Assembly: GCA_945877505.1 (NCBI GenBank) | Contig: CAMDWT010000003.1 | Location: 1-64,000 of the forward strand | Length of the DNA: 64,000 nt | DNA from: Crenothrix polyspora | Lineage (GTDB): Bacteria > Pseudomonadota > Gammaproteobacteria > Methylococcales > Methylomonadaceae | Direction of reading: 5' to 3' | In this document: positions 1-64,000 of the stretch, in pieces | Numbering within the stretch: position 1 is the stretch's first letter | How the letters are laid out: each line of letters starts with the position of its first letter | Notes under the pieces: generated by a model | Told to the model about the DNA's origin: nothing | Seen by the model: the letters and a program-made list of their open reading frames with translations, nothing else | Database searches by the model: none | Translations under genes and position numbers: made by a program

Positions 1-1440
1 ACGTGGGCCATCAGTATGTCGTGCTTACTGACGCTTGTATTATTGGGCGCCGATTTAGCCGAAAAAAATACGGGTTCATTTCTCATTGGAAACTGGTTAA
101 ACAGCGATACCTTAAAGATATCAGTTAACTTTATTACGACGGGATTTAATAGTGTATTGGCGACTCTTTTTTCCATACTGTTAGTCATCATCATGCGTTT
201 TTCAATAAACTACATGCACAGAGAAGCTGGTTTCCACCGATTTTTCTTTATCTTAAGTCTTTTTTCTTCAGCGATGCTGTTATTGGTCTTATCCGGCAAT
301 GCTGTGGGGACTTTTTTCGGCTGGGAAATTGCCGGACTCTGCTCCTATTTGTTGATCGCTTACGCATATGATCGTCCCGTTGCTGGCATAAACGCAACCC
401 GGGTTTTTGTAACTAATCGAATCGGTGATGCGGGCTTTATTTTAGGAACAGGATTCAGTTTTAGCTGGGCTAATACTATTAACTGGAATGAGTTAAATGC
501 CTTTTCCGAACAACTCAGCTCAAATGAAGCAACTGGAATTGCCTTGTGCTTTACTGTTGCAGCCTTTGCAAAATCAGCGCAACTGCCTTTTACACCTTGG
601 CTAGCAAGAGCCATGGAAGGTCCCACACCTTCCAGCGCTATTTTTTATGGTGCCGTCATGATTCATGCGGGGGTTTATCTTGTTTGTCTCTTAGAACCCC
701 TTTATGAACAAGCGCCACTAGCAATGGCATTGCTTGTTATATCAGGCGGCTTAACAGCCCTTTTCAGCTTTATCGTCGGCCTCACACAGACTGATGTCAA
801 AAGCTCTTTGATTTTTGCCACCTCCGGTCAATTAGGGCTAATGATCCTAGAGTGTGGCTTGGGCTTTTGGGACTTAGCAAGTTGGCATCTTTGTATGCAT
901 GCCATTGTAAGAAGCTATCTATTCTTAACAGCACCATCACTCATGCATAATGTGATGAATAACCCCATCAAAACCATCAACCCATCGATTGGACGTTTAC
1001 ACTGGGCTTATATAGCCTCCCTACAAAGATTCTGGATTGATCAGATCACTGACTGGACTTTAGTTAGACCCATTCGCCGATTAGCTCACGACCTTAGCTA
1101 TTTTGATGACCATTTCGTCGATAAAGTCATGGGCTCTCCCGCTCCAGCTATTAAAACGATATCATCACTCGCACAACTAGAAGAGCAATTAATAGGGGCC
1201 CGACTTGATAATGAAATAGATCAGTTTGCCCAAGGAAGTGGCTTAGCAGGAAAACTGACTGAATTATTTGCAGGCATTGCCCACTGGTTTGAAGACCACT
1301 TTGTATTACGGGGTATCGGTAAAGATACGATTCACTATGGTCGAAAACTGGGGGAAAGCGCTAATAAATTCGAACAGTTGATCTTAAGACCTCGTTATCT
1401 AGTACTCTTTGTATTAATAACATTATTACTTGCCTTTTGA
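1..1440 (+). CDS. NuoL-like proton-conducting antiporter subunit (5' end truncated by window)
   Basis: Open frame runs to the window edge. Motifs WEIAGLCSYLLIAYAYDRP, NRIGDAGF and AKSAQLPFTPWLARAMEGPTPSSA match NuoL/DabB-type subunits. Confidence 0.85.
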   Translation, partial: TWAISMSCLLTLVLLGADLAEKNTGSFLIGNWLNSDTLKISVNFITTGFNSVLATLFSILLVIIMRFSINYMHREAGFHRFFFILSLFSSAMLLLVLSGNAVGTFFGWEIAGLCSYLLIAYAYDRPVAGINATRVFVTNRIGDAGFILGTGFSFSWANTINWNELNAFSEQLSSNEATGIALCFTVAAFAKSAQLPFTPWLARAMEGPTPSSAIFYGAVMIHAGVYLVCLLEPLYEQAPLAMALLVISGGLTALFSFIVGLTQTDVKSSLIFATSGQLGLMILECGLGFWDLASWHLCMHAIVRSYLFLTAPSLMHNVMNNPIKTINPSIGRLHWAYIASLQRFWIDQITDWTLVRPIRRLAHDLSYFDDHFVDKVMGSPAPAIKTISSLAQLEEQLIGARLDNEIDQFAQGSGLAGKLTELFAGIAHWFEDHFVLRGIGKDTIHYGRKLGESANKFEQLILRPRYLVLFVLITLLLAF

Positions 1441-1447
1441 GACATTA

Positions 1448-3016
1448 ATGGACGCGCCTCTTATTACTTTTTGGTCAGAAACGACTACCTTCCCACTGCT
1501 AACGGTGCTTACTTTAATTCCACTTGTAACCATGGTTACCATACTTTATTCTCGCTCGCCGAAAACCGCACTCAGACTGGGCTTCGCTGGAACATTACTA
1601 ACCGCCTTCCTGAGTTTATATCTGCTCGCTATTTTTGATTCAGGAAATCCAGGTATTCATCTGGCGGAACAATTCCACTTAGGCTGGTTTAGTTACAGTG
1701 TTGGTGTTGATGGCGCAAATATTCTATTTGTACCCTTAACAGCCGTATTAACGTTACTCGCCTTAGTTTATACCTTGATTACTAGGCATGTGACTGATCG
1801 CTTATTTATTGCCTGTTTGCTTGGCTATGAGGGTATTTTAATCGGGGCTTTTGTCGCACTCAATCTGATGCAATTTTGGTTATGGTGCTTACTGGAACTC
1901 ATCCCTGTCATTTTATTAAATAGGCATGCGGGTACTGGTCAGAATAGACGCTGGGTTATCACATTACTGCTTCAATATTGGGGTAGTGGCTTACTGATGA
2001 CACTGGCGGGCTTTTTGCTACTTGGTTTTGGTTTAATTGATTCCGAACATGCGCTTACGTTTGATTGGTTAACACTCAAACAAAATAACGCATATTTACA
2101 TGACGAAGTATTGATTTTTATACTGTTGTTTTTTGGCTTTGCCATTCGCATGCCACTATTTCCATTTCACGGCTGGCTCCCTTTACTTGCAGAACAAGGG
2201 ACTGTTGCCAGTAGCGCTATTTTTATAGTCGGACTAAAACTAGGTATTTATGCGGTCATTCGTTTTATTTTACCCTTAGTGCCTGGCGTTGCTGAACAAT
2301 GGGCCGACTTTGTTTTAACCTTAAGTTTAATCAGTATTCTCTACGGCGCATTACTGGCGCTCATGCAAATTAACATCCGAAGACTACTTGCCTTTGCAGT
2401 TGTAAGCCATACGGGCATGCTAGTGATTGGTATTTTCTGCTTTAATGAATACGGATTGGAAGGCAGTATCTTACTGTCTGTTGCTTACGGACTTGCCACA
2501 GCCGGCATGCTATTTAGTGTTGGTTTAATTTATGAACGAACTCGCACCGCCTTTATACCTCGCTTAGGCGGACTATTCGATGCTAACTCAACGGTCGCTA
2601 TATTATTTTTAATTTCGGCTCTTAGTACGATGGTTATGCCTGGCACGCCTGGATATGATGCCGCTCATTTACTTATTGAAGGTGTCATTGAAGAAGATGG
2701 TTGGTTACTCGCCATTGTGATATTAATCGGTAACGTGCTGGCTACCGCATTTTTACTCCGTGCCTTTCAACAGATATTTATAGCCTCTCCCAAAAGATTT
2801 CAGCATCCTTACAGCAGTCTTCACCATCCCGTCAGAAAAGAACGCATTATTACCGTAGCTATCTGTTCCTTGCTTATTATCACCGGTTTCTATACAACGC
2901 CTTGGTTAAACTATATAGACCAAGAAGCAACCGATATAGGTGAACATTATCCTATGCACAGCACACAACAATCTGGCCATAACGCTGAACCAGCCAAAGA
3001 CAATCAACATGAATAA
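1448..3016 (+). CDS. NuoM-like proton-conducting membrane subunit (divergent)
   Basis: Multi-TM protein with FAIRMPLFPFHGWLP and LKLGIYAVIRF motifs of the NuoM/MrpD family. ORF track starts at a TTG at 1430; ATG at 1448 (MDAPLIT) is more likely. Confidence 0.8.
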   Translation: MDAPLITFWSETTTFPLLTVLTLIPLVTMVTILYSRSPKTALRLGFAGTLLTAFLSLYLLAIFDSGNPGIHLAEQFHLGWFSYSVGVDGANILFVPLTAVLTLLALVYTLITRHVTDRLFIACLLGYEGILIGAFVALNLMQFWLWCLLELIPVILLNRHAGTGQNRRWVITLLLQYWGSGLLMTLAGFLLLGFGLIDSEHALTFDWLTLKQNNAYLHDEVLIFILLFFGFAIRMPLFPFHGWLPLLAEQGTVASSAIFIVGLKLGIYAVIRFILPLVPGVAEQWADFVLTLSLISILYGALLALMQINIRRLLAFAVVSHTGMLVIGIFCFNEYGLEGSILLSVAYGLATAGMLFSVGLIYERTRTAFIPRLGGLFDANSTVAILFLISALSTMVMPGTPGYDAAHLLIEGVIEEDGWLLAIVILIGNVLATAFLLRAFQQIFIASPKRFQHPYSSLHHPVRKERIITVAICSLLIITGFYTTPWLNYIDQEATDIGEHYPMHSTQQSGHNAEPAKDNQHE

Positions 3017-4553
3017 TAGTGTTTTCCCTCTGCTCAGCCTAGCTATCCTGCTGCCTTTAATAGGTGCAGTTACCATAGCGTTAGTCCGCAATATACAACT
3101 GGCTAAGAAAATTGCCGTCGTTACTGCCATTTTAGAACTGCTACTGACACTGCTTACGCTAGCCTTATTCAATGCCTCTGAGGGCAATACATTCCAACTT
3201 GTAGAACATTATCCATGGATACCCAGCTTAAATATCGAGTTTCTAATGGGTATTGATGGCATCTCGGTATTATTTTTACCTATGTCAGCTCTCTTAACCC
3301 TCATAACTATTGTTTCCTCTTGGAATTCCATACAACACTTACAACGCCTTCACTTTGCTTTATTGCTCGCGCTGGAAGGTATCACTATCGGCGTATTTTC
3401 TGCATTGGATACTGTTCTCTTCTTTTTATTTTGGGAGCTAACATTACCCCCCCTCTTCTTTCTCATAGGCCTATGGGGGATAGGGCCAAAACGTAGAAAT
3501 GCAGCGACTAAATACACGCTCTTTATGTTGTTTGGCGGTATACCTTTATTATTTGGCTTTATTATTCTAGCTATTAATCACGCTATTGATGTAGGAGGAG
3601 CGGTCCCTCAAGACCTATCCTTCAACTTACCCGTTCTCTTAGAAACACAATTACCCGATAATTTACAAACGATTGTCTTTGGACTGCTGCTGCTAGGTTT
3701 TTCAGTTAAAGCCGCTTTAGTCCCTTTCCATACATGGCTACCCACCGTCACCATGGAAGGACCCACTCAAGTAACGGCCTTATTAATTGGACTTAAGTTA
3801 GGTATCTATGGCATTTTGCGCTTTGCAATGCCTTTAGCGCCCTCCGCGGCTGTCGAATACAGTTGGATATTGGGCATCTTAGGCGCTATTACCCTGATTT
3901 ATGGCGCATTAATTGCTTTACAACAAACCAATTTACGACGATTATTAGCTTACGCAAGTATCAGTCATGTTGGCTTAGTTATTATCGGCATAGCCTCGTT
4001 AACTATACAAGGTATTCAAGGCGCTATTTTTCAACTTTTTAATTTTACTCTGATTTCTAGCTCCCTCATGTTAATCGCTGGGTTTATTCAGCATCGAGTC
4101 GGAAGCACTGAGATCATCCACCTAGGTGGCTTGGCTAAAGTAATGCCCAGACTCACCAGCTTTTATTTTCTATTTGCACTCGCTAGCATGGGCGTTCCTG
4201 GCACTAATGGTTTTCCCGCAGAACTATTAATAATTATCGGTGCATTAATAGCGCATCACAGCTTGGGTATTACTGCACTAGCAGGCGCTATCCTCTGTGC
4301 GGCCTACATGTTATCGTTTAGTCGTCAGGTCTTTTTTGGCCCTATTACTCAAAAATCAGTTGGCCAACTACAAGATTTACGGCCCCGTGAACTAAGCCTG
4401 CTATGCATACCTGCCTTATTAGTCTTAATTATTGGCTTTTTTCCTAATAATATTCTAAAAACTAATCAGGTAGCCGCTGAGGCCTGGTTATCACATTTAC
4501 TCGACCAACCCTCACTAAAAAATAATGAAATTGCGGGACTAGTTAGCCCTTAA
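3009..4553 (+). CDS. NuoM-like proton-conducting membrane subunit
   Basis: Motifs LFFLFWELTLPPLFFLIGLWG, FSVKAALVPFHTWLPTVTMEGPTQVTALL and RRLLAYASISHVGLVIIG. Internal ATG at 3009 (MNNSVFPLL) preferred over the listed 2940 start; overlaps the previous gene by 8 nt. Confidence 0.85.
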   Translation: MNNSVFPLLSLAILLPLIGAVTIALVRNIQLAKKIAVVTAILELLLTLLTLALFNASEGNTFQLVEHYPWIPSLNIEFLMGIDGISVLFLPMSALLTLITIVSSWNSIQHLQRLHFALLLALEGITIGVFSALDTVLFFLFWELTLPPLFFLIGLWGIGPKRRNAATKYTLFMLFGGIPLLFGFIILAINHAIDVGGAVPQDLSFNLPVLLETQLPDNLQTIVFGLLLLGFSVKAALVPFHTWLPTVTMEGPTQVTALLIGLKLGIYGILRFAMPLAPSAAVEYSWILGILGAITLIYGALIALQQTNLRRLLAYASISHVGLVIIGIASLTIQGIQGAIFQLFNFTLISSSLMLIAGFIQHRVGSTEIIHLGGLAKVMPRLTSFYFLFALASMGVPGTNGFPAELLIIIGALIAHHSLGITALAGAILCAAYMLSFSRQVFFGPITQKSVGQLQDLRPRELSLLCIPALLVLIIGFFPNNILKTNQVAAEAWLSHLLDQPSLKNNEIAGLVSP

Positions 4554-4583
4554 TTCCTACTATCGCTACATCAGGAGTCTTCA

Positions 4584-5063
4584 ATGAATAACACCCTTGA
4601 AACACGCCCGCCAATTCCACCCTTTACCCGAGAAACAGCCCTACAAAAAGTACGTCTCGCTGAAAATGCTTGGAACAATCAAGCGCCACAACAAGTGGCC
4701 CTAGCTTATACCATTGATAGTTTATGGCGAAACCGCAATCAATTTATTGTTGGTCGTGAACAAATTATTGATTTTCTGACCCACAAATGGTCAAAAGAAC
4801 TTGATTACCGCTTAATAAAAGAGCTCTGGGCATTTAATGACAACCACATCGCAGCGCGTTTTGCTTACGAATGGCACAACTCAAGTAACGAATGGTTTAG
4901 ATCGTATGGTAATGAAAACTGGGAGTTTCATAAAAATGGCTTGATGCAGTGTCGTTATGCCAGCATCAACGACATCGCCATTAAGGAAGCTGAACGGAAA
5001 TTTCGCTGGCCTAAGGGCGATCGCCCAGACCATCATCCTGGGTTAAGCGACCTCAACCTTTAG
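4584..5063 (+). CDS. DUF1348 / nuclear transport factor 2-like protein
   Basis: [41 protein letters not shown] and [12 protein letters not shown] are characteristic of the DUF1348 (NTF2-like) family. Confidence 0.8.
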
Positions 5064-5130
5064 CGAAAAGCTAGTATCCCCAAGGAAACTCTTCTATGCT
5101 TTAATTTTAAAACAGAGAAGAGTGCATCAC

Positions 5131-5808
5131 GTGGCTATTAAAGATTGGCCGGCAGAAGACAGACCTAGAGAAAAACTACTGCAACGGGGCTCAGCGGCCT
5201 TAACGGATGCAGAGTTACTCGCCATTTTTTTACGCACCGGCACGCCCGGTAAATCAGCCGTCGATTTAGCTCGCGAATTACTATCAGATTTTGGTTCTTT
5301 AAAGGGCCTACTTAATGCCGATCAGCAACAATTTTGCAGGGGCTTAGGTTTAGGTAGCGCTAAATTCGCTCAACTGCAAGCAGTACTTGAAATGGCCAAA
5401 CGCCATTTTAAAGAAGTACTTGATCGTGGTAACGCTCTCACTAGCCCTGAAATTACCAAAGCTTATCTCAGTGCTCAATTACGCGGTTATAGCTACGAAG
5501 TTTTTGCCTGCTTATTTTTGGATAACCAACACAGAGTTATTAAACTCGATGAACTATTCAGAGGCACCATTGATGGTGCAAGCGTTTATCCACGAGAAGT
5601 GGTCAAGCAAGCACTTTATCATAATGCAGCGGCTGTCATTTTTGCTCATAATCACCCTTCGGGTATCACCCTACCCAGTCAATCTGACAAACAAATCACC
5701 GAAAAACTCAAGCAAGCGTTAGCCTTATTTGATATTAGAGTACTCGATCATTTTATAATTGGTGATGGAGATCCTTACTCTTTTGCAGAGCATGGGTTAA
5801 TGTCTTAA
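5131..5808 (+). CDS. radC: RadC family JAB-domain protein
   Basis: [20 protein letters not shown] start (GTG at 5131; ORF track lists GTG at 5122). FAHNHPSG metal-binding motif. Confidence 0.92.
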
Positions 5809-5853
5809 CGCCATAAACTATACCTAAAAAAATCGTATTCTACTTACGAACGA

Positions 5854-6408
5854 TTACCAAACCAAATCATCGGGTATTTGGTAATTTGCATAAGGATCAT
5901 CTTGATTTGTATCAACAACAGTGGATAACTCGTTATCAACAATAACAATAAGAGCATCTCGTAAGCTTATTTTCTTGGCTACTTCTACCGAGACGACTTC
6001 ATAGCCATCTCCTGCCTTTACGATAGCTAACTTACCGGTAATAATTTGCTCACGCATTACAGCAGAAACATATAACGTTTTTACTTTATTATTATCACTA
6101 AAATGATAACCCACACCATCTGCATCTTTGGGTAGTTTATTCAACTCAATCAATTGTTTAACTTGTGCGACAAGATGTTTTTGCTCTTCTTGTTGGGTTT
6201 TTAATTGATTAAGCTCACGGTCTCTTTCAGCTTTTTCTGCCTGTGCTTTTTTAACTAACTCTTTCGCCTCATCAACTATAGTTACATTGTTCTTACGTTG
6301 TTGCTGAGTTTGTTTGTGTTTATCCGATTTTGCACTTTTGGCCACGGCAGAGCTCACCAAACCGGATTTTAATAATTGATCCTGTAACGATAACTTTTGC
6401 TTACTCAT
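5854..6408 (-). CDS. DUF2058 family protein (YaiL-like)
   Basis: MSKQKLSLQDQLLKSGLVS... coiled middle and YHFSDNNKVKTLYVS, typical of DUF2058. Confidence 0.8.
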   Translation of the reverse strand: MSKQKLSLQDQLLKSGLVSSAVAKSAKSDKHKQTQQQRKNNVTIVDEAKELVKKAQAEKAERDRELNQLKTQQEEQKHLVAQVKQLIELNKLPKDADGVGYHFSDNNKVKTLYVSAVMREQIITGKLAIVKAGDGYEVVSVEVAKKISLRDALIVIVDNELSTVVDTNQDDPYANYQIPDDLVW

Positions 6409-6518
6409 TATCTAACCCACTTGCCTTATAAATTCTAAAGATGTAGTTTATTTTAAATAATTTACGTTACACCCAAACTAACAAAGATGAACTAGCCATC
6501 ATCGCTTACATTATTCCG

Positions 6519-8069
6519 TTATTTTTCAACTGGATTTGAGGCAAGCTCATGTAACTGCATATTAATCATTTTAAGGGCTGCCAAAACACCAGAGAAAACC
6601 TGATTAGCATGTACGGCAAGTGTTTTTCTTAATTCCCCCCCGCAATCCCAAGTGATAACACATTCCGTCAAAGCATTGGTATTGCCACCTCTTGGAATTC
6701 TAACTTCATACCCTACTAAAGCTGGCAAACGATAATTATGATGAACCATCACTTTGTTAATCGCATCGATAAAAGCATCAAATCCGCCATTACCTGATCC
6801 TGATGCAATGTGTTTAGTACCATTAACATTCACTTTGATACTGGCCGTTGACTCTAGGTCTAGACCGCTAGTGATAGAACAGTTTAACAATTTAATATGT
6901 TGATAGTTTTTGCTTTCTAATACATCAGCAATAATAAAAGGTAAGTCATCGGTAGTAATCGTCTGTTTTGAATCGCCCAAACTAACAATACGTTCCAACA
7001 CTTTTTTCTGATTTTCTTCCGAAAGATCGAGCTCTAACTGCTCTAGATTTTTCTTCAATGAGGCTTTCCCACTCATTTTCCCTAAGGCATAACTTCGGGT
7101 ACGCGAGAACCTTTCAGGACCTAAGCGAGTTTTATATAACCCCCCTTTTTGATCACCATCCGCATGAATTCCTGCGGTTTGAGTAAAAACATCTGCACCA
7201 ATAATCGGTGCATTGGCGGCAACTCTTTTTCCAGAATAATTTTCAACCATATTGCTAATACGCACAATATGGCTTTCATCAATAGCAAGTTGCATATTCA
7301 TCTTATCGCGTAACACCACTGCAACCTCTGCAAGTGAAGCATTACCGGCTCGTTCACCTAAACAATTAATAGTGCAATGGATAGCGCTGACCCCCGCACG
7401 AACAGCCGCCATTACATTAGCCGTCGCCAAGCCATAATCGTTATGAGGATGAAAATCAAATTGCAATTCAGGATAGCGGTTACACATGTCGCTCAAGTTA
7501 TTGAATACTTCTTCAGGCGATAAAACACCGAGTGTATCAGGCAACATAAAATGCTTAATCCCTGAATATCGCAAACTATCCATTAATCCATAAACATAAT
7601 CCGGACTATCTTGATAGCCATTCGACCAATCTTCGAGATAAACATTAACCTTTAGGCCATTTTCCAGTGCGTAATTAACCGTTTTTAAAATCTCATCCGT
7701 ATGCTCAGCAAGTGTTTTTCCCAACTGCTCTCGACAGTGTTTTTCACTGCCTTTAGTCAGTAGGTTGATAACGCCACCACCCGTTTCCAAAATCCAATCA
7801 ACACTTTTGGTATGATCAACAAAGCCAAGAACTTCTACGCAACCCACAAAACCCTCTTGTTGAGCCCACTGATTGATATTGGTGACGGCTTCCTTCTCAC
7901 CTTGCGAAACGCGTGCCGAAGCAACCTCAATGCGATCAACCCTAAGTGATTGCAACAAGACTTTGGCAATATTGACTTTCTCCGTTGGCGTAAATGAAAC
8001 ACCCTGAGTTTGCTCACCATCCCTTAAGGTGGTGTCCATCAACTGTATCGATCTTGAATCTGTGGACAT
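6519..8069 (-). CDS. 2-isopropylmalate synthase / citramalate synthase family protein with LeuA regulatory domain
   Basis: MDTTLRDGEQTQGVSFTPTEK, FHPHNDYGLATAN, NCLGERAGNASL and GIHADGDQKGG motifs; sits with leuC and leuD. Confidence 0.85.
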   Translation of the reverse strand: MSTDSRSIQLMDTTLRDGEQTQGVSFTPTEKVNIAKVLLQSLRVDRIEVASARVSQGEKEAVTNINQWAQQEGFVGCVEVLGFVDHTKSVDWILETGGGVINLLTKGSEKHCREQLGKTLAEHTDEILKTVNYALENGLKVNVYLEDWSNGYQDSPDYVYGLMDSLRYSGIKHFMLPDTLGVLSPEEVFNNLSDMCNRYPELQFDFHPHNDYGLATANVMAAVRAGVSAIHCTINCLGERAGNASLAEVAVVLRDKMNMQLAIDESHIVRISNMVENYSGKRVAANAPIIGADVFTQTAGIHADGDQKGGLYKTRLGPERFSRTRSYALGKMSGKASLKKNLEQLELDLSEENQKKVLERIVSLGDSKQTITTDDLPFIIADVLESKNYQHIKLLNCSITSGLDLESTASIKVNVNGTKHIASGSGNGGFDAFIDAINKVMVHHNYRLPALVGYEVRIPRGGNTNALTECVITWDCGGELRKTLAVHANQVFSGVLAALKMINMQLHELASNPVEK

Positions 8070-8164
8070 ACCTTTAACCTGTATTATTAAACGGATTTAT
8101 TATGTAGAACAAACACTAGGAGATTGTGAAAGTATTTTATAGCTCCCCACCTTGTTAGCAATCA

Positions 8165-8205
8165 CAGATTAAAAAGAGTTTTCTAGATCGACTCTTTATA
8201 ATCTG
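8165..8205 (-). terminator. 15-bp inverted repeat (one mismatch) in the leuD-leuA gap; possible minus-strand attenuator/terminator
   Basis: cagattaaaaagagt (8165-8179) pairs with actctttataatctg (8191-8205). On the minus strand the 3' arm is ACTCTTTTTAATCTG. Confidence 0.35.
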
Positions 8206-8212
8206 TAATTAG

Positions 8213-8244
8213 CTAGCATTCTATGAATGCTAGGGGTTTTTTTT
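8213..8244 (+). terminator. Rho-independent-terminator-like hairpin oriented on the + strand
   Basis: ctagcattc-tat-gaatgctag (8213-8233) followed by GGG and eight T (8237-8244). Confidence 0.5.
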
Positions 8245-8276
8245 CAACGTTACTTAATTAGCAAGCCAACAACTCT

Positions 8277-8888
8277 TTAAGCCCAAAGCCAAGGATAAGT
8301 TTGCTTATGTTGTATTTCGTAGGCAGAAATTTTATCAACATGCTTTAAGGTTAAGCCAATATCATCCAAACCGCTTAACAAATTACCTTTACGAAATGGA
8401 TCAATTTCAAAGCTAAAACCATTGCCTGCTGGTGTAATGACCTGCTGATTTTCAAGATCAACAATAAATCGAACGCCTTCATTAGCGCTAATTTCAATCA
8501 TTAACTTATCCAACTGCTCTTTATCAACTTTAATGGCCAAAATACCATTTTTAAAACAGTTGTTATAAAAGATATCTGCATAACTGGTTGAAATAATGGT
8601 ATTAAAACCATAATCAGCAATTGCCCAAGGCGCATGTTCACGAGAGGAGCCACAACCAAAATTATCGCCAGCAACCAAAATATTGGCGCCTTTAAAAGCT
8701 GGTTTATTTAACTCAAACTCTGCATTATCAGTGCCATCATCATTAAAACGCCAGTCATGAAATAGATGAACGCCAAAACCACTACGCTCTACTTTTTTTA
8801 AAAACTGCTTAGGTATAATCTGATCAGTATCAACATTACTGCGGTCCATTAAAGCCGCGATACTTTCATGTTTTTTATAAGGTTCCAT
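8277..8888 (-). CDS. leuD: 3-isopropylmalate dehydratase small subunit
   Basis: DRSNVDTDQIIPKQFLKKVERSGFG and GDNFGCGSSREHAPWAI. Confidence 0.95.
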   Translation of the reverse strand: MEPYKKHESIAALMDRSNVDTDQIIPKQFLKKVERSGFGVHLFHDWRFNDDGTDNAEFELNKPAFKGANILVAGDNFGCGSSREHAPWAIADYGFNTIISTSYADIFYNNCFKNGILAIKVDKEQLDKLMIEISANEGVRFIVDLENQQVITPAGNGFSFEIDPFRKGNLLSGLDDIGLTLKHVDKISAYEIQHKQTYPWLWA

Positions 8889-8911
8889 AATTTCCGGCCT
8901 GCCTATCTATA

Positions 8912-10321
8912 TTAAAGGTTACGAATGTCGACGAAATGACCTGCCGAAGCGGCTGCAGCAGCCATTGCAGGTGAAACTAAATGAGTCCGACCGCCTTTGC
9001 CCTGTCTACCTTCAAAATTACGATTTGAAGTTGACGCACTACGCTGACCTTTGGTTAATTCATCACCATTCATTGCCAGGCACATTGAACATCCGGGATC
9101 ACGCCATTCCCAGCCAGCCTCAATAAAGATCTTATCTAAACCCTCATCTTCAGCCTGTTTCTTAACATGATAAGAACCTGGCACCGCAATCGCTATAACA
9201 CCTTGTGCAACTTTTGTACCTTTTGCTACTTCCGCCGCTATTCTAAAATCTTCTATACGACCATTGGTGCAAGAGCCAATAAAAACAAGATCAACAGGAA
9301 TGTCTGTTATTTTAGTATTAGCGGTTAAACCCATATAAGCCAAAGCACTTTCACATGCTTTACGCTTTATTTCATCGGTAAAACTTTCCGGTGCTGGGAC
9401 AAGGCCATCAACGCCAACGACCTGTTCTGGTGATGTTCCCCACGATACTTGCGGTGCAATATCTGCAGCAGCCAACGTAATAGTGGCATCAAATACTGCG
9501 CCTTCGTCACTGGCCAAACTTTTCCAATAAGCCAAAGCCTGATCCCAATATTGGCCAGAGGGTGCAAATTCACGACCTTTTAAATATTCATACGTTTTTT
9601 CATCCGGTGCAACTAAGCCAGCTCTTGCTCCGGCCTCTATAGCCATATTGCACAATGTCATGCGACCTTCCATTGAAAGATCTCTAATCGCTGAGCCCGT
9701 ATATTCAATAACGTAACCTGTACCGCCTGCTGTACCAATTTTACCGGTAATTGCCAAGGCAATATCTTTGGCAGAAGCATATTTAGATAATGCTCCATTA
9801 ACAACGACCTGCATGGTTTTAGATTTTTTCTGTGGCAAGGTCTGAGTCGCCATTACATGCTCAACCTCGGACGTACCTATACCAAAGGCAAGTGCACCAA
9901 AAGCACCATGCGTTGCGGTATGGCTATCACCACAAACAACAACCATTCCAGGGTGAACAAAACCGTGTTCAGGCACAACAACATGAATAACACCATTATT
10001 TGGGCTTTTCATATCATAAAGATTCAAGCCATTTTCAAGGCAATTTTCAGCCATGGTTTCAATTTGTTTTCTAGCGATAGGATCTGCGATCGGCAAATCT
10101 CGGTTCTTGGTTGGCACACAGTGATCCATAGTCGCAAGTATGCTATGTGGATTGCGGACTTTACGGCCTGATAATCTTAAACCTTCAAAAGCTTGAGGAC
10201 TCGTTACCTCATGCATAAGATGACGATCAACATAAATCAGAGGGGCTTGGCCAGTCTCGTCAACTACAAGGTGACTGTCCCAAATTTTTTCATACATGGT
10301 CTTTTTCATTGCGTATTCCAA
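8912..10321 (-). CDS. leuC: 3-isopropylmalate dehydratase large subunit
   Basis: [52 protein letters not shown] and [14 protein letters not shown]. Confidence 0.95.
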
Positions 10322-10492
10322 GGCTTACATACTCACCCAGTGGAGAAAGTATGGCGTGTTACAGGATAAATCAGGTAGCATATAAAATATACTTAACTAA
10401 GTATTATCCTCAAAATAGTCTTGATTTGCAATTAAGGCTTATTCCGCTTAACAATCTATATTACGGCGTCTTAACAAATAATTAGTCTCCAG

Positions 10493-10521
10493 AAATAAAA
10501 CGGGCGAGATTAACTCGCCCG
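10493..10521 (-). terminator. Rho-independent terminator downstream of smbP
   Basis: cgggcgag-attaa-ctcgcccg stem (10501-10521). On the minus strand it is followed by TTTTATTT. Confidence 0.8.
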
Positions 10522-10540
10522 AAACTTGTTACTTTACCTA

Positions 10541-10876
10541 TTATTTTTTTGCTGCACTTAAATGAGCAACCGCTTCTTCTGCTGATTTAGTTGCTGGAGC
10601 GACATGATTTAACGCACTGTGATCAATAGCATCTTGCAAAGATTTTGATGCTGCGTCTATATGGTTTTTAGGGATGCTTTTAGCCACTAAGGAAGCGGCC
10701 AGCGAATGATCTAGAGCTGCCTTCGCATGCACTGCCAACTTAGAAGCCGAACCTGCCTGACCTTCCGTTACTGCTCCGTTAGCGTGCTCGAGAGCCGCAT
10801 TTAAATGCTCTTCAGCAAAAACAGTCGTGCTTGCACACAATAAAATTCCTGCAAATACAGATACTAATTTTTTCAT
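10541..10876 (-). CDS. smbP: Small metal-binding protein SmbP-like, periplasmic, His-rich helical repeats
   Basis: Signal peptide MKKLVSVFAGILLCASTTVFA followed by repeated H/A-rich helices (LEHANGAV, VHAKAALDHS, IDAASKSLQDAIDHS), as in Nitrosomonas SmbP. Confidence 0.75.
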   Translation of the reverse strand: MKKLVSVFAGILLCASTTVFAEEHLNAALEHANGAVTEGQAGSASKLAVHAKAALDHSLAASLVAKSIPKNHIDAASKSLQDAIDHSALNHVAPATKSAEEAVAHLSAAKK

Positions 10877-11205
10877 TATTATAATCCTCAGTATTTTAAA
10901 AAATTAAATTGTCGAGACCATTTTTTCGAGACACCTATAAAGACAACAAAATCTACAAACTAATGATTCGACATTTCCATTTTAAACATCATTAGGCTTA
11001 TATTGCAATAAAGATATTTGGTGTCGTATTTGGCAAAGGATACTGCATAAACTTGCAAGGAAGCCTGACTTACTTTATAACTATAAGTTAAAAAATAACT
11101 CACAATGCGTTATACCTTCCACAGTTACTTTTAGCTCTTCAGACCTTTAAAAACGCTAATTTATTTTTCTATTAATTATTACGATCTACATTTGAGGTAA
11201 CTATC

Positions 11206-11508
11206 ATGACGACAGTCGCAGATCCTATTATCGGAAGCTGGTATAAAGACCTAGAAAACAACCTAAAGTTTAAAGTTGTCGCTATCGATGAAAAAGAAGA
11301 TTCTATTGACGTGCAATACCTCAATGGCGATATTGGTGAATTTGATAACGAAAGCTGGTTTGGCTCTGTTTTCGATTACATTGAGGCCCCAGAGGACTGG
11401 AGTGCTCCTTTTGACGACCTTGAAATTGATGACCTAGGTTATTCTGATACTGATGAACATAAACCTAATCCTGAAGATATTGATATCGATGACTATCTGG
11501 ACGAATGA
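11206..11508 (+). CDS. DUF6763 family acidic protein
   Basis: DPIIGSWYKDLENNLKFKVVAIDEKEDSIDVQYLNGDIGEFD with an Asp/Glu-rich C-terminus. Confidence 0.65.
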   Translation: MTTVADPIIGSWYKDLENNLKFKVVAIDEKEDSIDVQYLNGDIGEFDNESWFGSVFDYIEAPEDWSAPFDDLEIDDLGYSDTDEHKPNPEDIDIDDYLDE

Positions 11509-11520
11509 GGAAACTTTTGC

Positions 11521-12366
11521 ATGAAAATGAGCCCTGAGGAATTTTTAAACTGGCCATCAAAACGAATTACGTTACTGGCCATGTCCGGCGCAGGCAAAAC
11601 AACCTTAGCTAATAAATTACCTAAAGCTAAATGGTTTCACTATTCCGGCGATTATCGGATAGGTACGAAATATCTACGCGAACCCATTCTAGACAATATC
11701 AAACGTCAGGCAATGAGCGTTCCATTTTTACGAGAACTTTTATTATCTGATTCAATTTATATTTCAAACAAAATTACCGTCGATAATTTGGCTCCTGTCT
11801 CTACTTTTCTTAGTAAAGTTGGCAACCCAGAGAAAGGTGGCTTATCTTTACAAGAGTTCAAACGCCGACAATCATTACATCATCAAGCTGAAGTAGCGGC
11901 CATGAACGATGTTCCAGAATTTATTCATAAAGCTGAAGACATTTATGGTTATCACCATTTTATCAATGATGCGGGCGGTAGTGTTTGCGAACTAGATAGT
12001 CCGGAAGTTTTAGATACTCTTGCGCAAAATACATTAATTCTTTACATTAAAATTCCACCCGCATTAGAACAAACCATTGTTGAGCGCGCTAAAACCGACC
12101 CTAAGCCGCTATATTATAGAGAAGCTTTTCTTGATGAAAAACTAACTCAATTTATGGACCTTAAAAACTACGCCTCTACAGACTGCATACCCCCCGATGA
12201 TTTTGTTTCTTGGGTTTTTCCAGAGTTATTTAAATCCAGACTGCCTCGCTATCAAAATATTGCTGATCAATATGGCTATACACTTGACGCGAGTGATGTC
12301 GCTAACGTAAATAATGAAGCTGATTTTATCCAATTAATAACCAATGCACTGGCAGCACAGTCATGA
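11521..12366 (+). CDS. Conserved hypothetical P-loop ATPase
   Basis: Walker A-type ITLLAMSGAGKTTLANKL near the N-terminus; no closer family recognised. Confidence 0.6.
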   Translation: MKMSPEEFLNWPSKRITLLAMSGAGKTTLANKLPKAKWFHYSGDYRIGTKYLREPILDNIKRQAMSVPFLRELLLSDSIYISNKITVDNLAPVSTFLSKVGNPEKGGLSLQEFKRRQSLHHQAEVAAMNDVPEFIHKAEDIYGYHHFINDAGGSVCELDSPEVLDTLAQNTLILYIKIPPALEQTIVERAKTDPKPLYYREAFLDEKLTQFMDLKNYASTDCIPPDDFVSWVFPELFKSRLPRYQNIADQYGYTLDASDVANVNNEADFIQLITNALAAQS

Positions 12367-12385
12367 ATACTTATAAAAAATCATT

Positions 12386-13450
12386 ATGCCTCTAGTTGCT
12401 CATATTGATTTACCAACCTTTCAAAGGCTTCGAGAAGAAGGTGAAGAAGTATTAGCGCCCGACCGCGCCAGCCAGCAAGATATTAGAGAAATGCACATAG
12501 GCTTGCTGAACATGATGCCTGATGCTGCGTTAGAAGCCACGGAGCGACAATTTTTTCGTTTAGTAGGCGCTTGTAACCAGATTGTTCAATTTCATGTTCA
12601 TCTTTTTACCATACAAGGTATAGAAAGAAGCCCTGAGACTCTTAAGCACATTGAGCAATACTACGAGTCTTTCGAACAAATAAAACTAGATGGCCTAGAT
12701 GCTCTGATTATTAGCGGTGCCAATGTCACACATTCTAGACTACCTGAAGAAGATTTCTGGCAACCCTTAATAGAGGTATTTTCTTGGGCTAAAGAAAATG
12801 TGACCTCTGTGCTTTGTTCCTGCCTTGCGACCCATGCCGTTATTCAATATTGCTATGGCATTGAACGTACTCGCCTACCCGCCAAGCGCTGGGGCGTATT
12901 TTCGCACAAATTAATCAACAAAAATCACCCCCTAGTAGCAGAAATTAACACGCGATTTGATGTGCCTCATTCACGTTTTAATGAGATTTTTCAAAGTGAT
13001 ATGGAGTCGTGTGGTTTGCAGGTCCTCGCCGCCAGCAATGAGGCGGGGGTTCATCTAGCCGTCAGTCCTGACGGTTTTCGCATTGTTTTTTTTCAAGGTC
13101 ACCCAGAATACGATGACATCAGCCTGTTAAAAGAGTACAAGCGTGAAGTTATTCGATTTTATCACGATGAAAGACCTGACTATCCAGCCTTCCCAGAACA
13201 TTATTTTAATGAAGCTTTACAACTTGTATTTACTGATTATGAACAACAGGTGAGGTCAGCTAAAAAAACAGGGGCATCCCTAGATAAGTTTCCCGAAAAC
13301 CAAATTTTCGAACACATTGATAATACGTGGAAAGATACTGCAAAAGGGGTTTTCAACAACTGGTTAGGAAAAATTTATCAACTTACCAACCAAAATAGGC
13401 GCTTACCTTTTATGGAGGGCGTTGACCCTAACAATCCTTTGGGTTTTTAG
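12386..13450 (+). CDS. metA: Homoserine O-succinyltransferase (MetA/MetAS family)
   Basis: MHIGLLNMMPDAALEATERQFFRL, SCLATHAVIQYCYGI and FFQGHPEYD. Confidence 0.9.
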   Translation: MPLVAHIDLPTFQRLREEGEEVLAPDRASQQDIREMHIGLLNMMPDAALEATERQFFRLVGACNQIVQFHVHLFTIQGIERSPETLKHIEQYYESFEQIKLDGLDALIISGANVTHSRLPEEDFWQPLIEVFSWAKENVTSVLCSCLATHAVIQYCYGIERTRLPAKRWGVFSHKLINKNHPLVAEINTRFDVPHSRFNEIFQSDMESCGLQVLAASNEAGVHLAVSPDGFRIVFFQGHPEYDDISLLKEYKREVIRFYHDERPDYPAFPEHYFNEALQLVFTDYEQQVRSAKKTGASLDKFPENQIFEHIDNTWKDTAKGVFNNWLGKIYQLTNQNRRLPFMEGVDPNNPLGF

Positions 13451-13506
13451 ACTACGACAACGCTGAAAACATTAACCGCACTTAACTTACGAAAAAGCTT
13501 TATTGA

Positions 13507-14097
13507 TTATTGTTGGTTTGAATAACAAGCAATTAATAAAGCTTGTAATTTGTTAAGCCCCAATTCACGCATTAATTTAATATTTTGTTGCGGGATATTT
13601 TCTGGATGTGGATAGATAGCGACTGCCTTATCAATACTTGACTCTCTTAATAAATGTAACATTGGGTAAGGAGAACGATTCGTATAATTTGCCGGATCGT
13701 CCTGCTTAGAACCTTCAAAGCAATAATCAGGGTGAAAACTAGCTAATTGGTAAACACCTTCATAATCTTGCTCAAATAGAAAAGTTTCTGCAAGCTCAAG
13801 AAAATCTAAATAATCATCAAACGATTTGAACGAATTCTCATAAATCAATAAGGTCGTTTCAATAGTTGAATCAATGTTCAAACGATCAAATTCCACCATT
13901 AAATTTAAAAGACAGCTTTCAACCTCAGTATCTTGATTAACAACATAATGAATACTTCCTCTATCAAATTCACGTTTTGCAAATGGACAAATTTTATATT
14001 CAATAATAAGGCTACTTAACCAATTTTTGGTTATTAGTATCGATTTTTGATCGTTATCCATTGGGGAGCTAATTTCCAAGCACGTTTGAATTATCAT
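13507..14097 (-). CDS. DUF1415 domain protein
   Basis: WLSSLIIEYKICPFAKREFDRG, YQLASFHPDYCF, DPANYTNRSPYPMLHLLRE. Confidence 0.85.
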   Translation of the reverse strand: MIIQTCLEISSPMDNDQKSILITKNWLSSLIIEYKICPFAKREFDRGSIHYVVNQDTEVESCLLNLMVEFDRLNIDSTIETTLLIYENSFKSFDDYLDFLELAETFLFEQDYEGVYQLASFHPDYCFEGSKQDDPANYTNRSPYPMLHLLRESSIDKAVAIYPHPENIPQQNIKLMRELGLNKLQALLIACYSNQQ

Positions 14098-14328
14098 AAG
14101 CTGGAATAATACCGCTGCTATGCATTATCTACTTACTAATATTGAATAGTTGGGGGACTCTTATTTGCGCAGAGTTATCGCAGTAATTATCTATCAAATA
14201 AAACATTTATCCATACAGTATCTCTTTGGGATTCATCTGCGAACTTTTTAATCCATCAAAGAATTATTCGCTTACTTTTTCTTTTTCCTGAGCGCCCTAT
14301 TTGATTGATCAATAGATTGAACGGTACT

Positions 14329-14709
14329 TTATTTTACTACCCTTAAAGCAGGTCGACTAGGCGGTTTAATTTCAGGTGGAGGTGGTTCGTCGAAACCTTC
14401 ATCTTCCTGATCAAAAACCATACCTTTACCATTTTCTTTAGCATAAATAGCCATCACTGCAACGATAGGGACAAAAATATGCATCGGTTTTCCACTAAAT
14501 CTAGCATTAAACTCGATAGCATTATTTTCAAGGGAAAGTCCCTGTATAGCTTCTGGCCTAATATTTAAAAGTATTTTGCCATCTTCAATCAATTGCTTAG
14601 GGAGAATTGCTTGGTTATTCTCTGCGTCAACCAATAGATAGGGAGTAAGATTATTATCGATAATCCATTGATAAATAGAGCGGATTAAATAAGGCTTTAA
14701 AGAAGTCAT
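14329..14709 (-). CDS. sspB: ClpXP protease specificity-enhancing factor
   Basis: LKPYLIRSIYQWIIDNNLTPYLLVDA, FNARFSGKPMHIFVPIVAVMAIYAKENGKGMVF and the VK-ended tail. Confidence 0.93.
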   Translation of the reverse strand: MTSLKPYLIRSIYQWIIDNNLTPYLLVDAENNQAILPKQLIEDGKILLNIRPEAIQGLSLENNAIEFNARFSGKPMHIFVPIVAVMAIYAKENGKGMVFDQEDEGFDEPPPPEIKPPSRPALRVVK

Positions 14710-14719
14710 GGTTCGCTAA

Positions 14720-15364
14720 TTATTTTAAAAACTCTGTCATTTCTTTTTCAATTTCACTCAAGCTACGCTTAAATGCGGGTCTCTTAAATATTCTCTGAGC
14801 GTAATTAGTTATTGCCTCATTAGGTGTTGACACATCAATGCCTAAACTAGGCAATCTCCATAACAATGGTGCAATTGCACAATCAATTAATGAAAACTCA
14901 TCACTCATAAAATAAGGTTTATCTGCAAAAACAGGCGCATTAGAAACAATACTTTCTCTTAGCATTTTTTTAGCACGTGCAGATTTTTTTTCTCCAGAGT
15001 ATAAAATCTCATCGAGTAATTGATACCAATTCAGATCTATTATTTTTATCTGCATTCTTGCGTTAGCACGAGAAACGGGATCCATTTGATGTAAGGGTGG
15101 ATGCGGGAATCGCTCATCCAAATACTCCATAATAATTCGCGAGTCATACAGCACTAAATCACGTTCGATCAATGTAGGAGACGTGCCGCTCGGATTTAAT
15201 TCAAGTAAATCCTCAGGTGGATCTGTCGGGTCATAATATTCTATGTCTGCAGCTACCGCTTTCTCGTGTAATACAAAGCGAGCACAATGACTCATTGCGC
15301 AGGTTGGAGAAGAAAAAAGCGTCATTACAGATTTACGAGTAATAATATTTGCCACGAATAGCAA
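14720..15364 (-). CDS. sspA: Stringent starvation protein A (GST fold)
   Basis: SVMTLFSSPTCAMSHCARFVLHEKAV... adjacent to sspB and the bc1 operon, a common gammaproteobacterial order. Confidence 0.93.
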   Translation of the reverse strand: MLFVANIITRKSVMTLFSSPTCAMSHCARFVLHEKAVAADIEYYDPTDPPEDLLELNPSGTSPTLIERDLVLYDSRIIMEYLDERFPHPPLHQMDPVSRANARMQIKIIDLNWYQLLDEILYSGEKKSARAKKMLRESIVSNAPVFADKPYFMSDEFSLIDCAIAPLLWRLPSLGIDVSTPNEAITNYAQRIFKRPAFKRSLSEIEKEMTEFLK

Positions 15365-15499
15365 CCTCTTGGGACGTATAAAGCGATAAGAAAAGTTATT
15401 GTAGCATATACAAGAGGTCTTTTGATGATGGCGTTATATCGATTTGATGGGGGGTAAAATGTGATTCGAGAAAACGTCCTTGTTTTCCTAACAAAAAAA

Positions 15500-16219
15500 T
15501 TAATCGACGTCCTTCCAATATTCTTTTTTCAATAAATATGCAATTACCAAGAACATAAGTAAGAAAATTATTACGTATTTTCCAAGACGCTCTCTTTCTA
15601 ACTGAACCGGTTCACCTACATAAACCAGAAAATTAACCAAGTCATTAACAAAAACATCAAATTCTCTTTCTGTCAAAGTACCTGGATCATCAAGAACGAG
15701 TTTAGTGTATTCACCATAAATAGTCTTTCTAATTTCAGCGTGCTGCTCACCTTGCAACTGCCATAAAGGGTTAGGCATGGCCGTGTCTTCAAACACTAAA
15801 TTATTCACACCAAATGGCCTAGCGGTGTCACTGTAATAACTTTTTAAATAGCTATAGAGCCAATCAGCTCCACGCGACCTAGCAATTAAAGATAAGTCAG
15901 GCGGTTGAACTCCAAACCATTTCTCAGCATCATGCTTATTCATTGCACTATGAAGTTGATCATAAATACTCGCACCTTCCGGTGCAATATCTTCTAACAT
16001 TTTCTTTTGATCAACGCCCACATCCATGGCAAAACGCAAATATCGCATGTGTTTAGCAGAATGGCAGCCTAAACAATAGGTTACGAAATGCTTTGCACCT
16101 CGCTGTAATGATTCATTATCAGAAAGATCAATATCCGCCTCTTGAAGTTCTACTTCTTCAGAAGCGACAACCCCAAAAGATAAGGTTACTAATAAAATTA
16201 ATGTTATTAAATTTTTCAT
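15500..16219 (-). CDS. petC: Cytochrome c1
   Basis: Haem motif CLGCH (FVTYCLGCHSAKHMRYLR), C-terminal TM helix; operon with cytochrome b and Rieske. Confidence 0.93.
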   Translation of the reverse strand: MKNLITLILLVTLSFGVVASEEVELQEADIDLSDNESLQRGAKHFVTYCLGCHSAKHMRYLRFAMDVGVDQKKMLEDIAPEGASIYDQLHSAMNKHDAEKWFGVQPPDLSLIARSRGADWLYSYLKSYYSDTARPFGVNNLVFEDTAMPNPLWQLQGEQHAEIRKTIYGEYTKLVLDDPGTLTEREFDVFVNDLVNFLVYVGEPVQLERERLGKYVIIFLLMFLVIAYLLKKEYWKDVD

Positions 16220-16220
16220 A

Positions 16221-17648
16221 TTAGTCGAGACTCCCTTTTAATTTTTTAGCCAATCGGCTCATAACATGAACCATACCCTGTGGGTTAGGCCTTCTACTAA
16301 AAAAGGTACTTTTAAAGGCAGGATGCCCTATCTCTGTGTTGGAGCTTTTTAACTCAGTAATTTCCTCAATTAAAGCCGGCAGTTGTTCTTCAAGGGCGTG
16401 TAACTGCTCCTCAAGACTTTGAACTTTAGTAAGGCTTTTCGGTACAGGCTTAGTTTTTTCCCAACGAGTATAGATCGGCATTAACAGAAAAAAACCAAAA
16501 TAAATCGTCGTAAATAATCTAGCCAGCGTTGTTGCTACGGGTGTTACCGGTTGCGTACCCAAATACCCTAATGCTAAAAAGCTAATCACAAATAAAAACA
16601 ACGCTTTTTTAAATATGCCACCACGGTAACGTATCGACTTCACCTTGCAACGATCCAACCAAGGCATCAAAAACAGCACAACAATAGACCCCCCCATACC
16701 AATAACACCGGCAAACTTATCGGGAATCGCTCTCAAAATAGAGTAAAAAGGTGTGAAGTACCAAACAGGCGCAATATGCTCCGGGGTTTTCATCGGATCA
16801 GCTGGAATAAAGTTGGCATGCTCTAAAAAGTAACCACCTACTTCAGGCATATAAAAAATAACTGTGGCAAAAAACAATAAAAATACGCCAACGCCGACTA
16901 AATCTTTAACCGTGTAATAGGGATGAAAAGGAATACCGTCGACTGGATGGCCCCACGGGTCTTTAGATTCTTTGATTTCAATGCCATCAGGATTATTTGA
17001 ACCCACTTCATGCAGCGCCACTAAGTGCATAAAAACCAGCATCACTAATACCAGCGGCACGGCTATTACATGAAAAGCAAAAAATCGATTTAGCGTAGCA
17101 TCAGCAATAACATAATCACCTCTAATCCACAGTGACAAATCATCGCCTATCACTGGAATTGCACTAAATAATGAAATAATAACTTGTGCACCCCAAAATG
17201 ACATTTGCCCCCAAGGTAGCAAATATCCCATAAAGGCTTCAGCCATTAGCGCTACAAATAGTAACATGCCAAAAATCCAGATCAACTCTCGTGGATGCTT
17301 GAAAGAGCCGTAAATCAAGGCTCTAAACATGTGTAAATAAATGACAATAAAAAATGCAGACGCACCCGTTGAGTGCATATAACGCACCAACCAACCCCAA
17401 GGTACATCTCGCATAATGTACTCTACAGAATCAAACGCAAGTTTTGCATCTGGCTTGTAGTTCATCGTCAGCAAAATACCAGTAATTATCTGATTAACTA
17501 AAACCAGTAATGCCAATGAGCCAAAGAAATACCAAAAATTAAAGTTTTTAGGCGCATAGTAATGCGCCATATGATCATTCCAGAACTTAGTCACAGGGAA
17601 TCGATCTAATACCCAGTTACCACACTCAGTTAAACGGGTTGGTTTCAT
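16221..17648 (-). CDS. petB: Cytochrome b of the bc1 complex, with extended C-terminal coiled-coil tail
   Basis: GWLVRYMHSTGASAFFIVIYLHMFR, GYLLPWGQMSFWGAQVI, HANFIPADPMKTPEHIAPVWYFTPFYSILRAIP. Confidence 0.95.
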   Translation of the reverse strand: MKPTRLTECGNWVLDRFPVTKFWNDHMAHYYAPKNFNFWYFFGSLALLVLVNQIITGILLTMNYKPDAKLAFDSVEYIMRDVPWGWLVRYMHSTGASAFFIVIYLHMFRALIYGSFKHPRELIWIFGMLLFVALMAEAFMGYLLPWGQMSFWGAQVIISLFSAIPVIGDDLSLWIRGDYVIADATLNRFFAFHVIAVPLVLVMLVFMHLVALHEVGSNNPDGIEIKESKDPWGHPVDGIPFHPYYTVKDLVGVGVFLLFFATVIFYMPEVGGYFLEHANFIPADPMKTPEHIAPVWYFTPFYSILRAIPDKFAGVIGMGGSIVVLFLMPWLDRCKVKSIRYRGGIFKKALFLFVISFLALGYLGTQPVTPVATTLARLFTTIYFGFFLLMPIYTRWEKTKPVPKSLTKVQSLEEQLHALEEQLPALIEEITELKSSNTEIGHPAFKSTFFSRRPNPQGMVHVMSRLAKKLKGSLD

Positions 17649-18244
17649 GCTGTTTTCTCCTCAGCGACTTCGCCAATGATTATCCGTGTATCACTTATGT
17701 AGCGATATGGCGGTATTTCCAAATTAGTAGGAGCAGGAACGCCACGATATACGCGACCTGCCAAATCAAACCAAGAACCATGACACGGACAGAAAAAACC
17801 ACCTTTCCATTTATCACCAAGATCAACAGGGGCGACTTCTGGTCGAAATGTAGGCGAACAACCCAGATGCGTACACAAGCCCACTGCAACAAAAATTTCG
17901 GGCTTCAACGATCTTCCTGGATTTTTACTAGACTCCGGTTGGTCTGACTCATCAGACAAGGGATCTCTAAGCTCGCTATCTAACGTTGTTAAAGTAACCA
18001 GCACCTCAGGCGTTCGGTTAAGCACCCAAACTGGCTTGCCGCGCCATGCAACTCTAATAAGCTGACCAACTTCCATTTTACTAATATCAACTTCTACAGG
18101 TGCTCCAGCAGCCATTGCTTTAACGCTAGGTTGCATTTGAGCAAGAAAAGGAACGGCTAAATAGCCTGAGCCAACAGCGCCAACAACGGTTAAAGCCGAA
18201 GTTAAAAACTGGCGCTTGGATTTATCGACGCCTTTATTATTCAT
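17645..18244 (-). CDS. petA: Ubiquinol-cytochrome c reductase Rieske iron-sulfur subunit
   Basis: Tat-type N-terminus (KSKRQFLTSALTVVGAVG), CTHLGCSP and CPCHGSWFDLAGRV cluster motifs. Confidence 0.96.
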   Translation of the reverse strand: MNNKGVDKSKRQFLTSALTVVGAVGSGYLAVPFLAQMQPSVKAMAAGAPVEVDISKMEVGQLIRVAWRGKPVWVLNRTPEVLVTLTTLDSELRDPLSDESDQPESSKNPGRSLKPEIFVAVGLCTHLGCSPTFRPEVAPVDLGDKWKGGFFCPCHGSWFDLAGRVYRGVPAPTNLEIPPYRYISDTRIIIGEVAEEKTA

Positions 18245-18490
18245 TATAAAACTCTCCTGATTTTATCCATGGCTTTACAGCTCATTTTTTTATTTTGTGT
18301 CAATATACCACTAGAAGCATGTGAATTTGAAGCGCTTGTGGATAATTGTTTAAGATCGTTTAAACAGGCCTTACTTTTCTACTCAAATTTGCTTAGCCTA
18401 TAACGCCTAAATCATGCGCTCACACGAGAAATTAAAACCCTGTAATAAAACGACATTCTGGCGACTTATCAAGAATCAAGTCTTGTAGAT

Positions 18491-19585
18491 CTAGAGCGCT
18501 AAATCTTCTAGGCTCAACTTTAAAGCACTCATAAAGGCTTTATTTTCTTCTGGCTTGCCAATAGTTACTCGCAAACAATCATCTAATAAACCACGCTGAC
18601 CACTCATATTTTTAATTAAGATCCCTTGTCGCTTTATCGATAAAAAAATCTCTGTCGCAGTCTCTTTTGGCGTTTTGAACAAAATAAAATTTGCTGCACT
18701 TGGGTAAGCGACAATCCCTTTGAGTTCATTAAGTTGCTTATAAACACTCGCTCTTTCATCACAAATATTTTGTGTTTGTTCCTCAAATAATTTTTTATGT
18801 GTTAATGCAAAGATTGCACTAATTTGACTGAGGCTATTAATATTATAAGGCAATCGAATTTTATTGAGCTGCTCAATAATCAAAGCATTGCCCATGATAT
18901 ATCCCAAACGTAAACCGGCTAATCCCAATTTAGAAACGGTACGCATCACCAACATATTACCGTAGTGTTCCAATTCATTGATAAAACTAGCACCCGCAAA
19001 GGGAGCATAGGCTTCATCAATTACAACTAAACCTTTAGCTCTTTTTATGATTTCAAGAACATCACTTTTAGCAAATAAATTTCCCGTTGGATTATTTGGA
19101 TAAGCCAGAAAAATAACTGAAGGTTGATACGCCTCTATTGCTGATAACATGGCCGGCAAATCTAAATCAAAATTATTAGCCAACAAAGGAATACCTAGAT
19201 AATTCAACCCCAAACTATCACTCAGTTGCTTGTACATGACGAAACCAGGAGCAGGTGCTAAAACATAAGCCTCTTGAGGTAATGCCATTAATAACAGTTG
19301 AATTATTTCATCTGAACCATTACCCAATAAAACACCAAACTGATCTGATAATTGATTCAGCTCCTTGATTATTTTACTCAGTTCTTTTGCATCAGGATCG
19401 GGATAGCGATTTAGCTGACAATCTCTAAGTGCTTCTAGCCAGTTATTTTTAATATGTTCAGGCCAACCATAAGGATTTTCCATTGCATCTAGCTTGATCA
19501 ATCCTTTCGCATCTGCGACGACGTATGCCTCTATCGCTAAAACTTCTTTACGAAAAACTGATGAAATTATTTTATTAATAGTCAT
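18491..19585 (-). CDS. hisC: Histidinol-phosphate aminotransferase
   Basis: LDAMENPYGWP, LGNGSDEIIQLL, AYPNNPTGN, VVIDEAYAPF, RTVSKLGLAGLRLGY. Confidence 0.94.
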   Translation of the reverse strand: MTINKIISSVFRKEVLAIEAYVVADAKGLIKLDAMENPYGWPEHIKNNWLEALRDCQLNRYPDPDAKELSKIIKELNQLSDQFGVLLGNGSDEIIQLLLMALPQEAYVLAPAPGFVMYKQLSDSLGLNYLGIPLLANNFDLDLPAMLSAIEAYQPSVIFLAYPNNPTGNLFAKSDVLEIIKRAKGLVVIDEAYAPFAGASFINELEHYGNMLVMRTVSKLGLAGLRLGYIMGNALIIEQLNKIRLPYNINSLSQISAIFALTHKKLFEEQTQNICDERASVYKQLNELKGIVAYPSAANFILFKTPKETATEIFLSIKRQGILIKNMSGQRGLLDDCLRVTIGKPEENKAFMSALKLSLEDLAL

Positions 19586-19654
19586 GATTATAGTGAAAAA
19601 AGAAAAAAAGTTTAAAAGGTCATTAATTATTTTTGTACTTTAAACCTTACAAAG

Positions 19655-20965
19655 CTAACCTTTCTTAATTCTATATTCTGCAGATTGAGCATGAGCCGTT
19701 AGACTTTCTCCGCGCGCCAATATCGATGCCGTCTTACCCAAGGCATCTGCACCGACTTGAGAGCAGTTTATTAAACTGGTCCGTTTTTGAAAATCGTAAA
19801 CTCCTAAAGGAGATGAGAAGCGTGCTGTACCAGAAGTAGGTAATACATGATTAGGACCCGCACAATAATCGCCTAATGCTTCAGCTGTATATCGACCCAT
19901 AAAAATAGCGCCGGCATGACGAATATGCTCACTTAAAGCTTCCGGCTCTTCAACTGACAACTCTAAATGTTCAGGTGCAATTATATTTACAATATCCGCA
20001 GCCTGAGTTAAATCCTCAACTTTAATTAATGCCCCTCTACCCGAAAGTGATGCTTTAATTATTTCAGCTCGCTCCATACTCGGCAACAATACATTAATGC
20101 TTTGTTCAACCGCGTGCAGAAACTCACTATCATTACTTATTAAAATAGCCTGTGCATTTTCATCATGCTCTGCTTGAGAAAACAAATCCATTGCGATCCA
20201 ATCTGGATTAGTTTTACCATCACAGACAATCAAAATTTCTGATGGCCCTGCAATCATATCTATACCTACTTGGCCAAACACAAGTTTCTTTGCAGTTGCA
20301 ACATAGATATTGCCTGGGCCAACTATTTTAGCAACCGCGGGTATCGTTTCAGTGCCATAAGCAAGCGCTGCAATGGCTTGCGCACCGCCAATGGTAAAAA
20401 CCCGATCCACACCCGCCAAAAATGCGGCCGCCAACACGAGATCATTGAGCTCGCCGTGAGGGGCAGGCACTACCATAATCAACTCGCCAACACCGGCCAC
20501 TTTTGCAGGAATTGCATTCATTAATACCGAGGATGGATATGAAGCCTTGCCACCGGGCACATAAAGACCCACTCTATCCAAGGGCGTTACTTTTTGCCCC
20601 AGGGTTGTCCCATCCGCTTCGGTATATTGCCAGGACTGTGTTTTTTGGTGCTCAGCATACGCACGAATACGGTCAGCCGCTACGTTAAGTGCTTTCGCCT
20701 GTTCAGCTGGCAATTCCTCCCAGGCTGCTTTAAGCGCTTCTTTTGACAGTTCAAACTCGCAAGACTTTAAGATGTGACGCTGATCAAAGCGGTTCGTATA
20801 GTCAATAACCGCCTTGTCACCGTTTTTACGAACATCTGCAATAATTGCCAATACCCCTTGTTGAACCTCTAAATCATCCGCTTCATCCCAAGCCAATAAA
20901 TCTTGTAATTGCTGACTAAAATTATCGGATGATGCATCCAGTCTTTTCATAATTAAACTGGACAT
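19655..20965 (-). CDS. hisD: Histidinol dehydrogenase
   Basis: [49 protein letters not shown]. Start moved to internal ATG ([13 protein letters not shown]), which removes the overlap with hisG. Confidence 0.95.
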
Positions 20966-20969
20966 CGCC

Positions 20970-21596
20970 TTACCTATTTGCCAAGGTTTTTTCAAATTGT
21001 GCGAGTAATGCCGAAATCGCCTCATGCTTCATTTTCATTGCCGCCTTATTAACGACTAATCGAGAACTTATATTCATAATAAGTTCTCGTGGCTCTAAAT
21101 CATTGGCTTTTAAGGTATTACCTGTATCAACCAAATCGACTATGCAATCAGCCAACCCAACTAACGGAGCCAACTCCATTGAGCCATACAATTTGATTAT
21201 CTCTGCTTGAATGCCTTTACTGGCAAAATAACTCTGCGCTATTTTGACGTATTTAGTCGCCACCCGAATACGACCTTTCAACTCGGGCGCGTCTTTATGT
21301 GCTGCCGTCATTAAGCGACAACAGGCAATGTTCAAATCCAAAGGCTCATATAAACTTTCTGCCCCATGCTCCAATAAAACATCCTTTCCGGCAATGCCTA
21401 AATCTGCAGCACCGTACTCCACAAACGTTGGTACGTCAGTTGCACGTATAATAACCAGCTGTACATCATCACGCGTTGTCGCGAGTATTAATTTTCGACA
21501 TGTTTTAGGATCATCAACAGGAATAATTCCCGCTTCTGCCAACAACGGCAAAGCGTCTTCAAAAATTCTACCTTTGGATACGGCAATCGTTAACAT
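20970..21596 (-). CDS. hisG: ATP phosphoribosyltransferase, short form (no C-terminal regulatory domain)
   Basis: [45 protein letters not shown]; 208 aa. Confidence 0.95.
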
Positions 21597-21605
21597 CTTA
21601 TAAAC

Positions 21606-23231
<1,626 letters not shown>

Positions 23232-23235
<4 letters not shown>

Positions 23236-23717
23236 TTTTTCTCTTCCGCCGCTGACTTAAACAAAAATTGGCCAATGGCTTTTTCGAGAATAATGGCCGA
23301 TTGAGTGATTTCAATTTTGCCATCTTTCTGCAAATACACATCAGAACCACCTGGATCAAGATTCACATATTGCTCACCTAATAAACCAGCCGTAAAAATA
23401 CTAGCTGTTGTATCATCGGGAAGGGTATTGTATTTTGCATTAATACTCATCTTCACGACCGATTCATAAGTCTTTGGATCAAAATTAATACCAATAACAT
23501 GCCCTATTTTTACTCCAGCGGCAGACACCTGTGATTTAACTTTAAGTGCGCCTGAGTTTTCAAAACGAGCTGTAATCGTATAACTATCTTCGTCAACAAA
23601 AGAACTTAAATTGCTGACTTGCATTGCAAGAAAAAGCAGTCCGGCAATGCCTGAGGCGACAAAAAGCCCAACTATTGTGTCCTGAGTATTCGTGTGCTGC
23701 ATTTTAATTGTCTCCAA
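23232..23717 (-). CDS. mlaD: Phospholipid ABC transporter substrate-binding MCE protein
   Basis: DTIVGLFVASGIAGLLFLAMQVSNL, ARFENSGALKVKSQVSAAGVKIGHV, GLLGEQYVNLDPGG. Likely start MQHTNTQ within the listed ORF. Confidence 0.93.
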
Positions 23718-24501
23718 ACATAAGTGCGGTTAGGATAAAATCCAAACCTAAAATACTAAAAGCTGAATTAACGACCGTGCGAGTCGTCGCCCGACTCACG
23801 CCTTCCGATGTCGGGATGGCATCGTAACCTTCAAATAATGCTATCCACGAGGTAACAAAACCAAACACGACACTTTTAATAATGCCATTAATGATATCAT
23901 CATGAAAATCAATACTTGCTTGCATTTGTGACCAATAAATACCTTGGTCAACGCCTAATAAGCCTGATCCAATTATCTGGCCACCAACAATCCCTACTGC
24001 GCTAAAAAGCCCCGCTAACAAAGGCATAGATATTAATCCAGCTAAGAATCGCGGCGTTAATATGCGCTTAATGGGGTCAACCGCCATCATCTCCATACCT
24101 GACAACTGCTCAGTCGCTTTCATCAAGCCAATTTCAGCCGTTAATGCTGAACCTGCTCTACCTGCAAATAATAGTGCTGATACAACGGGGCCCAACTCCC
24201 GAACTAAGGAAGCCGCTACCATAACGCCTAAGGTTTCTTCAGCGCCAAAATCAGAAAGGGTGTAATAACCCTGCAAACCTAAAACCATTCCAACAAACAA
24301 GCCGGAAATAGTAATGATTAAAAAAGACAACACACCGACAGAATACAACTGATTTACCAGTAATCTAGGGCGAAGTAAAATACCCAATGTACCTGAAATA
24401 ATTTCGAACAGAAAGTAAGTTGCTCTCCCTAACTTGTTAAAACTAGTTCGAGTACTTTTACCCAAGTTTTGTATAAATTGAATCATTTTATAGTCTGTCA
24501 C
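23704..24501 (-). CDS. mlaE: Phospholipid ABC transporter permease
   Basis: SGLFVGMVLGLQGYYTLSDFGAEETLGVMVAASLVRELGPVVSALLFAGRAGSALTAEIG. Confidence 0.95.
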   Translation of the reverse strand: MTDYKMIQFIQNLGKSTRTSFNKLGRATYFLFEIISGTLGILLRPRLLVNQLYSVGVLSFLIITISGLFVGMVLGLQGYYTLSDFGAEETLGVMVAASLVRELGPVVSALLFAGRAGSALTAEIGLMKATEQLSGMEMMAVDPIKRILTPRFLAGLISMPLLAGLFSAVGIVGGQIIGSGLLGVDQGIYWSQMQASIDFHDDIINGIIKSVVFGFVTSWIALFEGYDAIPTSEGVSRATTRTVVNSAFSILGLDFILTALMFGDN

Positions 24502-24604
24502 TACAAGTCTGCGTTGAGTTTATCGTATACTCGCCACTTTTAAAATTGGCCCCCTATAGGTCCAAAAGCAGAAAGTACAGGATTGTAATTACCTTAATTA
24601 TTCG

Positions 24605-25432
24605 TTAATAACGTTTACCGGTTGACATAAGGTCATCAACATAATCTTTTGCAGGGTAATGAAAATGAACGGGGCCGTCAGCTGCACCGGTCATAAATTG
24701 CTGTACCCACTCAGAATCTGATTGCTGTATTTCTTCGGGCGTACCCTGCCCAACAATTTTTCCACCTGATAATACATAAATATAATCCGCAATTGCGGAG
24801 GTATCATGAACATCATGAGAAACAATAATACTGGTCAGTCCTAAAATATTGTTTAGAGATTTAATTAAATGAACTAGAACGCCCATAGAAATAGGATCTT
24901 GACCCGTGAACGGCTCGTCGTACAAAATCATCATTGGATCAAGAGCAATGGCTCTTGCCAAGGCAACTCGCCTAGCCATACCGCCAGAAAGCTCATTCGG
25001 CATCAAATTCCGAGCACCTCTTAAACCCACGGCCTGTAACTTCATCAGCACCAGTGTACGAATCATAGATTCAGGAAGATGGGTATGCTCACGGAGAGGA
25101 AAAGCGACATTATCAAAAACATTCATGTCTGTTAATAACGCACCGCTTTGAAACAACATACCGAGCCGCTTACGTAATTCATATAGCTCGTTTCGACGCA
25201 ACTTATGAACATCTTGACCATCAACAGTGATAACACCCTGCTCTGGAAATAATTGACCACCAATCAATTTTAATAAGGTGGTTTTTCCTGTACCACTAGG
25301 GCCCATAATGGCTGTAATTTTCCCGCGCTGAAAATCCAAGGAAATATCATCAAATATTTTCTTGTTGCCACGTGAAAATGACAGATTACGTACAGAAACT
25401 ATACTGTCTTGAGAAGAAACGCTGTTATCCAT
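24605..25432 (-). CDS. mlaF: Phospholipid ABC transporter ATP-binding protein
   Basis: GPSGTGKTTLLKLI Walker A, LSGGMARRVALARAIALDPMMILYDEPFTGQDPI. Confidence 0.95.
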   Translation of the reverse strand: MDNSVSSQDSIVSVRNLSFSRGNKKIFDDISLDFQRGKITAIMGPSGTGKTTLLKLIGGQLFPEQGVITVDGQDVHKLRRNELYELRKRLGMLFQSGALLTDMNVFDNVAFPLREHTHLPESMIRTLVLMKLQAVGLRGARNLMPNELSGGMARRVALARAIALDPMMILYDEPFTGQDPISMGVLVHLIKSLNNILGLTSIIVSHDVHDTSAIADYIYVLSGGKIVGQGTPEEIQQSDSEWVQQFMTGAADGPVHFHYPAKDYVDDLMSTGKRY

Positions 25433-25583
25433 GCGCGATTTTAATGGTATTAATCAATATAAATGAGCTATTTTCTACGACTACCCGTAATGAAGTCAAT
25501 CTATTGTCGTGCTTATGCAAATATATAGGTTTAAAAAATAGCTTTAAGGTGACGTATAAACAGAACCGCCTAAGGTCAAACAC

Positions 25584-26069
25584 TTATTGTTCTGCTCCGC
25601 AACATCGCTTAAACTTTTTACCGCTACCACAAGAACAAAGCATGTTTCTTCCTTGATTCGTTTGCATATCAATCTTACCCATTGATTTAATAATGCCATC
25701 CAGATAAAACCAGCAACCGTTTATTTTCGTAAAACGACTAATCTCATTCATAACGCATTGCTCACCATCAACGCTATAAAACGCTTTAAAAGCCACTACT
25801 CCCTTGCTATCTTTACTCTTTCCTTTTTTTATATCAGTAATCTCAAGACCGACCCATTCTATTTTTTCTTTAGAAAAATCAATTGTCGTCGGCCGACTAT
25901 TAACGTCCCAAGTCTCTTGCAAATAGGATACGTTACGTAAAACATAAGCGGTATATCTTGATCTCATCAATCCTTCAGCTGTTAGCGGTATTTTCTCGCC
26001 CGAGTGAAATAACCCACAACACTGTTGGTATATAACACCAGAACCGCAAAGACAAGATAGGGTGTGCAA
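25584..26069 (-). CDS. ychJ: SEC-C motif protein (YchJ / UPF0225 family)
   Basis: N-terminal CLCGSGVIYQQCCGLFH and C-terminal CSCGSGKKFKRCCG, with central MRSRYTAYV. Confidence 0.9.
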   Translation of the reverse strand: MHTLSCLCGSGVIYQQCCGLFHSGEKIPLTAEGLMRSRYTAYVLRNVSYLQETWDVNSRPTTIDFSKEKIEWVGLEITDIKKGKSKDSKGVVAFKAFYSVDGEQCVMNEISRFTKINGCWFYLDGIIKSMGKIDMQTNQGRNMLCSCGSGKKFKRCCGAEQ

Positions 26070-26120
26070 AATTAAATCCTTATTCGTTAAACAACACTTT
26101 CAGCTTGAATATACCCCTAC

Positions 26121-26152
26121 AAGGCGGATAATCATTATGCCTTACCCGCCTT
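26121..26152 (-). terminator. Hairpin downstream of the Nfn-like gene, possible terminator
   Basis: aaggcggataa (26121-26131) and ttacccgcctt (26142-26152) form an 11-bp stem with one G-U. No strong T-run. Confidence 0.4.
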
Positions 26153-26167
26153 GAGATTAAATAATAT

Positions 26168-29100
26168 TTATACCGCTTCCTCTGACTTCTGTTTTTCCAA
26201 CAAATAGTCCAGCCATAAATTAGATAATTTTTCTTGTACAGTGTTTTGTCGTAATCGCGCATTTAAATGCGGAAAATCAACTTTATCTAAATCCTGATCT
26301 TGATTGTAACAAGAATAAACGAAGTACTCTTTACCCGTTTCAGCATCAACATGCTTGCACAAACATTGAGCGCAAATCCCTTTCATCATGCACTGCATTG
26401 GTGAATTAATTGAACCAATGGCATGATGAGCCTTTTTAAGATATGGTTTTAAGACATCAAAACGAGCTGATTTAACAGCAGCCATCATACGATCTGAACC
26501 TATAACGACTAGATGATCCACATCTGCAAGCGAGATCGGTTGCTCACCTAATTCACCTTTAGCATAAGCCACCATACATTCCAGTATATTGCCGAGGAAG
26601 GTTTTATCTTGTGGGCGGGTTGGCACTATCGCTTCAACGCCCTCACCTTTATCAACGGCCCAGATAATCAAATCAGCCGCAGCCTCAACTTCTTCAACTT
26701 TAAAGCGATCCTGCGCAAACTTATAGCCCGCGAAATAAATCACTCGATTTCCGGCTGCTCGCAACGCTTTGCCTATAGAAAACAACACTGCATTACCTAG
26801 GCCTCCTCCGATCAAAAGCACCGTTTGATTGCTTGGAATATCAGTAGGCGTACCCGTTACACCCATAATAACCAGAGGATCCCCTACTTGCCAGGTCGCA
26901 CAAAGCCGCGATGATGAGCCCATTTCCAGAGCAATCAAGGAAATAGTACCTTTTTCTTTATCTACTTCCGCACCCGTTAACGCTAATCCTTCAGCGGCCA
27001 ATACCGTACCTTCAACCGTAGGTGCAAAAGCCTCATAATTTTGTACACGATAAAATTGTCCTGGGTAAAACTTTTCGGCTGCCAACGGCGCCTTTACAAC
27101 AACTTCAATAATAGTCGGTGTTAGTCGATTAATGGCGACAATTGTTGCCTTAAAGGCTTCATCTAATCGAGCAAACAATGATTTCAAGTCTGCATCACGG
27201 ACTGACTGTTGGGCGCTACTTAAATTGGCCAATTGTTTTTCAAACAACTTCACCACATAGGGATAGCCATTTTTTGCACTCGCCATCGCTTTAACAACAT
27301 TACCGGCATAGACCGGATGATTGTCACCGTAAAAACTAATAAACTTACCGTCTTTTTGATAAGACGTTAAAGGTGCTGGCTTGCCTAATTTAGGAAACGC
27401 TTCATCATGCATAGGCACTAATTCCACGGCATCATTTGTCCATTCTGGTTCATAGCGTTGAAAGAACCATTTATCCATAACAAACGTCTCAGGATACTCA
27501 CTTTGATAAATCGTATTAGGTGACGTTCCCGCGGCTACATACAAACTACGTAATGGAACTTTAATAATTTCACCAGAATTTTTCCAACGATCATCTTCCA
27601 ACACCAACTTTTCAAAATCTACCGCATTTAAGTGGCCATATTCATCAGCTTCTGCACCGAGTGGACTCATACCTTCAGCCAACGCAATACCTTCTTCTAA
27701 GGCTTCGCTGATTTCTTCATGATTTTGCCGATATGCAGGCGCATCTTTCATACCTTTACGATAAAACAACGTCACCCCACCCCATGCCTCTACCAAGGGT
27801 TGAAAATGTGGTAACTCATCTTCTGCTTCAGCACGTTGTCGCTCTGCTTTAATCACTTTTCCATGCGCTAGAAATTCATCAAGAATAATTATTTCTTCTT
27901 GATCATAGCGACTTCGAACGACTTGTTCGCCATAAACATCAACCAATGTCTCATAACGATGGAGAGTTTTCTCAACTTGAACAGGATAATAAGCCATCAA
28001 CTCTGTCGCAGTATCAATGGCTGTCAAACCACCACCAATAACACCTGCAGGCAACCGCACCTGTAAATTAGCCATTGAAGAGGCCTTTGCAGCACCCGTC
28101 AATTGCAACGCCATCAAGAAATCAGACGCTTTACGTATGCCTCGCATCAGATTGTTTTTAAGGTCAATAACCGTTGGCTGACCTGCACCTGAAGCAATAC
28201 AAATATGATCAAACCCCATACCCCAAGCATCTTCGATAGTTAGTGTGCCACCAAAGCGCACACCACCATAAGCTCGAAAAGCTTCACGTCTTTGTAAGGT
28301 CAAATAGATTACTTTTAGAAAATTCTTATCCCAACGAACCGTAATACCATACTCAGCTACACCACCAAAACCAGCCAAGATTCGTTTATCCAGCTCTTCA
28401 TATAAATCATTAAAATCAACTATGGGCTGGGGTAAATTTTGAGCATCACCCGTTAATTCGACCGGCAAGGGTTCAAGCTTTAAGCCATCAATACCAGCAA
28501 CACCAAAACCTTCATTTAACAAATAATGACTCATGGTATAGCCCGCGGGGCCTAGACCAACAACCAATGCATTTTTACCATTGTAAGGTAGCATCGTAGG
28601 ACGCTTCACATTTAACGGATTCCAACGCGTCAACAAGCTATATATTTCAAAACCATAGGGCATGAACAATACATCTGTCAGCACATTAGTTTCAATTTGT
28701 GGAATATTAACTGGGTCGGTTTTTTGATAAATACAACCTTTCATACATTCATTACATATACGATGCCCCGTACCTGGGCACATCGGGTTATCAATAATGA
28801 TTATGGCCAGCGCACCAATATTGTCGCCATTACGCTTAACTAAGTGCATTTCCGATATTTTTTCATCCAACGGACAACCAATTGTGGTCACGCCTAAAGG
28901 ATCAATCTTAAAGGTATTCGTTTTCTTGTTACGCATACCCTTAGAGCAAGAATCGGTATCACGCTCATGACAATAAATACAATGATTTACTTCTGACAAT
29001 ACCTGACGTTGATTGTATCTTGGATCCGTTAACTTAAAGCCATCTCGTCGACGACGATGCTCTAACTCACCCATCCATGCTGTAAACTGTCCACGATCTA

Positions 29101-29878
29101 CCGTGTCATGCTCTACTAAATGATCAAAATCACGCTTTTCTGGGAACTTAAAACTTAACCAATCAGCAACCACATCATTATCTTGTTGCGCAACAAAGCT
29201 CCAGCGCTGCACAATATCCATCAAACCACTAACAAATTCCGCGGGCTCTGCTGTATTAAGCATATCGGCAAATTCTATCGTCGCCAATTCATGGTCCAGC
29301 AATTTAGCACGCAATGCACCTACTTGTTCGTCGGCATTTTCGTAATCACTGACCTTGCCTTTAGCAAGCAACTTGTAATGACTGGATAACAAACCAATAA
29401 CGGCACCGACTCTTGCCACGCGACGTTCTGGGTCATTATCCTGATTGGCTTCGGAAAACCCCGCCTCTATCAATAAATCAAAGCGATTTAAAACAGTGGG
29501 TATATGCCAATCAGAAGTATCCTGCCCTTTAAAAACAACACCTAGCTTTTCTACTACTTCATTCTTATAGGTAAAAATAGTATCAATCTCATCCTTGATT
29601 TTGATACTTTGTGTTTGATGTTGCTCGGACACATTAAACAACTTAGCCACAAACTGACCCACATAAGGCCCCATATTTACCAACAATTCAGAAATCTCTT
29701 CAGGCTTCAGACCTTCGCCTTGGCTTTGACGATAAACCGAAAATTTATTATAGAGTTCAACATCATGTTTTTTAATGGACGTATCAAATACATCCAGTAA
29801 ATCTTTTAGACGTGCAGCATCGTATAAATCTGCGTAAGTGAAGCTAGGAATGCCAAGAGTTAAGTTATTTTGTTCCAT
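26168..29878 (-). CDS. Large FAD/NAD(P) oxidoreductase: N-terminal extension + GltD/NfnB-like module + PyrK/NfnA-like module with C-terminal 2Fe-2S motif
   Basis: CNECMKGCIYQ cysteines, ALVVGLGPAGYTMSHYLL, GVIGGGLTAIDTATELMAYYP, LLIGGGLGNAVLFSIGKAL, and PMQCMMKGICAQCLCKH...YSC resembling the PyrK [2Fe-2S] site. Confidence 0.8.
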   Translation of the reverse strand: MEQNNLTLGIPSFTYADLYDAARLKDLLDVFDTSIKKHDVELYNKFSVYRQSQGEGLKPEEISELLVNMGPYVGQFVAKLFNVSEQHQTQSIKIKDEIDTIFTYKNEVVEKLGVVFKGQDTSDWHIPTVLNRFDLLIEAGFSEANQDNDPERRVARVGAVIGLLSSHYKLLAKGKVSDYENADEQVGALRAKLLDHELATIEFADMLNTAEPAEFVSGLMDIVQRWSFVAQQDNDVVADWLSFKFPEKRDFDHLVEHDTVDRGQFTAWMGELEHRRRRDGFKLTDPRYNQRQVLSEVNHCIYCHERDTDSCSKGMRNKKTNTFKIDPLGVTTIGCPLDEKISEMHLVKRNGDNIGALAIIIIDNPMCPGTGHRICNECMKGCIYQKTDPVNIPQIETNVLTDVLFMPYGFEIYSLLTRWNPLNVKRPTMLPYNGKNALVVGLGPAGYTMSHYLLNEGFGVAGIDGLKLEPLPVELTGDAQNLPQPIVDFNDLYEELDKRILAGFGGVAEYGITVRWDKNFLKVIYLTLQRREAFRAYGGVRFGGTLTIEDAWGMGFDHICIASGAGQPTVIDLKNNLMRGIRKASDFLMALQLTGAAKASSMANLQVRLPAGVIGGGLTAIDTATELMAYYPVQVEKTLHRYETLVDVYGEQVVRSRYDQEEIIILDEFLAHGKVIKAERQRAEAEDELPHFQPLVEAWGGVTLFYRKGMKDAPAYRQNHEEISEALEEGIALAEGMSPLGAEADEYGHLNAVDFEKLVLEDDRWKNSGEIIKVPLRSLYVAAGTSPNTIYQSEYPETFVMDKWFFQRYEPEWTNDAVELVPMHDEAFPKLGKPAPLTSYQKDGKFISFYGDNHPVYAGNVVKAMASAKNGYPYVVKLFEKQLANLSSAQQSVRDADLKSLFARLDEAFKATIVAINRLTPTIIEVVVKAPLAAEKFYPGQFYRVQNYEAFAPTVEGTVLAAEGLALTGAEVDKEKGTISLIALEMGSSSRLCATWQVGDPLVIMGVTGTPTDIPSNQTVLLIGGGLGNAVLFSIGKALRAAGNRVIYFAGYKFAQDRFKVEEVEAAADLIIWAVDKGEGVEAIVPTRPQDKTFLGNILECMVAYAKGELGEQPISLADVDHLVVIGSDRMMAAVKSARFDVLKPYLKKAHHAIGSINSPMQCMMKGICAQCLCKHVDAETGKEYFVYSCYNQDQDLDKVDFPHLNARLRQNTVQEKLSNLWLDYLLEKQKSEEAV

Positions 29879-30334
29879 AATACTTATGATTAATTAGCTT
29901 ATCGTAGAAACAAGACTCTAAATGCAAGTCCGTTTAGACAGCTAAGGTTACTAAAAGGGAAATTTGCTTATATTTTAAGTAAATATGACTATTTTATCCA
30001 TAGATAATGTTTAGACTTAGCTATTACACAATCATATCTAACCTTAATAGGCTCCAAATAATCATTAAAATAGAGTTATGGTCAGTCATCTAATGAGCCA
30101 CCAGATCAAACTACTTGCAATTACGATCGACCGATAAAACTACTTAGTGATACTCGTATATTTTTTTGGGAGATATACTGAAATTTGATGGCTTTTTTTG
30201 AATAGGTAGACTTGCTATCTATTTTGCAATGCCTTGAAATAGACTTAACTACTGGAATAGTCTAATTTGAAATTGTGTTTTAGCGATATGATTGCTTATG
30301 CTTATCCTAAAGCCCTCTCATTAAAACAACAACT

Positions 30335-30359
30335 CAGGACGAGGCGTTGCCTCGTCCTG
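30335..30359 (-). terminator. Terminator downstream of ftsZ / end of dcw cluster
   Basis: Perfect 11-bp stem caggacgaggc-gtt-gcctcgtcctg. T-rich sequence (AGTTGTTGTTTTAA) follows on the minus strand. Confidence 0.75.
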
Positions 30360-30385
30360 GCTGAGAAAATTATACTTTAAATAAT

Positions 30386-31555
30386 TTAATCTGCTTGCCG
30401 TCTTAAAAATGCTGGAATATCCAAATAATCTAAATCTACTTCTTTTTTAGTCTGGGCGCCAAAACGTGTCTCTCTTGTTTCATGCTTACCACCCTGACGA
30501 ATAACCGTAGGCCGATCTAGATCATCATAATTTGTACTAGAAGTGGCTGTTGCTGGTGGTTTATGCATAATTTTAACCGGTGCTTTAACTGCGATTGGAG
30601 GCATACCCATCCCAGTCGCTACAACCGTCACTTTAAGCTCATCACCCAACGTTGGATCGATTGCCATGCCGATTTTAATCACTGCATCTTCTGAAGCAAA
30701 TTCGTGAACAATATTGCCCACTTCATTAAATTCAGCAACGCCCATATCCGCTGCACATATATTTACCAAGATACCGCGAGCGCCTTGTAAGTTAATATCT
30801 TCAAGTAACGGGCAAGCAATTGCCTTCTCAGCCGCTTCACGCGCTCTATGCTCGCCTGTTGCTGACCCCACTCCCATAATGGCCGCACCCATTCCAGACA
30901 TAACAGTTCTTACATCAGCAAAATCTACGTTAATCATTCCTGGATGAATGATTAATTCAGTAATACCCTGAACAGCGTCCAGTAATACGTCATTAGCCGC
31001 TTTAAAGGCATCCATCAAAGATACATTATTACCCAACACAGGTAATAATTTTTGATTCGGGATAGTGATCAAAGAATCTACGTATTTTTCTAACTCTAAA
31101 ATTCCCTGCTCAGCAACAGCCATTTTCTTTTTACCTTCAAATTGAAAAGGCTTGGTTACTACCGCAACTGTCAATATACCCATTTCTCGTGCAATTTGTG
31201 CAATAACCGGAATGGCTCCTGTTCCTGTACCACCACCCATGCCAGCAGTTAAAAACACCATATCTGAACCTTGCAAAACTTCTTTAATACGATCTTTATT
31301 TTCTTCAGCGGCGTGCTTGCCAATTTCAGGATTAGTTCCTGCGCCTAAGCCTTTTGTTAATTCAACGCCTAATTGAATAACCGTATCAACGGTTATTTTT
31401 CTTAATGCTTGAGCATCTGTATTTGCACAGATAAACTCAACTCCATCAATATGGCAACCAACCATATGATTGACCGCATTACCACCACCGCCACCTACAC
31501 CAATTACTTTGATGACCGCAGATTCACTGTATGTATCTACTAATTCATATTTCAC
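30386..31555 (-). CDS. ftsZ: Cell division protein FtsZ
   Basis: GVGGGGGNAVNHM, GMGGGTGTGAIPVIA and C-terminal LDIPAFLRRQAD. Confidence 0.98.
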   Translation of the reverse strand: MKYELVDTYSESAVIKVIGVGGGGGNAVNHMVGCHIDGVEFICANTDAQALRKITVDTVIQLGVELTKGLGAGTNPEIGKHAAEENKDRIKEVLQGSDMVFLTAGMGGGTGTGAIPVIAQIAREMGILTVAVVTKPFQFEGKKKMAVAEQGILELEKYVDSLITIPNQKLLPVLGNNVSLMDAFKAANDVLLDAVQGITELIIHPGMINVDFADVRTVMSGMGAAIMGVGSATGEHRAREAAEKAIACPLLEDINLQGARGILVNICAADMGVAEFNEVGNIVHEFASEDAVIKIGMAIDPTLGDELKVTVVATGMGMPPIAVKAPVKIMHKPPATATSSTNYDDLDRPTVIRQGGKHETRETRFGAQTKKEVDLDYLDIPAFLRRQAD

Positions 31556-31587
31556 AACACCACCCCTTAAATACTAAAAATACGTTA

Positions 31588-32814
31588 TTAAAAATTACCT
31601 TGAAACCAATTTTTCATTTTCGAAAGCCAACCTAACCCATCAGACTCGAGACTTCTACCTATACTTTGATGCTCTTTGCCATACATCAACAACCCAACTC
31701 CTGTCGAGTGAATTGGGTTTCTCACCACTTCAGTCAAACCAGAAACATTTTGTGGTCCACCCATTCGAACTGGCATATGAAAAATCTCCTCAGCCAATTC
31801 AATTAAACCCATTACTTTCGAACTACCACCCGTTAACACCACCCCTGCAGCTATTAGCTCCTCATTACCACTGCGTCTAAGCTCTGACTGCACTAACAAC
31901 ATAAGTTCTTCATAGCGCGGTTCTATAATTTCGGCTAAGTTTTGCATCGAAATCTTGCGTGGCGCCCTATCACCAATGCTCGGCACTTCAATAGTCCCTT
32001 CCACATTAGCTAATTGCGTTAAGGCACAAGCATATTTACGCTTAATTTCTTCGGCGTTTATCGTCGGCGTTCGTAATGCGACTGCAATATCATTCGTTAC
32101 CTGATCTCCTGCTATCGGTATGACTGCTGTATGTTTAATAGCGCCTTCAACGAAAATAGCAATGTCTGTTGTGCCTCCACCAATATCAATTAAGCAAACA
32201 CCTAGCTCCTTTTCATCTTCTGTAAGAACAGAGTTACACGATGCTAATTGCTCTAAAACGATATCTTCAACTTCTAAGCCACAGCGACGAATACATTTAA
32301 TAATGTTCTGCGAGGCACTAACGCTACCGGTGACCATATGGACTTTAGCTTCCAGACGAATTCCGGACATCCCGATAGGTTCTTTAATACCGTCCTGTAA
32401 ATCAATAACAAACTCTTGCGGCAAAATATGTAAAATTTTCTGATCAGCCGGTATAGCTACGGCACGGGCAGAATCAATAACTCTTTCGATATCATACTGA
32501 GTGACTTCTTTATCCTTAATCGCCACAATTCCATGAGAATTTAAACTTCTAATGTGACTCCCAGCAATTCCTGCAAAGACTGACCTAATCTGACAACCGG
32601 CCATCAACTCAGCTTCTTCAATAGCTTTTTGAATAGACTGAACGGTAGACTCCAGATTAACAACCACCCCTTTTTTTAAGCCTCTCGAAGGCGTAGTCCC
32701 TATCCCAATAATTTCTATATTACCGTCACTCGTCAACTCGCCCACAATGGCTGCAACCTTTGAAGTGCCAATATCCAAACCGACTATTAAATTACGCTCT
32801 GTTTTCTTTGCCAT
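31588..32814 (-). CDS. ftsA: Cell division protein FtsA
   Basis: LIVGLDIGTSKVAAIVGE, DIGGGTTDIAIF, VVLTGGSSKVMGL. Confidence 0.97.
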   Translation of the reverse strand: MAKKTERNLIVGLDIGTSKVAAIVGELTSDGNIEIIGIGTTPSRGLKKGVVVNLESTVQSIQKAIEEAELMAGCQIRSVFAGIAGSHIRSLNSHGIVAIKDKEVTQYDIERVIDSARAVAIPADQKILHILPQEFVIDLQDGIKEPIGMSGIRLEAKVHMVTGSVSASQNIIKCIRRCGLEVEDIVLEQLASCNSVLTEDEKELGVCLIDIGGGTTDIAIFVEGAIKHTAVIPIAGDQVTNDIAVALRTPTINAEEIKRKYACALTQLANVEGTIEVPSIGDRAPRKISMQNLAEIIEPRYEELMLLVQSELRRSGNEELIAAGVVLTGGSSKVMGLIELAEEIFHMPVRMGGPQNVSGLTEVVRNPIHSTGVGLLMYGKEHQSIGRSLESDGLGWLSKMKNWFQGNF

Positions 32815-32815
32815 T

Positions 32816-33610
32816 TTATTTACTCTTTATCGCCTTTTCATAGGCTCGTTCATTATTGGGGTTTGCAATAACATTCCAATCAATCTCAGTATTCCCTGGT
32901 TTCCATGAAACTGAATATCCATTAGGGTATCTCAAATCAATTATCGCCATTTGCTCAACCTGCTCTTGCTTCAAAACTGTCAATGTTTTTAAAAAACGCT
33001 GTAATTTTTTTAATTGCTCATTACGCCCCAATAATATTTCCAAGTCATTAACCAACTTGATCTTCCATGCACCCCGCTCATTAACACCAAACTCGGCTAT
33101 TGTCATGGATTGATCTGCCAAAGCAGTTTTAACGCCTTTCAAAATTTCCAGTATCTTTAGTCTTTGCAATTCAGGGCCATTTACTAAAATCATGCTTTTA
33201 AACTGATCGATATTGTTCGGATTAAAAATAACACCTTGCTCTGTAATCAAGCTATTTACTCCCCACCGAGCAAAAGGTTTCTTTTCATGGACTTTAATAT
33301 CTATTGCATCCGGCCAAATCCGCTTTACCTTAACCGTCTCTACCCAAGGCAAGGTTGAAACGACCGAATGAATTGCTTGCATATCGGCATCCAAAAAACC
33401 TGTTAATACCAATGGCTGCAACACAAACTGTATTTCATTCTTACTGAGATATTGAAAAACACCCTCAGTTCTTACATATTTAATTGGTAACGATATACTT
33501 TTCATCACTAAGGATTTGTGACCCTTACTGCTTAACTCATACCCAACCGCTACTGCCAACCCGATAACTAGCAATCCAACAAACAAGGCTTTATTACCGA
33601 GCTTACTCAT
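32816..33610 (-). CDS. ftsQ: Cell division protein FtsQ
   Basis: Single N-terminal TM, LPWVETVKVKRIWPDAIDIKVHEKKPFARWG; position between ddl and ftsA. Confidence 0.93.
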   Translation of the reverse strand: MSKLGNKALFVGLLVIGLAVAVGYELSSKGHKSLVMKSISLPIKYVRTEGVFQYLSKNEIQFVLQPLVLTGFLDADMQAIHSVVSTLPWVETVKVKRIWPDAIDIKVHEKKPFARWGVNSLITEQGVIFNPNNIDQFKSMILVNGPELQRLKILEILKGVKTALADQSMTIAEFGVNERGAWKIKLVNDLEILLGRNEQLKKLQRFLKTLTVLKQEQVEQMAIIDLRYPNGYSVSWKPGNTEIDWNVIANPNNERAYEKAIKSK

Positions 33611-35421
33611 TAATCTAAACTAGTTTCCAGTACCCGCCAGACCAAATCTTCAAAACTAATTCCGGCTTGTTTTGCTGCCATTGGTACCAAACTGTGGTCA
33701 GTCATCCCTGGAACCGTATTAATTTCAATTAATTGATACTGCCCTGAATCATCAATAAATACGTCAACCCTTGACCATCCCTTTACGCCAATTTCCTTAC
33801 TCGCCTTTACCGCCAACGCTCTAATAAATTGTTCCTGCTCTTGACTAAGGCCAGAAGGGCAATGATATTGTGTGGTCGTCGCATTATATTTAGCTTCGTA
33901 ATCATAAAATGCGTTGGGAGTCTCTAGCCTAATGACTGGCAACGCTTCATTATTTAAAACCGCAACGGTATATTCTTTACCGGTAACCCAACTTTCTGCA
34001 TAAACATCACACCGATACGTCAAAGCTACTTGCAGGGCTTTTTGCAACTCTTCCCTTGAATTTGCCTTACTCATACCAATACTAGAGCCTTCTTGAGCAG
34101 GCTTAACAATAACCGGAAAGCCTAGCTTTTCAATACACGCATCCAGATCATTTTCGTCTTTCAATAAATACCATTTAGGCGTAATTAAGCCGCAGCCTTG
34201 CCAACATAATTTAGTTCTGAGTTTATCCATTGTTAACGCAGAAGCCATCACACCACTACCCGTATATGGAATACCCATGACCTCCAGAACACTCTGAAGA
34301 ACACCATCCTCACCGCCACGACCATGAATAATATTAAATACTCTATCAACCTTTATTCCGGTCAAAGCATCAATTGGACTCCCTGTCACATCAATGGCTA
34401 TAACATCTACACTTTTGCTTTTTAACGCTTCGTATACTGCAGCACCACTTCTTAGTGAAACCGCTCTTTCTGCAGCGGATCCCCCCATTAATACTGCAAC
34501 ACGACCAAACTTTTTCGGATCTTGTAGCGTCACACCTTTTTGTGACTCAACTTCATGCTCGCCTACCATACAAACCTCAGTCTGCAATTCCACACCTTGA
34601 CACTCCTTTACTTTATTTTGAACATAATGAATCAAATGTTCGATATCAGCTGCCGTTGAATTGCCTGTATTTACTATAAAATTAGCATGCTTTGGCGAAA
34701 CACAAGCGCCACCAATTGCATAGCCTTTCAATCCTGTTTCTTCTATCAATCTTGCGGCGAAATCGCCGTTTGGATTTTTAAACACAGAGCCACAACTCGG
34801 TTGATTAGTGGGCTGTGTTTTTGCCCGTGCTTCTAATAAACCTTTAATTTTTTGCTGACTTTCTAGACTGTCACCTTGCTGTAAGGACAAGTTACAACTT
34901 AAAAACCATTCATTTCTTATATTATTAACAGATCGATAACTCACCTTAAAATCTGCAGGGAATCGATTGGCTATAACGCCTACTTTAGTAATCGTTTCAA
35001 CTTTTTTGACTATTCCCCAGGTTTCACCGCCAAAAGCACCCGCATTCATTTTTAATGCGCCGCCCATTGTTCCGGGTATCCCTGCCAAAAACTCAGCACC
35101 AATCAAACCTTGTTCTGCACAAAAGCGTGCAACATGGGCACAAGGAACTCCGACTTCAACATAAACCGTACCATCTTCGTCAAGTCTCATCTGTTTCAAT
35201 CGGCTCTTAGTGTTAATGACCGTACCTCGAATGCCACCATCTCTTACTAATAAGTTACTCCCTAAGCCCATCCAAAACAGTGGCTCAGAAGCGGGTAACG
35301 TCTTAATAAAATCACACAAATCTTGACGATCAAAAGGAATGTAAAGCCTTTCTGCCGGGCCACCTACCCGCCAACTGGTATATTTTGCAAGCCTTTCATT
35401 TGTTAACATTTTTCCTTTCAT
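33610..35421 (-). CDS. murB-ddl: Fused UDP-N-acetylenolpyruvoylglucosamine reductase / D-alanine-D-alanine ligase (MurB-Ddl)
   Basis: N-half: [69 protein letters not shown]-half: [63 protein letters not shown]. One uninterrupted frame. Confidence 0.95.
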
Positions 35422-36884
35422 AGAGAAATATTTTGTGCTGACATAGCTCGACTTTCTAAGGCCTCTGTCAATAACTCCGGCAACTGCGTCGCAAAATGTC
35501 CTACATTACCAGCACCTAATGTTAAAATCACATCATCTGGCTTTACTATACCCGCCAATATCTTCGGCAACACGTCCCAACCATCTACAAAAACTGGATC
35601 TACTTGGGCTCTCAAACGTATTGCTCGACTTAATGCGCGACCATCGGCGCCTGTGATAACACTCTCCCCTGCCGAATAGACCTCCATTAAAATCAGCACA
35701 TCGACCGTCGATAAAACTTGTACAAAATCCTCAAATAAATCCCGAGTACGTGTGTATCGATGCGGCTGGAAAATAATAACTGATCGCCTGTCAGGCCATG
35801 CTTGACGTAAGGCTTCCAGCGTTGCAGCAATTTCTCTCGGATGGTGCCCGTAATCATCGACTAACGTAACTTTGCCACCGTCAATAGCCAAATCCCCCTG
35901 AACCTGAAAACGCCTACCTATTCCCTTAAACTCACCCAAACTTTTAATTATTGCTTCATCAGCCACCGATAAATTAGTAGCAACTGCAATCGCCGCCAAT
36001 GAATTAAGCATGTTGTGCCAACCTGGCATGTTTAACGTCACCCGTAATAAGGGATAATCACCCTGCCGAATCACACTAAATGTAGTGCGCATTCCATTTT
36101 GTTCGATATCGATTGCACGCACATCTGCCTGCTCATGAACCCCATAAGTTATGACCGGCTTAGAAATTTGTGGCAAAATTTCCCTAATACCTTCATCATC
36201 AAGACACATCACCGCTAAACCATAAAAAGGCAAATGATGTAAAAACTCTATAAATGTTTCTTTCAATCGCTGAAAACTATTTTGATAAGTCTCCATGTGG
36301 TCCTGATCTATATTAGTAACCACCGCTATCATCGGTTGAAGATATAAAAATGACGCATCACTTTCATCCGCTTCCGCAACCAAATAGTTACCTAGACCTA
36401 ACTTCGCATTACTACCGGCACTATTTAAACGACCACCAATTACAAAAGTCGGATCCAAGCCACCTTCAGCGAGCAAACTAGCCGTTAAACTCGTTGTTGT
36501 TGTTTTTCCGTGCGTTCCGGCTACAGCAATCCCAAATCGAAAACGCATTAATTCAGCTAACATTTCTGCCCGAGGAATGACGGGGATTCTATTTATATAA
36601 GCCTGATCTATTTCTTCATTGCTGCGATCGATTGCCGTTGACGACACAACGACATCAACATCTGTTACATTTTCCCGCTTATGTCCAATCGTAATAATGA
36701 CGCCTAAGCCAGCAAGTCTTTCAGTCACGGGGCTTTCTTTTATATCAGAACCTGAAACTTGGTAGCCTAAATTTGATAATACTTCAGCTATTCCGCTCAT
36801 GCCGGTGCCACCCACACCCACGAAATGAATGCGTTTTACATTACCTAAAGTAGAAACCATGTGTGAACTTGCAGCTAATCTCAT
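35418..36884 (-). CDS. murC: UDP-N-acetylmuramate-L-alanine ligase
   Basis: [52 protein letters not shown]. Confidence 0.97.
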
Positions 36885-37954
36885 AATCCCGCCTCAATCA
36901 TGCAATAACCTGCAACAATTTCTGTTGCATCTAGTCGTGCGCACGTAAGTGCGGCAACTTTCATCCCTGTTAAATTATGACGTGACTCCTCAATATACGC
37001 TGCCAGCGAAACCGGAGTCAGCTCGCTTTGCTTCAATATCATTCCTGCACCTGCATCCGCTAAATAATGTGCATTAGCTGTTTGATGATCATCAATTGCA
37101 TTGGGCAATGGAATAAAAATAGCCGGCACGCCTATCGCTGCAACTTCACTGATAGTCATGGCTCCAGCCCTACAAATCAATAAATCTGCCCACTGATATG
37201 CCGCGACCATATCGCCAATAAAAGCATTTACGTCCGCTTCTATCGCTAACTCTTTGTACCTATTTTTTACCTGAGGCAACATAGCCTCTCCAGTTTGGTG
37301 TTTTATTTGCACAAGGCCCATGTTATTGATTTTTTGGTATTCAATAATGGCCTCAGGTACTATTTCGTTCAATATTTTCGCACCCTGACTACCACCTATT
37401 ATCAATATTCTAATGTCATGCGTTGAAGTGGCCTGTTCACTATTTAACTTAACTAAAAAATCTTTTCTTAAAGGATTGCCAGTGCATTTTGCATTCAATG
37501 CTTTCTTAAAGCTGCCAGGAAACGCCTCCAAAACTTGACTTGCGATGCGTGCTAGCAATCGATTGGTCGTACCTGGAACCCTATTTTGCTCATGAATAAT
37601 CAATGGAATCCCTAAAACCTTTGCCATTAACCCGCCGGGTCCCGCTACAAATCCACCCATACCTATCACGACATCAGGTTTACGCGTACGCAATATTCTC
37701 AATGCTTGAAAAAAGGCTTTAAACAGCATTACAACGGCTGTTATTTTAGAAACAACTCCTTTGCCTCTAAATCCTGCCACCGTTAAGTAGTCAATCATAA
37801 TCCCTTGCGCTGGAACCACTCGATTCTCTAAGCCTTTTTGTGTGCCTAACCAACTAACCTCCCAGCCTTGAGCCATTAAAAACTCAGCAACTGCCAGTGC
37901 GGGAAATACATGCCCACCGGTCCCTCCGGCCATTATGACTATACGTTTACCCAT
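36881..37954 (-). CDS. murG: Undecaprenyldiphospho-muramoylpentapeptide beta-N-acetylglucosaminyltransferase
   Basis: [41 protein letters not shown]. Confidence 0.97.
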
Positions 37955-39117
37955 CTCGACCTTTCTTTTGGCATATTAGCGCTTATTTCGGCAACCTCAC
38001 TTTGCACTCGAAATAACAAGGCAACAGCACAAAACATAATCATCATACTGCCACCCCCATAACTCATTAGTGGTAAAGTCAAACCCTTCGTCGGTAAGAT
38101 TCCCATATTCACGCCCATATTCACGAAGGATTGAAAACCAAACCAAATACCTAAGCCATAGGCCAAAAATGCCGAAAATCTCTCACCCGCTTTCTCAGCT
38201 GCCATTGCAATCTGAAACGTGCGCCAAACTAATGCTGAAAATAAAGCGATGATTGTTAGCACACCTAACAACCCCAATTCCTCACCTATTACCGAAAATA
38301 AAAAATCAGTATGTGCTTCCGGTAAATAAAACAATTTCTGAATTCCACTCCCTAAACCAACACCCGTCCACTCGCCTCGTCCAAATGAAATCAATGCATG
38401 CACTAATTGATACCCTGTATCTTTTGGATCAGCCCATGGATTCATAAAACTAGTCACACGCTTCATGCGATAAGGTTCAAAATAAACCAGCAATACTGCG
38501 AGTACTGCAACAAATGACAACAACATTATGAATTGTGACAATCTCGCGCCTGCTAAAAACATAATCCCCATAGCTATAATTAAAATCACTACGGCAGATC
38601 CAAAATCAGGCTCTAACAGCAACAACATGCTGGCTATTGCAAATAAAATTAATGGTTTAAACAAGCCTAAGGCAGATTCCCTAATTGATTTCTGATGTCT
38701 CGTGACATAACCCGCCATATAAATAACAGCAAAAAACTTCACCAATTCAGATACTTGTATTCTCATTCCGCCTATAGACAACCAGCGCACACTTCCATTT
38801 ACCTTAACACCAAGGCCCGGAATGAGAACAATGATCAATAAAATCAATCCGATTATAAATAGCCATTGACCTGATTTTTCCCAAGCAATAATGGGTACTC
38901 TTGTTATTATTGCGCCAAAAACAAAACCCAATCCCAAATGTATTAATTGCTTTATTGGGTAATGAAAAACATCATTGCCGGCCATCTTGGCGCCCAAATG
39001 TAAAGATGATGAAACAACCATTACAAATCCAATCAGCAATAAACTACTCGTTAATACAACGAGTAAAGGATCAAAATGAAACCGTCCGATATGTGATGGC
39101 TTCATTCTTTGTTTCAT
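37939..39117 (-). CDS. ftsW: Peptidoglycan glycosyltransferase FtsW
   Basis: SEDS family: GNDVFHYPIKQLIHLGLGF, HTDFLFSVIGEELGLLG, LPTKGLTLPLMSYGGGSMM. Confidence 0.96.
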   Translation of the reverse strand: MKQRMKPSHIGRFHFDPLLVVLTSSLLLIGFVMVVSSSLHLGAKMAGNDVFHYPIKQLIHLGLGFVFGAIITRVPIIAWEKSGQWLFIIGLILLIIVLIPGLGVKVNGSVRWLSIGGMRIQVSELVKFFAVIYMAGYVTRHQKSIRESALGLFKPLILFAIASMLLLLEPDFGSAVVILIIAMGIMFLAGARLSQFIMLLSFVAVLAVLLVYFEPYRMKRVTSFMNPWADPKDTGYQLVHALISFGRGEWTGVGLGSGIQKLFYLPEAHTDFLFSVIGEELGLLGVLTIIALFSALVWRTFQIAMAAEKAGERFSAFLAYGLGIWFGFQSFVNMGVNMGILPTKGLTLPLMSYGGGSMMIMFCAVALLFRVQSEVAEISANMPKERSRWVNV

Positions 39118-40490
39118 ACCAACAACCTCAGTACAGCTTTAGCAAATTGATTGCCTCTCTCTTGGTAATTTTTATATTGATCTAAACTAGCACAAGCAGG
39201 AGATAACAAAACACTGTCTCCGCACTCAGCAAGACCTGCACAAATTTCTACCGCATCCACCATATTTTTAGCTCGATGAATAGGAACACAACGCTTTAAT
39301 GCCTCTTCTATCAAACCAGCATCTTTACCCATCAGCACTACTGCTTTCGTTTTTTCTTTAACAGCTAAAGTTAGTTCATTCATGTCAGCGCCTTTTGCAT
39401 CGCCACCGGCAATCAAAATCACTTTATTGGTATACCCTTCTAATGCTGCAACACACGCACCAATATTGGTTGCTTTTGAATCATTAACCCAAGTTACACC
39501 CTGTATTTCTGCTACACGTTGCATCCTGTGCTCTAAGCCTTTAAAACTTTTTAGTGCCTTACACATAAGCACTTTATCAAGCCCTACTGACACACCTAAG
39601 GCCAATGCGGCCAAGGCATTTGCGACATTATGTCTACCCTCAAGTGGCAAGTCGGCTACTTTCATCAAATACTCTTTGTGGTGCATCAAATACTCTACAC
39701 CCTCTTTATAATCGATATAAAAATCAGCCTTTTTTCGAATTGAAAAGGACAAGCCGCTACTATCAACTTCCTGCATAGCTTCAACTATGGGATCATCTAA
39801 ATTTATTACCCTAACGCCATCGCCATTAAATACCTTTTGCTTTTCATGGGCGTATTGAGCGATATCATCATGTCTATCAAGATGATCTGCAGTGACATTG
39901 AGTACTGTTGCTGCAGCAGCATTCAAAGCGGTCGTTCTTTCCAATTGAAAGCTTGAAAGCTCCAATACATAAATATCAGCGTCCTGCTTTATTAAATCCA
40001 ATGCAGGCGTTCCTATATTGCCTCCCACACCCACGTTTTTTCCTGCGCATTTTGCCATTTCTCCCAGCATCGTGGTTACAGTACTTTTACCATTAGAGCC
40101 TGTAATGGCAACTATTGGCGCATCTACTGAGCAGGCAAATAAATCTATATCACTTACCATTTTGGAGCCATTCGCAAGCGCCTTTACGATTGATTTCTCA
40201 ACTATTGATACGCCTGGACTTACAACTAAATGGGTGGCAACCTTAAAGGCTGGCTCAGAAAATCCGCCTGTAAACAATGGCGCATCTGGTATGACCTGAA
40301 AAAACTGTTCTTTCAAGGGCGGCTTATCTCTACTATCGGTTATTGCAAATTTGAACCCTAGATTCTGTAAATAATGTGCAACTGAAATCCCTGTATAGCC
40401 CAATCCAACTACCAATACTTTTGAGCACTCTGGATCGAGTGCAAATTTCTCTTTTAACGATGCTAGTATCGCTAAATTAGTCTTGCTCAT
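39114..40490 (-). CDS. murD: UDP-N-acetylmuramoylalanine-D-glutamate ligase
   Basis: VVGLGYTGISVAHYL, ITGSNGKSTVTTMLG, NDSKATNIGACVAAL. Confidence 0.96.
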   Translation of the reverse strand: MSKTNLAILASLKEKFALDPECSKVLVVGLGYTGISVAHYLQNLGFKFAITDSRDKPPLKEQFFQVIPDAPLFTGGFSEPAFKVATHLVVSPGVSIVEKSIVKALANGSKMVSDIDLFACSVDAPIVAITGSNGKSTVTTMLGEMAKCAGKNVGVGGNIGTPALDLIKQDADIYVLELSSFQLERTTALNAAAATVLNVTADHLDRHDDIAQYAHEKQKVFNGDGVRVINLDDPIVEAMQEVDSSGLSFSIRKKADFYIDYKEGVEYLMHHKEYLMKVADLPLEGRHNVANALAALALGVSVGLDKVLMCKALKSFKGLEHRMQRVAEIQGVTWVNDSKATNIGACVAALEGYTNKVILIAGGDAKGADMNELTLAVKEKTKAVVLMGKDAGLIEEALKRCVPIHRAKNMVDAVEICAGLAECGDSVLLSPACASLDQYKNYQERGNQFAKAVLRLLV

Positions 40491-40551
40491 CTAAGGCTCA
40501 CTCGTAAACCGATGATTAGAAAAATAGAAATAATTTTTTTTTGCACCTTTC

Positions 40552-41634
40552 TCACCTCAACTTTAAGGTTGCTAGGCCGATCAATACTAAAATGACGGTT
40601 ATTATCCAAAAACGAACAATAACTCTTGGTTCAGGCCAGCCTTTTAATTCAAAATGATGGTGTATTGGTGCCATACGAAATACGCGTTTTCCCGTCAGCT
40701 TATAAGAAGCTACCTGAATTATTACCGAAAGCGTTTCCATTACAAAGACACCTCCCATAATCATCAATATAATTTCTTGCCTAACTAATACTGCTAGCAC
40801 ACCTAATGCCGCACCTAACGCTAATGCACCCACATCACCCATAAAAACCATTGCAGGATACGTGTTAAACCATAAAAAACCTAAGCCAGCACCTACCAAT
40901 GCTGCACAAAAAACAATGAGCTCACCCGCATTAGGCAAATAAGGAATATCTAAATAATTAGAAAACATTACGTGCCCAGATAAATAGGCAAAAATACCTA
41001 GCCCACCGGCAACCATCACCGTAGGCATAATCGCTAAGCCATCTAATCCATCTGTTAAGTTAACAGCATTGCTGGTGCCCACAATGACAAAATAGGTCAA
41101 AACCACATACATCCATCCCATATCCAACATTACGTTTTTAAAGAAAGGAATAATGAATTGCGTTTCCGCTGGTAAAACAGCCGTTTTATATAAAAAAATT
41201 GCTGCGGTTAAGCCTATGATTGATTGCGCCAGATACTTTGCCTTTGCGGATAAACCATCACTGTTACGTTTAATTACTTTTCTATAGTCATCAATAAAAC
41301 CGATGATGCCATAACCCATGGTGACCAATAGAATGACCCAGATGTAACGATTTCCTAAATCAGCCCACAATAAAGTACTTATAGCAATTGCAACCAATAT
41401 TAGAGCGCCACCCATGGTCGGTGTTCCTGATTTTTCATAATGTGACTGAGGACCTAACTCACGAATACTTTGTCCAATTTTGTTGGAGCTTAGTTTTCTA
41501 ATCATTACGGGGCCAATCACAAATGATATTAACAATGAAGTTAACGCCCCAAGAATTGCTCTAAACGTTAAATACTGGAAGACTCTGAATCCACCATCAA
41601 ACGTCATTAAATAATCTGTAAAATAAAGTAACAT
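40552..41634 (-). CDS. mraY: Phospho-N-acetylmuramoyl-pentapeptide transferase
   Basis: [59 protein letters not shown]. Confidence 0.98.
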
Positions 41635-41637
41635 TGT

Positions 41638-43017
41638 TTATTTCCTGAAATTGTCGACCAGCGCTGCGGCAACATTTTCCATGCGCTGCGCTCGCGAGCC
41701 TTTAATCAAAATCGTTTCGTCGCCTTTTAATTCTTTTTTTAATGCGTCAATCAGATCTTGTTGATTTTCATAAAAAGTTGCGCCTTTACCAAAAGCTTGC
41801 ACCGTTTTTTTGGCATCCTCACCTACGGCTAACAACCACTCAACGCCACTGCTCTTAATAAGACCGGCCATCTCTTCATGTATTTTTGGACTGTCAGGGC
41901 CTAATTCACCAAATGCGCCTAACACCAATACCTGCTTACTCTTAAAATTAACGAGTACATCAAGACCCGCTTTCAACGACGAGGAATTGGCGTTATAGGT
42001 ATCATCAATAATAAGATTTCCTAGTCGACTCATTAATGGCTGTAATCGGCCTGTCACTGGCCTTACATTTTCAAGACCTTGTTTAATTTGTTGTAAATCA
42101 ATTCCTAAAGCCAGGCACGCAGCAGCTGCTGCTAAAGCATTAAGTACATTATGCTGACCCGCTAACTTTAGATTTATATCAACAACATTTTTTTCTGTTA
42201 CCAATTCAAATTTAGTTACAAACGCGCCATCGCTAAGCTTCACTTCGATATTCTTAGCCGTTACGTTTGCTTCCTTTTTTAATCCAAATGACAATATACG
42301 TCTGTCGCCAGCAATTGCTTTCCAATAATCAAAATAAACATCATCATGATTGATAATGGCACAACCCTCTTTTCGGAGTGTCTCAATGATTTCGCCTTTT
42401 GCTTTTGCAACCCCTTCAAGATCAATAAAGCCTTCTAAATGTGCTGCACCTGCATTTGTAATAATGGCCACGTTGGCTTGGGCATATTGACTGGTATAAG
42501 CAATTTCCCCAGCATGATTTGCACCCATTTCAATAACAGCATAACGATGTTGCTCATTCATTTTGAGCAGGGTTAATGGCACGCCAATATCATTATTCAA
42601 ATTACCCTGAGTAAATAAAACGGCTGCATTAACAGCTAATATTGACGCAACCATTTCTTTAACCGTGGTTTTGCCGTTACTACCTGTTACACCGACTACT
42701 GACAGTGCATCTTTCCCTTTTTCTGACAGCTTACTGCGCCATGCTCCTGCTAACTGCGCTAATGCTAAGCGAGTATCTTCTACGATCACATGCGGCAAAC
42801 TTGTTTCAATGCCTTTGTGCACAATAGCGGCGACTGCGCCCACTTTTTGAGCTTGATCCACAAATTCATTTCCGTCGAAGTTGTGTCCCTTAATTGCTAT
42901 ATAAAGCTGATCATGAGTAAGTGCGCGAGTATCTATACTGACCGATGTAAAAGACACATCTTCTCCGACGAGCTTTCCCCGTACAGTCTCAGCACATTCA
43001 CTCATCATCATTATCAT
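41638..43017 (-). CDS. murF: UDP-N-acetylmuramoyl-tripeptide-D-alanyl-D-alanine ligase
   Basis: FTSVSIDTRAL, GVTGSNGKTTVKEMVASIL, IDDTYNANSSSLKAGLDVL. Confidence 0.96.
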   Translation of the reverse strand: MIMMMSECAETVRGKLVGEDVSFTSVSIDTRALTHDQLYIAIKGHNFDGNEFVDQAQKVGAVAAIVHKGIETSLPHVIVEDTRLALAQLAGAWRSKLSEKGKDALSVVGVTGSNGKTTVKEMVASILAVNAAVLFTQGNLNNDIGVPLTLLKMNEQHRYAVIEMGANHAGEIAYTSQYAQANVAIITNAGAAHLEGFIDLEGVAKAKGEIIETLRKEGCAIINHDDVYFDYWKAIAGDRRILSFGLKKEANVTAKNIEVKLSDGAFVTKFELVTEKNVVDINLKLAGQHNVLNALAAAAACLALGIDLQQIKQGLENVRPVTGRLQPLMSRLGNLIIDDTYNANSSSLKAGLDVLVNFKSKQVLVLGAFGELGPDSPKIHEEMAGLIKSSGVEWLLAVGEDAKKTVQAFGKGATFYENQQDLIDALKKELKGDETILIKGSRAQRMENVAAALVDNFRK

Positions 43018-43019
43018 TT

Positions 43020-44522
43020 TTATCTGACTCTCATTTTTAATCCGCTCATTACAACCTGACTATCATTAAAAGCAGTTTGCACGCCTTTAATTTCTTGGTA
43101 ACTCTCATGACCCTTACCGGCAATCACAATACAATCTTTTTCTGCAGCCCTTGCTATAACTGTTTGTATTGCCTGCGCTCGGTTCTGAATCACTTCAACT
43201 TGCTCACTAGATCTAGTTACGCATCCCTCTAAGATGTCATTAACGATGTCTATTCCATTCTCAAAGCGTGGATTATCATCTGTAATGATTACGTGATCAG
43301 CCCACTTTTCTGCAATAGAGCCCATTTGCGCTCGCTTGCCTTTATCTCTATTTCCACCACAACCAAAAACCACCCACAAAGCCTGATTACAATGCTTTCT
43401 AAGGCTTGATAAAACTTTATCTAACGCATCGGGCGTATGGGCATAATCCACAAAAACTAAGGGGAGTCCATTACCTCCAAACCTCTCCATACGTCCAACT
43501 ACCGGTTTCAAACGCTGCAATTTTTTTACCGCCTCTGGCATTGAAACGCCCAAAGCCAACATCACAGTCAAAACAATCAATACATTCTCAATGTTAAAGT
43601 CTCCATAAAGCGGTACATTTATATGGCTTTTTAAGCCCCGCCAACTCACATCAAATTCAATACCGTCTTCTTTGTTTGCAATATTTTCTGCACTAACACA
43701 ATCACAATTGGCTAATGTTTCCCCCTTAACACTGACCCCCCAAATAACAACGCCTTTTGGGACAGCCTTAATAATCTGATCCCTATAAGAATCATCTAGA
43801 TTAACGACTACAAAAGCTAACCCTGGCTTATTAAGTAGCGCTAACTTTGCTTGAAGGTAAGCTTCCATAGTGCCGTGATAATCCAAATGATCTCGACTAA
43901 TATTGGTAAACACAGCGCCTTTAAACGTCACTCCATTTACCCTGCCTTGCTCCAACCCATGCGATGAAACTTCCATGGCAACTATCTGTTTTTTATCTTT
44001 TTGTAGCTCAGCTAATATTCTTTGAGTTTCTAATGCGTCCGGCGTAGTATTCAAGGTTTTACTAAGACTCCCCCACACCCCCCAGCCTAATGTTCCAATT
44101 AATCCGCAATCATCTAGCATCTGGCTTAAAAATTGACTACAAGAGGTCTTACCATTAGTTCCAGTTATACCTATTACATCCATATACTTAGAAGGTTCGT
44201 CGTAATATCGAGCGGCAATATCACCTAACTTAACGCCTAAATCTGTCACCGGAATTAATGGCACATTGTGGATCTTATCAATGATCTCCTTGCTCGCTCC
44301 GGAAGGCTCATAGATCACAACGGCGGCGCCCTGTTTAACAGCCTGATTTGCATAAACAAGTCCATGTTGCTTAGAGCCATTCAAAGCAATAAATACATTG
44401 CCAGAAGCCACCTCTTGGCTGTTTAATGCCAATCCAGTGATCTCTCTATTTTCTAACGCTTCCAAGCCTGGATTTGGATAAGCAACAATTCCTTCCACTA
44501 AATCCTTAAGCTTCATTTTCAA
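43020..44522 (-). CDS. murE: UDP-N-acetylmuramoyl-L-alanyl-D-glutamate-2,6-diaminopimelate ligase
   Basis: GITGTNGKTSCSQFLSQ, FTNISRDHLDYHGTMEAY, TDDNPRFE (Dap-type DNPR motif). Confidence 0.96.
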   Translation of the reverse strand: MKMKLKDLVEGIVAYPNPGLEALENREITGLALNSQEVASGNVFIALNGSKQHGLVYANQAVKQGAAVVIYEPSGASKEIIDKIHNVPLIPVTDLGVKLGDIAARYYDEPSKYMDVIGITGTNGKTSCSQFLSQMLDDCGLIGTLGWGVWGSLSKTLNTTPDALETQRILAELQKDKKQIVAMEVSSHGLEQGRVNGVTFKGAVFTNISRDHLDYHGTMEAYLQAKLALLNKPGLAFVVVNLDDSYRDQIIKAVPKGVVIWGVSVKGETLANCDCVSAENIANKEDGIEFDVSWRGLKSHINVPLYGDFNIENVLIVLTVMLALGVSMPEAVKKLQRLKPVVGRMERFGGNGLPLVFVDYAHTPDALDKVLSSLRKHCNQALWVVFGCGGNRDKGKRAQMGSIAEKWADHVIITDDNPRFENGIDIVNDILEGCVTRSSEQVEVIQNRAQAIQTVIARAAEKDCIVIAGKGHESYQEIKGVQTAFNDSQVVMSGLKMRVR

Positions 44523-44526
44523 AGTT

Positions 44527-46254
44527 CTATTGGCTTTTCTGTGTTAATAAAACAGGCATCGTTTCTTCCTCATCAGGTGCAACTTCAAGAATTCTCAACG
44601 CCCCAGCCATGACCTTTGAAAATACCGGCGCCGAGACTAAACCTCCGTAATACTGTCCCGCCGAAGGTTCATCAATCATAACGACAATAATCAATCGCGG
44701 ATCAACTGCTGGCGCCATTCCAGCAAAAACAGCAAAATAATTTTTTTCTGTATAGCCCCTAGCGCCTGCTTTTTTTACTGTTCCCGTTTTACCAGCCGCA
44801 CTGTAGCCATCGACTCTTGCCTCATAAGCCGTACCATCTTTCATCAGTACAGTTTCCATCATTTTACGAACACTCTTTGCTGTTTTGGCCGAGAACACTC
44901 TAACCGCATCATCATCTTCTTCGCGCTTCAGCAAACTCACCGAATGCAATACACCATCATCTGCCAAAGCCGTATAGGCTCTTGCCAATTGCAGCGCCGA
45001 ACTACTTAATCCATAACCGAACGACATAATCGCACGATCAAAATCACTCCATTTCTTATAATCCCGCATCGTTCCAGTGGCTTCACCAGGAAAGCCGGAT
45101 CCTGCCGAGACACCAAAACCAAGCTGATGATAAATACCCCAAAAATATTTGGGTGGCATTTTTAAGGCCATCATACTCACCCCAACATTACTGGATTTTT
45201 TTATGACATGCGTCAAATCCAATGTGCCGTAGTTATGAACATCCTTTACAGTATTACGACCAATTTGATAACTTCCATTTGTAATAAATGTCGCATTTTG
45301 AGCGATATAACCACCCTCTAATGCTGCCGCAACGACAAACGGTTTAACCGCTGACCCAGGCTCAAATACATCTGTGATCGCTCTGTTTCTGTATAAACCT
45401 TCCTTCAAACTGTTTCTAGTGTTTGGATTAAAAGAAGGTTGATTTACTGCCGCTAGAATCTCCCCATTTTTTGCATCCAAAACCACTAATGCACCTGATT
45501 TAGCTTTGTTTAACGTCACCGCTAACTGCAGTTCTCGATACGCTAGATATTGAATACGCTGATCAATACTTAACTCAAGATTCTTCCCTGAAACCGGTTC
45601 TTTTATATTTTCAATATCATCAATAATTCTCCGCTGTCCATCTCGAACAACTCTTTTACTACCCGAGGTTCCTCTTAAGAGTTTTTCATAGCCGGACTCC
45701 ATTCCTTCCTGCCCAATATCATCAACATTAGTAAAGCCAACAATATGAGCAGAAACACCGCCTGTAGGGTAAAAACGCTTAAACTCACGCTCGAAATAAA
45801 CACCCGTAAGTTTTAACTCTTTCACTTTATCACCCAACTGCGGATTAACCCGTCTGGCTATATAAAGAAACTGCCTATGTAAATCTTCCTTTATTAGTTC
45901 TGTTACTTTGCCAACAGGCAAATTCAAAAGCTTCTCAACCATCCTAATCTGATCTTCTTTAGCATGCCTAAGCTCCCGTGGATTTATCCAAATAGACTCT
46001 ACGGGTGTACTAATGGCCAGAGGATCACCATTCCTATCAAGAATCATACCTCTATAAGCTGAAACAGAGACATCATCCACCTGCCTCATATCACCCTGAT
46101 CCTTAAGGAATTTTTTGCTAAGGACTTGCAAGTCAATGGCTCGACCCACTAAAATCAACATGCACAGCATCATAAAACGAAGCAGCGCTTTCCTTCTTCC
46201 AGAAAAATCGTCCGTTGATTGCTTTTTCTTGCTTCTAACTCGAAAATCTAGCAT
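44527..46254 (-). CDS. ftsI: Penicillin-binding protein 3 / FtsI
   Basis: FEPGSAVKPFV, KSSNVGVSM, AAGKTGTVKK transpeptidase motifs; N-terminal TM. Confidence 0.96.
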   Translation of the reverse strand: MLDFRVRSKKKQSTDDFSGRRKALLRFMMLCMLILVGRAIDLQVLSKKFLKDQGDMRQVDDVSVSAYRGMILDRNGDPLAISTPVESIWINPRELRHAKEDQIRMVEKLLNLPVGKVTELIKEDLHRQFLYIARRVNPQLGDKVKELKLTGVYFEREFKRFYPTGGVSAHIVGFTNVDDIGQEGMESGYEKLLRGTSGSKRVVRDGQRRIIDDIENIKEPVSGKNLELSIDQRIQYLAYRELQLAVTLNKAKSGALVVLDAKNGEILAAVNQPSFNPNTRNSLKEGLYRNRAITDVFEPGSAVKPFVVAAALEGGYIAQNATFITNGSYQIGRNTVKDVHNYGTLDLTHVIKKSSNVGVSMMALKMPPKYFWGIYHQLGFGVSAGSGFPGEATGTMRDYKKWSDFDRAIMSFGYGLSSSALQLARAYTALADDGVLHSVSLLKREEDDDAVRVFSAKTAKSVRKMMETVLMKDGTAYEARVDGYSAAGKTGTVKKAGARGYTEKNYFAVFAGMAPAVDPRLIIVVMIDEPSAGQYYGGLVSAPVFSKVMAGALRILEVAPDEEETMPVLLTQKSQ

Positions 46255-46521
46255 TTACGGTTTTATATATATAATTTTTTCTCTTAATGGCATCATTAGT
46301 TTTAATTCCTTTTGCGCCACTATCTCCAACCGATTTTGCTCTGCTAACATAGTTAGTTCCAATTCCATCTGTCCCCACTCAACTTCATATTGATCTAACG
46401 CTCTTTCTTGCTTTTGTATCTCAATGAACATCAAGCGCGAGTAATACTTACTATAAATTACCGCCAAAGCTGACAATAAAAGAACTGCACTCGCAATACC
46501 CAACAACCGATTTATAATCAC
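46255..46521 (-). CDS. ftsL: Cell division protein FtsL
   Basis: 88-aa bitopic coiled protein between rsmH and ftsI; ALAVIYSKYYSRLMFIEIQKQERALDQYEVEWGQMELE. Confidence 0.9.
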   Translation of the reverse strand: MIINRLLGIASAVLLLSALAVIYSKYYSRLMFIEIQKQERALDQYEVEWGQMELELTMLAEQNRLEIVAQKELKLMMPLREKIIYIKP

Positions 46522-47454
46522 TTAGACTCTCTCGGCGACTCTCATCACCGCACTTCTAGCTCTTGGATTTTCTCTAATTTCCTGTGCATCAGCTTTTAAG
46601 GCTTTGCTCACTTTCTTTAAAATACCTTTGTCAATATCGACTTCCCTTATAGGCAACTTACCCGGGTTATACTTAGCGCCCGATTCATCCCTAATAAAGC
46701 GCTTTACGATTCTGTCTTCTAATGAATGAAAAGAAATAGCTACTAAGCGCCCGCCTGGCTTCAATATTTGAGCGGACTGCTGCAGCACTGCTTTTAATTC
46801 ATCTAGCTCTCTATTAATTTCAATTCGAACTGCCTGAAATGTTCGTGTTGCTGGATGCTTATTCTTTTCAGTCATAGGGATTACATCTTCAATCAGCTTT
46901 GCTAATTGCCTCGTTGTAGTAATGGGTGTCTCTTCCCTTTTGCCTACTATGGCGCCCGCTATCCGCCTTGCAAATCTTTCTTCACCGTATTCGAATAAAA
47001 CTTTAACTAACTCTTTCTCATCAACACTAGCCAACCATTGCTCAGCAGAAACTCCAGCAGTAACATCCATTCGCATATCTAGGGGACCATCACGTAAAAA
47101 ACTAAAGCCTCTTTCAGGCTTATCGAGTTGAGGAGATGAGACACCTAAATCCATCAAAATCCCATCAATTTTCCCGACTAAATCTGCATTCTTAACAATA
47201 GTTTCTATCTGTGAAAAACAACTATGTTTTAACTCAAAGCGCTGATCTAACAACATGGCTTGTGCACGCTCCGAATCAAACGCTTCAACATCACGATCTA
47301 AAGCGATCAATTGCCCGTGCTGACCCAACACACTCAGAATGCCTTGGCTATGTCCACCACGACCAAAGGTACAATCTATATAAATACCTTCTTCTTTAAT
47401 CGCCAGCTGTTGCAGCGCTTCTGCATACATAACGGGTAAATGTTCCATTAACAA
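46522..47454 (-). CDS. rsmH: 16S rRNA m4C1402 methyltransferase
   Basis: EHLPVMYAEALQQL, DCTFGRGGHSQGIL, GVSSPQLDKPERGFSFLRDGPLDMRMD. Confidence 0.97.
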   Translation of the reverse strand: MLMEHLPVMYAEALQQLAIKEEGIYIDCTFGRGGHSQGILSVLGQHGQLIALDRDVEAFDSERAQAMLLDQRFELKHSCFSQIETIVKNADLVGKIDGILMDLGVSSPQLDKPERGFSFLRDGPLDMRMDVTAGVSAEQWLASVDEKELVKVLFEYGEERFARRIAGAIVGKREETPITTTRQLAKLIEDVIPMTEKNKHPATRTFQAVRIEINRELDELKAVLQQSAQILKPGGRLVAISFHSLEDRIVKRFIRDESGAKYNPGKLPIREVDIDKGILKKVSKALKADAQEIRENPRARSAVMRVAERV

Positions 47455-47464
47455 AGCTCCCGTA

Positions 47465-47932
47465 TTAAAAAGATAAAGTCCCTAACTCTTCCAAACCTTC
47501 ATTATCATCGCCATCCAGCCACTCTTTCTCTTTAGCTGTCCAAGCATCTTCATTCCAAATTTCAAATTTATTAAGCTGACCAACTAAGACAACCTTTTTA
47601 TCCATATTGGCAAATTTTCTTAGTTTTTCTGGCAATAACAACCGGCCCTGCGCATCCATTTCACATTCAGACGCATTCCCTATTAGGAAACGCCTTAACT
47701 TGCCAGCCATTTTATTTAAAGTGGGCAACTTACTAATTGTTTGTTCAAGGTTTTCCCATTCAGGTAAGGGATAAAGCCATAAACAACCATTTTCTCCGAT
47801 GCAACGCTCATTGACGGCAACTGTTACAACCATTTGACGCTCACAACAATCCTGCAACTCTTCCCGATAGCGGGTTGGAATAGCAAGACGGCCTTTATCG
47901 TCTAAATTGATTGAACTTATTCCTCGAAACAA
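47465..47932 (-). CDS. mraZ: Division/cell wall cluster transcriptional repressor MraZ
   Basis: MFRGISSINLDDKGRLAIPTRYRE and EMDAQGRLLLPEKLR double AbrB-like motifs. Confidence 0.96.
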   Translation of the reverse strand: MFRGISSINLDDKGRLAIPTRYREELQDCCERQMVVTVAVNERCIGENGCLWLYPLPEWENLEQTISKLPTLNKMAGKLRRFLIGNASECEMDAQGRLLLPEKLRKFANMDKKVVLVGQLNKFEIWNEDAWTAKEKEWLDGDDNEGLEELGTLSF

Positions 47933-47961
47933 GACTTAACTCCAGATAAAATCAAAAAAAC

Positions 47962-47989
47962 CCACTTTACACCACTTTCTTACCACTTA
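47962..47989 (-). promoter_or_regulatory. Three direct repeats (A)AAGTGG upstream of mraZ; putative MraZ-binding boxes
   Basis: Minus strand AAGTGGtaagAAAGTGGtgtAAAGTGGG; CCACTT(T) on + at 47962, 47972 and 47983, i.e. 10-11 bp periodicity. Confidence 0.75.
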
Positions 47990-47994
47990 ACTGC

Positions 47995-48023
47995 ACTATA
48001 AATTCCAAACAGCTCTTAGTCAA
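47995..48023 (-). promoter_or_regulatory. Sigma70-type promoter for mraZ/dcw cluster
   Basis: Minus strand TTGACT - 17 nt - TATAGT, immediately upstream of the MraZ-box repeats. Confidence 0.75.
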
Positions 48024-48338
48024 GGACGAATTCATTTAAACTCTTTCTTTTTTGACAATGACTTACATCACTTTTAGAGAGCATGAAAACAACAAAAAAT
48101 GTGGCAAAATAAATTCTATTCTTTATCAGGTGGTTAATCGATATTGTTAAGGACAAACCTTAGGTTTAGGTACAAAAAATACCTTATTTTTTTTATTGTG
48201 GAATGGAGCAGGGGGAGAGAAAATTACCGCACTTCTTATTCTGGTAAATTTCAAATGATGTCTCAAATGTTTTTAAAAACACCGAGTGAATTGAAAGCTA
48301 TAACTGACTAATAAATAAGCCATAAATTAATAAAGAAA

Positions 48339-48683
48339 GAGTTAGCCTGTAAGCCGGGTTCTGTCGAGAACAGTCATTCATCTAGGCTGCAAGTCACCCT
48401 GCAGCTCAAGCAATCTACCCAGGAACCGCGCGGGCCACGCGTCTGTCCCTCTATTTGATCTTGCTCCGGGTGGGGTTTACCATGCCACTCCTGTTACCAG
48501 TTGCGCGGTGCGCTCTTACCGCACCTTTTCACCCTTACCTATCATAGTGATAGGCGGTTTATTTTCTGCGGCACTTTCCGTAGGCTCACGCCTCCCAGGC
48601 GTTACCTGGCACCCTGCCCAATGGAGCCCGGACTTTCCTCCATCTTATCTTTACGATAAAACAGCGACTGTCCAGCCAACTCT
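48339..48683 (-). ncRNA. rnpB: RNase P RNA (bacterial class A)
   Basis: Reverse complement contains GAUGGAGGAAAGUCCGGGCUCCA, CAGGGUGCCAGGUAACGCCUGG, GUAAACCCCACCCGGAGCAAG and AGAUGAAUGACUGUUCUCGACAGAACCCGGCUUA; P1 arms GAGUUGGCU/GGCUAACUC. Confidence 0.97.
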
Positions 48684-48767
48684 TTCACCCACCAGTATAA
48701 TGCATTGGTGTCAGCAAAGCCAATCAAGTCAATGATCTGGTTTTTTAAAACACCTTTTATTCCAAGC

Positions 48768-49640
48768 TTAAGCCGTTTTTTCTTCATCCATTATTAATGC
48801 GGCCTGATACAACAACTTCTTTCTAAGACCGGTAATTTCTACTGCCATTGCAACAGCCGTTTTGATAGAACATTCCCCCAACAATACTCGGAGTATCTTT
48901 TCTTGATCAGGGGTCATTAATTGCTCTTTTTTATCCACAGTAGCACCATCAACAATGACAACAAACTCACCTTTCCTCATATTGCTATTTTGCTCTACTA
49001 AAACAAGCGCCTCACCTAAGCTGGTTTTTACGATGGTTTCATGGAGCTTAGTTAATTCTCTGGCGATGACAATCTGACGATCCGGGGATAATATTTCCGC
49101 CATATCTTGTAACGAAGCCAAAATACGATGACAGGACTCATAAAACACCCATGTTCTGGGGGACGATGCTCTTTCCTTAAAAAAAGTCTTACGCGCTGAT
49201 GACGTTCTTGGCAAAAATCCTTCAAAGGAAAACTGTGTAACAGGCAACCCAGCGGCAGATAAAGCGGCAATTAACGCACAAGCACCTGGAATGGGCACAA
49301 CATCCAAACCAGCATCCTTAACCATTTTAACCAACGGCATGCCCGGATCACTTAGCAACGGCGTGCCTGCATCTGAAACCAGCGCAATTGATATACCCTC
49401 ACGCAACTTTTCCAATAATACAGACGACGCTTTATCCTCATTATGTTGATGCAGTGAAACCAATTTATTAGTAATGCCATAATGCTGTAGCAACATCTGC
49501 ACATGTCGAGTGTCTTCAGCGGCAATCAAATCAACTTTTTTTAATACCTCAATAGCCCTGAAACTAATATCGGCTAAATTACCTATTGGTGTAGCAACAA
49601 CGTATAATTTGCCATAACCGTTAACATTCAACAATGTCAT
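48768..49640 (-). CDS. rsmI: 16S rRNA 2'-O-methyltransferase (C1402)
   Basis: LYVVATPIGNLADISFRAIEVL, AEDTRHVQMLLQHYGI, SDAGTPLLSDPGMPLV. Confidence 0.96.
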   Translation of the reverse strand: MTLLNVNGYGKLYVVATPIGNLADISFRAIEVLKKVDLIAAEDTRHVQMLLQHYGITNKLVSLHQHNEDKASSVLLEKLREGISIALVSDAGTPLLSDPGMPLVKMVKDAGLDVVPIPGACALIAALSAAGLPVTQFSFEGFLPRTSSARKTFFKERASSPRTWVFYESCHRILASLQDMAEILSPDRQIVIARELTKLHETIVKTSLGEALVLVEQNSNMRKGEFVVIVDGATVDKKEQLMTPDQEKILRVLLGECSIKTAVAMAVEITGLRKKLLYQAALIMDEEKTA

Positions 49641-49776
49641 TTATATAACCTTTAATTATAAAAATATGTCATTTAACCATGTCTAGCAATGGCCAGCGTC
49701 ATATTTACCAGAACAAATTCAAATTATATCAGTATGTTGGCTTTTTACTATTGACAGCAAAAATACAAACAGGGGA

Positions 49777-50148
49777 TTGTCTGTGCTTTTTACCAAACTT
49801 AAAGCTAAAGCCGCACATTTGATTCGGGGTGAAAACGCTGAAGAACAAGCACATAAATTTCTAATCAGCAAAGGACTTAAACCAATTTGCCGAAACTATC
49901 GTTGCAAACTAGGTGAGTTAGATTTAATCATGTCCGACAATCAAACCCTTGTTATCGTCGAAGTTCGTTACCGGAAAACCGACCAATACGGGAGCGCAAC
50001 AGAGAGTATCACCCAAACAAAACAATCACGTATAATAGCGGCAACGCATACCTATTTATCACTCCAAAAAGTAGACAGTCCTATCCGCTTTGATGTTGTT
50101 GCCATTTCTGGCAATGGTAATTTAGAGTGGATAAAAAACGCTTTTTAA
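49777..50148 (+). CDS. YraN/UPF0102 family endonuclease-fold protein
   Basis: GENAEEQAHKFLISKGLKPICRNYRCKLGELDLIMSDNQTLVIVEVRYR; TTG start. Confidence 0.92.
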   Translation: MSVLFTKLKAKAAHLIRGENAEEQAHKFLISKGLKPICRNYRCKLGELDLIMSDNQTLVIVEVRYRKTDQYGSATESITQTKQSRIIAATHTYLSLQKVDSPIRFDVVAISGNGNLEWIKNAF

Positions 50149-50161
50149 ACCCTATCATCTC

Positions 50162-50749
50162 ATGAGCTTACAAGACAGAATCATTAATCATTTCTCCGAC
50201 AGCATCCAAACCCAACAGGATGCCATGACCTCTCTCTGTGAGTTGATAGAATATGCATCACAACGATTGGTTTCAACGTTATTAAATGACAAGAAAATAC
50301 TAACCTGTGGCAACGGTCGCTCAGCTACGAGTGCCCAGTTATTATCATCAGCGATGCTCAATCAATTTGAACGGGACCGCCCATCATTACCGGTCATCGC
50401 ATTAACGACTGACACCGCAACCATTACCGCAATAGCTAATGATTTTCACTTTGACGACATCTTCTCAAAACAATTAAGAGCATTAGGACAAAGCGGCGAC
50501 ATGTTGGTGGTATTCAGCGATGGAAAAAACTCCAGCAATATCGCCAAAGCGATTACCACTGCGCATGACAAGGAAATATCCGTTATAGCCTTAACTGGCC
50601 ATAATGGTGGCCTGATCGCGCCCTTACTCCATGAAACTGATATAGAGATTCGCGTTCCATCAGAATCTAGCATCCGCATTCAAGAAATCCACACATTAAT
50701 CACTCATTGCTTATGTGATTTAATTGATCATCAATTATTTGGCGGATAA
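50162..50749 (+). CDS. SIS-domain protein, DiaA/GmhA-like
   Basis: ILTCGNGRSATSAQLLSSAMLNQFERDRPSLPVIAL and VVFSDGKNSSNIAKAI; follows yraN as in other Gammaproteobacteria. Confidence 0.85.
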   Translation: MSLQDRIINHFSDSIQTQQDAMTSLCELIEYASQRLVSTLLNDKKILTCGNGRSATSAQLLSSAMLNQFERDRPSLPVIALTTDTATITAIANDFHFDDIFSKQLRALGQSGDMLVVFSDGKNSSNIAKAITTAHDKEISVIALTGHNGGLIAPLLHETDIEIRVPSESSIRIQEIHTLITHCLCDLIDHQLFGG

Positions 50750-50777
50750 CAAGCCTTTGCAGACAACTAACCTAGCC

Positions 50778-51359
50778 ATGAAAAAATTATCTTTATTAAT
50801 TATTATTAACGTCCTCTCGCTAACAGCCTGTTCAACGACAGCCATTAATCCCGAAGACATCACTGAGCAAACTTTATTACAAGAACGTCGTAATCGCGAA
50901 ATCATCGTAATGGATAAAACCATTGAAGCTGAAGCTTACTCAGAACTTAATTCAGAGAATGACGTACTCAACCACTGTCACGTCACTATAACAACCTATA
51001 ACGGAGCAACCCTTATTACAGGGGAAGCGCCTAATGAAGAACTTAGGCAAAAAATTATTTCTACCGTACAAGTGATCCCTAATGTAAAACTGATCCATGA
51101 CAATTTAACTATCGCTAATCCAAGCGATCTAAATTCACGAGCCAATGACCAACTGATTACCGACAACGTAAAAACGGCACTCAATCAAATCAGAACGCTA
51201 CCCGATTTTGATCCTGCCATGGTAAAAGTTATTACCGAAGATGGAATTGTTTATCTGATGGGCTTAGTTCGCCGGAATGAAGGCACCGTTGTTATCAACG
51301 TAACCAAACTTCAGCCTGGTATAAAGCAAATCATTACCGTTTTTGAATATGCTGACTGA
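50778..51359 (+). CDS. BON-domain lipoprotein (YraP/DolP-like)
   Basis: Start at internal ATG gives lipoprotein signal MKKLSLLIIINVLSLTACSTTA; two BON repeats (ITGEAPNEELRQKI..., VYLMGLVRRNEG...). Confidence 0.85.
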   Translation: MKKLSLLIIINVLSLTACSTTAINPEDITEQTLLQERRNREIIVMDKTIEAEAYSELNSENDVLNHCHVTITTYNGATLITGEAPNEELRQKIISTVQVIPNVKLIHDNLTIANPSDLNSRANDQLITDNVKTALNQIRTLPDFDPAMVKVITEDGIVYLMGLVRRNEGTVVINVTKLQPGIKQIITVFEYAD

Positions 51360-51369
51360 CACTTATCGC

Positions 51370-51849
51370 TTACTTATATAACTCACTACTACCATCCATA
51401 TCGCCAGTCTGGCTATATAACAAAGGATGGCCCTGATTAAGTCTAGCTGCTGAGATAACCTTACAGATGGCAATTTTATGATCGCCCGCATCACTGTAAT
51501 GACTAACCTCACAATCAAAGTAAGCCAGACACGTTGATAAGATGGGCGCACCCGTCTTATCAACATGCCATTGAAATCCAGTCATTTTATCCTTGCCTGC
51601 GCGACCAAAATGATCAGCAACGGCTGATTGATCATCCCCCAATACATTAACTGAACAAACGCCGCCAACTTTCAATAATTGATAAGAATAATGCTCAGGA
51701 TTAATACTAATCGCTAGTAAAAGCGGACTAAAAGAAGCTTGCATCACCCAGGCGGCAGTAAAAGCATTTTGATAAATACCGTCAGTAACACCCATCACAT
51801 AAACGCCATGACTAAGCTGTTTAAAGGCTGCTTCAATATTTTTAGACAT
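51370..51849 (-). CDS. Flavin reductase family (FMN-binding) protein
   Basis: LSHGVYVMGVTDG, NAFTAAWVMQASFSPLLLAISINPEHYSYQLL, FSVNVLG-like SVNVLGDDQ. Confidence 0.85.
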   Translation of the reverse strand: MSKNIEAAFKQLSHGVYVMGVTDGIYQNAFTAAWVMQASFSPLLLAISINPEHYSYQLLKVGGVCSVNVLGDDQSAVADHFGRAGKDKMTGFQWHVDKTGAPILSTCLAYFDCEVSHYSDAGDHKIAICKVISAARLNQGHPLLYSQTGDMDGSSELYK

Positions 51850-51908
51850 ACCTGACCGCTATTTTAGTTTTTAGTGGGATCTGCATTATTTTGCAAAATG
51901 GAATTTAA

Positions 51909-52739
51909 CTAACTCACTAATTTGATCCGCATGGATAAGTCGACTGCCTTAACATGCTTTGTTAACGCTCCGATTGAAATATAATCAACGCCTGTTTCAG
52001 CAATATCTCGAATATTATTAAGCTCAATATTGCCAGAAGCCTCAAGTTCAATAACACCTGCATTTAAAGCAACCGCAGCTCGCAAAGCTTCCACACTAAA
52101 GTTATCCAGCATAATACGATCTGGCTTTGCCGCAAGCGCTTCAGTCAGCTCAGTCATAGATTCAACCTCCACCTCCACTGTTACACTAGTAAGTTCTCTG
52201 GCCGCCTTAATAGCCTTAGTGATTGAGCCTGCCGCCATAATATGATTTTCTTTGATTAAAACACCATCATACAAACCAATGCGATGGTTATAACAACCTC
52301 CACAGGCAACCGCGTATTTTTGCGCCTCTCTTAATCCCGGAATGGTTTTACGAGTATCCAGAACCTTGCATCCGGTACCGGCAACCGCATCTGCGTATAG
52401 TCTAGAAACCGTCGCTGTTGCTGACAATAACTGTAATAAATTTAACGCCGTTCGTTCACCGGTCAGCAGCGCTCTAGCTGAGCCACTAACCTTACATAAC
52501 AGCGTGTTTTTTTTAACAGCCGCGCCTTCCGCCACCATCCAGTTTATCTTTACCTTCGCATCTAGATATTTTAAGACAGCATCAAACCAAGCCTGACCGC
52601 AAACCGTCATATCTTCTCTCGTCAGCACCTCAGCTTGTGCCTGAGCATTTTCAGGAATAATAGCCGCTGTTATATCCCCTGAACCTATATCTTCTTCAAG
52701 AAAAGATCTTATTTCTATACATTTTAATGCGTCATTCAT
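51909..52739 (-). CDS. nadC: Nicotinate-nucleotide pyrophosphorylase (carboxylating)
   Basis: EEDIGSGDITAAIIP, DTRKTIPGLREAQKYAVACGGCYNHRIGLYDGVLIKENHI. Confidence 0.97.
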   Translation of the reverse strand: MNDALKCIEIRSFLEEDIGSGDITAAIIPENAQAQAEVLTREDMTVCGQAWFDAVLKYLDAKVKINWMVAEGAAVKKNTLLCKVSGSARALLTGERTALNLLQLLSATATVSRLYADAVAGTGCKVLDTRKTIPGLREAQKYAVACGGCYNHRIGLYDGVLIKENHIMAAGSITKAIKAARELTSVTVEVEVESMTELTEALAAKPDRIMLDNFSVEALRAAVALNAGVIELEASGNIELNNIRDIAETGVDYISIGALTKHVKAVDLSMRIKLVS

Positions 52740-53013
52740 AAGCTTAATTTTAACTAATTGATAAGGATGATTTTATCCAGCATGCCACTAACGAAATACA
52801 ATAACTTAATTAGCCGCATCAATCGAGCCTGATTTCTTTAAATTCCAGTAAAAACAATCAGAATAGTTTCAATTTTTTTGTGATAAATTGGGTGATAGCA
52901 CCAGATTTTACACGTATACTTAGCATGAAATAGTCACAAAGGTCCTACTAAACATTCCATTCATTAAAATGACGCATAGCTGATCGACACCTATAAACAA
53001 CGACTTAAGGCCG

Positions 53014-53673
53014 ATGATGGAATTTTCATATTCAAAGCATAATCCTAAAATCAAGCTTTCCCGACAAGAAATACTTGATATCAGTCTAGAAATCAATCAA
53101 GCATTTACGCCTATTCTATCGGTAAAAACCCCCTCGACAGCCTACTCAGAAAGCCTTTCAGCTCAAGAAATGCTTGATATCAGTGAAGATATTAACATCG
53201 ATTTTGCGCCTAACGCCGCCCAAAATAAGCAAGAATTGGTATTATTACCTATTGACCCTCATCATATCCACGCATACTGGAACCTAAGTAATAGCCTGCC
53301 AAATACACTAAAAACCAATGACACTAAAGATCAGCTGACCTTACGATTTTATTCCAACGCCAATTTCGACATGACTTCGACCGAAACGAAGCCTTGGTTT
53401 GACCTGTCGATTGACAACCTTCATTCTCAACAACATGTTTTTTTATCCCATCATACCCAGGAAAATAAATATTCCGCGGCTATTGGGCATCGTGATCAAG
53501 ACAACCAATTTACAGTCTTTGCCGTCTCAAACACCGCGCATGTTCCCATTGAAGCCATAACACCAGAGCCTAGTAAAGATTATGAGATGACTGAACCAGA
53601 AAAACTAAATGCGCTTTCAGACGAACCTCTTCTTTGGAAAAAGAGCGCCTCCGGCCAAACAAAAAATCAGTAA
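53014..53673 (+). CDS. DUF4912 domain protein with duplicated N-terminal motif
   Basis: ELVLLPIDPHHIHAYWNLS matches DUF4912. N-terminus has LSRQEILDISLEINQAFTP and LSAQEMLDISEDINIDFAP. Confidence 0.75.
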   Translation: MMEFSYSKHNPKIKLSRQEILDISLEINQAFTPILSVKTPSTAYSESLSAQEMLDISEDINIDFAPNAAQNKQELVLLPIDPHHIHAYWNLSNSLPNTLKTNDTKDQLTLRFYSNANFDMTSTETKPWFDLSIDNLHSQQHVFLSHHTQENKYSAAIGHRDQDNQFTVFAVSNTAHVPIEAITPEPSKDYEMTEPEKLNALSDEPLLWKKSASGQTKNQ

Positions 53674-53677
53674 GCCG

Positions 53678-55276
53678 ATGAAAAAAGGATTTCTTAGTCT
53701 CATACTTCATGCTCATCTCCCGTATGTTCACCACCCTGAACATGAAAGTTTTTTTGAAGAAATCTGGCTGTTCGAAGCAATCACAGAATGCTATATTCCT
53801 TTAATCAACGCACTCGACCGACTACAAAAAGACAGCATTGATTATCGCCTGACATTATCACTATCCCCACCACTCATTTCCATGCTGAGGGATGAATTAT
53901 TGCAGGCTCGTTATTTAAACTATCTGCATAAGTTATTAGAACTCGCCCAAAAAGAAGTACTCCGAACAAAAAAAACTAACTATCAAAAACTGGCTCACTA
54001 TTATCTAGCTTTTTTTCAAAACGCCCTCGACACTTATCAACAGCAATATAAGGGTGATTTACTCAGCGCCTTTAAGAAGCATCATGCAGCAGGCACACTT
54101 GAGCTAATAACCTGTGCAGCAACCCACGGCTTTCTACCTTTACTCAACCTCAGTGAAACCGCAGTACGTAATCAGATAAACAATGGCCTTAAAACATTTG
54201 AAACTAATCTAGGCTTTTCACCTACAGGCTTTTGGCTGCCAGAATGTGCTTACTATCCAGGCGTAGAAACTTTATTAGCCGAGCAAGGTATCAATTACTT
54301 TTTTGTCGACAATCACGGCATAATGGCCGCCTCCCAACCACCTAAAAATGGGGTTTATGCGCCCTTGGATTGTGGCAATGGCGTTACCGCCTTTGGTCGA
54401 GACCCCGAATCATCTAAACAAGTTTGGAGCTCTCAAGAAGGTTATCCAGGCGATTATGATTACCGTGAATATTACAAAGACATCGGCTTTGATCTTGACC
54501 TTAACTATATTGCGCCCTATATACTTGATGGCGAAATTCGCATCAATACCGGTATTAAATACTATCGGGTAACGGGCAAAGACCTACCCAAAGAAATCTA
54601 TAATCCGCAAAAAGCCCTGGCAAAAGCTCGCCAACATGCCCAAGATTTTATTGCTAAAAAACAATTGCAATTAGCGGCACTTAACGCCACGATGGACAGA
54701 CTGCCCATCATTGTGGCGCCTTACGACGCAGAACTCTTTGGACATTGGTGGTTTGAAGGGCCACATTGGCTAGAACAAGTACTCAGACTAGCTAGCGAGA
54801 AAACCAGCACCCTTAAAACTATCAGTTGCAGTGATTATTTAAAGCAACAAACAACGCATCAAATCGCAACACCCTCCGCATCAACCTGGGGTGATCAAGG
54901 ATATTCAAGTTATTGGCTTAATGAAAGCAATGAATGGATATACCCATTTTTACATCAAGCCGAAACAGAAATGGAACAGTTAGCCGCTGACTTACAAGGC
55001 TTAGCCGTCACGCCCTTACAAACTAGAGCTTTAAATCAGGCCGCGCGATCTATTTTATTAGCACAAGCCTCTGATTGGCCGTTCATCATGAAATCAGGTA
55101 CCACAACAGACTATGCCAACAAACGCATCACTGACCACCTTTCAAGGTTTAATTATTTACACGACTGCATCCGTAAAAATAATATCAACGAGCGTTATTT
55201 AACCGCGCTGGAAATGATGGATAATATTTTTCCAGATATTAATTTCCGTGACTACACACCACCAAAAGCACGATGA
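53678..55276 (+). CDS. GH57 family glycosidase, 1,4-alpha-glucan branching enzyme-like (DUF1957)
   Basis: MKKGFLSLILHAHLPYVHHPEHESFFEEIWLFEAITECYIPL, GFWLPECAYYPG, PYDAELFGHWWFEGPHWL. ATG at 53678 preferred over listed 53609. Confidence 0.92.
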   Translation: MKKGFLSLILHAHLPYVHHPEHESFFEEIWLFEAITECYIPLINALDRLQKDSIDYRLTLSLSPPLISMLRDELLQARYLNYLHKLLELAQKEVLRTKKTNYQKLAHYYLAFFQNALDTYQQQYKGDLLSAFKKHHAAGTLELITCAATHGFLPLLNLSETAVRNQINNGLKTFETNLGFSPTGFWLPECAYYPGVETLLAEQGINYFFVDNHGIMAASQPPKNGVYAPLDCGNGVTAFGRDPESSKQVWSSQEGYPGDYDYREYYKDIGFDLDLNYIAPYILDGEIRINTGIKYYRVTGKDLPKEIYNPQKALAKARQHAQDFIAKKQLQLAALNATMDRLPIIVAPYDAELFGHWWFEGPHWLEQVLRLASEKTSTLKTISCSDYLKQQTTHQIATPSASTWGDQGYSSYWLNESNEWIYPFLHQAETEMEQLAADLQGLAVTPLQTRALNQAARSILLAQASDWPFIMKSGTTTDYANKRITDHLSRFNYLHDCIRKNNINERYLTALEMMDNIFPDINFRDYTPPKAR

Positions 55277-55767
55277 GCGAACCCAGCCAGCAAGAACTTG
55301 AAGCGCTCACTAAGCGTTATCATGAACTCATTAGCTCACAACAAACGCTGATGCTCTCAACATCTTCAACTTCTGGAGTTCCCGATATCAGCTACGCACC
55401 CTTTATTCGTAGTTCTTCAGGCATTTTTTATATCTTTGTGAGTGACATGGCCCGTCACACACACAATTTGTTAACTAACCCACTGGCATCGCTACTTTTT
55501 ATCCGCCCCGAAACGGAAAGTCAAAATCTTTTTGCGCGGGAACGCGCGATATTAAATTGCAGTTCGACTGAAATACCCTCAGATCAAGCCGCTTACACTG
55601 AGCATCTAAATGCCTTACAAGATAAATTTGGTGATGTGGTTGGCCTGTTACGATCATTATCAGACTTTCACTTATTTGCCTTTGAGCCTCAAGATGGCCG
55701 TTATATTATTGGTTTTGGCCGCGCCTTTACCCTTAACTTAATCGACGATACCTTACAACCCATCTAG
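55273..55767 (+). CDS. HugZ-like pyridoxamine 5'-phosphate oxidase-fold protein
   Basis: YHELISSQQTLMLSTSSTSGVPDISYAPFIRSSSGIFYIFVSDMARHTHNL; ATGA overlap with GH57 gene. Confidence 0.85.
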   Translation: MSEPSQQELEALTKRYHELISSQQTLMLSTSSTSGVPDISYAPFIRSSSGIFYIFVSDMARHTHNLLTNPLASLLFIRPETESQNLFARERAILNCSSTEIPSDQAAYTEHLNALQDKFGDVVGLLRSLSDFHLFAFEPQDGRYIIGFGRAFTLNLIDDTLQPI

Positions 55768-55784
55768 CGTTATCTTATCGAAAA

Positions 55785-56291
55785 ATGAGCCTGTTAATTT
55801 TACAAATTATCATCAAACAATGGGATAAAAGCCAACGAACTGAAACCCATACTCAGTTACGTGCCGCTATTCCAGATCGCTATCCACTGATTTTTCCACC
55901 CGCTTACTACGCCTTCAATCAGCAATGCGTGATAGATCAACGCGGCGATGACCTTCAGGGCAACCGCCTAAAATATTCAAACCCCACTCATGACACGCTG
56001 TTATTTGATCGCTTTCAAATTTGTTTAACCAGCAACCGCCTGACTTATTTAGGTGAAAAATCAACTGGATTACCCCATGAAATAGGGAGCTTTGCCAATC
56101 AATGGCTACAATGTCGCTATAACTGGCGCTATAGTATCTTTGAGGCAGACCGATATTATTGGCTCTATGAAGAAGTGACTTTAAATACCATTCGATTAAA
56201 TAAACTGGATACCTTAGTCTTTTTAAACACCAACCCAGCCGTCATTTATCAAGATATCTCTGACTTAAATAGCCTCAATAAACCTCTATGA
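55785..56291 (+). CDS. Conserved hypothetical protein (family not recognised)
   Basis: 168-aa ORF in a tight + strand cluster, overlapping the next gene by 4 nt. Confidence 0.6.
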   Translation: MSLLILQIIIKQWDKSQRTETHTQLRAAIPDRYPLIFPPAYYAFNQQCVIDQRGDDLQGNRLKYSNPTHDTLLFDRFQICLTSNRLTYLGEKSTGLPHEIGSFANQWLQCRYNWRYSIFEADRYYWLYEEVTLNTIRLNKLDTLVFLNTNPAVIYQDISDLNSLNKPL

Positions 56292-56938
56292 AGCCTATAA
56301 ATAAAGCATTAACGGACATTGAAACGGTCACACTAAGCCATTACGATCAAAATGCTGATGCCTTTTGGCTGGGCACAAAAGACCACGACGTCGCCCAAAA
56401 TTATGCAGCTTTTTTGGCGCCCCTACCGAAAAATAAACCACTGGATATCTTAGATCTTGGTTGTGGCCCTGGCAGAGATGTTAGTTATTTTAAATCATTA
56501 GGCCACAGACCGGTCGGGCTAGATGGTAGTGAAGTCTTTTGCAAAATGGCCCGTGCCTACACCGACTGCACAATTCTTCATCAGAAGTTTCTTAGCCTTA
56601 AATTGTCTGACTTTATCTTCGATGGTATTTTTGCCAATGCCTCTTTATTTCATGTTCCCAGTCAAGAACTGCCTCGCGTACTTAATGAGTTAAAATCGGC
56701 ATTAAAACCCGATGGCATTTTGTTCTTATCCATCCCTCGCGGTAATGATGAAGGCTGGTCTGGCCAACGTTATGGTCATTACATGCAACTGGACGTCAGT
56801 AAACGTTTTTTAGAGGCGGCAGGCTTCACTATGGTCGATCATTATTACCGCCCTTTTGGCAAACCTCTTCATGAACAACCGTGGCTAGCCATTGTTGCTC
56901 AAGCGAGCAGAAATACAGAAGACTCTCCCGAACAATAA
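56288..56938 (+). CDS. Class I SAM-dependent methyltransferase
   Basis: LDILDLGCGPGRDVSYFKSLGHRPVGLDGSEVF, LNELKSALKPDGILFLSIPRG. Confidence 0.88.
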   Translation: MKPINKALTDIETVTLSHYDQNADAFWLGTKDHDVAQNYAAFLAPLPKNKPLDILDLGCGPGRDVSYFKSLGHRPVGLDGSEVFCKMARAYTDCTILHQKFLSLKLSDFIFDGIFANASLFHVPSQELPRVLNELKSALKPDGILFLSIPRGNDEGWSGQRYGHYMQLDVSKRFLEAAGFTMVDHYYRPFGKPLHEQPWLAIVAQASRNTEDSPEQ

Positions 56939-56965
56939 ATACACCTAACCCACTGAGGAACCCTT

Positions 56966-57532
56966 ATGAAATTGACTATTTTTACCTTAATAATTGGCAC
57001 TCTCTTAAGCTTTTCTGCCACAGCAGCCACCTCTTATACCGTTGATTCTAAGCACACCTTCCCTAGTTTTGAAATCAATCATCTCGGTTTTTCAATGCAA
57101 CGAGGCCGCTTTAATCAAACCAGTGGAAAAATAAGCCTAGATCCTGAATTGTCAGCTGGAAATATTGACATCACTATCGAAACTGCGTCAATTGATACGG
57201 GCTATGCTGAACTAGAAAAACATTTGCGTGGCACTGATTTTCTCGATGCCAAACGTTACCCTAAAATCACTTTTTTATCCAACAGACTCAGCTTTAACAA
57301 AGACCAACTGATTGCCGCTGATGGCTTATTAACCCTGCATGGCATCGCTAAACCGGTTCATTTAACCGTCGACCATTTTTATTGTGGAATGAATCTAATT
57401 ACCTTAAAAAATACCTGCGGTGCTAATGTAACCACCACACTTAAACGCTCTGATTTTGGCATAGACAAATACGTCCCCAAAATAGCCGATGAAATGACCA
57501 TTACCATACAAATAGAAGCCACCAAAAATTAA
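56966..57532 (+). CDS. YceI family periplasmic lipid-binding protein
   Basis: Signal peptide, SYTVDSKHTFPSFEINHLGFSMQRGRFNQTSG, HLRGTDFLDAKRYPKITF. Confidence 0.93.
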   Translation: MKLTIFTLIIGTLLSFSATAATSYTVDSKHTFPSFEINHLGFSMQRGRFNQTSGKISLDPELSAGNIDITIETASIDTGYAELEKHLRGTDFLDAKRYPKITFLSNRLSFNKDQLIAADGLLTLHGIAKPVHLTVDHFYCGMNLITLKNTCGANVTTTLKRSDFGIDKYVPKIADEMTITIQIEATKN

Positions 57533-57559
57533 TTAACCACTCTCTAAAAGGACGCTCTC

Positions 57560-58165
57560 ATGAAACTTTATTACAGCCCCGGCGCTTGCTCTTTATCTCC
57601 GCACATCGTAGCCTGCGAAGCCGAACTTCCCCTTGAACTGATCAAAGTTGATTTAAAACACAAGCGCACCGAAACCAACGATGATTATCAGCAACTAAAC
57701 CCTAACGGCTATGTACCGCTACTGATACTTGACGACGGCAATCGGCTGACTGAAGGACCGGCTATTGTGCAGTTCCTAGCTGATCAAGCACCTGCTAAAA
57801 AATTAATTCCTGCCGCAGGTACTTTTGAACGGTATCAAACGCAACAGTGGCTAAACTTTATTTCCGCAGAAATCCATAAAAACTTTATTCCCCTGTTTAA
57901 TTCTGAAGCCCCTCAAGCCGCCAAAGAATGGGCCATTGAGCTACTTATAAAACGTCTTAATGCTACCGCCGAACAACTTGCTTCACGACCTTATTTACTC
58001 GGTGATCATATCAGTGTGGCTGACATTTATTTATTCGTAACCCTAAGCTGGGGGCAACATGTCAATATTGATATTTCTCGTTGGCCCGCCTTAGCAAGAT
58101 ATGCCGATAAAATTGCCGAACGCCCCGCCGTGCAACAAGCCATGAAAGCAGAAGGCCTTATTTAA
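57560..58165 (+). CDS. Glutathione S-transferase
   Basis: MKLYYSPGACSLSPHIVACEAELPLELIKVDL, NPNGYVPLLILDDG, ADIYLFVTLSWG. Confidence 0.92.
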   Translation: MKLYYSPGACSLSPHIVACEAELPLELIKVDLKHKRTETNDDYQQLNPNGYVPLLILDDGNRLTEGPAIVQFLADQAPAKKLIPAAGTFERYQTQQWLNFISAEIHKNFIPLFNSEAPQAAKEWAIELLIKRLNATAEQLASRPYLLGDHISVADIYLFVTLSWGQHVNIDISRWPALARYADKIAERPAVQQAMKAEGLI

Positions 58166-58198
58166 TCAATTAGAAGCCTAAAGCAATAACCCTTTGAT

Positions 58199-58230
58199 AA
58201 AAGTGCAGTCTGAATAAAAGCAGACTGCAC
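58199..58230 (-). terminator. Terminator downstream of sbcC (between convergent gst and sbcC)
   Basis: Perfect 10-bp stem gtgcagtctg-aataaaag-cagactgcac (58203-58230), followed on the minus strand by TTTTATC. Confidence 0.65.
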
Positions 58231-58291
58231 CTAATGAGGTCGCTCATGTTAAAAGATAATTACACTGCTAACGTTATTATTGATCATTTAA

Positions 58292-61200
58292 TCAAGATGC
58301 TTTTTTTAACGCCCCCATACCATTGGGTTTTTTAACGACTTGTAATTGCGCTTTAAAGCGTTTTTGTACCGCTTCGACATGAGAAATAACGCCAACGGTT
58401 TTTCCATAGGTTTGTAAGTTTTCAAGCGTACTAATCACAGTGTAAAGGGAGTCTGCATCCAAATTACCAAAGCCTTCATCGAGAAATAAGGAATCCACAG
58501 ACCGCCCATTATTGGCTAGCTCAGAAAGCCCTAGCGCTAATGCTAGGCTAACTATAAAACTCTCTCCTCCGGACAATGTCTTAGGCAATCGACGAGCATT
58601 GGCTTGAAACGTATCTTCAACTTCCAGAGCCAGTCCTTGCTCACTATAGACTTGTCGCAAATAATAACGACCACTGATTTTTTCAAGTATTTCATTAGTT
58701 TGAGATAACAACTGGTCAGCCATTCGCCCTTGAACCCTGCGACGAAAAACCATACCACTTTCTTCTGCCAACAGTGCTGCGTCAGCAAAATAAGACTGCG
58801 CGGCTGATTCTTGCTGTTGTAATTTTAACAAAACCTCATCATAGGTCTGCTGCAACTGCTGTTGTTCGTTTAAGCGTCTTTCTAGATGCTGGACTTCCAT
58901 GCTGGTTATGGTTATTTTCTCAACAATACTGATGAGCTGCGCTTCTATTTCTGCAGGATTTAACGTCAGCAGTTCTACAGAAATTGCATCGTTAGCCCGC
59001 TCTTCATAGCTCGCTTCTAATTCAATCGTTTTGGCATCACTCTCTTGTTCACGTTCTGCTTTTTCACGTTCAATTTCGGATTGACGGTCCATTAACTCTA
59101 GAATTTTGCTTATTTCTTCTAGGCTCGTGTAGCGAGTTGCCGTCATTTTTTGTTGTAACGTTGATTGCAAACTCACAACCTCTGTTTCTAAATACGCCAA
59201 CGTTTGTTCTTTTTCTGTGATTAGTTTTTGCTTTTCAATAAGGCCCAAATGCAAGCCTATGGCATCTTCCCTTTGCAATTGGCTACCATAATGCGCTAAT
59301 TGCTCATTGCAACGGTTTATTTCAGTCAGACAATCGGTTTTTTTAGCCTCTAAAAAAGCGACTTCTTCAGCTAAGGCTTTATGACGAAAAGCATAGCCAT
59401 GATAATCCTGTCTACGCAAATTGAGTCGATCAAATAACGCATCTTCCTGACCTTTTGTGGGCATTTTCTCGCCCAATAGCGTTAACTGAGCACTGACGAC
59501 GTCGGCTAACTCTTTTTCTTGTGCCTGACAAAGCACTAAAGCCACCTCTCTATCGATTTGTTCTTGGGACAGCCCCTGATTATCAGAGCCTAAGCGATTT
59601 ACACTGAGTTGTAATTGATCAATCGTGGTTAATCCTTTGGCAAGGAGGGCTTTGGTTTTTTCTATCTCAGCCTGTTTACCTCGATATTTCTTAATTACGA
59701 TAACAATGTCAGCAAGTTCGATGTCTTCCTTCTTTATTAATTCATTCATCAAGCCTAGGTTATTAATATCAAGCGCGTGACTAACGATATTCAATCGATT
59801 GCACAACGTTAACCATTCGCTTCTAATTTGAAGTAGCTGCGCTTGTTTAGCCTGATTACCTTTAGATTGCTTTTGTGTCTGATTGATTTTAAGGTTTATA
59901 TTAGAAGTCTTTTCTAATAAGCCCCTTATCTTTGCTTTTTGGTCAATCAGCGCCTGCTTAGAGTTGCTGACTGTCGGTGGAAATTTAGCGTAGGGATGTT
60001 GCAATGCACCACATAAAGTACAAGGCTTACCATCGACAAGATGAACTCTATCCGGAGCCATTTTCTTTAATAAAGACTCATTAAGTATCGCTACCTCAAG
60101 AGTGCGCTTAATATTTTCTTCTCGTTTTATTTCCATCTTGATTTTTTCAAGATCAAGATTTAATAGCTCAGCGTCATGATCTGGCTGTTCTTTACGTCTA
60201 AAGAGCGAAAAAATCCCAGAACCCGTTGTTAATTTTTTATGCTGTTGAGCCAACCTATAGAGGCTCTGGAAGTCTTTAACGCGCTCTTGTTGCTCAAGCC
60301 TTATTGACTCCATATCGGCAAGCGTATTGCCCGGCACCATGTCTAAAAGCGCTTGCTCATCCACCTTTAACTTGGCGGTTAACTCAAGCTGTTGATTATT
60401 GGCCTGGTTAATGGCGAGTGTATTGTTTTTTAAGGTCGCAATCGTTTTTTTCGATTGCTTAGAAACTGTTTTTTGCTGTCCGCTTAAGGCAATAAATTCA
60501 GTGCGCAGTTTTTTTAATTTACCAATCTCAGGAAAATCAGTTAATAACGAGGCCTCGCTCTCGTGTGATTCCATCCAAGTTGATAAGCTTGTAAACGCCT
60601 CGTCTTTTTCACTTAATTGTGCATCTAAAGACTGCCATTGCTCAGACGCCGAGTCTCTTTTTAATTCTAATTCAATAAGCTGAGAATTTATGTTGGTTAA
60701 TTTTTCTTGCTGTTTAGTTAATGATAACTGCGCCAAACCTTCAGGTGGCTCTTTATCATCACCCAACCTATTTTTTAGTTGTTTTAATTCACTCTGATAA
60801 TCATCGAGCGTTGATTTTCCTTGTCGTATCAGGTGATTTTTATCTTTAAGCGCGTCAATATCATCCTTAAAAATTAACGCCTCTTGAGCATTGACAATTT
60901 TATCCAATAAATCGTCTAGTTCTTTTATCTGGGCCTGAATGTTTTCAAGATTCCTTTCCTGTTCAGTAATCTGTTTTTCAATTTCAGCGTGTGCTTGCGC
61001 AGAAACTTGTTGTTCTTTTAACGTATTTTGTTGCTCTTGTAAGGCGGTTAACTGCTCTTTAAAATCTTGTAAATCATCATCACTTGCCTCTTGTTCTTGA
61101 GTATCCATGACGTGGATAGCGGCCAATTTCTGCCTTAAAAGATCCAATTCCTGTTGCGCCTTTTCAGCCTTATCAATAACCTCTTTTTTATAATCCGTAT

Positions 61201-61735
61201 AGATATCGGTACTGATTATTTTTTCTAGTATATCCATACGCTCACTATCGAGCGCATTCAAAAAAGCGGCAAAATCTCCCTGCGCAAGCATGACTGAACG
61301 CGTAAAATTGCGAAAGTTCATGCCGGTAATTTCAGTTATTCGTGCACGCACTTCATGAGGCGTATTGGCTAATACCACACCATCTGTCAAGCGCACTAAT
61401 TGCATTTCTGGTGGCAATAATTCTCGTTCAGGATCGCCTTCTGCGCGCTGCACATACCACGCTGATTTATATTTATCACCCGCCAATGAAAATTCAATCG
61501 CCGCAAAACACTCTGCCGTATGCTTAGTCATTACATAAGCCGCGGGCCTATCAAAACGAAAGGTTTCACCATATAAACCCAGCGTAATAACATCTAAAAT
61601 ACTCGACTTGCCTGAGCCGTTAGGCCCTGTAATGGCAAAAACGCCCGTATCTGAAAAAGGTGGCCGCTCAAAATCAACCTGACTCTCACCTTCTAAGGAG
61701 TTAATATTTTGGAAATGTATGTTGAGTATCTTCAT
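58292..61735 (-). CDS. sbcC: Exonuclease SbcC (Rad50-like SMC ATPase)
   Basis: FAITGPNGSGKSSILDVITLGLYG Walker A, zinc hook GKPCTLCGALQHPY, C-terminal LSGGESFIVSLALALGLSEL and DEGFGNLD. Confidence 0.96.
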   Translation of the reverse strand: MKILNIHFQNINSLEGESQVDFERPPFSDTGVFAITGPNGSGKSSILDVITLGLYGETFRFDRPAAYVMTKHTAECFAAIEFSLAGDKYKSAWYVQRAEGDPERELLPPEMQLVRLTDGVVLANTPHEVRARITEITGMNFRNFTRSVMLAQGDFAAFLNALDSERMDILEKIISTDIYTDYKKEVIDKAEKAQQELDLLRQKLAAIHVMDTQEQEASDDDLQDFKEQLTALQEQQNTLKEQQVSAQAHAEIEKQITEQERNLENIQAQIKELDDLLDKIVNAQEALIFKDDIDALKDKNHLIRQGKSTLDDYQSELKQLKNRLGDDKEPPEGLAQLSLTKQQEKLTNINSQLIELELKRDSASEQWQSLDAQLSEKDEAFTSLSTWMESHESEASLLTDFPEIGKLKKLRTEFIALSGQQKTVSKQSKKTIATLKNNTLAINQANNQQLELTAKLKVDEQALLDMVPGNTLADMESIRLEQQERVKDFQSLYRLAQQHKKLTTGSGIFSLFRRKEQPDHDAELLNLDLEKIKMEIKREENIKRTLEVAILNESLLKKMAPDRVHLVDGKPCTLCGALQHPYAKFPPTVSNSKQALIDQKAKIRGLLEKTSNINLKINQTQKQSKGNQAKQAQLLQIRSEWLTLCNRLNIVSHALDINNLGLMNELIKKEDIELADIVIVIKKYRGKQAEIEKTKALLAKGLTTIDQLQLSVNRLGSDNQGLSQEQIDREVALVLCQAQEKELADVVSAQLTLLGEKMPTKGQEDALFDRLNLRRQDYHGYAFRHKALAEEVAFLEAKKTDCLTEINRCNEQLAHYGSQLQREDAIGLHLGLIEKQKLITEKEQTLAYLETEVVSLQSTLQQKMTATRYTSLEEISKILELMDRQSEIEREKAEREQESDAKTIELEASYEERANDAISVELLTLNPAEIEAQLISIVEKITITSMEVQHLERRLNEQQQLQQTYDEVLLKLQQQESAAQSYFADAALLAEESGMVFRRRVQGRMADQLLSQTNEILEKISGRYYLRQVYSEQGLALEVEDTFQANARRLPKTLSGGESFIVSLALALGLSELANNGRSVDSLFLDEGFGNLDADSLYTVISTLENLQTYGKTVGVISHVEAVQKRFKAQLQVVKKPNGMGALKKAS

Positions 61736-62386
61736 AAATTATTGATTTATATAACGTCAGCAACGCACTAAGTAATTTTTTGTGAACATTTTTGGTATGC
61801 CCACATGATACACTATGGTATTGCTTGAGAAAAATATCATGAGCAATTAACCTCAACATCTCGACGATTTCTGGTGTTTTGAACGGACGACAACCTCCAC
61901 GCCAACTCAAGCAAACATTAACCCTTGCGTTATTCATTAGATAATAATTGACGTCTACTAGGCTTTATTAAATAACCCTTTTTTATAATCTTTACGGAGT
62001 GAATGGGATGATTGACACTAAATGTAAGTCTAGGGTGACTACAATCCTTTTCATTAACTTTTTTTCTAGCAGGACCCAGAAAATCAGCCTTTATCTCAGA
62101 GTCAAAAGCATCTGTAATAAATACACTAAAACTAAGTTTGGCTAGAACAATTGTGCTAATGACCCACTCCCATTCAAGTAAAAACAACTCAAACCGCTTA
62201 GGCAACAAGCTTATCAATGATAATTCACATCAAAATTTGTTGACCTAAAGGATTGATGGTCGATGTTTTGGCTTATAACTTTTTGAGTGAACTTTAATTA
62301 GGTCATTTCACTTTTGTACTTTCTTTTTTAGCGCTCTTTTAAACGACTAGCAAAATAACATTGAGTCGCGCATCGCCAGGGCCTGC

Positions 62387-63751
62387 CTACAGTTCATCTT
62401 GTAAACGTTGATATATTCCACCAAAACTACCATTACTCATGAGTACAAAATGTCCGCCAGCAGAGGCCTCAACCTTTAGTTTTGCAATAATGGCATCAAT
62501 AGATTGATAAATTTCAATATTATCAGCATAGTCAGTCAGTTTGCTTAAATCCCAATCCATATTTTGGGGCTGATACAGGATGGCTAAATCAGCAATGGCT
62601 AAAGATTTTGCCAAGGTTTCTGAATGCACGCCTAAGCGCATAGTGTTTGATCGCGGTTCCACAATAGCAATAATACGCTCATCGCCAACTTGTTTACGTA
62701 AACCATCCAAGGTTGTTGCAATCGCTGTTGGGTGATGGGCAAAATCATCGTATAACGTGACTTCGTTTATCTTAGCAATCACTTCCATTCGCCGCTTTAC
62801 GTTGATAAATTGACCCAAAGCCGCTATCGCATCTTTGGGAAGAATACCCACATGATTTGCCGCAGCTATGGCAGAAAGTGCGTTAAAAACATTATGCTCA
62901 CCGGTTAATGGCCAATCGACAATGCCTTGCTCATTATTTTCAAACAAGACAGAAAAGCGGCTGCCATCTGCTTTAAGCAATTTTACGTTCCATTGAGCAC
63001 TACCCTTAATTGACGTATTTTCAACGGGGGTCCAACACCCCATTGTTAATACGTCATTAATATTAGCATCGCACTCAGGGCTAATAATTAAACCTTCACC
63101 GGGAATGGTTCTCACCAAATGATGGAACTGTCGTTTTATAGCGTCCAAATCCGGAAAAATATCGGCATGATCAAACTCCAGATTATTTAGTATGGCTGTG
63201 CGTGGACGATAATGTACAAATTTTGACCGCTTATCAAAAAAAGCCGAGTCGTATTCATCCGCTTCTATCACAAAAAAACCTGACTTATTTTCCGCGCCGC
63301 CATCTAATCGAGCGGAAATGCCAAAATTTAAAGGAATACCTCCTATTAAAAACCCTGGATTAAAGCCCTGATGCTCAAGGATCCAACTCACCATACTGGC
63401 TGTTGTTGTTTTACCATGCGTTCCTGCAACACCCAAAACCCATTTATCATGTAAAACATGTTCAGCCAACCATTGCGGCCCCGATACATAATTTAAACCT
63501 TTATTTAGAACCTCCTCAACTTCTGGATTACCACGTGATAAGGCATTGCCAATAATCACCAAATCTGGATTACCATCAAGGTTTTCTGCGCGATAACCCT
63601 CCATCAACTCTATGCCTTGTTCTTGCAGTTGTGTACTCATGGGCGGATAAACATTTTGATCTGAGCCGCTAACTTCATAACCTAATTGCCTTGCAATGAC
63701 AGCAAGACCCCCCATAAATGTTCCGCAAATACCTAAGATGTGAATGTGCAA
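62387..63751 (-). CDS. mpl: UDP-N-acetylmuramate:L-alanyl-gamma-D-glutamyl-meso-diaminopimelate ligase
   Basis: [73 protein letters not shown]. Confidence 0.97.
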   Translation of the reverse strand: MHIHILGICGTFMGGLAVIARQLGYEVSGSDQNVYPPMSTQLQEQGIELMEGYRAENLDGNPDLVIIGNALSRGNPEVEEVLNKGLNYVSGPQWLAEHVLHDKWVLGVAGTHGKTTTASMVSWILEHQGFNPGFLIGGIPLNFGISARLDGGAENKSGFFVIEADEYDSAFFDKRSKFVHYRPRTAILNNLEFDHADIFPDLDAIKRQFHHLVRTIPGEGLIISPECDANINDVLTMGCWTPVENTSIKGSAQWNVKLLKADGSRFSVLFENNEQGIVDWPLTGEHNVFNALSAIAAANHVGILPKDAIAALGQFINVKRRMEVIAKINEVTLYDDFAHHPTAIATTLDGLRKQVGDERIIAIVEPRSNTMRLGVHSETLAKSLAIADLAILYQPQNMDWDLSKLTDYADNIEIYQSIDAIIAKLKVEASAGGHFVLMSNGSFGGIYQRLQDEL

Positions 63752-63879
63752 TGTCTTATCCTAAACTGATTGTAAAAAATGATTTTATTGCTGGTTATTT
63801 ATTGATATGAAATAGTTACTTGCGTTTAAGCATAAGTTACGATGAAATAATCAAAAAATAACTGTTATATAATCTAATA

Positions 63880-64000
63880 ATGACTGAAAAAAACAAAATA
63901 TTAGTTGAAGCCAAGCCCTATTTTATTTCAGAGCAATCGGCTCCCGAAAAAGATCGTTACGTGTTTGCCTATACTATCACCATCCGGAATGAAGGTTCTA
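63880..64000 (+). CDS. apaG: ApaG domain protein (3' end truncated by window)
   Basis: Translation MTEKNKILVEAKPYFISEQSAPEKDRYVFAYTITIRNEGS matches the ApaG N-terminus. Confidence 0.88.
   Translation, partial: MTEKNKILVEAKPYFISEQSAPEKDRYVFAYTITIRNEGS

Follow-up and report, generated by a model that had tools for sequence, protein, structure and literature searches.

The window analysed here comprises 64,000 nucleotides of Crenothrix polyspora and starts with the first base of contig C3, in a genome of 126 contigs and 2.46 Mb that is estimated to be 99.75% complete. Three PF00361 proteins, here termed L, M1 and M2, are encoded in a row on the plus strand (1-4553) and are followed by a DUF1348 gene and by radC; the gene calls at 1-5808 bore out the initial annotation, in which three consecutive NuoL/NuoM-like subunits had been described ahead of these two genes. 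As position 1 is a contig start, genes further upstream are invisible from the window alone. The end of contig C78 and the start of C3 share an exact overlap of 149 bases, and joining the contigs across it yielded an uninterrupted, in-frame L protein of 520 residues, 41 of which sit on C78, so that the first protein of the window had been taken as whole in error. Inspection of the upstream side, which had been proposed in the initial annotation as a way to distinguish between DabA and nuoA-K, revealed DabA and M0 but no nuo operon, and DabA stops 2 bases short of L, which runs on into the window. DabA and M0 are missing from the window because of the assembly break between C78 and C3 and not for a biological reason. 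After the join, the complete order is M0-DabA-L-M1-M2 in one operon, of which the trio in the window is the 3' part (Table 1). Without sight of M0 and DabA, the first reading had missed this five-gene unit. Upstream of M0 on C78 (L039, 1-4717), and likewise in the relatives L040, L041 and L050, lie opposite-strand genes in a conserved order; their products of about 154, 482, 251 and 440 aa resemble, by size and sequence, a regulator and suf iron-sulfur assembly proteins.

Table 1. Features of the M0-DabA-L-M1-M2 operon and adjacent genes. Positions refer to the window unless contig C78 is named.
Feature	Position	Strand	Remarks
M0, NuoM-like	C78:5003-6475		490 aa; upstream of DabA
Long DabA (PF10070)	C78:6484-9747		1087 aa; directly upstream of L
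L, 5' part	C78:9750 onward		first 41 residues of L
Contig-end overlap	1..149	.	identical to terminal 149 bases of contig C78
L, NuoL/DabB-like	1..1440	+	5'-open in the window; 479 of 520 residues
M1, divergent NuoM-like	1430..3016	+	528 aa from TTG; in-frame ATG at 1448 is a possible alternative start
M2, NuoM-like	about 3009..4553	+	514 aa from ATG at 3009
DUF1348 gene	4584-5063		30 bases past the end of M2
radC	5122-5808

The motifs named in the initial annotation were all found again, HAIVRSYLFL and AIFYGAVM in L, FAIRMP and EQGTVASS in M1 and FSVKAALVPFHTWLP in M2. The lysine to arginine changes are real (K234R in 76/76 M1 proteins, K342R in 74 of 77 L proteins), and as both are kept across the relatives they do not represent noise. 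However, HAIVRSYLFL had been taken as a TM12 segment and actually represents the H-x3-H-x3-K342 motif of TM11, equivalent to H339, H343 and K347 of DabB2; nothing in L corresponds to TM12, and no residue aligned to TM12 K399/D400. TM1-11 are followed in this protein by a long C-terminal part that is for the most part non-hydrophobic and ends in a single hydrophobic helix; the canonical TM12-14 are missing. E144, K229, K305, H334 and H338 are retained in 72-76 of the 77 L proteins, R175 and D178 in at least 72, and the TM5 glutamate, at which position DabB2 has an isoleucine, is present in 73. An AlphaFold model of a close L relative matched complex I NuoL structures and was confident for TM1-11, with low confidence in the C-terminal part. 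This part includes a predicted 33-residue helix (387-419), which was considered with regard to the lateral helix of NuoL and the 26-residue insertion that marks this helix in 2M complex I, and a comparison of L with the TM15/HL junction of NdhF gave a weak match (E 0.015). A long lateral helix clamping the extra subunits is unsupported, as the confidence of the model is too low in this region.

The comparison with NuoL/M, MrpA/D and DabB that had also been suggested placed L on the DabB side and the M proteins outside complex I. In a tree of L-type proteins, L joined DabB, with support of 100/98 for the grouping with the type encoded on contig C7 of the same genome and only moderate support (89/75) when the grouping was widened to DAB2-like DabB by adding the G090 type. 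Forcing L and complex I NuoL into one clade was rejected (p-AU 0.00028). By its sequence, the membrane partner L thus belongs to the DabB branch and not to complex I NuoL.

The long DabA was readily aligned with DabA2 of Halothiobacillus neapolitanus (9rd0; E 3.7e-74). C559, D561, R563, H750 and C765 are invariant in 58/58 relatives and align with C351, D353, R355, H524 and C539 of DabA2, so that the zinc site (Cys-Asp-Arg / His / Cys) is retained. A fold search of the PDB with the DabA model returned no significant match, perhaps because the DAB2 entry is newer than the structure library searched. The position of the finger-tip residue Glu444 of DabA2 is occupied by Asp in 27 of the 58 relatives and by Ala, Val, Asn, Thr and others in the remainder; retention of the finger acid as Asp holds in this genome, yet not as a general trait.

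A second DAB of the genome consists of two genes on contig C7 (L173, 5390-9927). As in the five-gene operon, DabA is accompanied by a NuoL-like DabB with Arg at the TM11 Lys position, but here a single membrane subunit (629 aa, on a very long branch) is found together with a shorter DabA of 883 aa and a different finger, which is shortened and lacks the Glu444 position. The C7 pair is a further DAB subtype, distinct from DAB2. Glu444 is a trait of DAB2 rather than a definition of the family, as this second DAB lacks it, too.

In DAB2 (DabA2-DabB2), the finger of DabA, the tip of which carries the essential Glu444, enters DabB at the site that TM12 occupies in NuoL, and it is proposed that ions passing through DabB open a buried zinc site, resulting in one-way hydration of CO2 (PMC13144422). 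With the cryo-EM structure of this complex (9rd0), the present system shares the zinc site Cys/His/Cys and the Asp-Arg dyad in the PF10070 subunit as well as a NuoL-like PF00361 partner with equal residues in the cytoplasmic half-channel. In contrast, the operon encodes four PF00361 subunits where DAB2 has one, its DabA is longer by about 220 aa, mostly ahead of the zinc site, the finger glutamate is not conserved, and in L the TM5 Glu is present, Lys347 is replaced by Arg and TM12-14 are missing. The missing conservation of Glu444 and the TM5 Glu that was lost in DabB2 call for caution in copying the mechanism of DAB2.

With these reservations, M0-DabA-L-M1-M2 most probably encodes a DAB/DAC-type membrane complex that would draw on a transmembrane ion gradient to turn CO2 into bicarbonate within the cytoplasm; the driving ion could be either H+ or Na+. 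It is unlikely that a DAB-family complex at this locus has another substrate or direction, as in S. aureus, for which an MpsAB-like Na+/bicarbonate symport has been proposed, or in YbcC, for which ion export driven by an exergonic reaction was proposed in 2017. The study on YbcC did relate the count of membrane subunits to that of the ions (PMC5700660), and the Na+-type NQR of the genome and the variable Glu444 position would fit such a function. However, the zinc-site residues are as fully conserved as in the CO2-hydrating DAB2, and the DACs tested so far take up CO2 in an uncoupler-sensitive manner (PMC13144422).

A scan of named genomes for relatives of M1 yielded 80 loci, with taxon names as in the records and genomes that are partly binned. 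They belong to Methylobacter, Methylovulum, Methylomonas, Nitrosomonas, Nitrosospira, Nitrotoga, Thiodiazotropha and tubeworm symbionts, Sulfuricella and a Magnetococcales bin. M0-DabA-L-M1-M2 occurred in the same order and on one strand in 56 of the 80 loci, with median gaps of 8, 1, 4 and 1 bases between the five genes, and most of the remaining loci were interrupted by contig ends. The relatives with this order include methanotrophs, ammonia and nitrite oxidisers and sulfur oxidisers, and the order was also seen in about 15 congeners and in other families of the Methylococcales. Among 234 Methylococcales genomes with a completeness of at least 90%, M1 was present in at least 129, the long DabA in at least 108 and both in at least 106. 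DUF1348 was considered as a sixth subunit and rejected, since just 11 of 82 loci, mostly of the Methylobacter type, have it directly after M2; it is a local, genus-level neighbour.

About ten loci carry the L-M1-M2 trio without adjacent M0-DabA (including L066, L068, L072, L075, L076, L079, L105 and L112), and some genomes pair a truncated DabA with an intact trio. Both would be expected if L-M1-M2 were a separate antiporter-like, ion-translocating module that neighbours M0-DabA by chance. We regard this as quite improbable, since 10 of 11 genomes with a detached trio that were checked hold a substantial DabA elsewhere (G063 has only a weak fragment), M1 and the long DabA strongly co-occur, and the five genes are tightly packed in most genomes. 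Where examined, the detached DabA adjoins M0, with the exception of L159, where no M0 was seen beside DabA. This 1122-aa DabA is from a genome titled Aquificaceae, which has M0-L-M1-M2 on a separate contig (L139) with a neighbourhood that looks gammaproteobacterial, and this contig is possibly misbinned. Two Methylovulum-type genomes (L152, 7577-9739 and 9499-10962; L153, 6010-9323) have M0 followed by a DabA of just 720 or 610 aa, which ends early, ahead of the zinc core or at it, or aligns poorly across the catalytic core; elsewhere these genomes still carry L-M1-M2 (L112) or M1 alone (L088). Such loci may be in the course of decay or may serve a purpose that requires no carbonic anhydrase, and a single complex of all five proteins does not account for the few relatives in which M0 adjoins a truncated DabA and the complete trio is found at another site.

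A tree of 71 PF00361 proteins resolved L, M0, M1 and M2 as one clade each, none of which fell within complex I NuoM or NuoL, and M1 and M2 were sister families (support 99). In nearly all M0 and M2 proteins, the Glu residues of TM5 and TM12 and the Lys residues of TM7 and TM8 are retained. In all 76 M1 proteins, by contrast, the TM5 Glu is replaced by a small or hydrophobic residue and the TM7 Lys by Arg, and the TM12 Glu has mostly given way to Ala, Val or Ile. The loss of both glutamates and the low conservation of M1, which ranks last among the five proteins in 20 of 23 distant loci, would be compatible with a decaying duplicate, that is, a degenerate NuoM without function. This is very unlikely, because the altered residues are invariant: in addition to the TM7 Arg, M1 has kept the TM8 Lys (76/76) and the M1-specific His413 (75/76), Asp410 (73/76) and Glu417. 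Also, the open reading frame is intact in about 75 loci, and the mean identity of M1 in nearer relatives is, at 72%, level with that of M2. The idea that M1 leads the five proteins in conservation holds among close relatives only.

Neither NuoD nor NuoN was found in the genome, and apart from the trio, PF00361 proteins are encoded only in DabA loci, namely as M0 (C78) and as the DabB-like protein of C7. Since the genome is devoid of complex I, the trio has no complex I to belong to. A Mrp-type antiporter was rejected as well, as no MrpB, C, E, F, G or MrpA/D was found among the neighbours of the operon and the L and M proteins fall outside MrpA/MrpD on a different branch. A 2M complex I variant with an extra NuoM and the remaining nuo genes elsewhere, as suggested by the likeness of a NuoL-type gene followed by two NuoM-type genes to nuoLM1M2N (PMC7117926), is hardly conceivable given that NuoD is absent from a genome of this completeness, DabA lies directly upstream of L, and L, at 520 aa and without TM12-14, is outside complex I NuoL. 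Of the three options offered in the initial annotation, the DabB/DAB partner has therefore held, as DabA adjoins the NuoL-like gene in the joined contigs; the 2M complex I has fallen; and it is improbable that a stand-alone module is ancestral, even if in some relatives the trio does stand apart from M0-DabA. Thus, the operon is not a complex I variant, and a stand-alone module is, less firmly, probably ruled out as well. The gene order shared by 56 of 80 loci, the zinc site of DabA, the position of L in the DabB lineage and the lack of complex I together point to a multi-subunit variant of DAB/DAC.

Characterised DACs are two- and three-subunit complexes and a single-subunit fusion (PMC13144422), in contrast to the five genes of the present unit. 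Extra NuoM genes have been noted before: according to the main text of a study from 2017, NuoM genes are often located close to ybcC (dabA) genes that precede nuoL homologs, and it was suggested for YbcC systems that more membrane subunits move more ions (PMC5700660). The present operon shares with the YbcC (COG3002) operons of clade C in this study both the ybcC/dabA gene upstream of a nuoL homolog and the additional COG1008 (NuoM) genes and probably belongs to this clade. The main text describes no five-gene unit, residue analysis or carbon function. In the literature searched, no description of M0-DabA-L-M1-M2 was found, nor of DAB genes in methanotrophs or Nitrosomonas; the unit is apparently undescribed, with the reservation that the arrangement may appear in published supplements. 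Extra antiporter-type subunits on an ancestral core are also known from the 2M complex I of Nitrospira and Chloroflexi and the five-pump Complex_I_3 of Manganitrophaceae (PMC9040806, PMC7117926), but these are electron-transfer enzymes with nuoA-K and N, genes that the present system lacks. In another family of the same order (G044), a 1108-aa DabA precedes a 683-aa NuoL-like and two NuoM-like proteins (L053, 2802-11100). It is 39% identical to the long DabA over the C-terminal part, and the two NuoM-like proteins are mutual sisters. This locus looks like a second kind of multi-subunit DAB that gained its extra antiporter subunits independently.

How the five proteins may act together can be outlined from their residues. 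DabA would be the catalytic subunit, resembling a beta-carbonic anhydrase, and L the membrane protein that it contacts directly; L would share its cytoplasmic half-channel with NuoL/DabB, and the finger of DabA may occupy the place of TM12-14 in it. M0 and M2 would provide additional complete ion channels that share in driving CO2 hydration. For M1, pumping along the usual route is improbable, and this subunit could act as a bridge or relay. The presence of two complete channels of the NuoM type and an altered one suggests that the drive is extended beyond the DabA-DabB pair, and with the extra subunits more ions may be spent on each CO2. Tentatively, the system can be pictured as a geared carbonic anhydrase, in which the channels of M0 and M2, the half-channel of L and a non-pumping M1 relay might jointly spend several ions on each CO2; we consider this possible, with the odds slightly against it.

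In addition to NqrA, the genome carries the particulate methane/ammonia monooxygenase family PF02461 (pMMO) and proteins of the beta-carbonic-anhydrase family, and RuBisCO was not found in it. In such a methanotroph, the bicarbonate could feed carboxylases and retain CO2 from methane oxidation, which is the least certain step of the proposed function. The operon would place an energy-driven, CO2-trapping enzyme in methanotrophs lacking RuBisCO, in which inorganic-carbon pumps are hardly discussed in the literature searched. As these genes are named complex I-like in many genomes, complex I may be mis-scored as partly present. If all four membrane subunits serve one DabA, the complex would be the carbon-pump counterpart of the complex I variants with extra pumps, and the number of ions per CO2 hydration becomes a testable question. 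If the geared reading is true, the enzyme would, by analogy to 2M complex I as a geared NADH dehydrogenase, allow a steeper accumulation of bicarbonate or operation at a low ion gradient, and its users would be oxidisers of methane and ammonia, some of them without RuBisCO.
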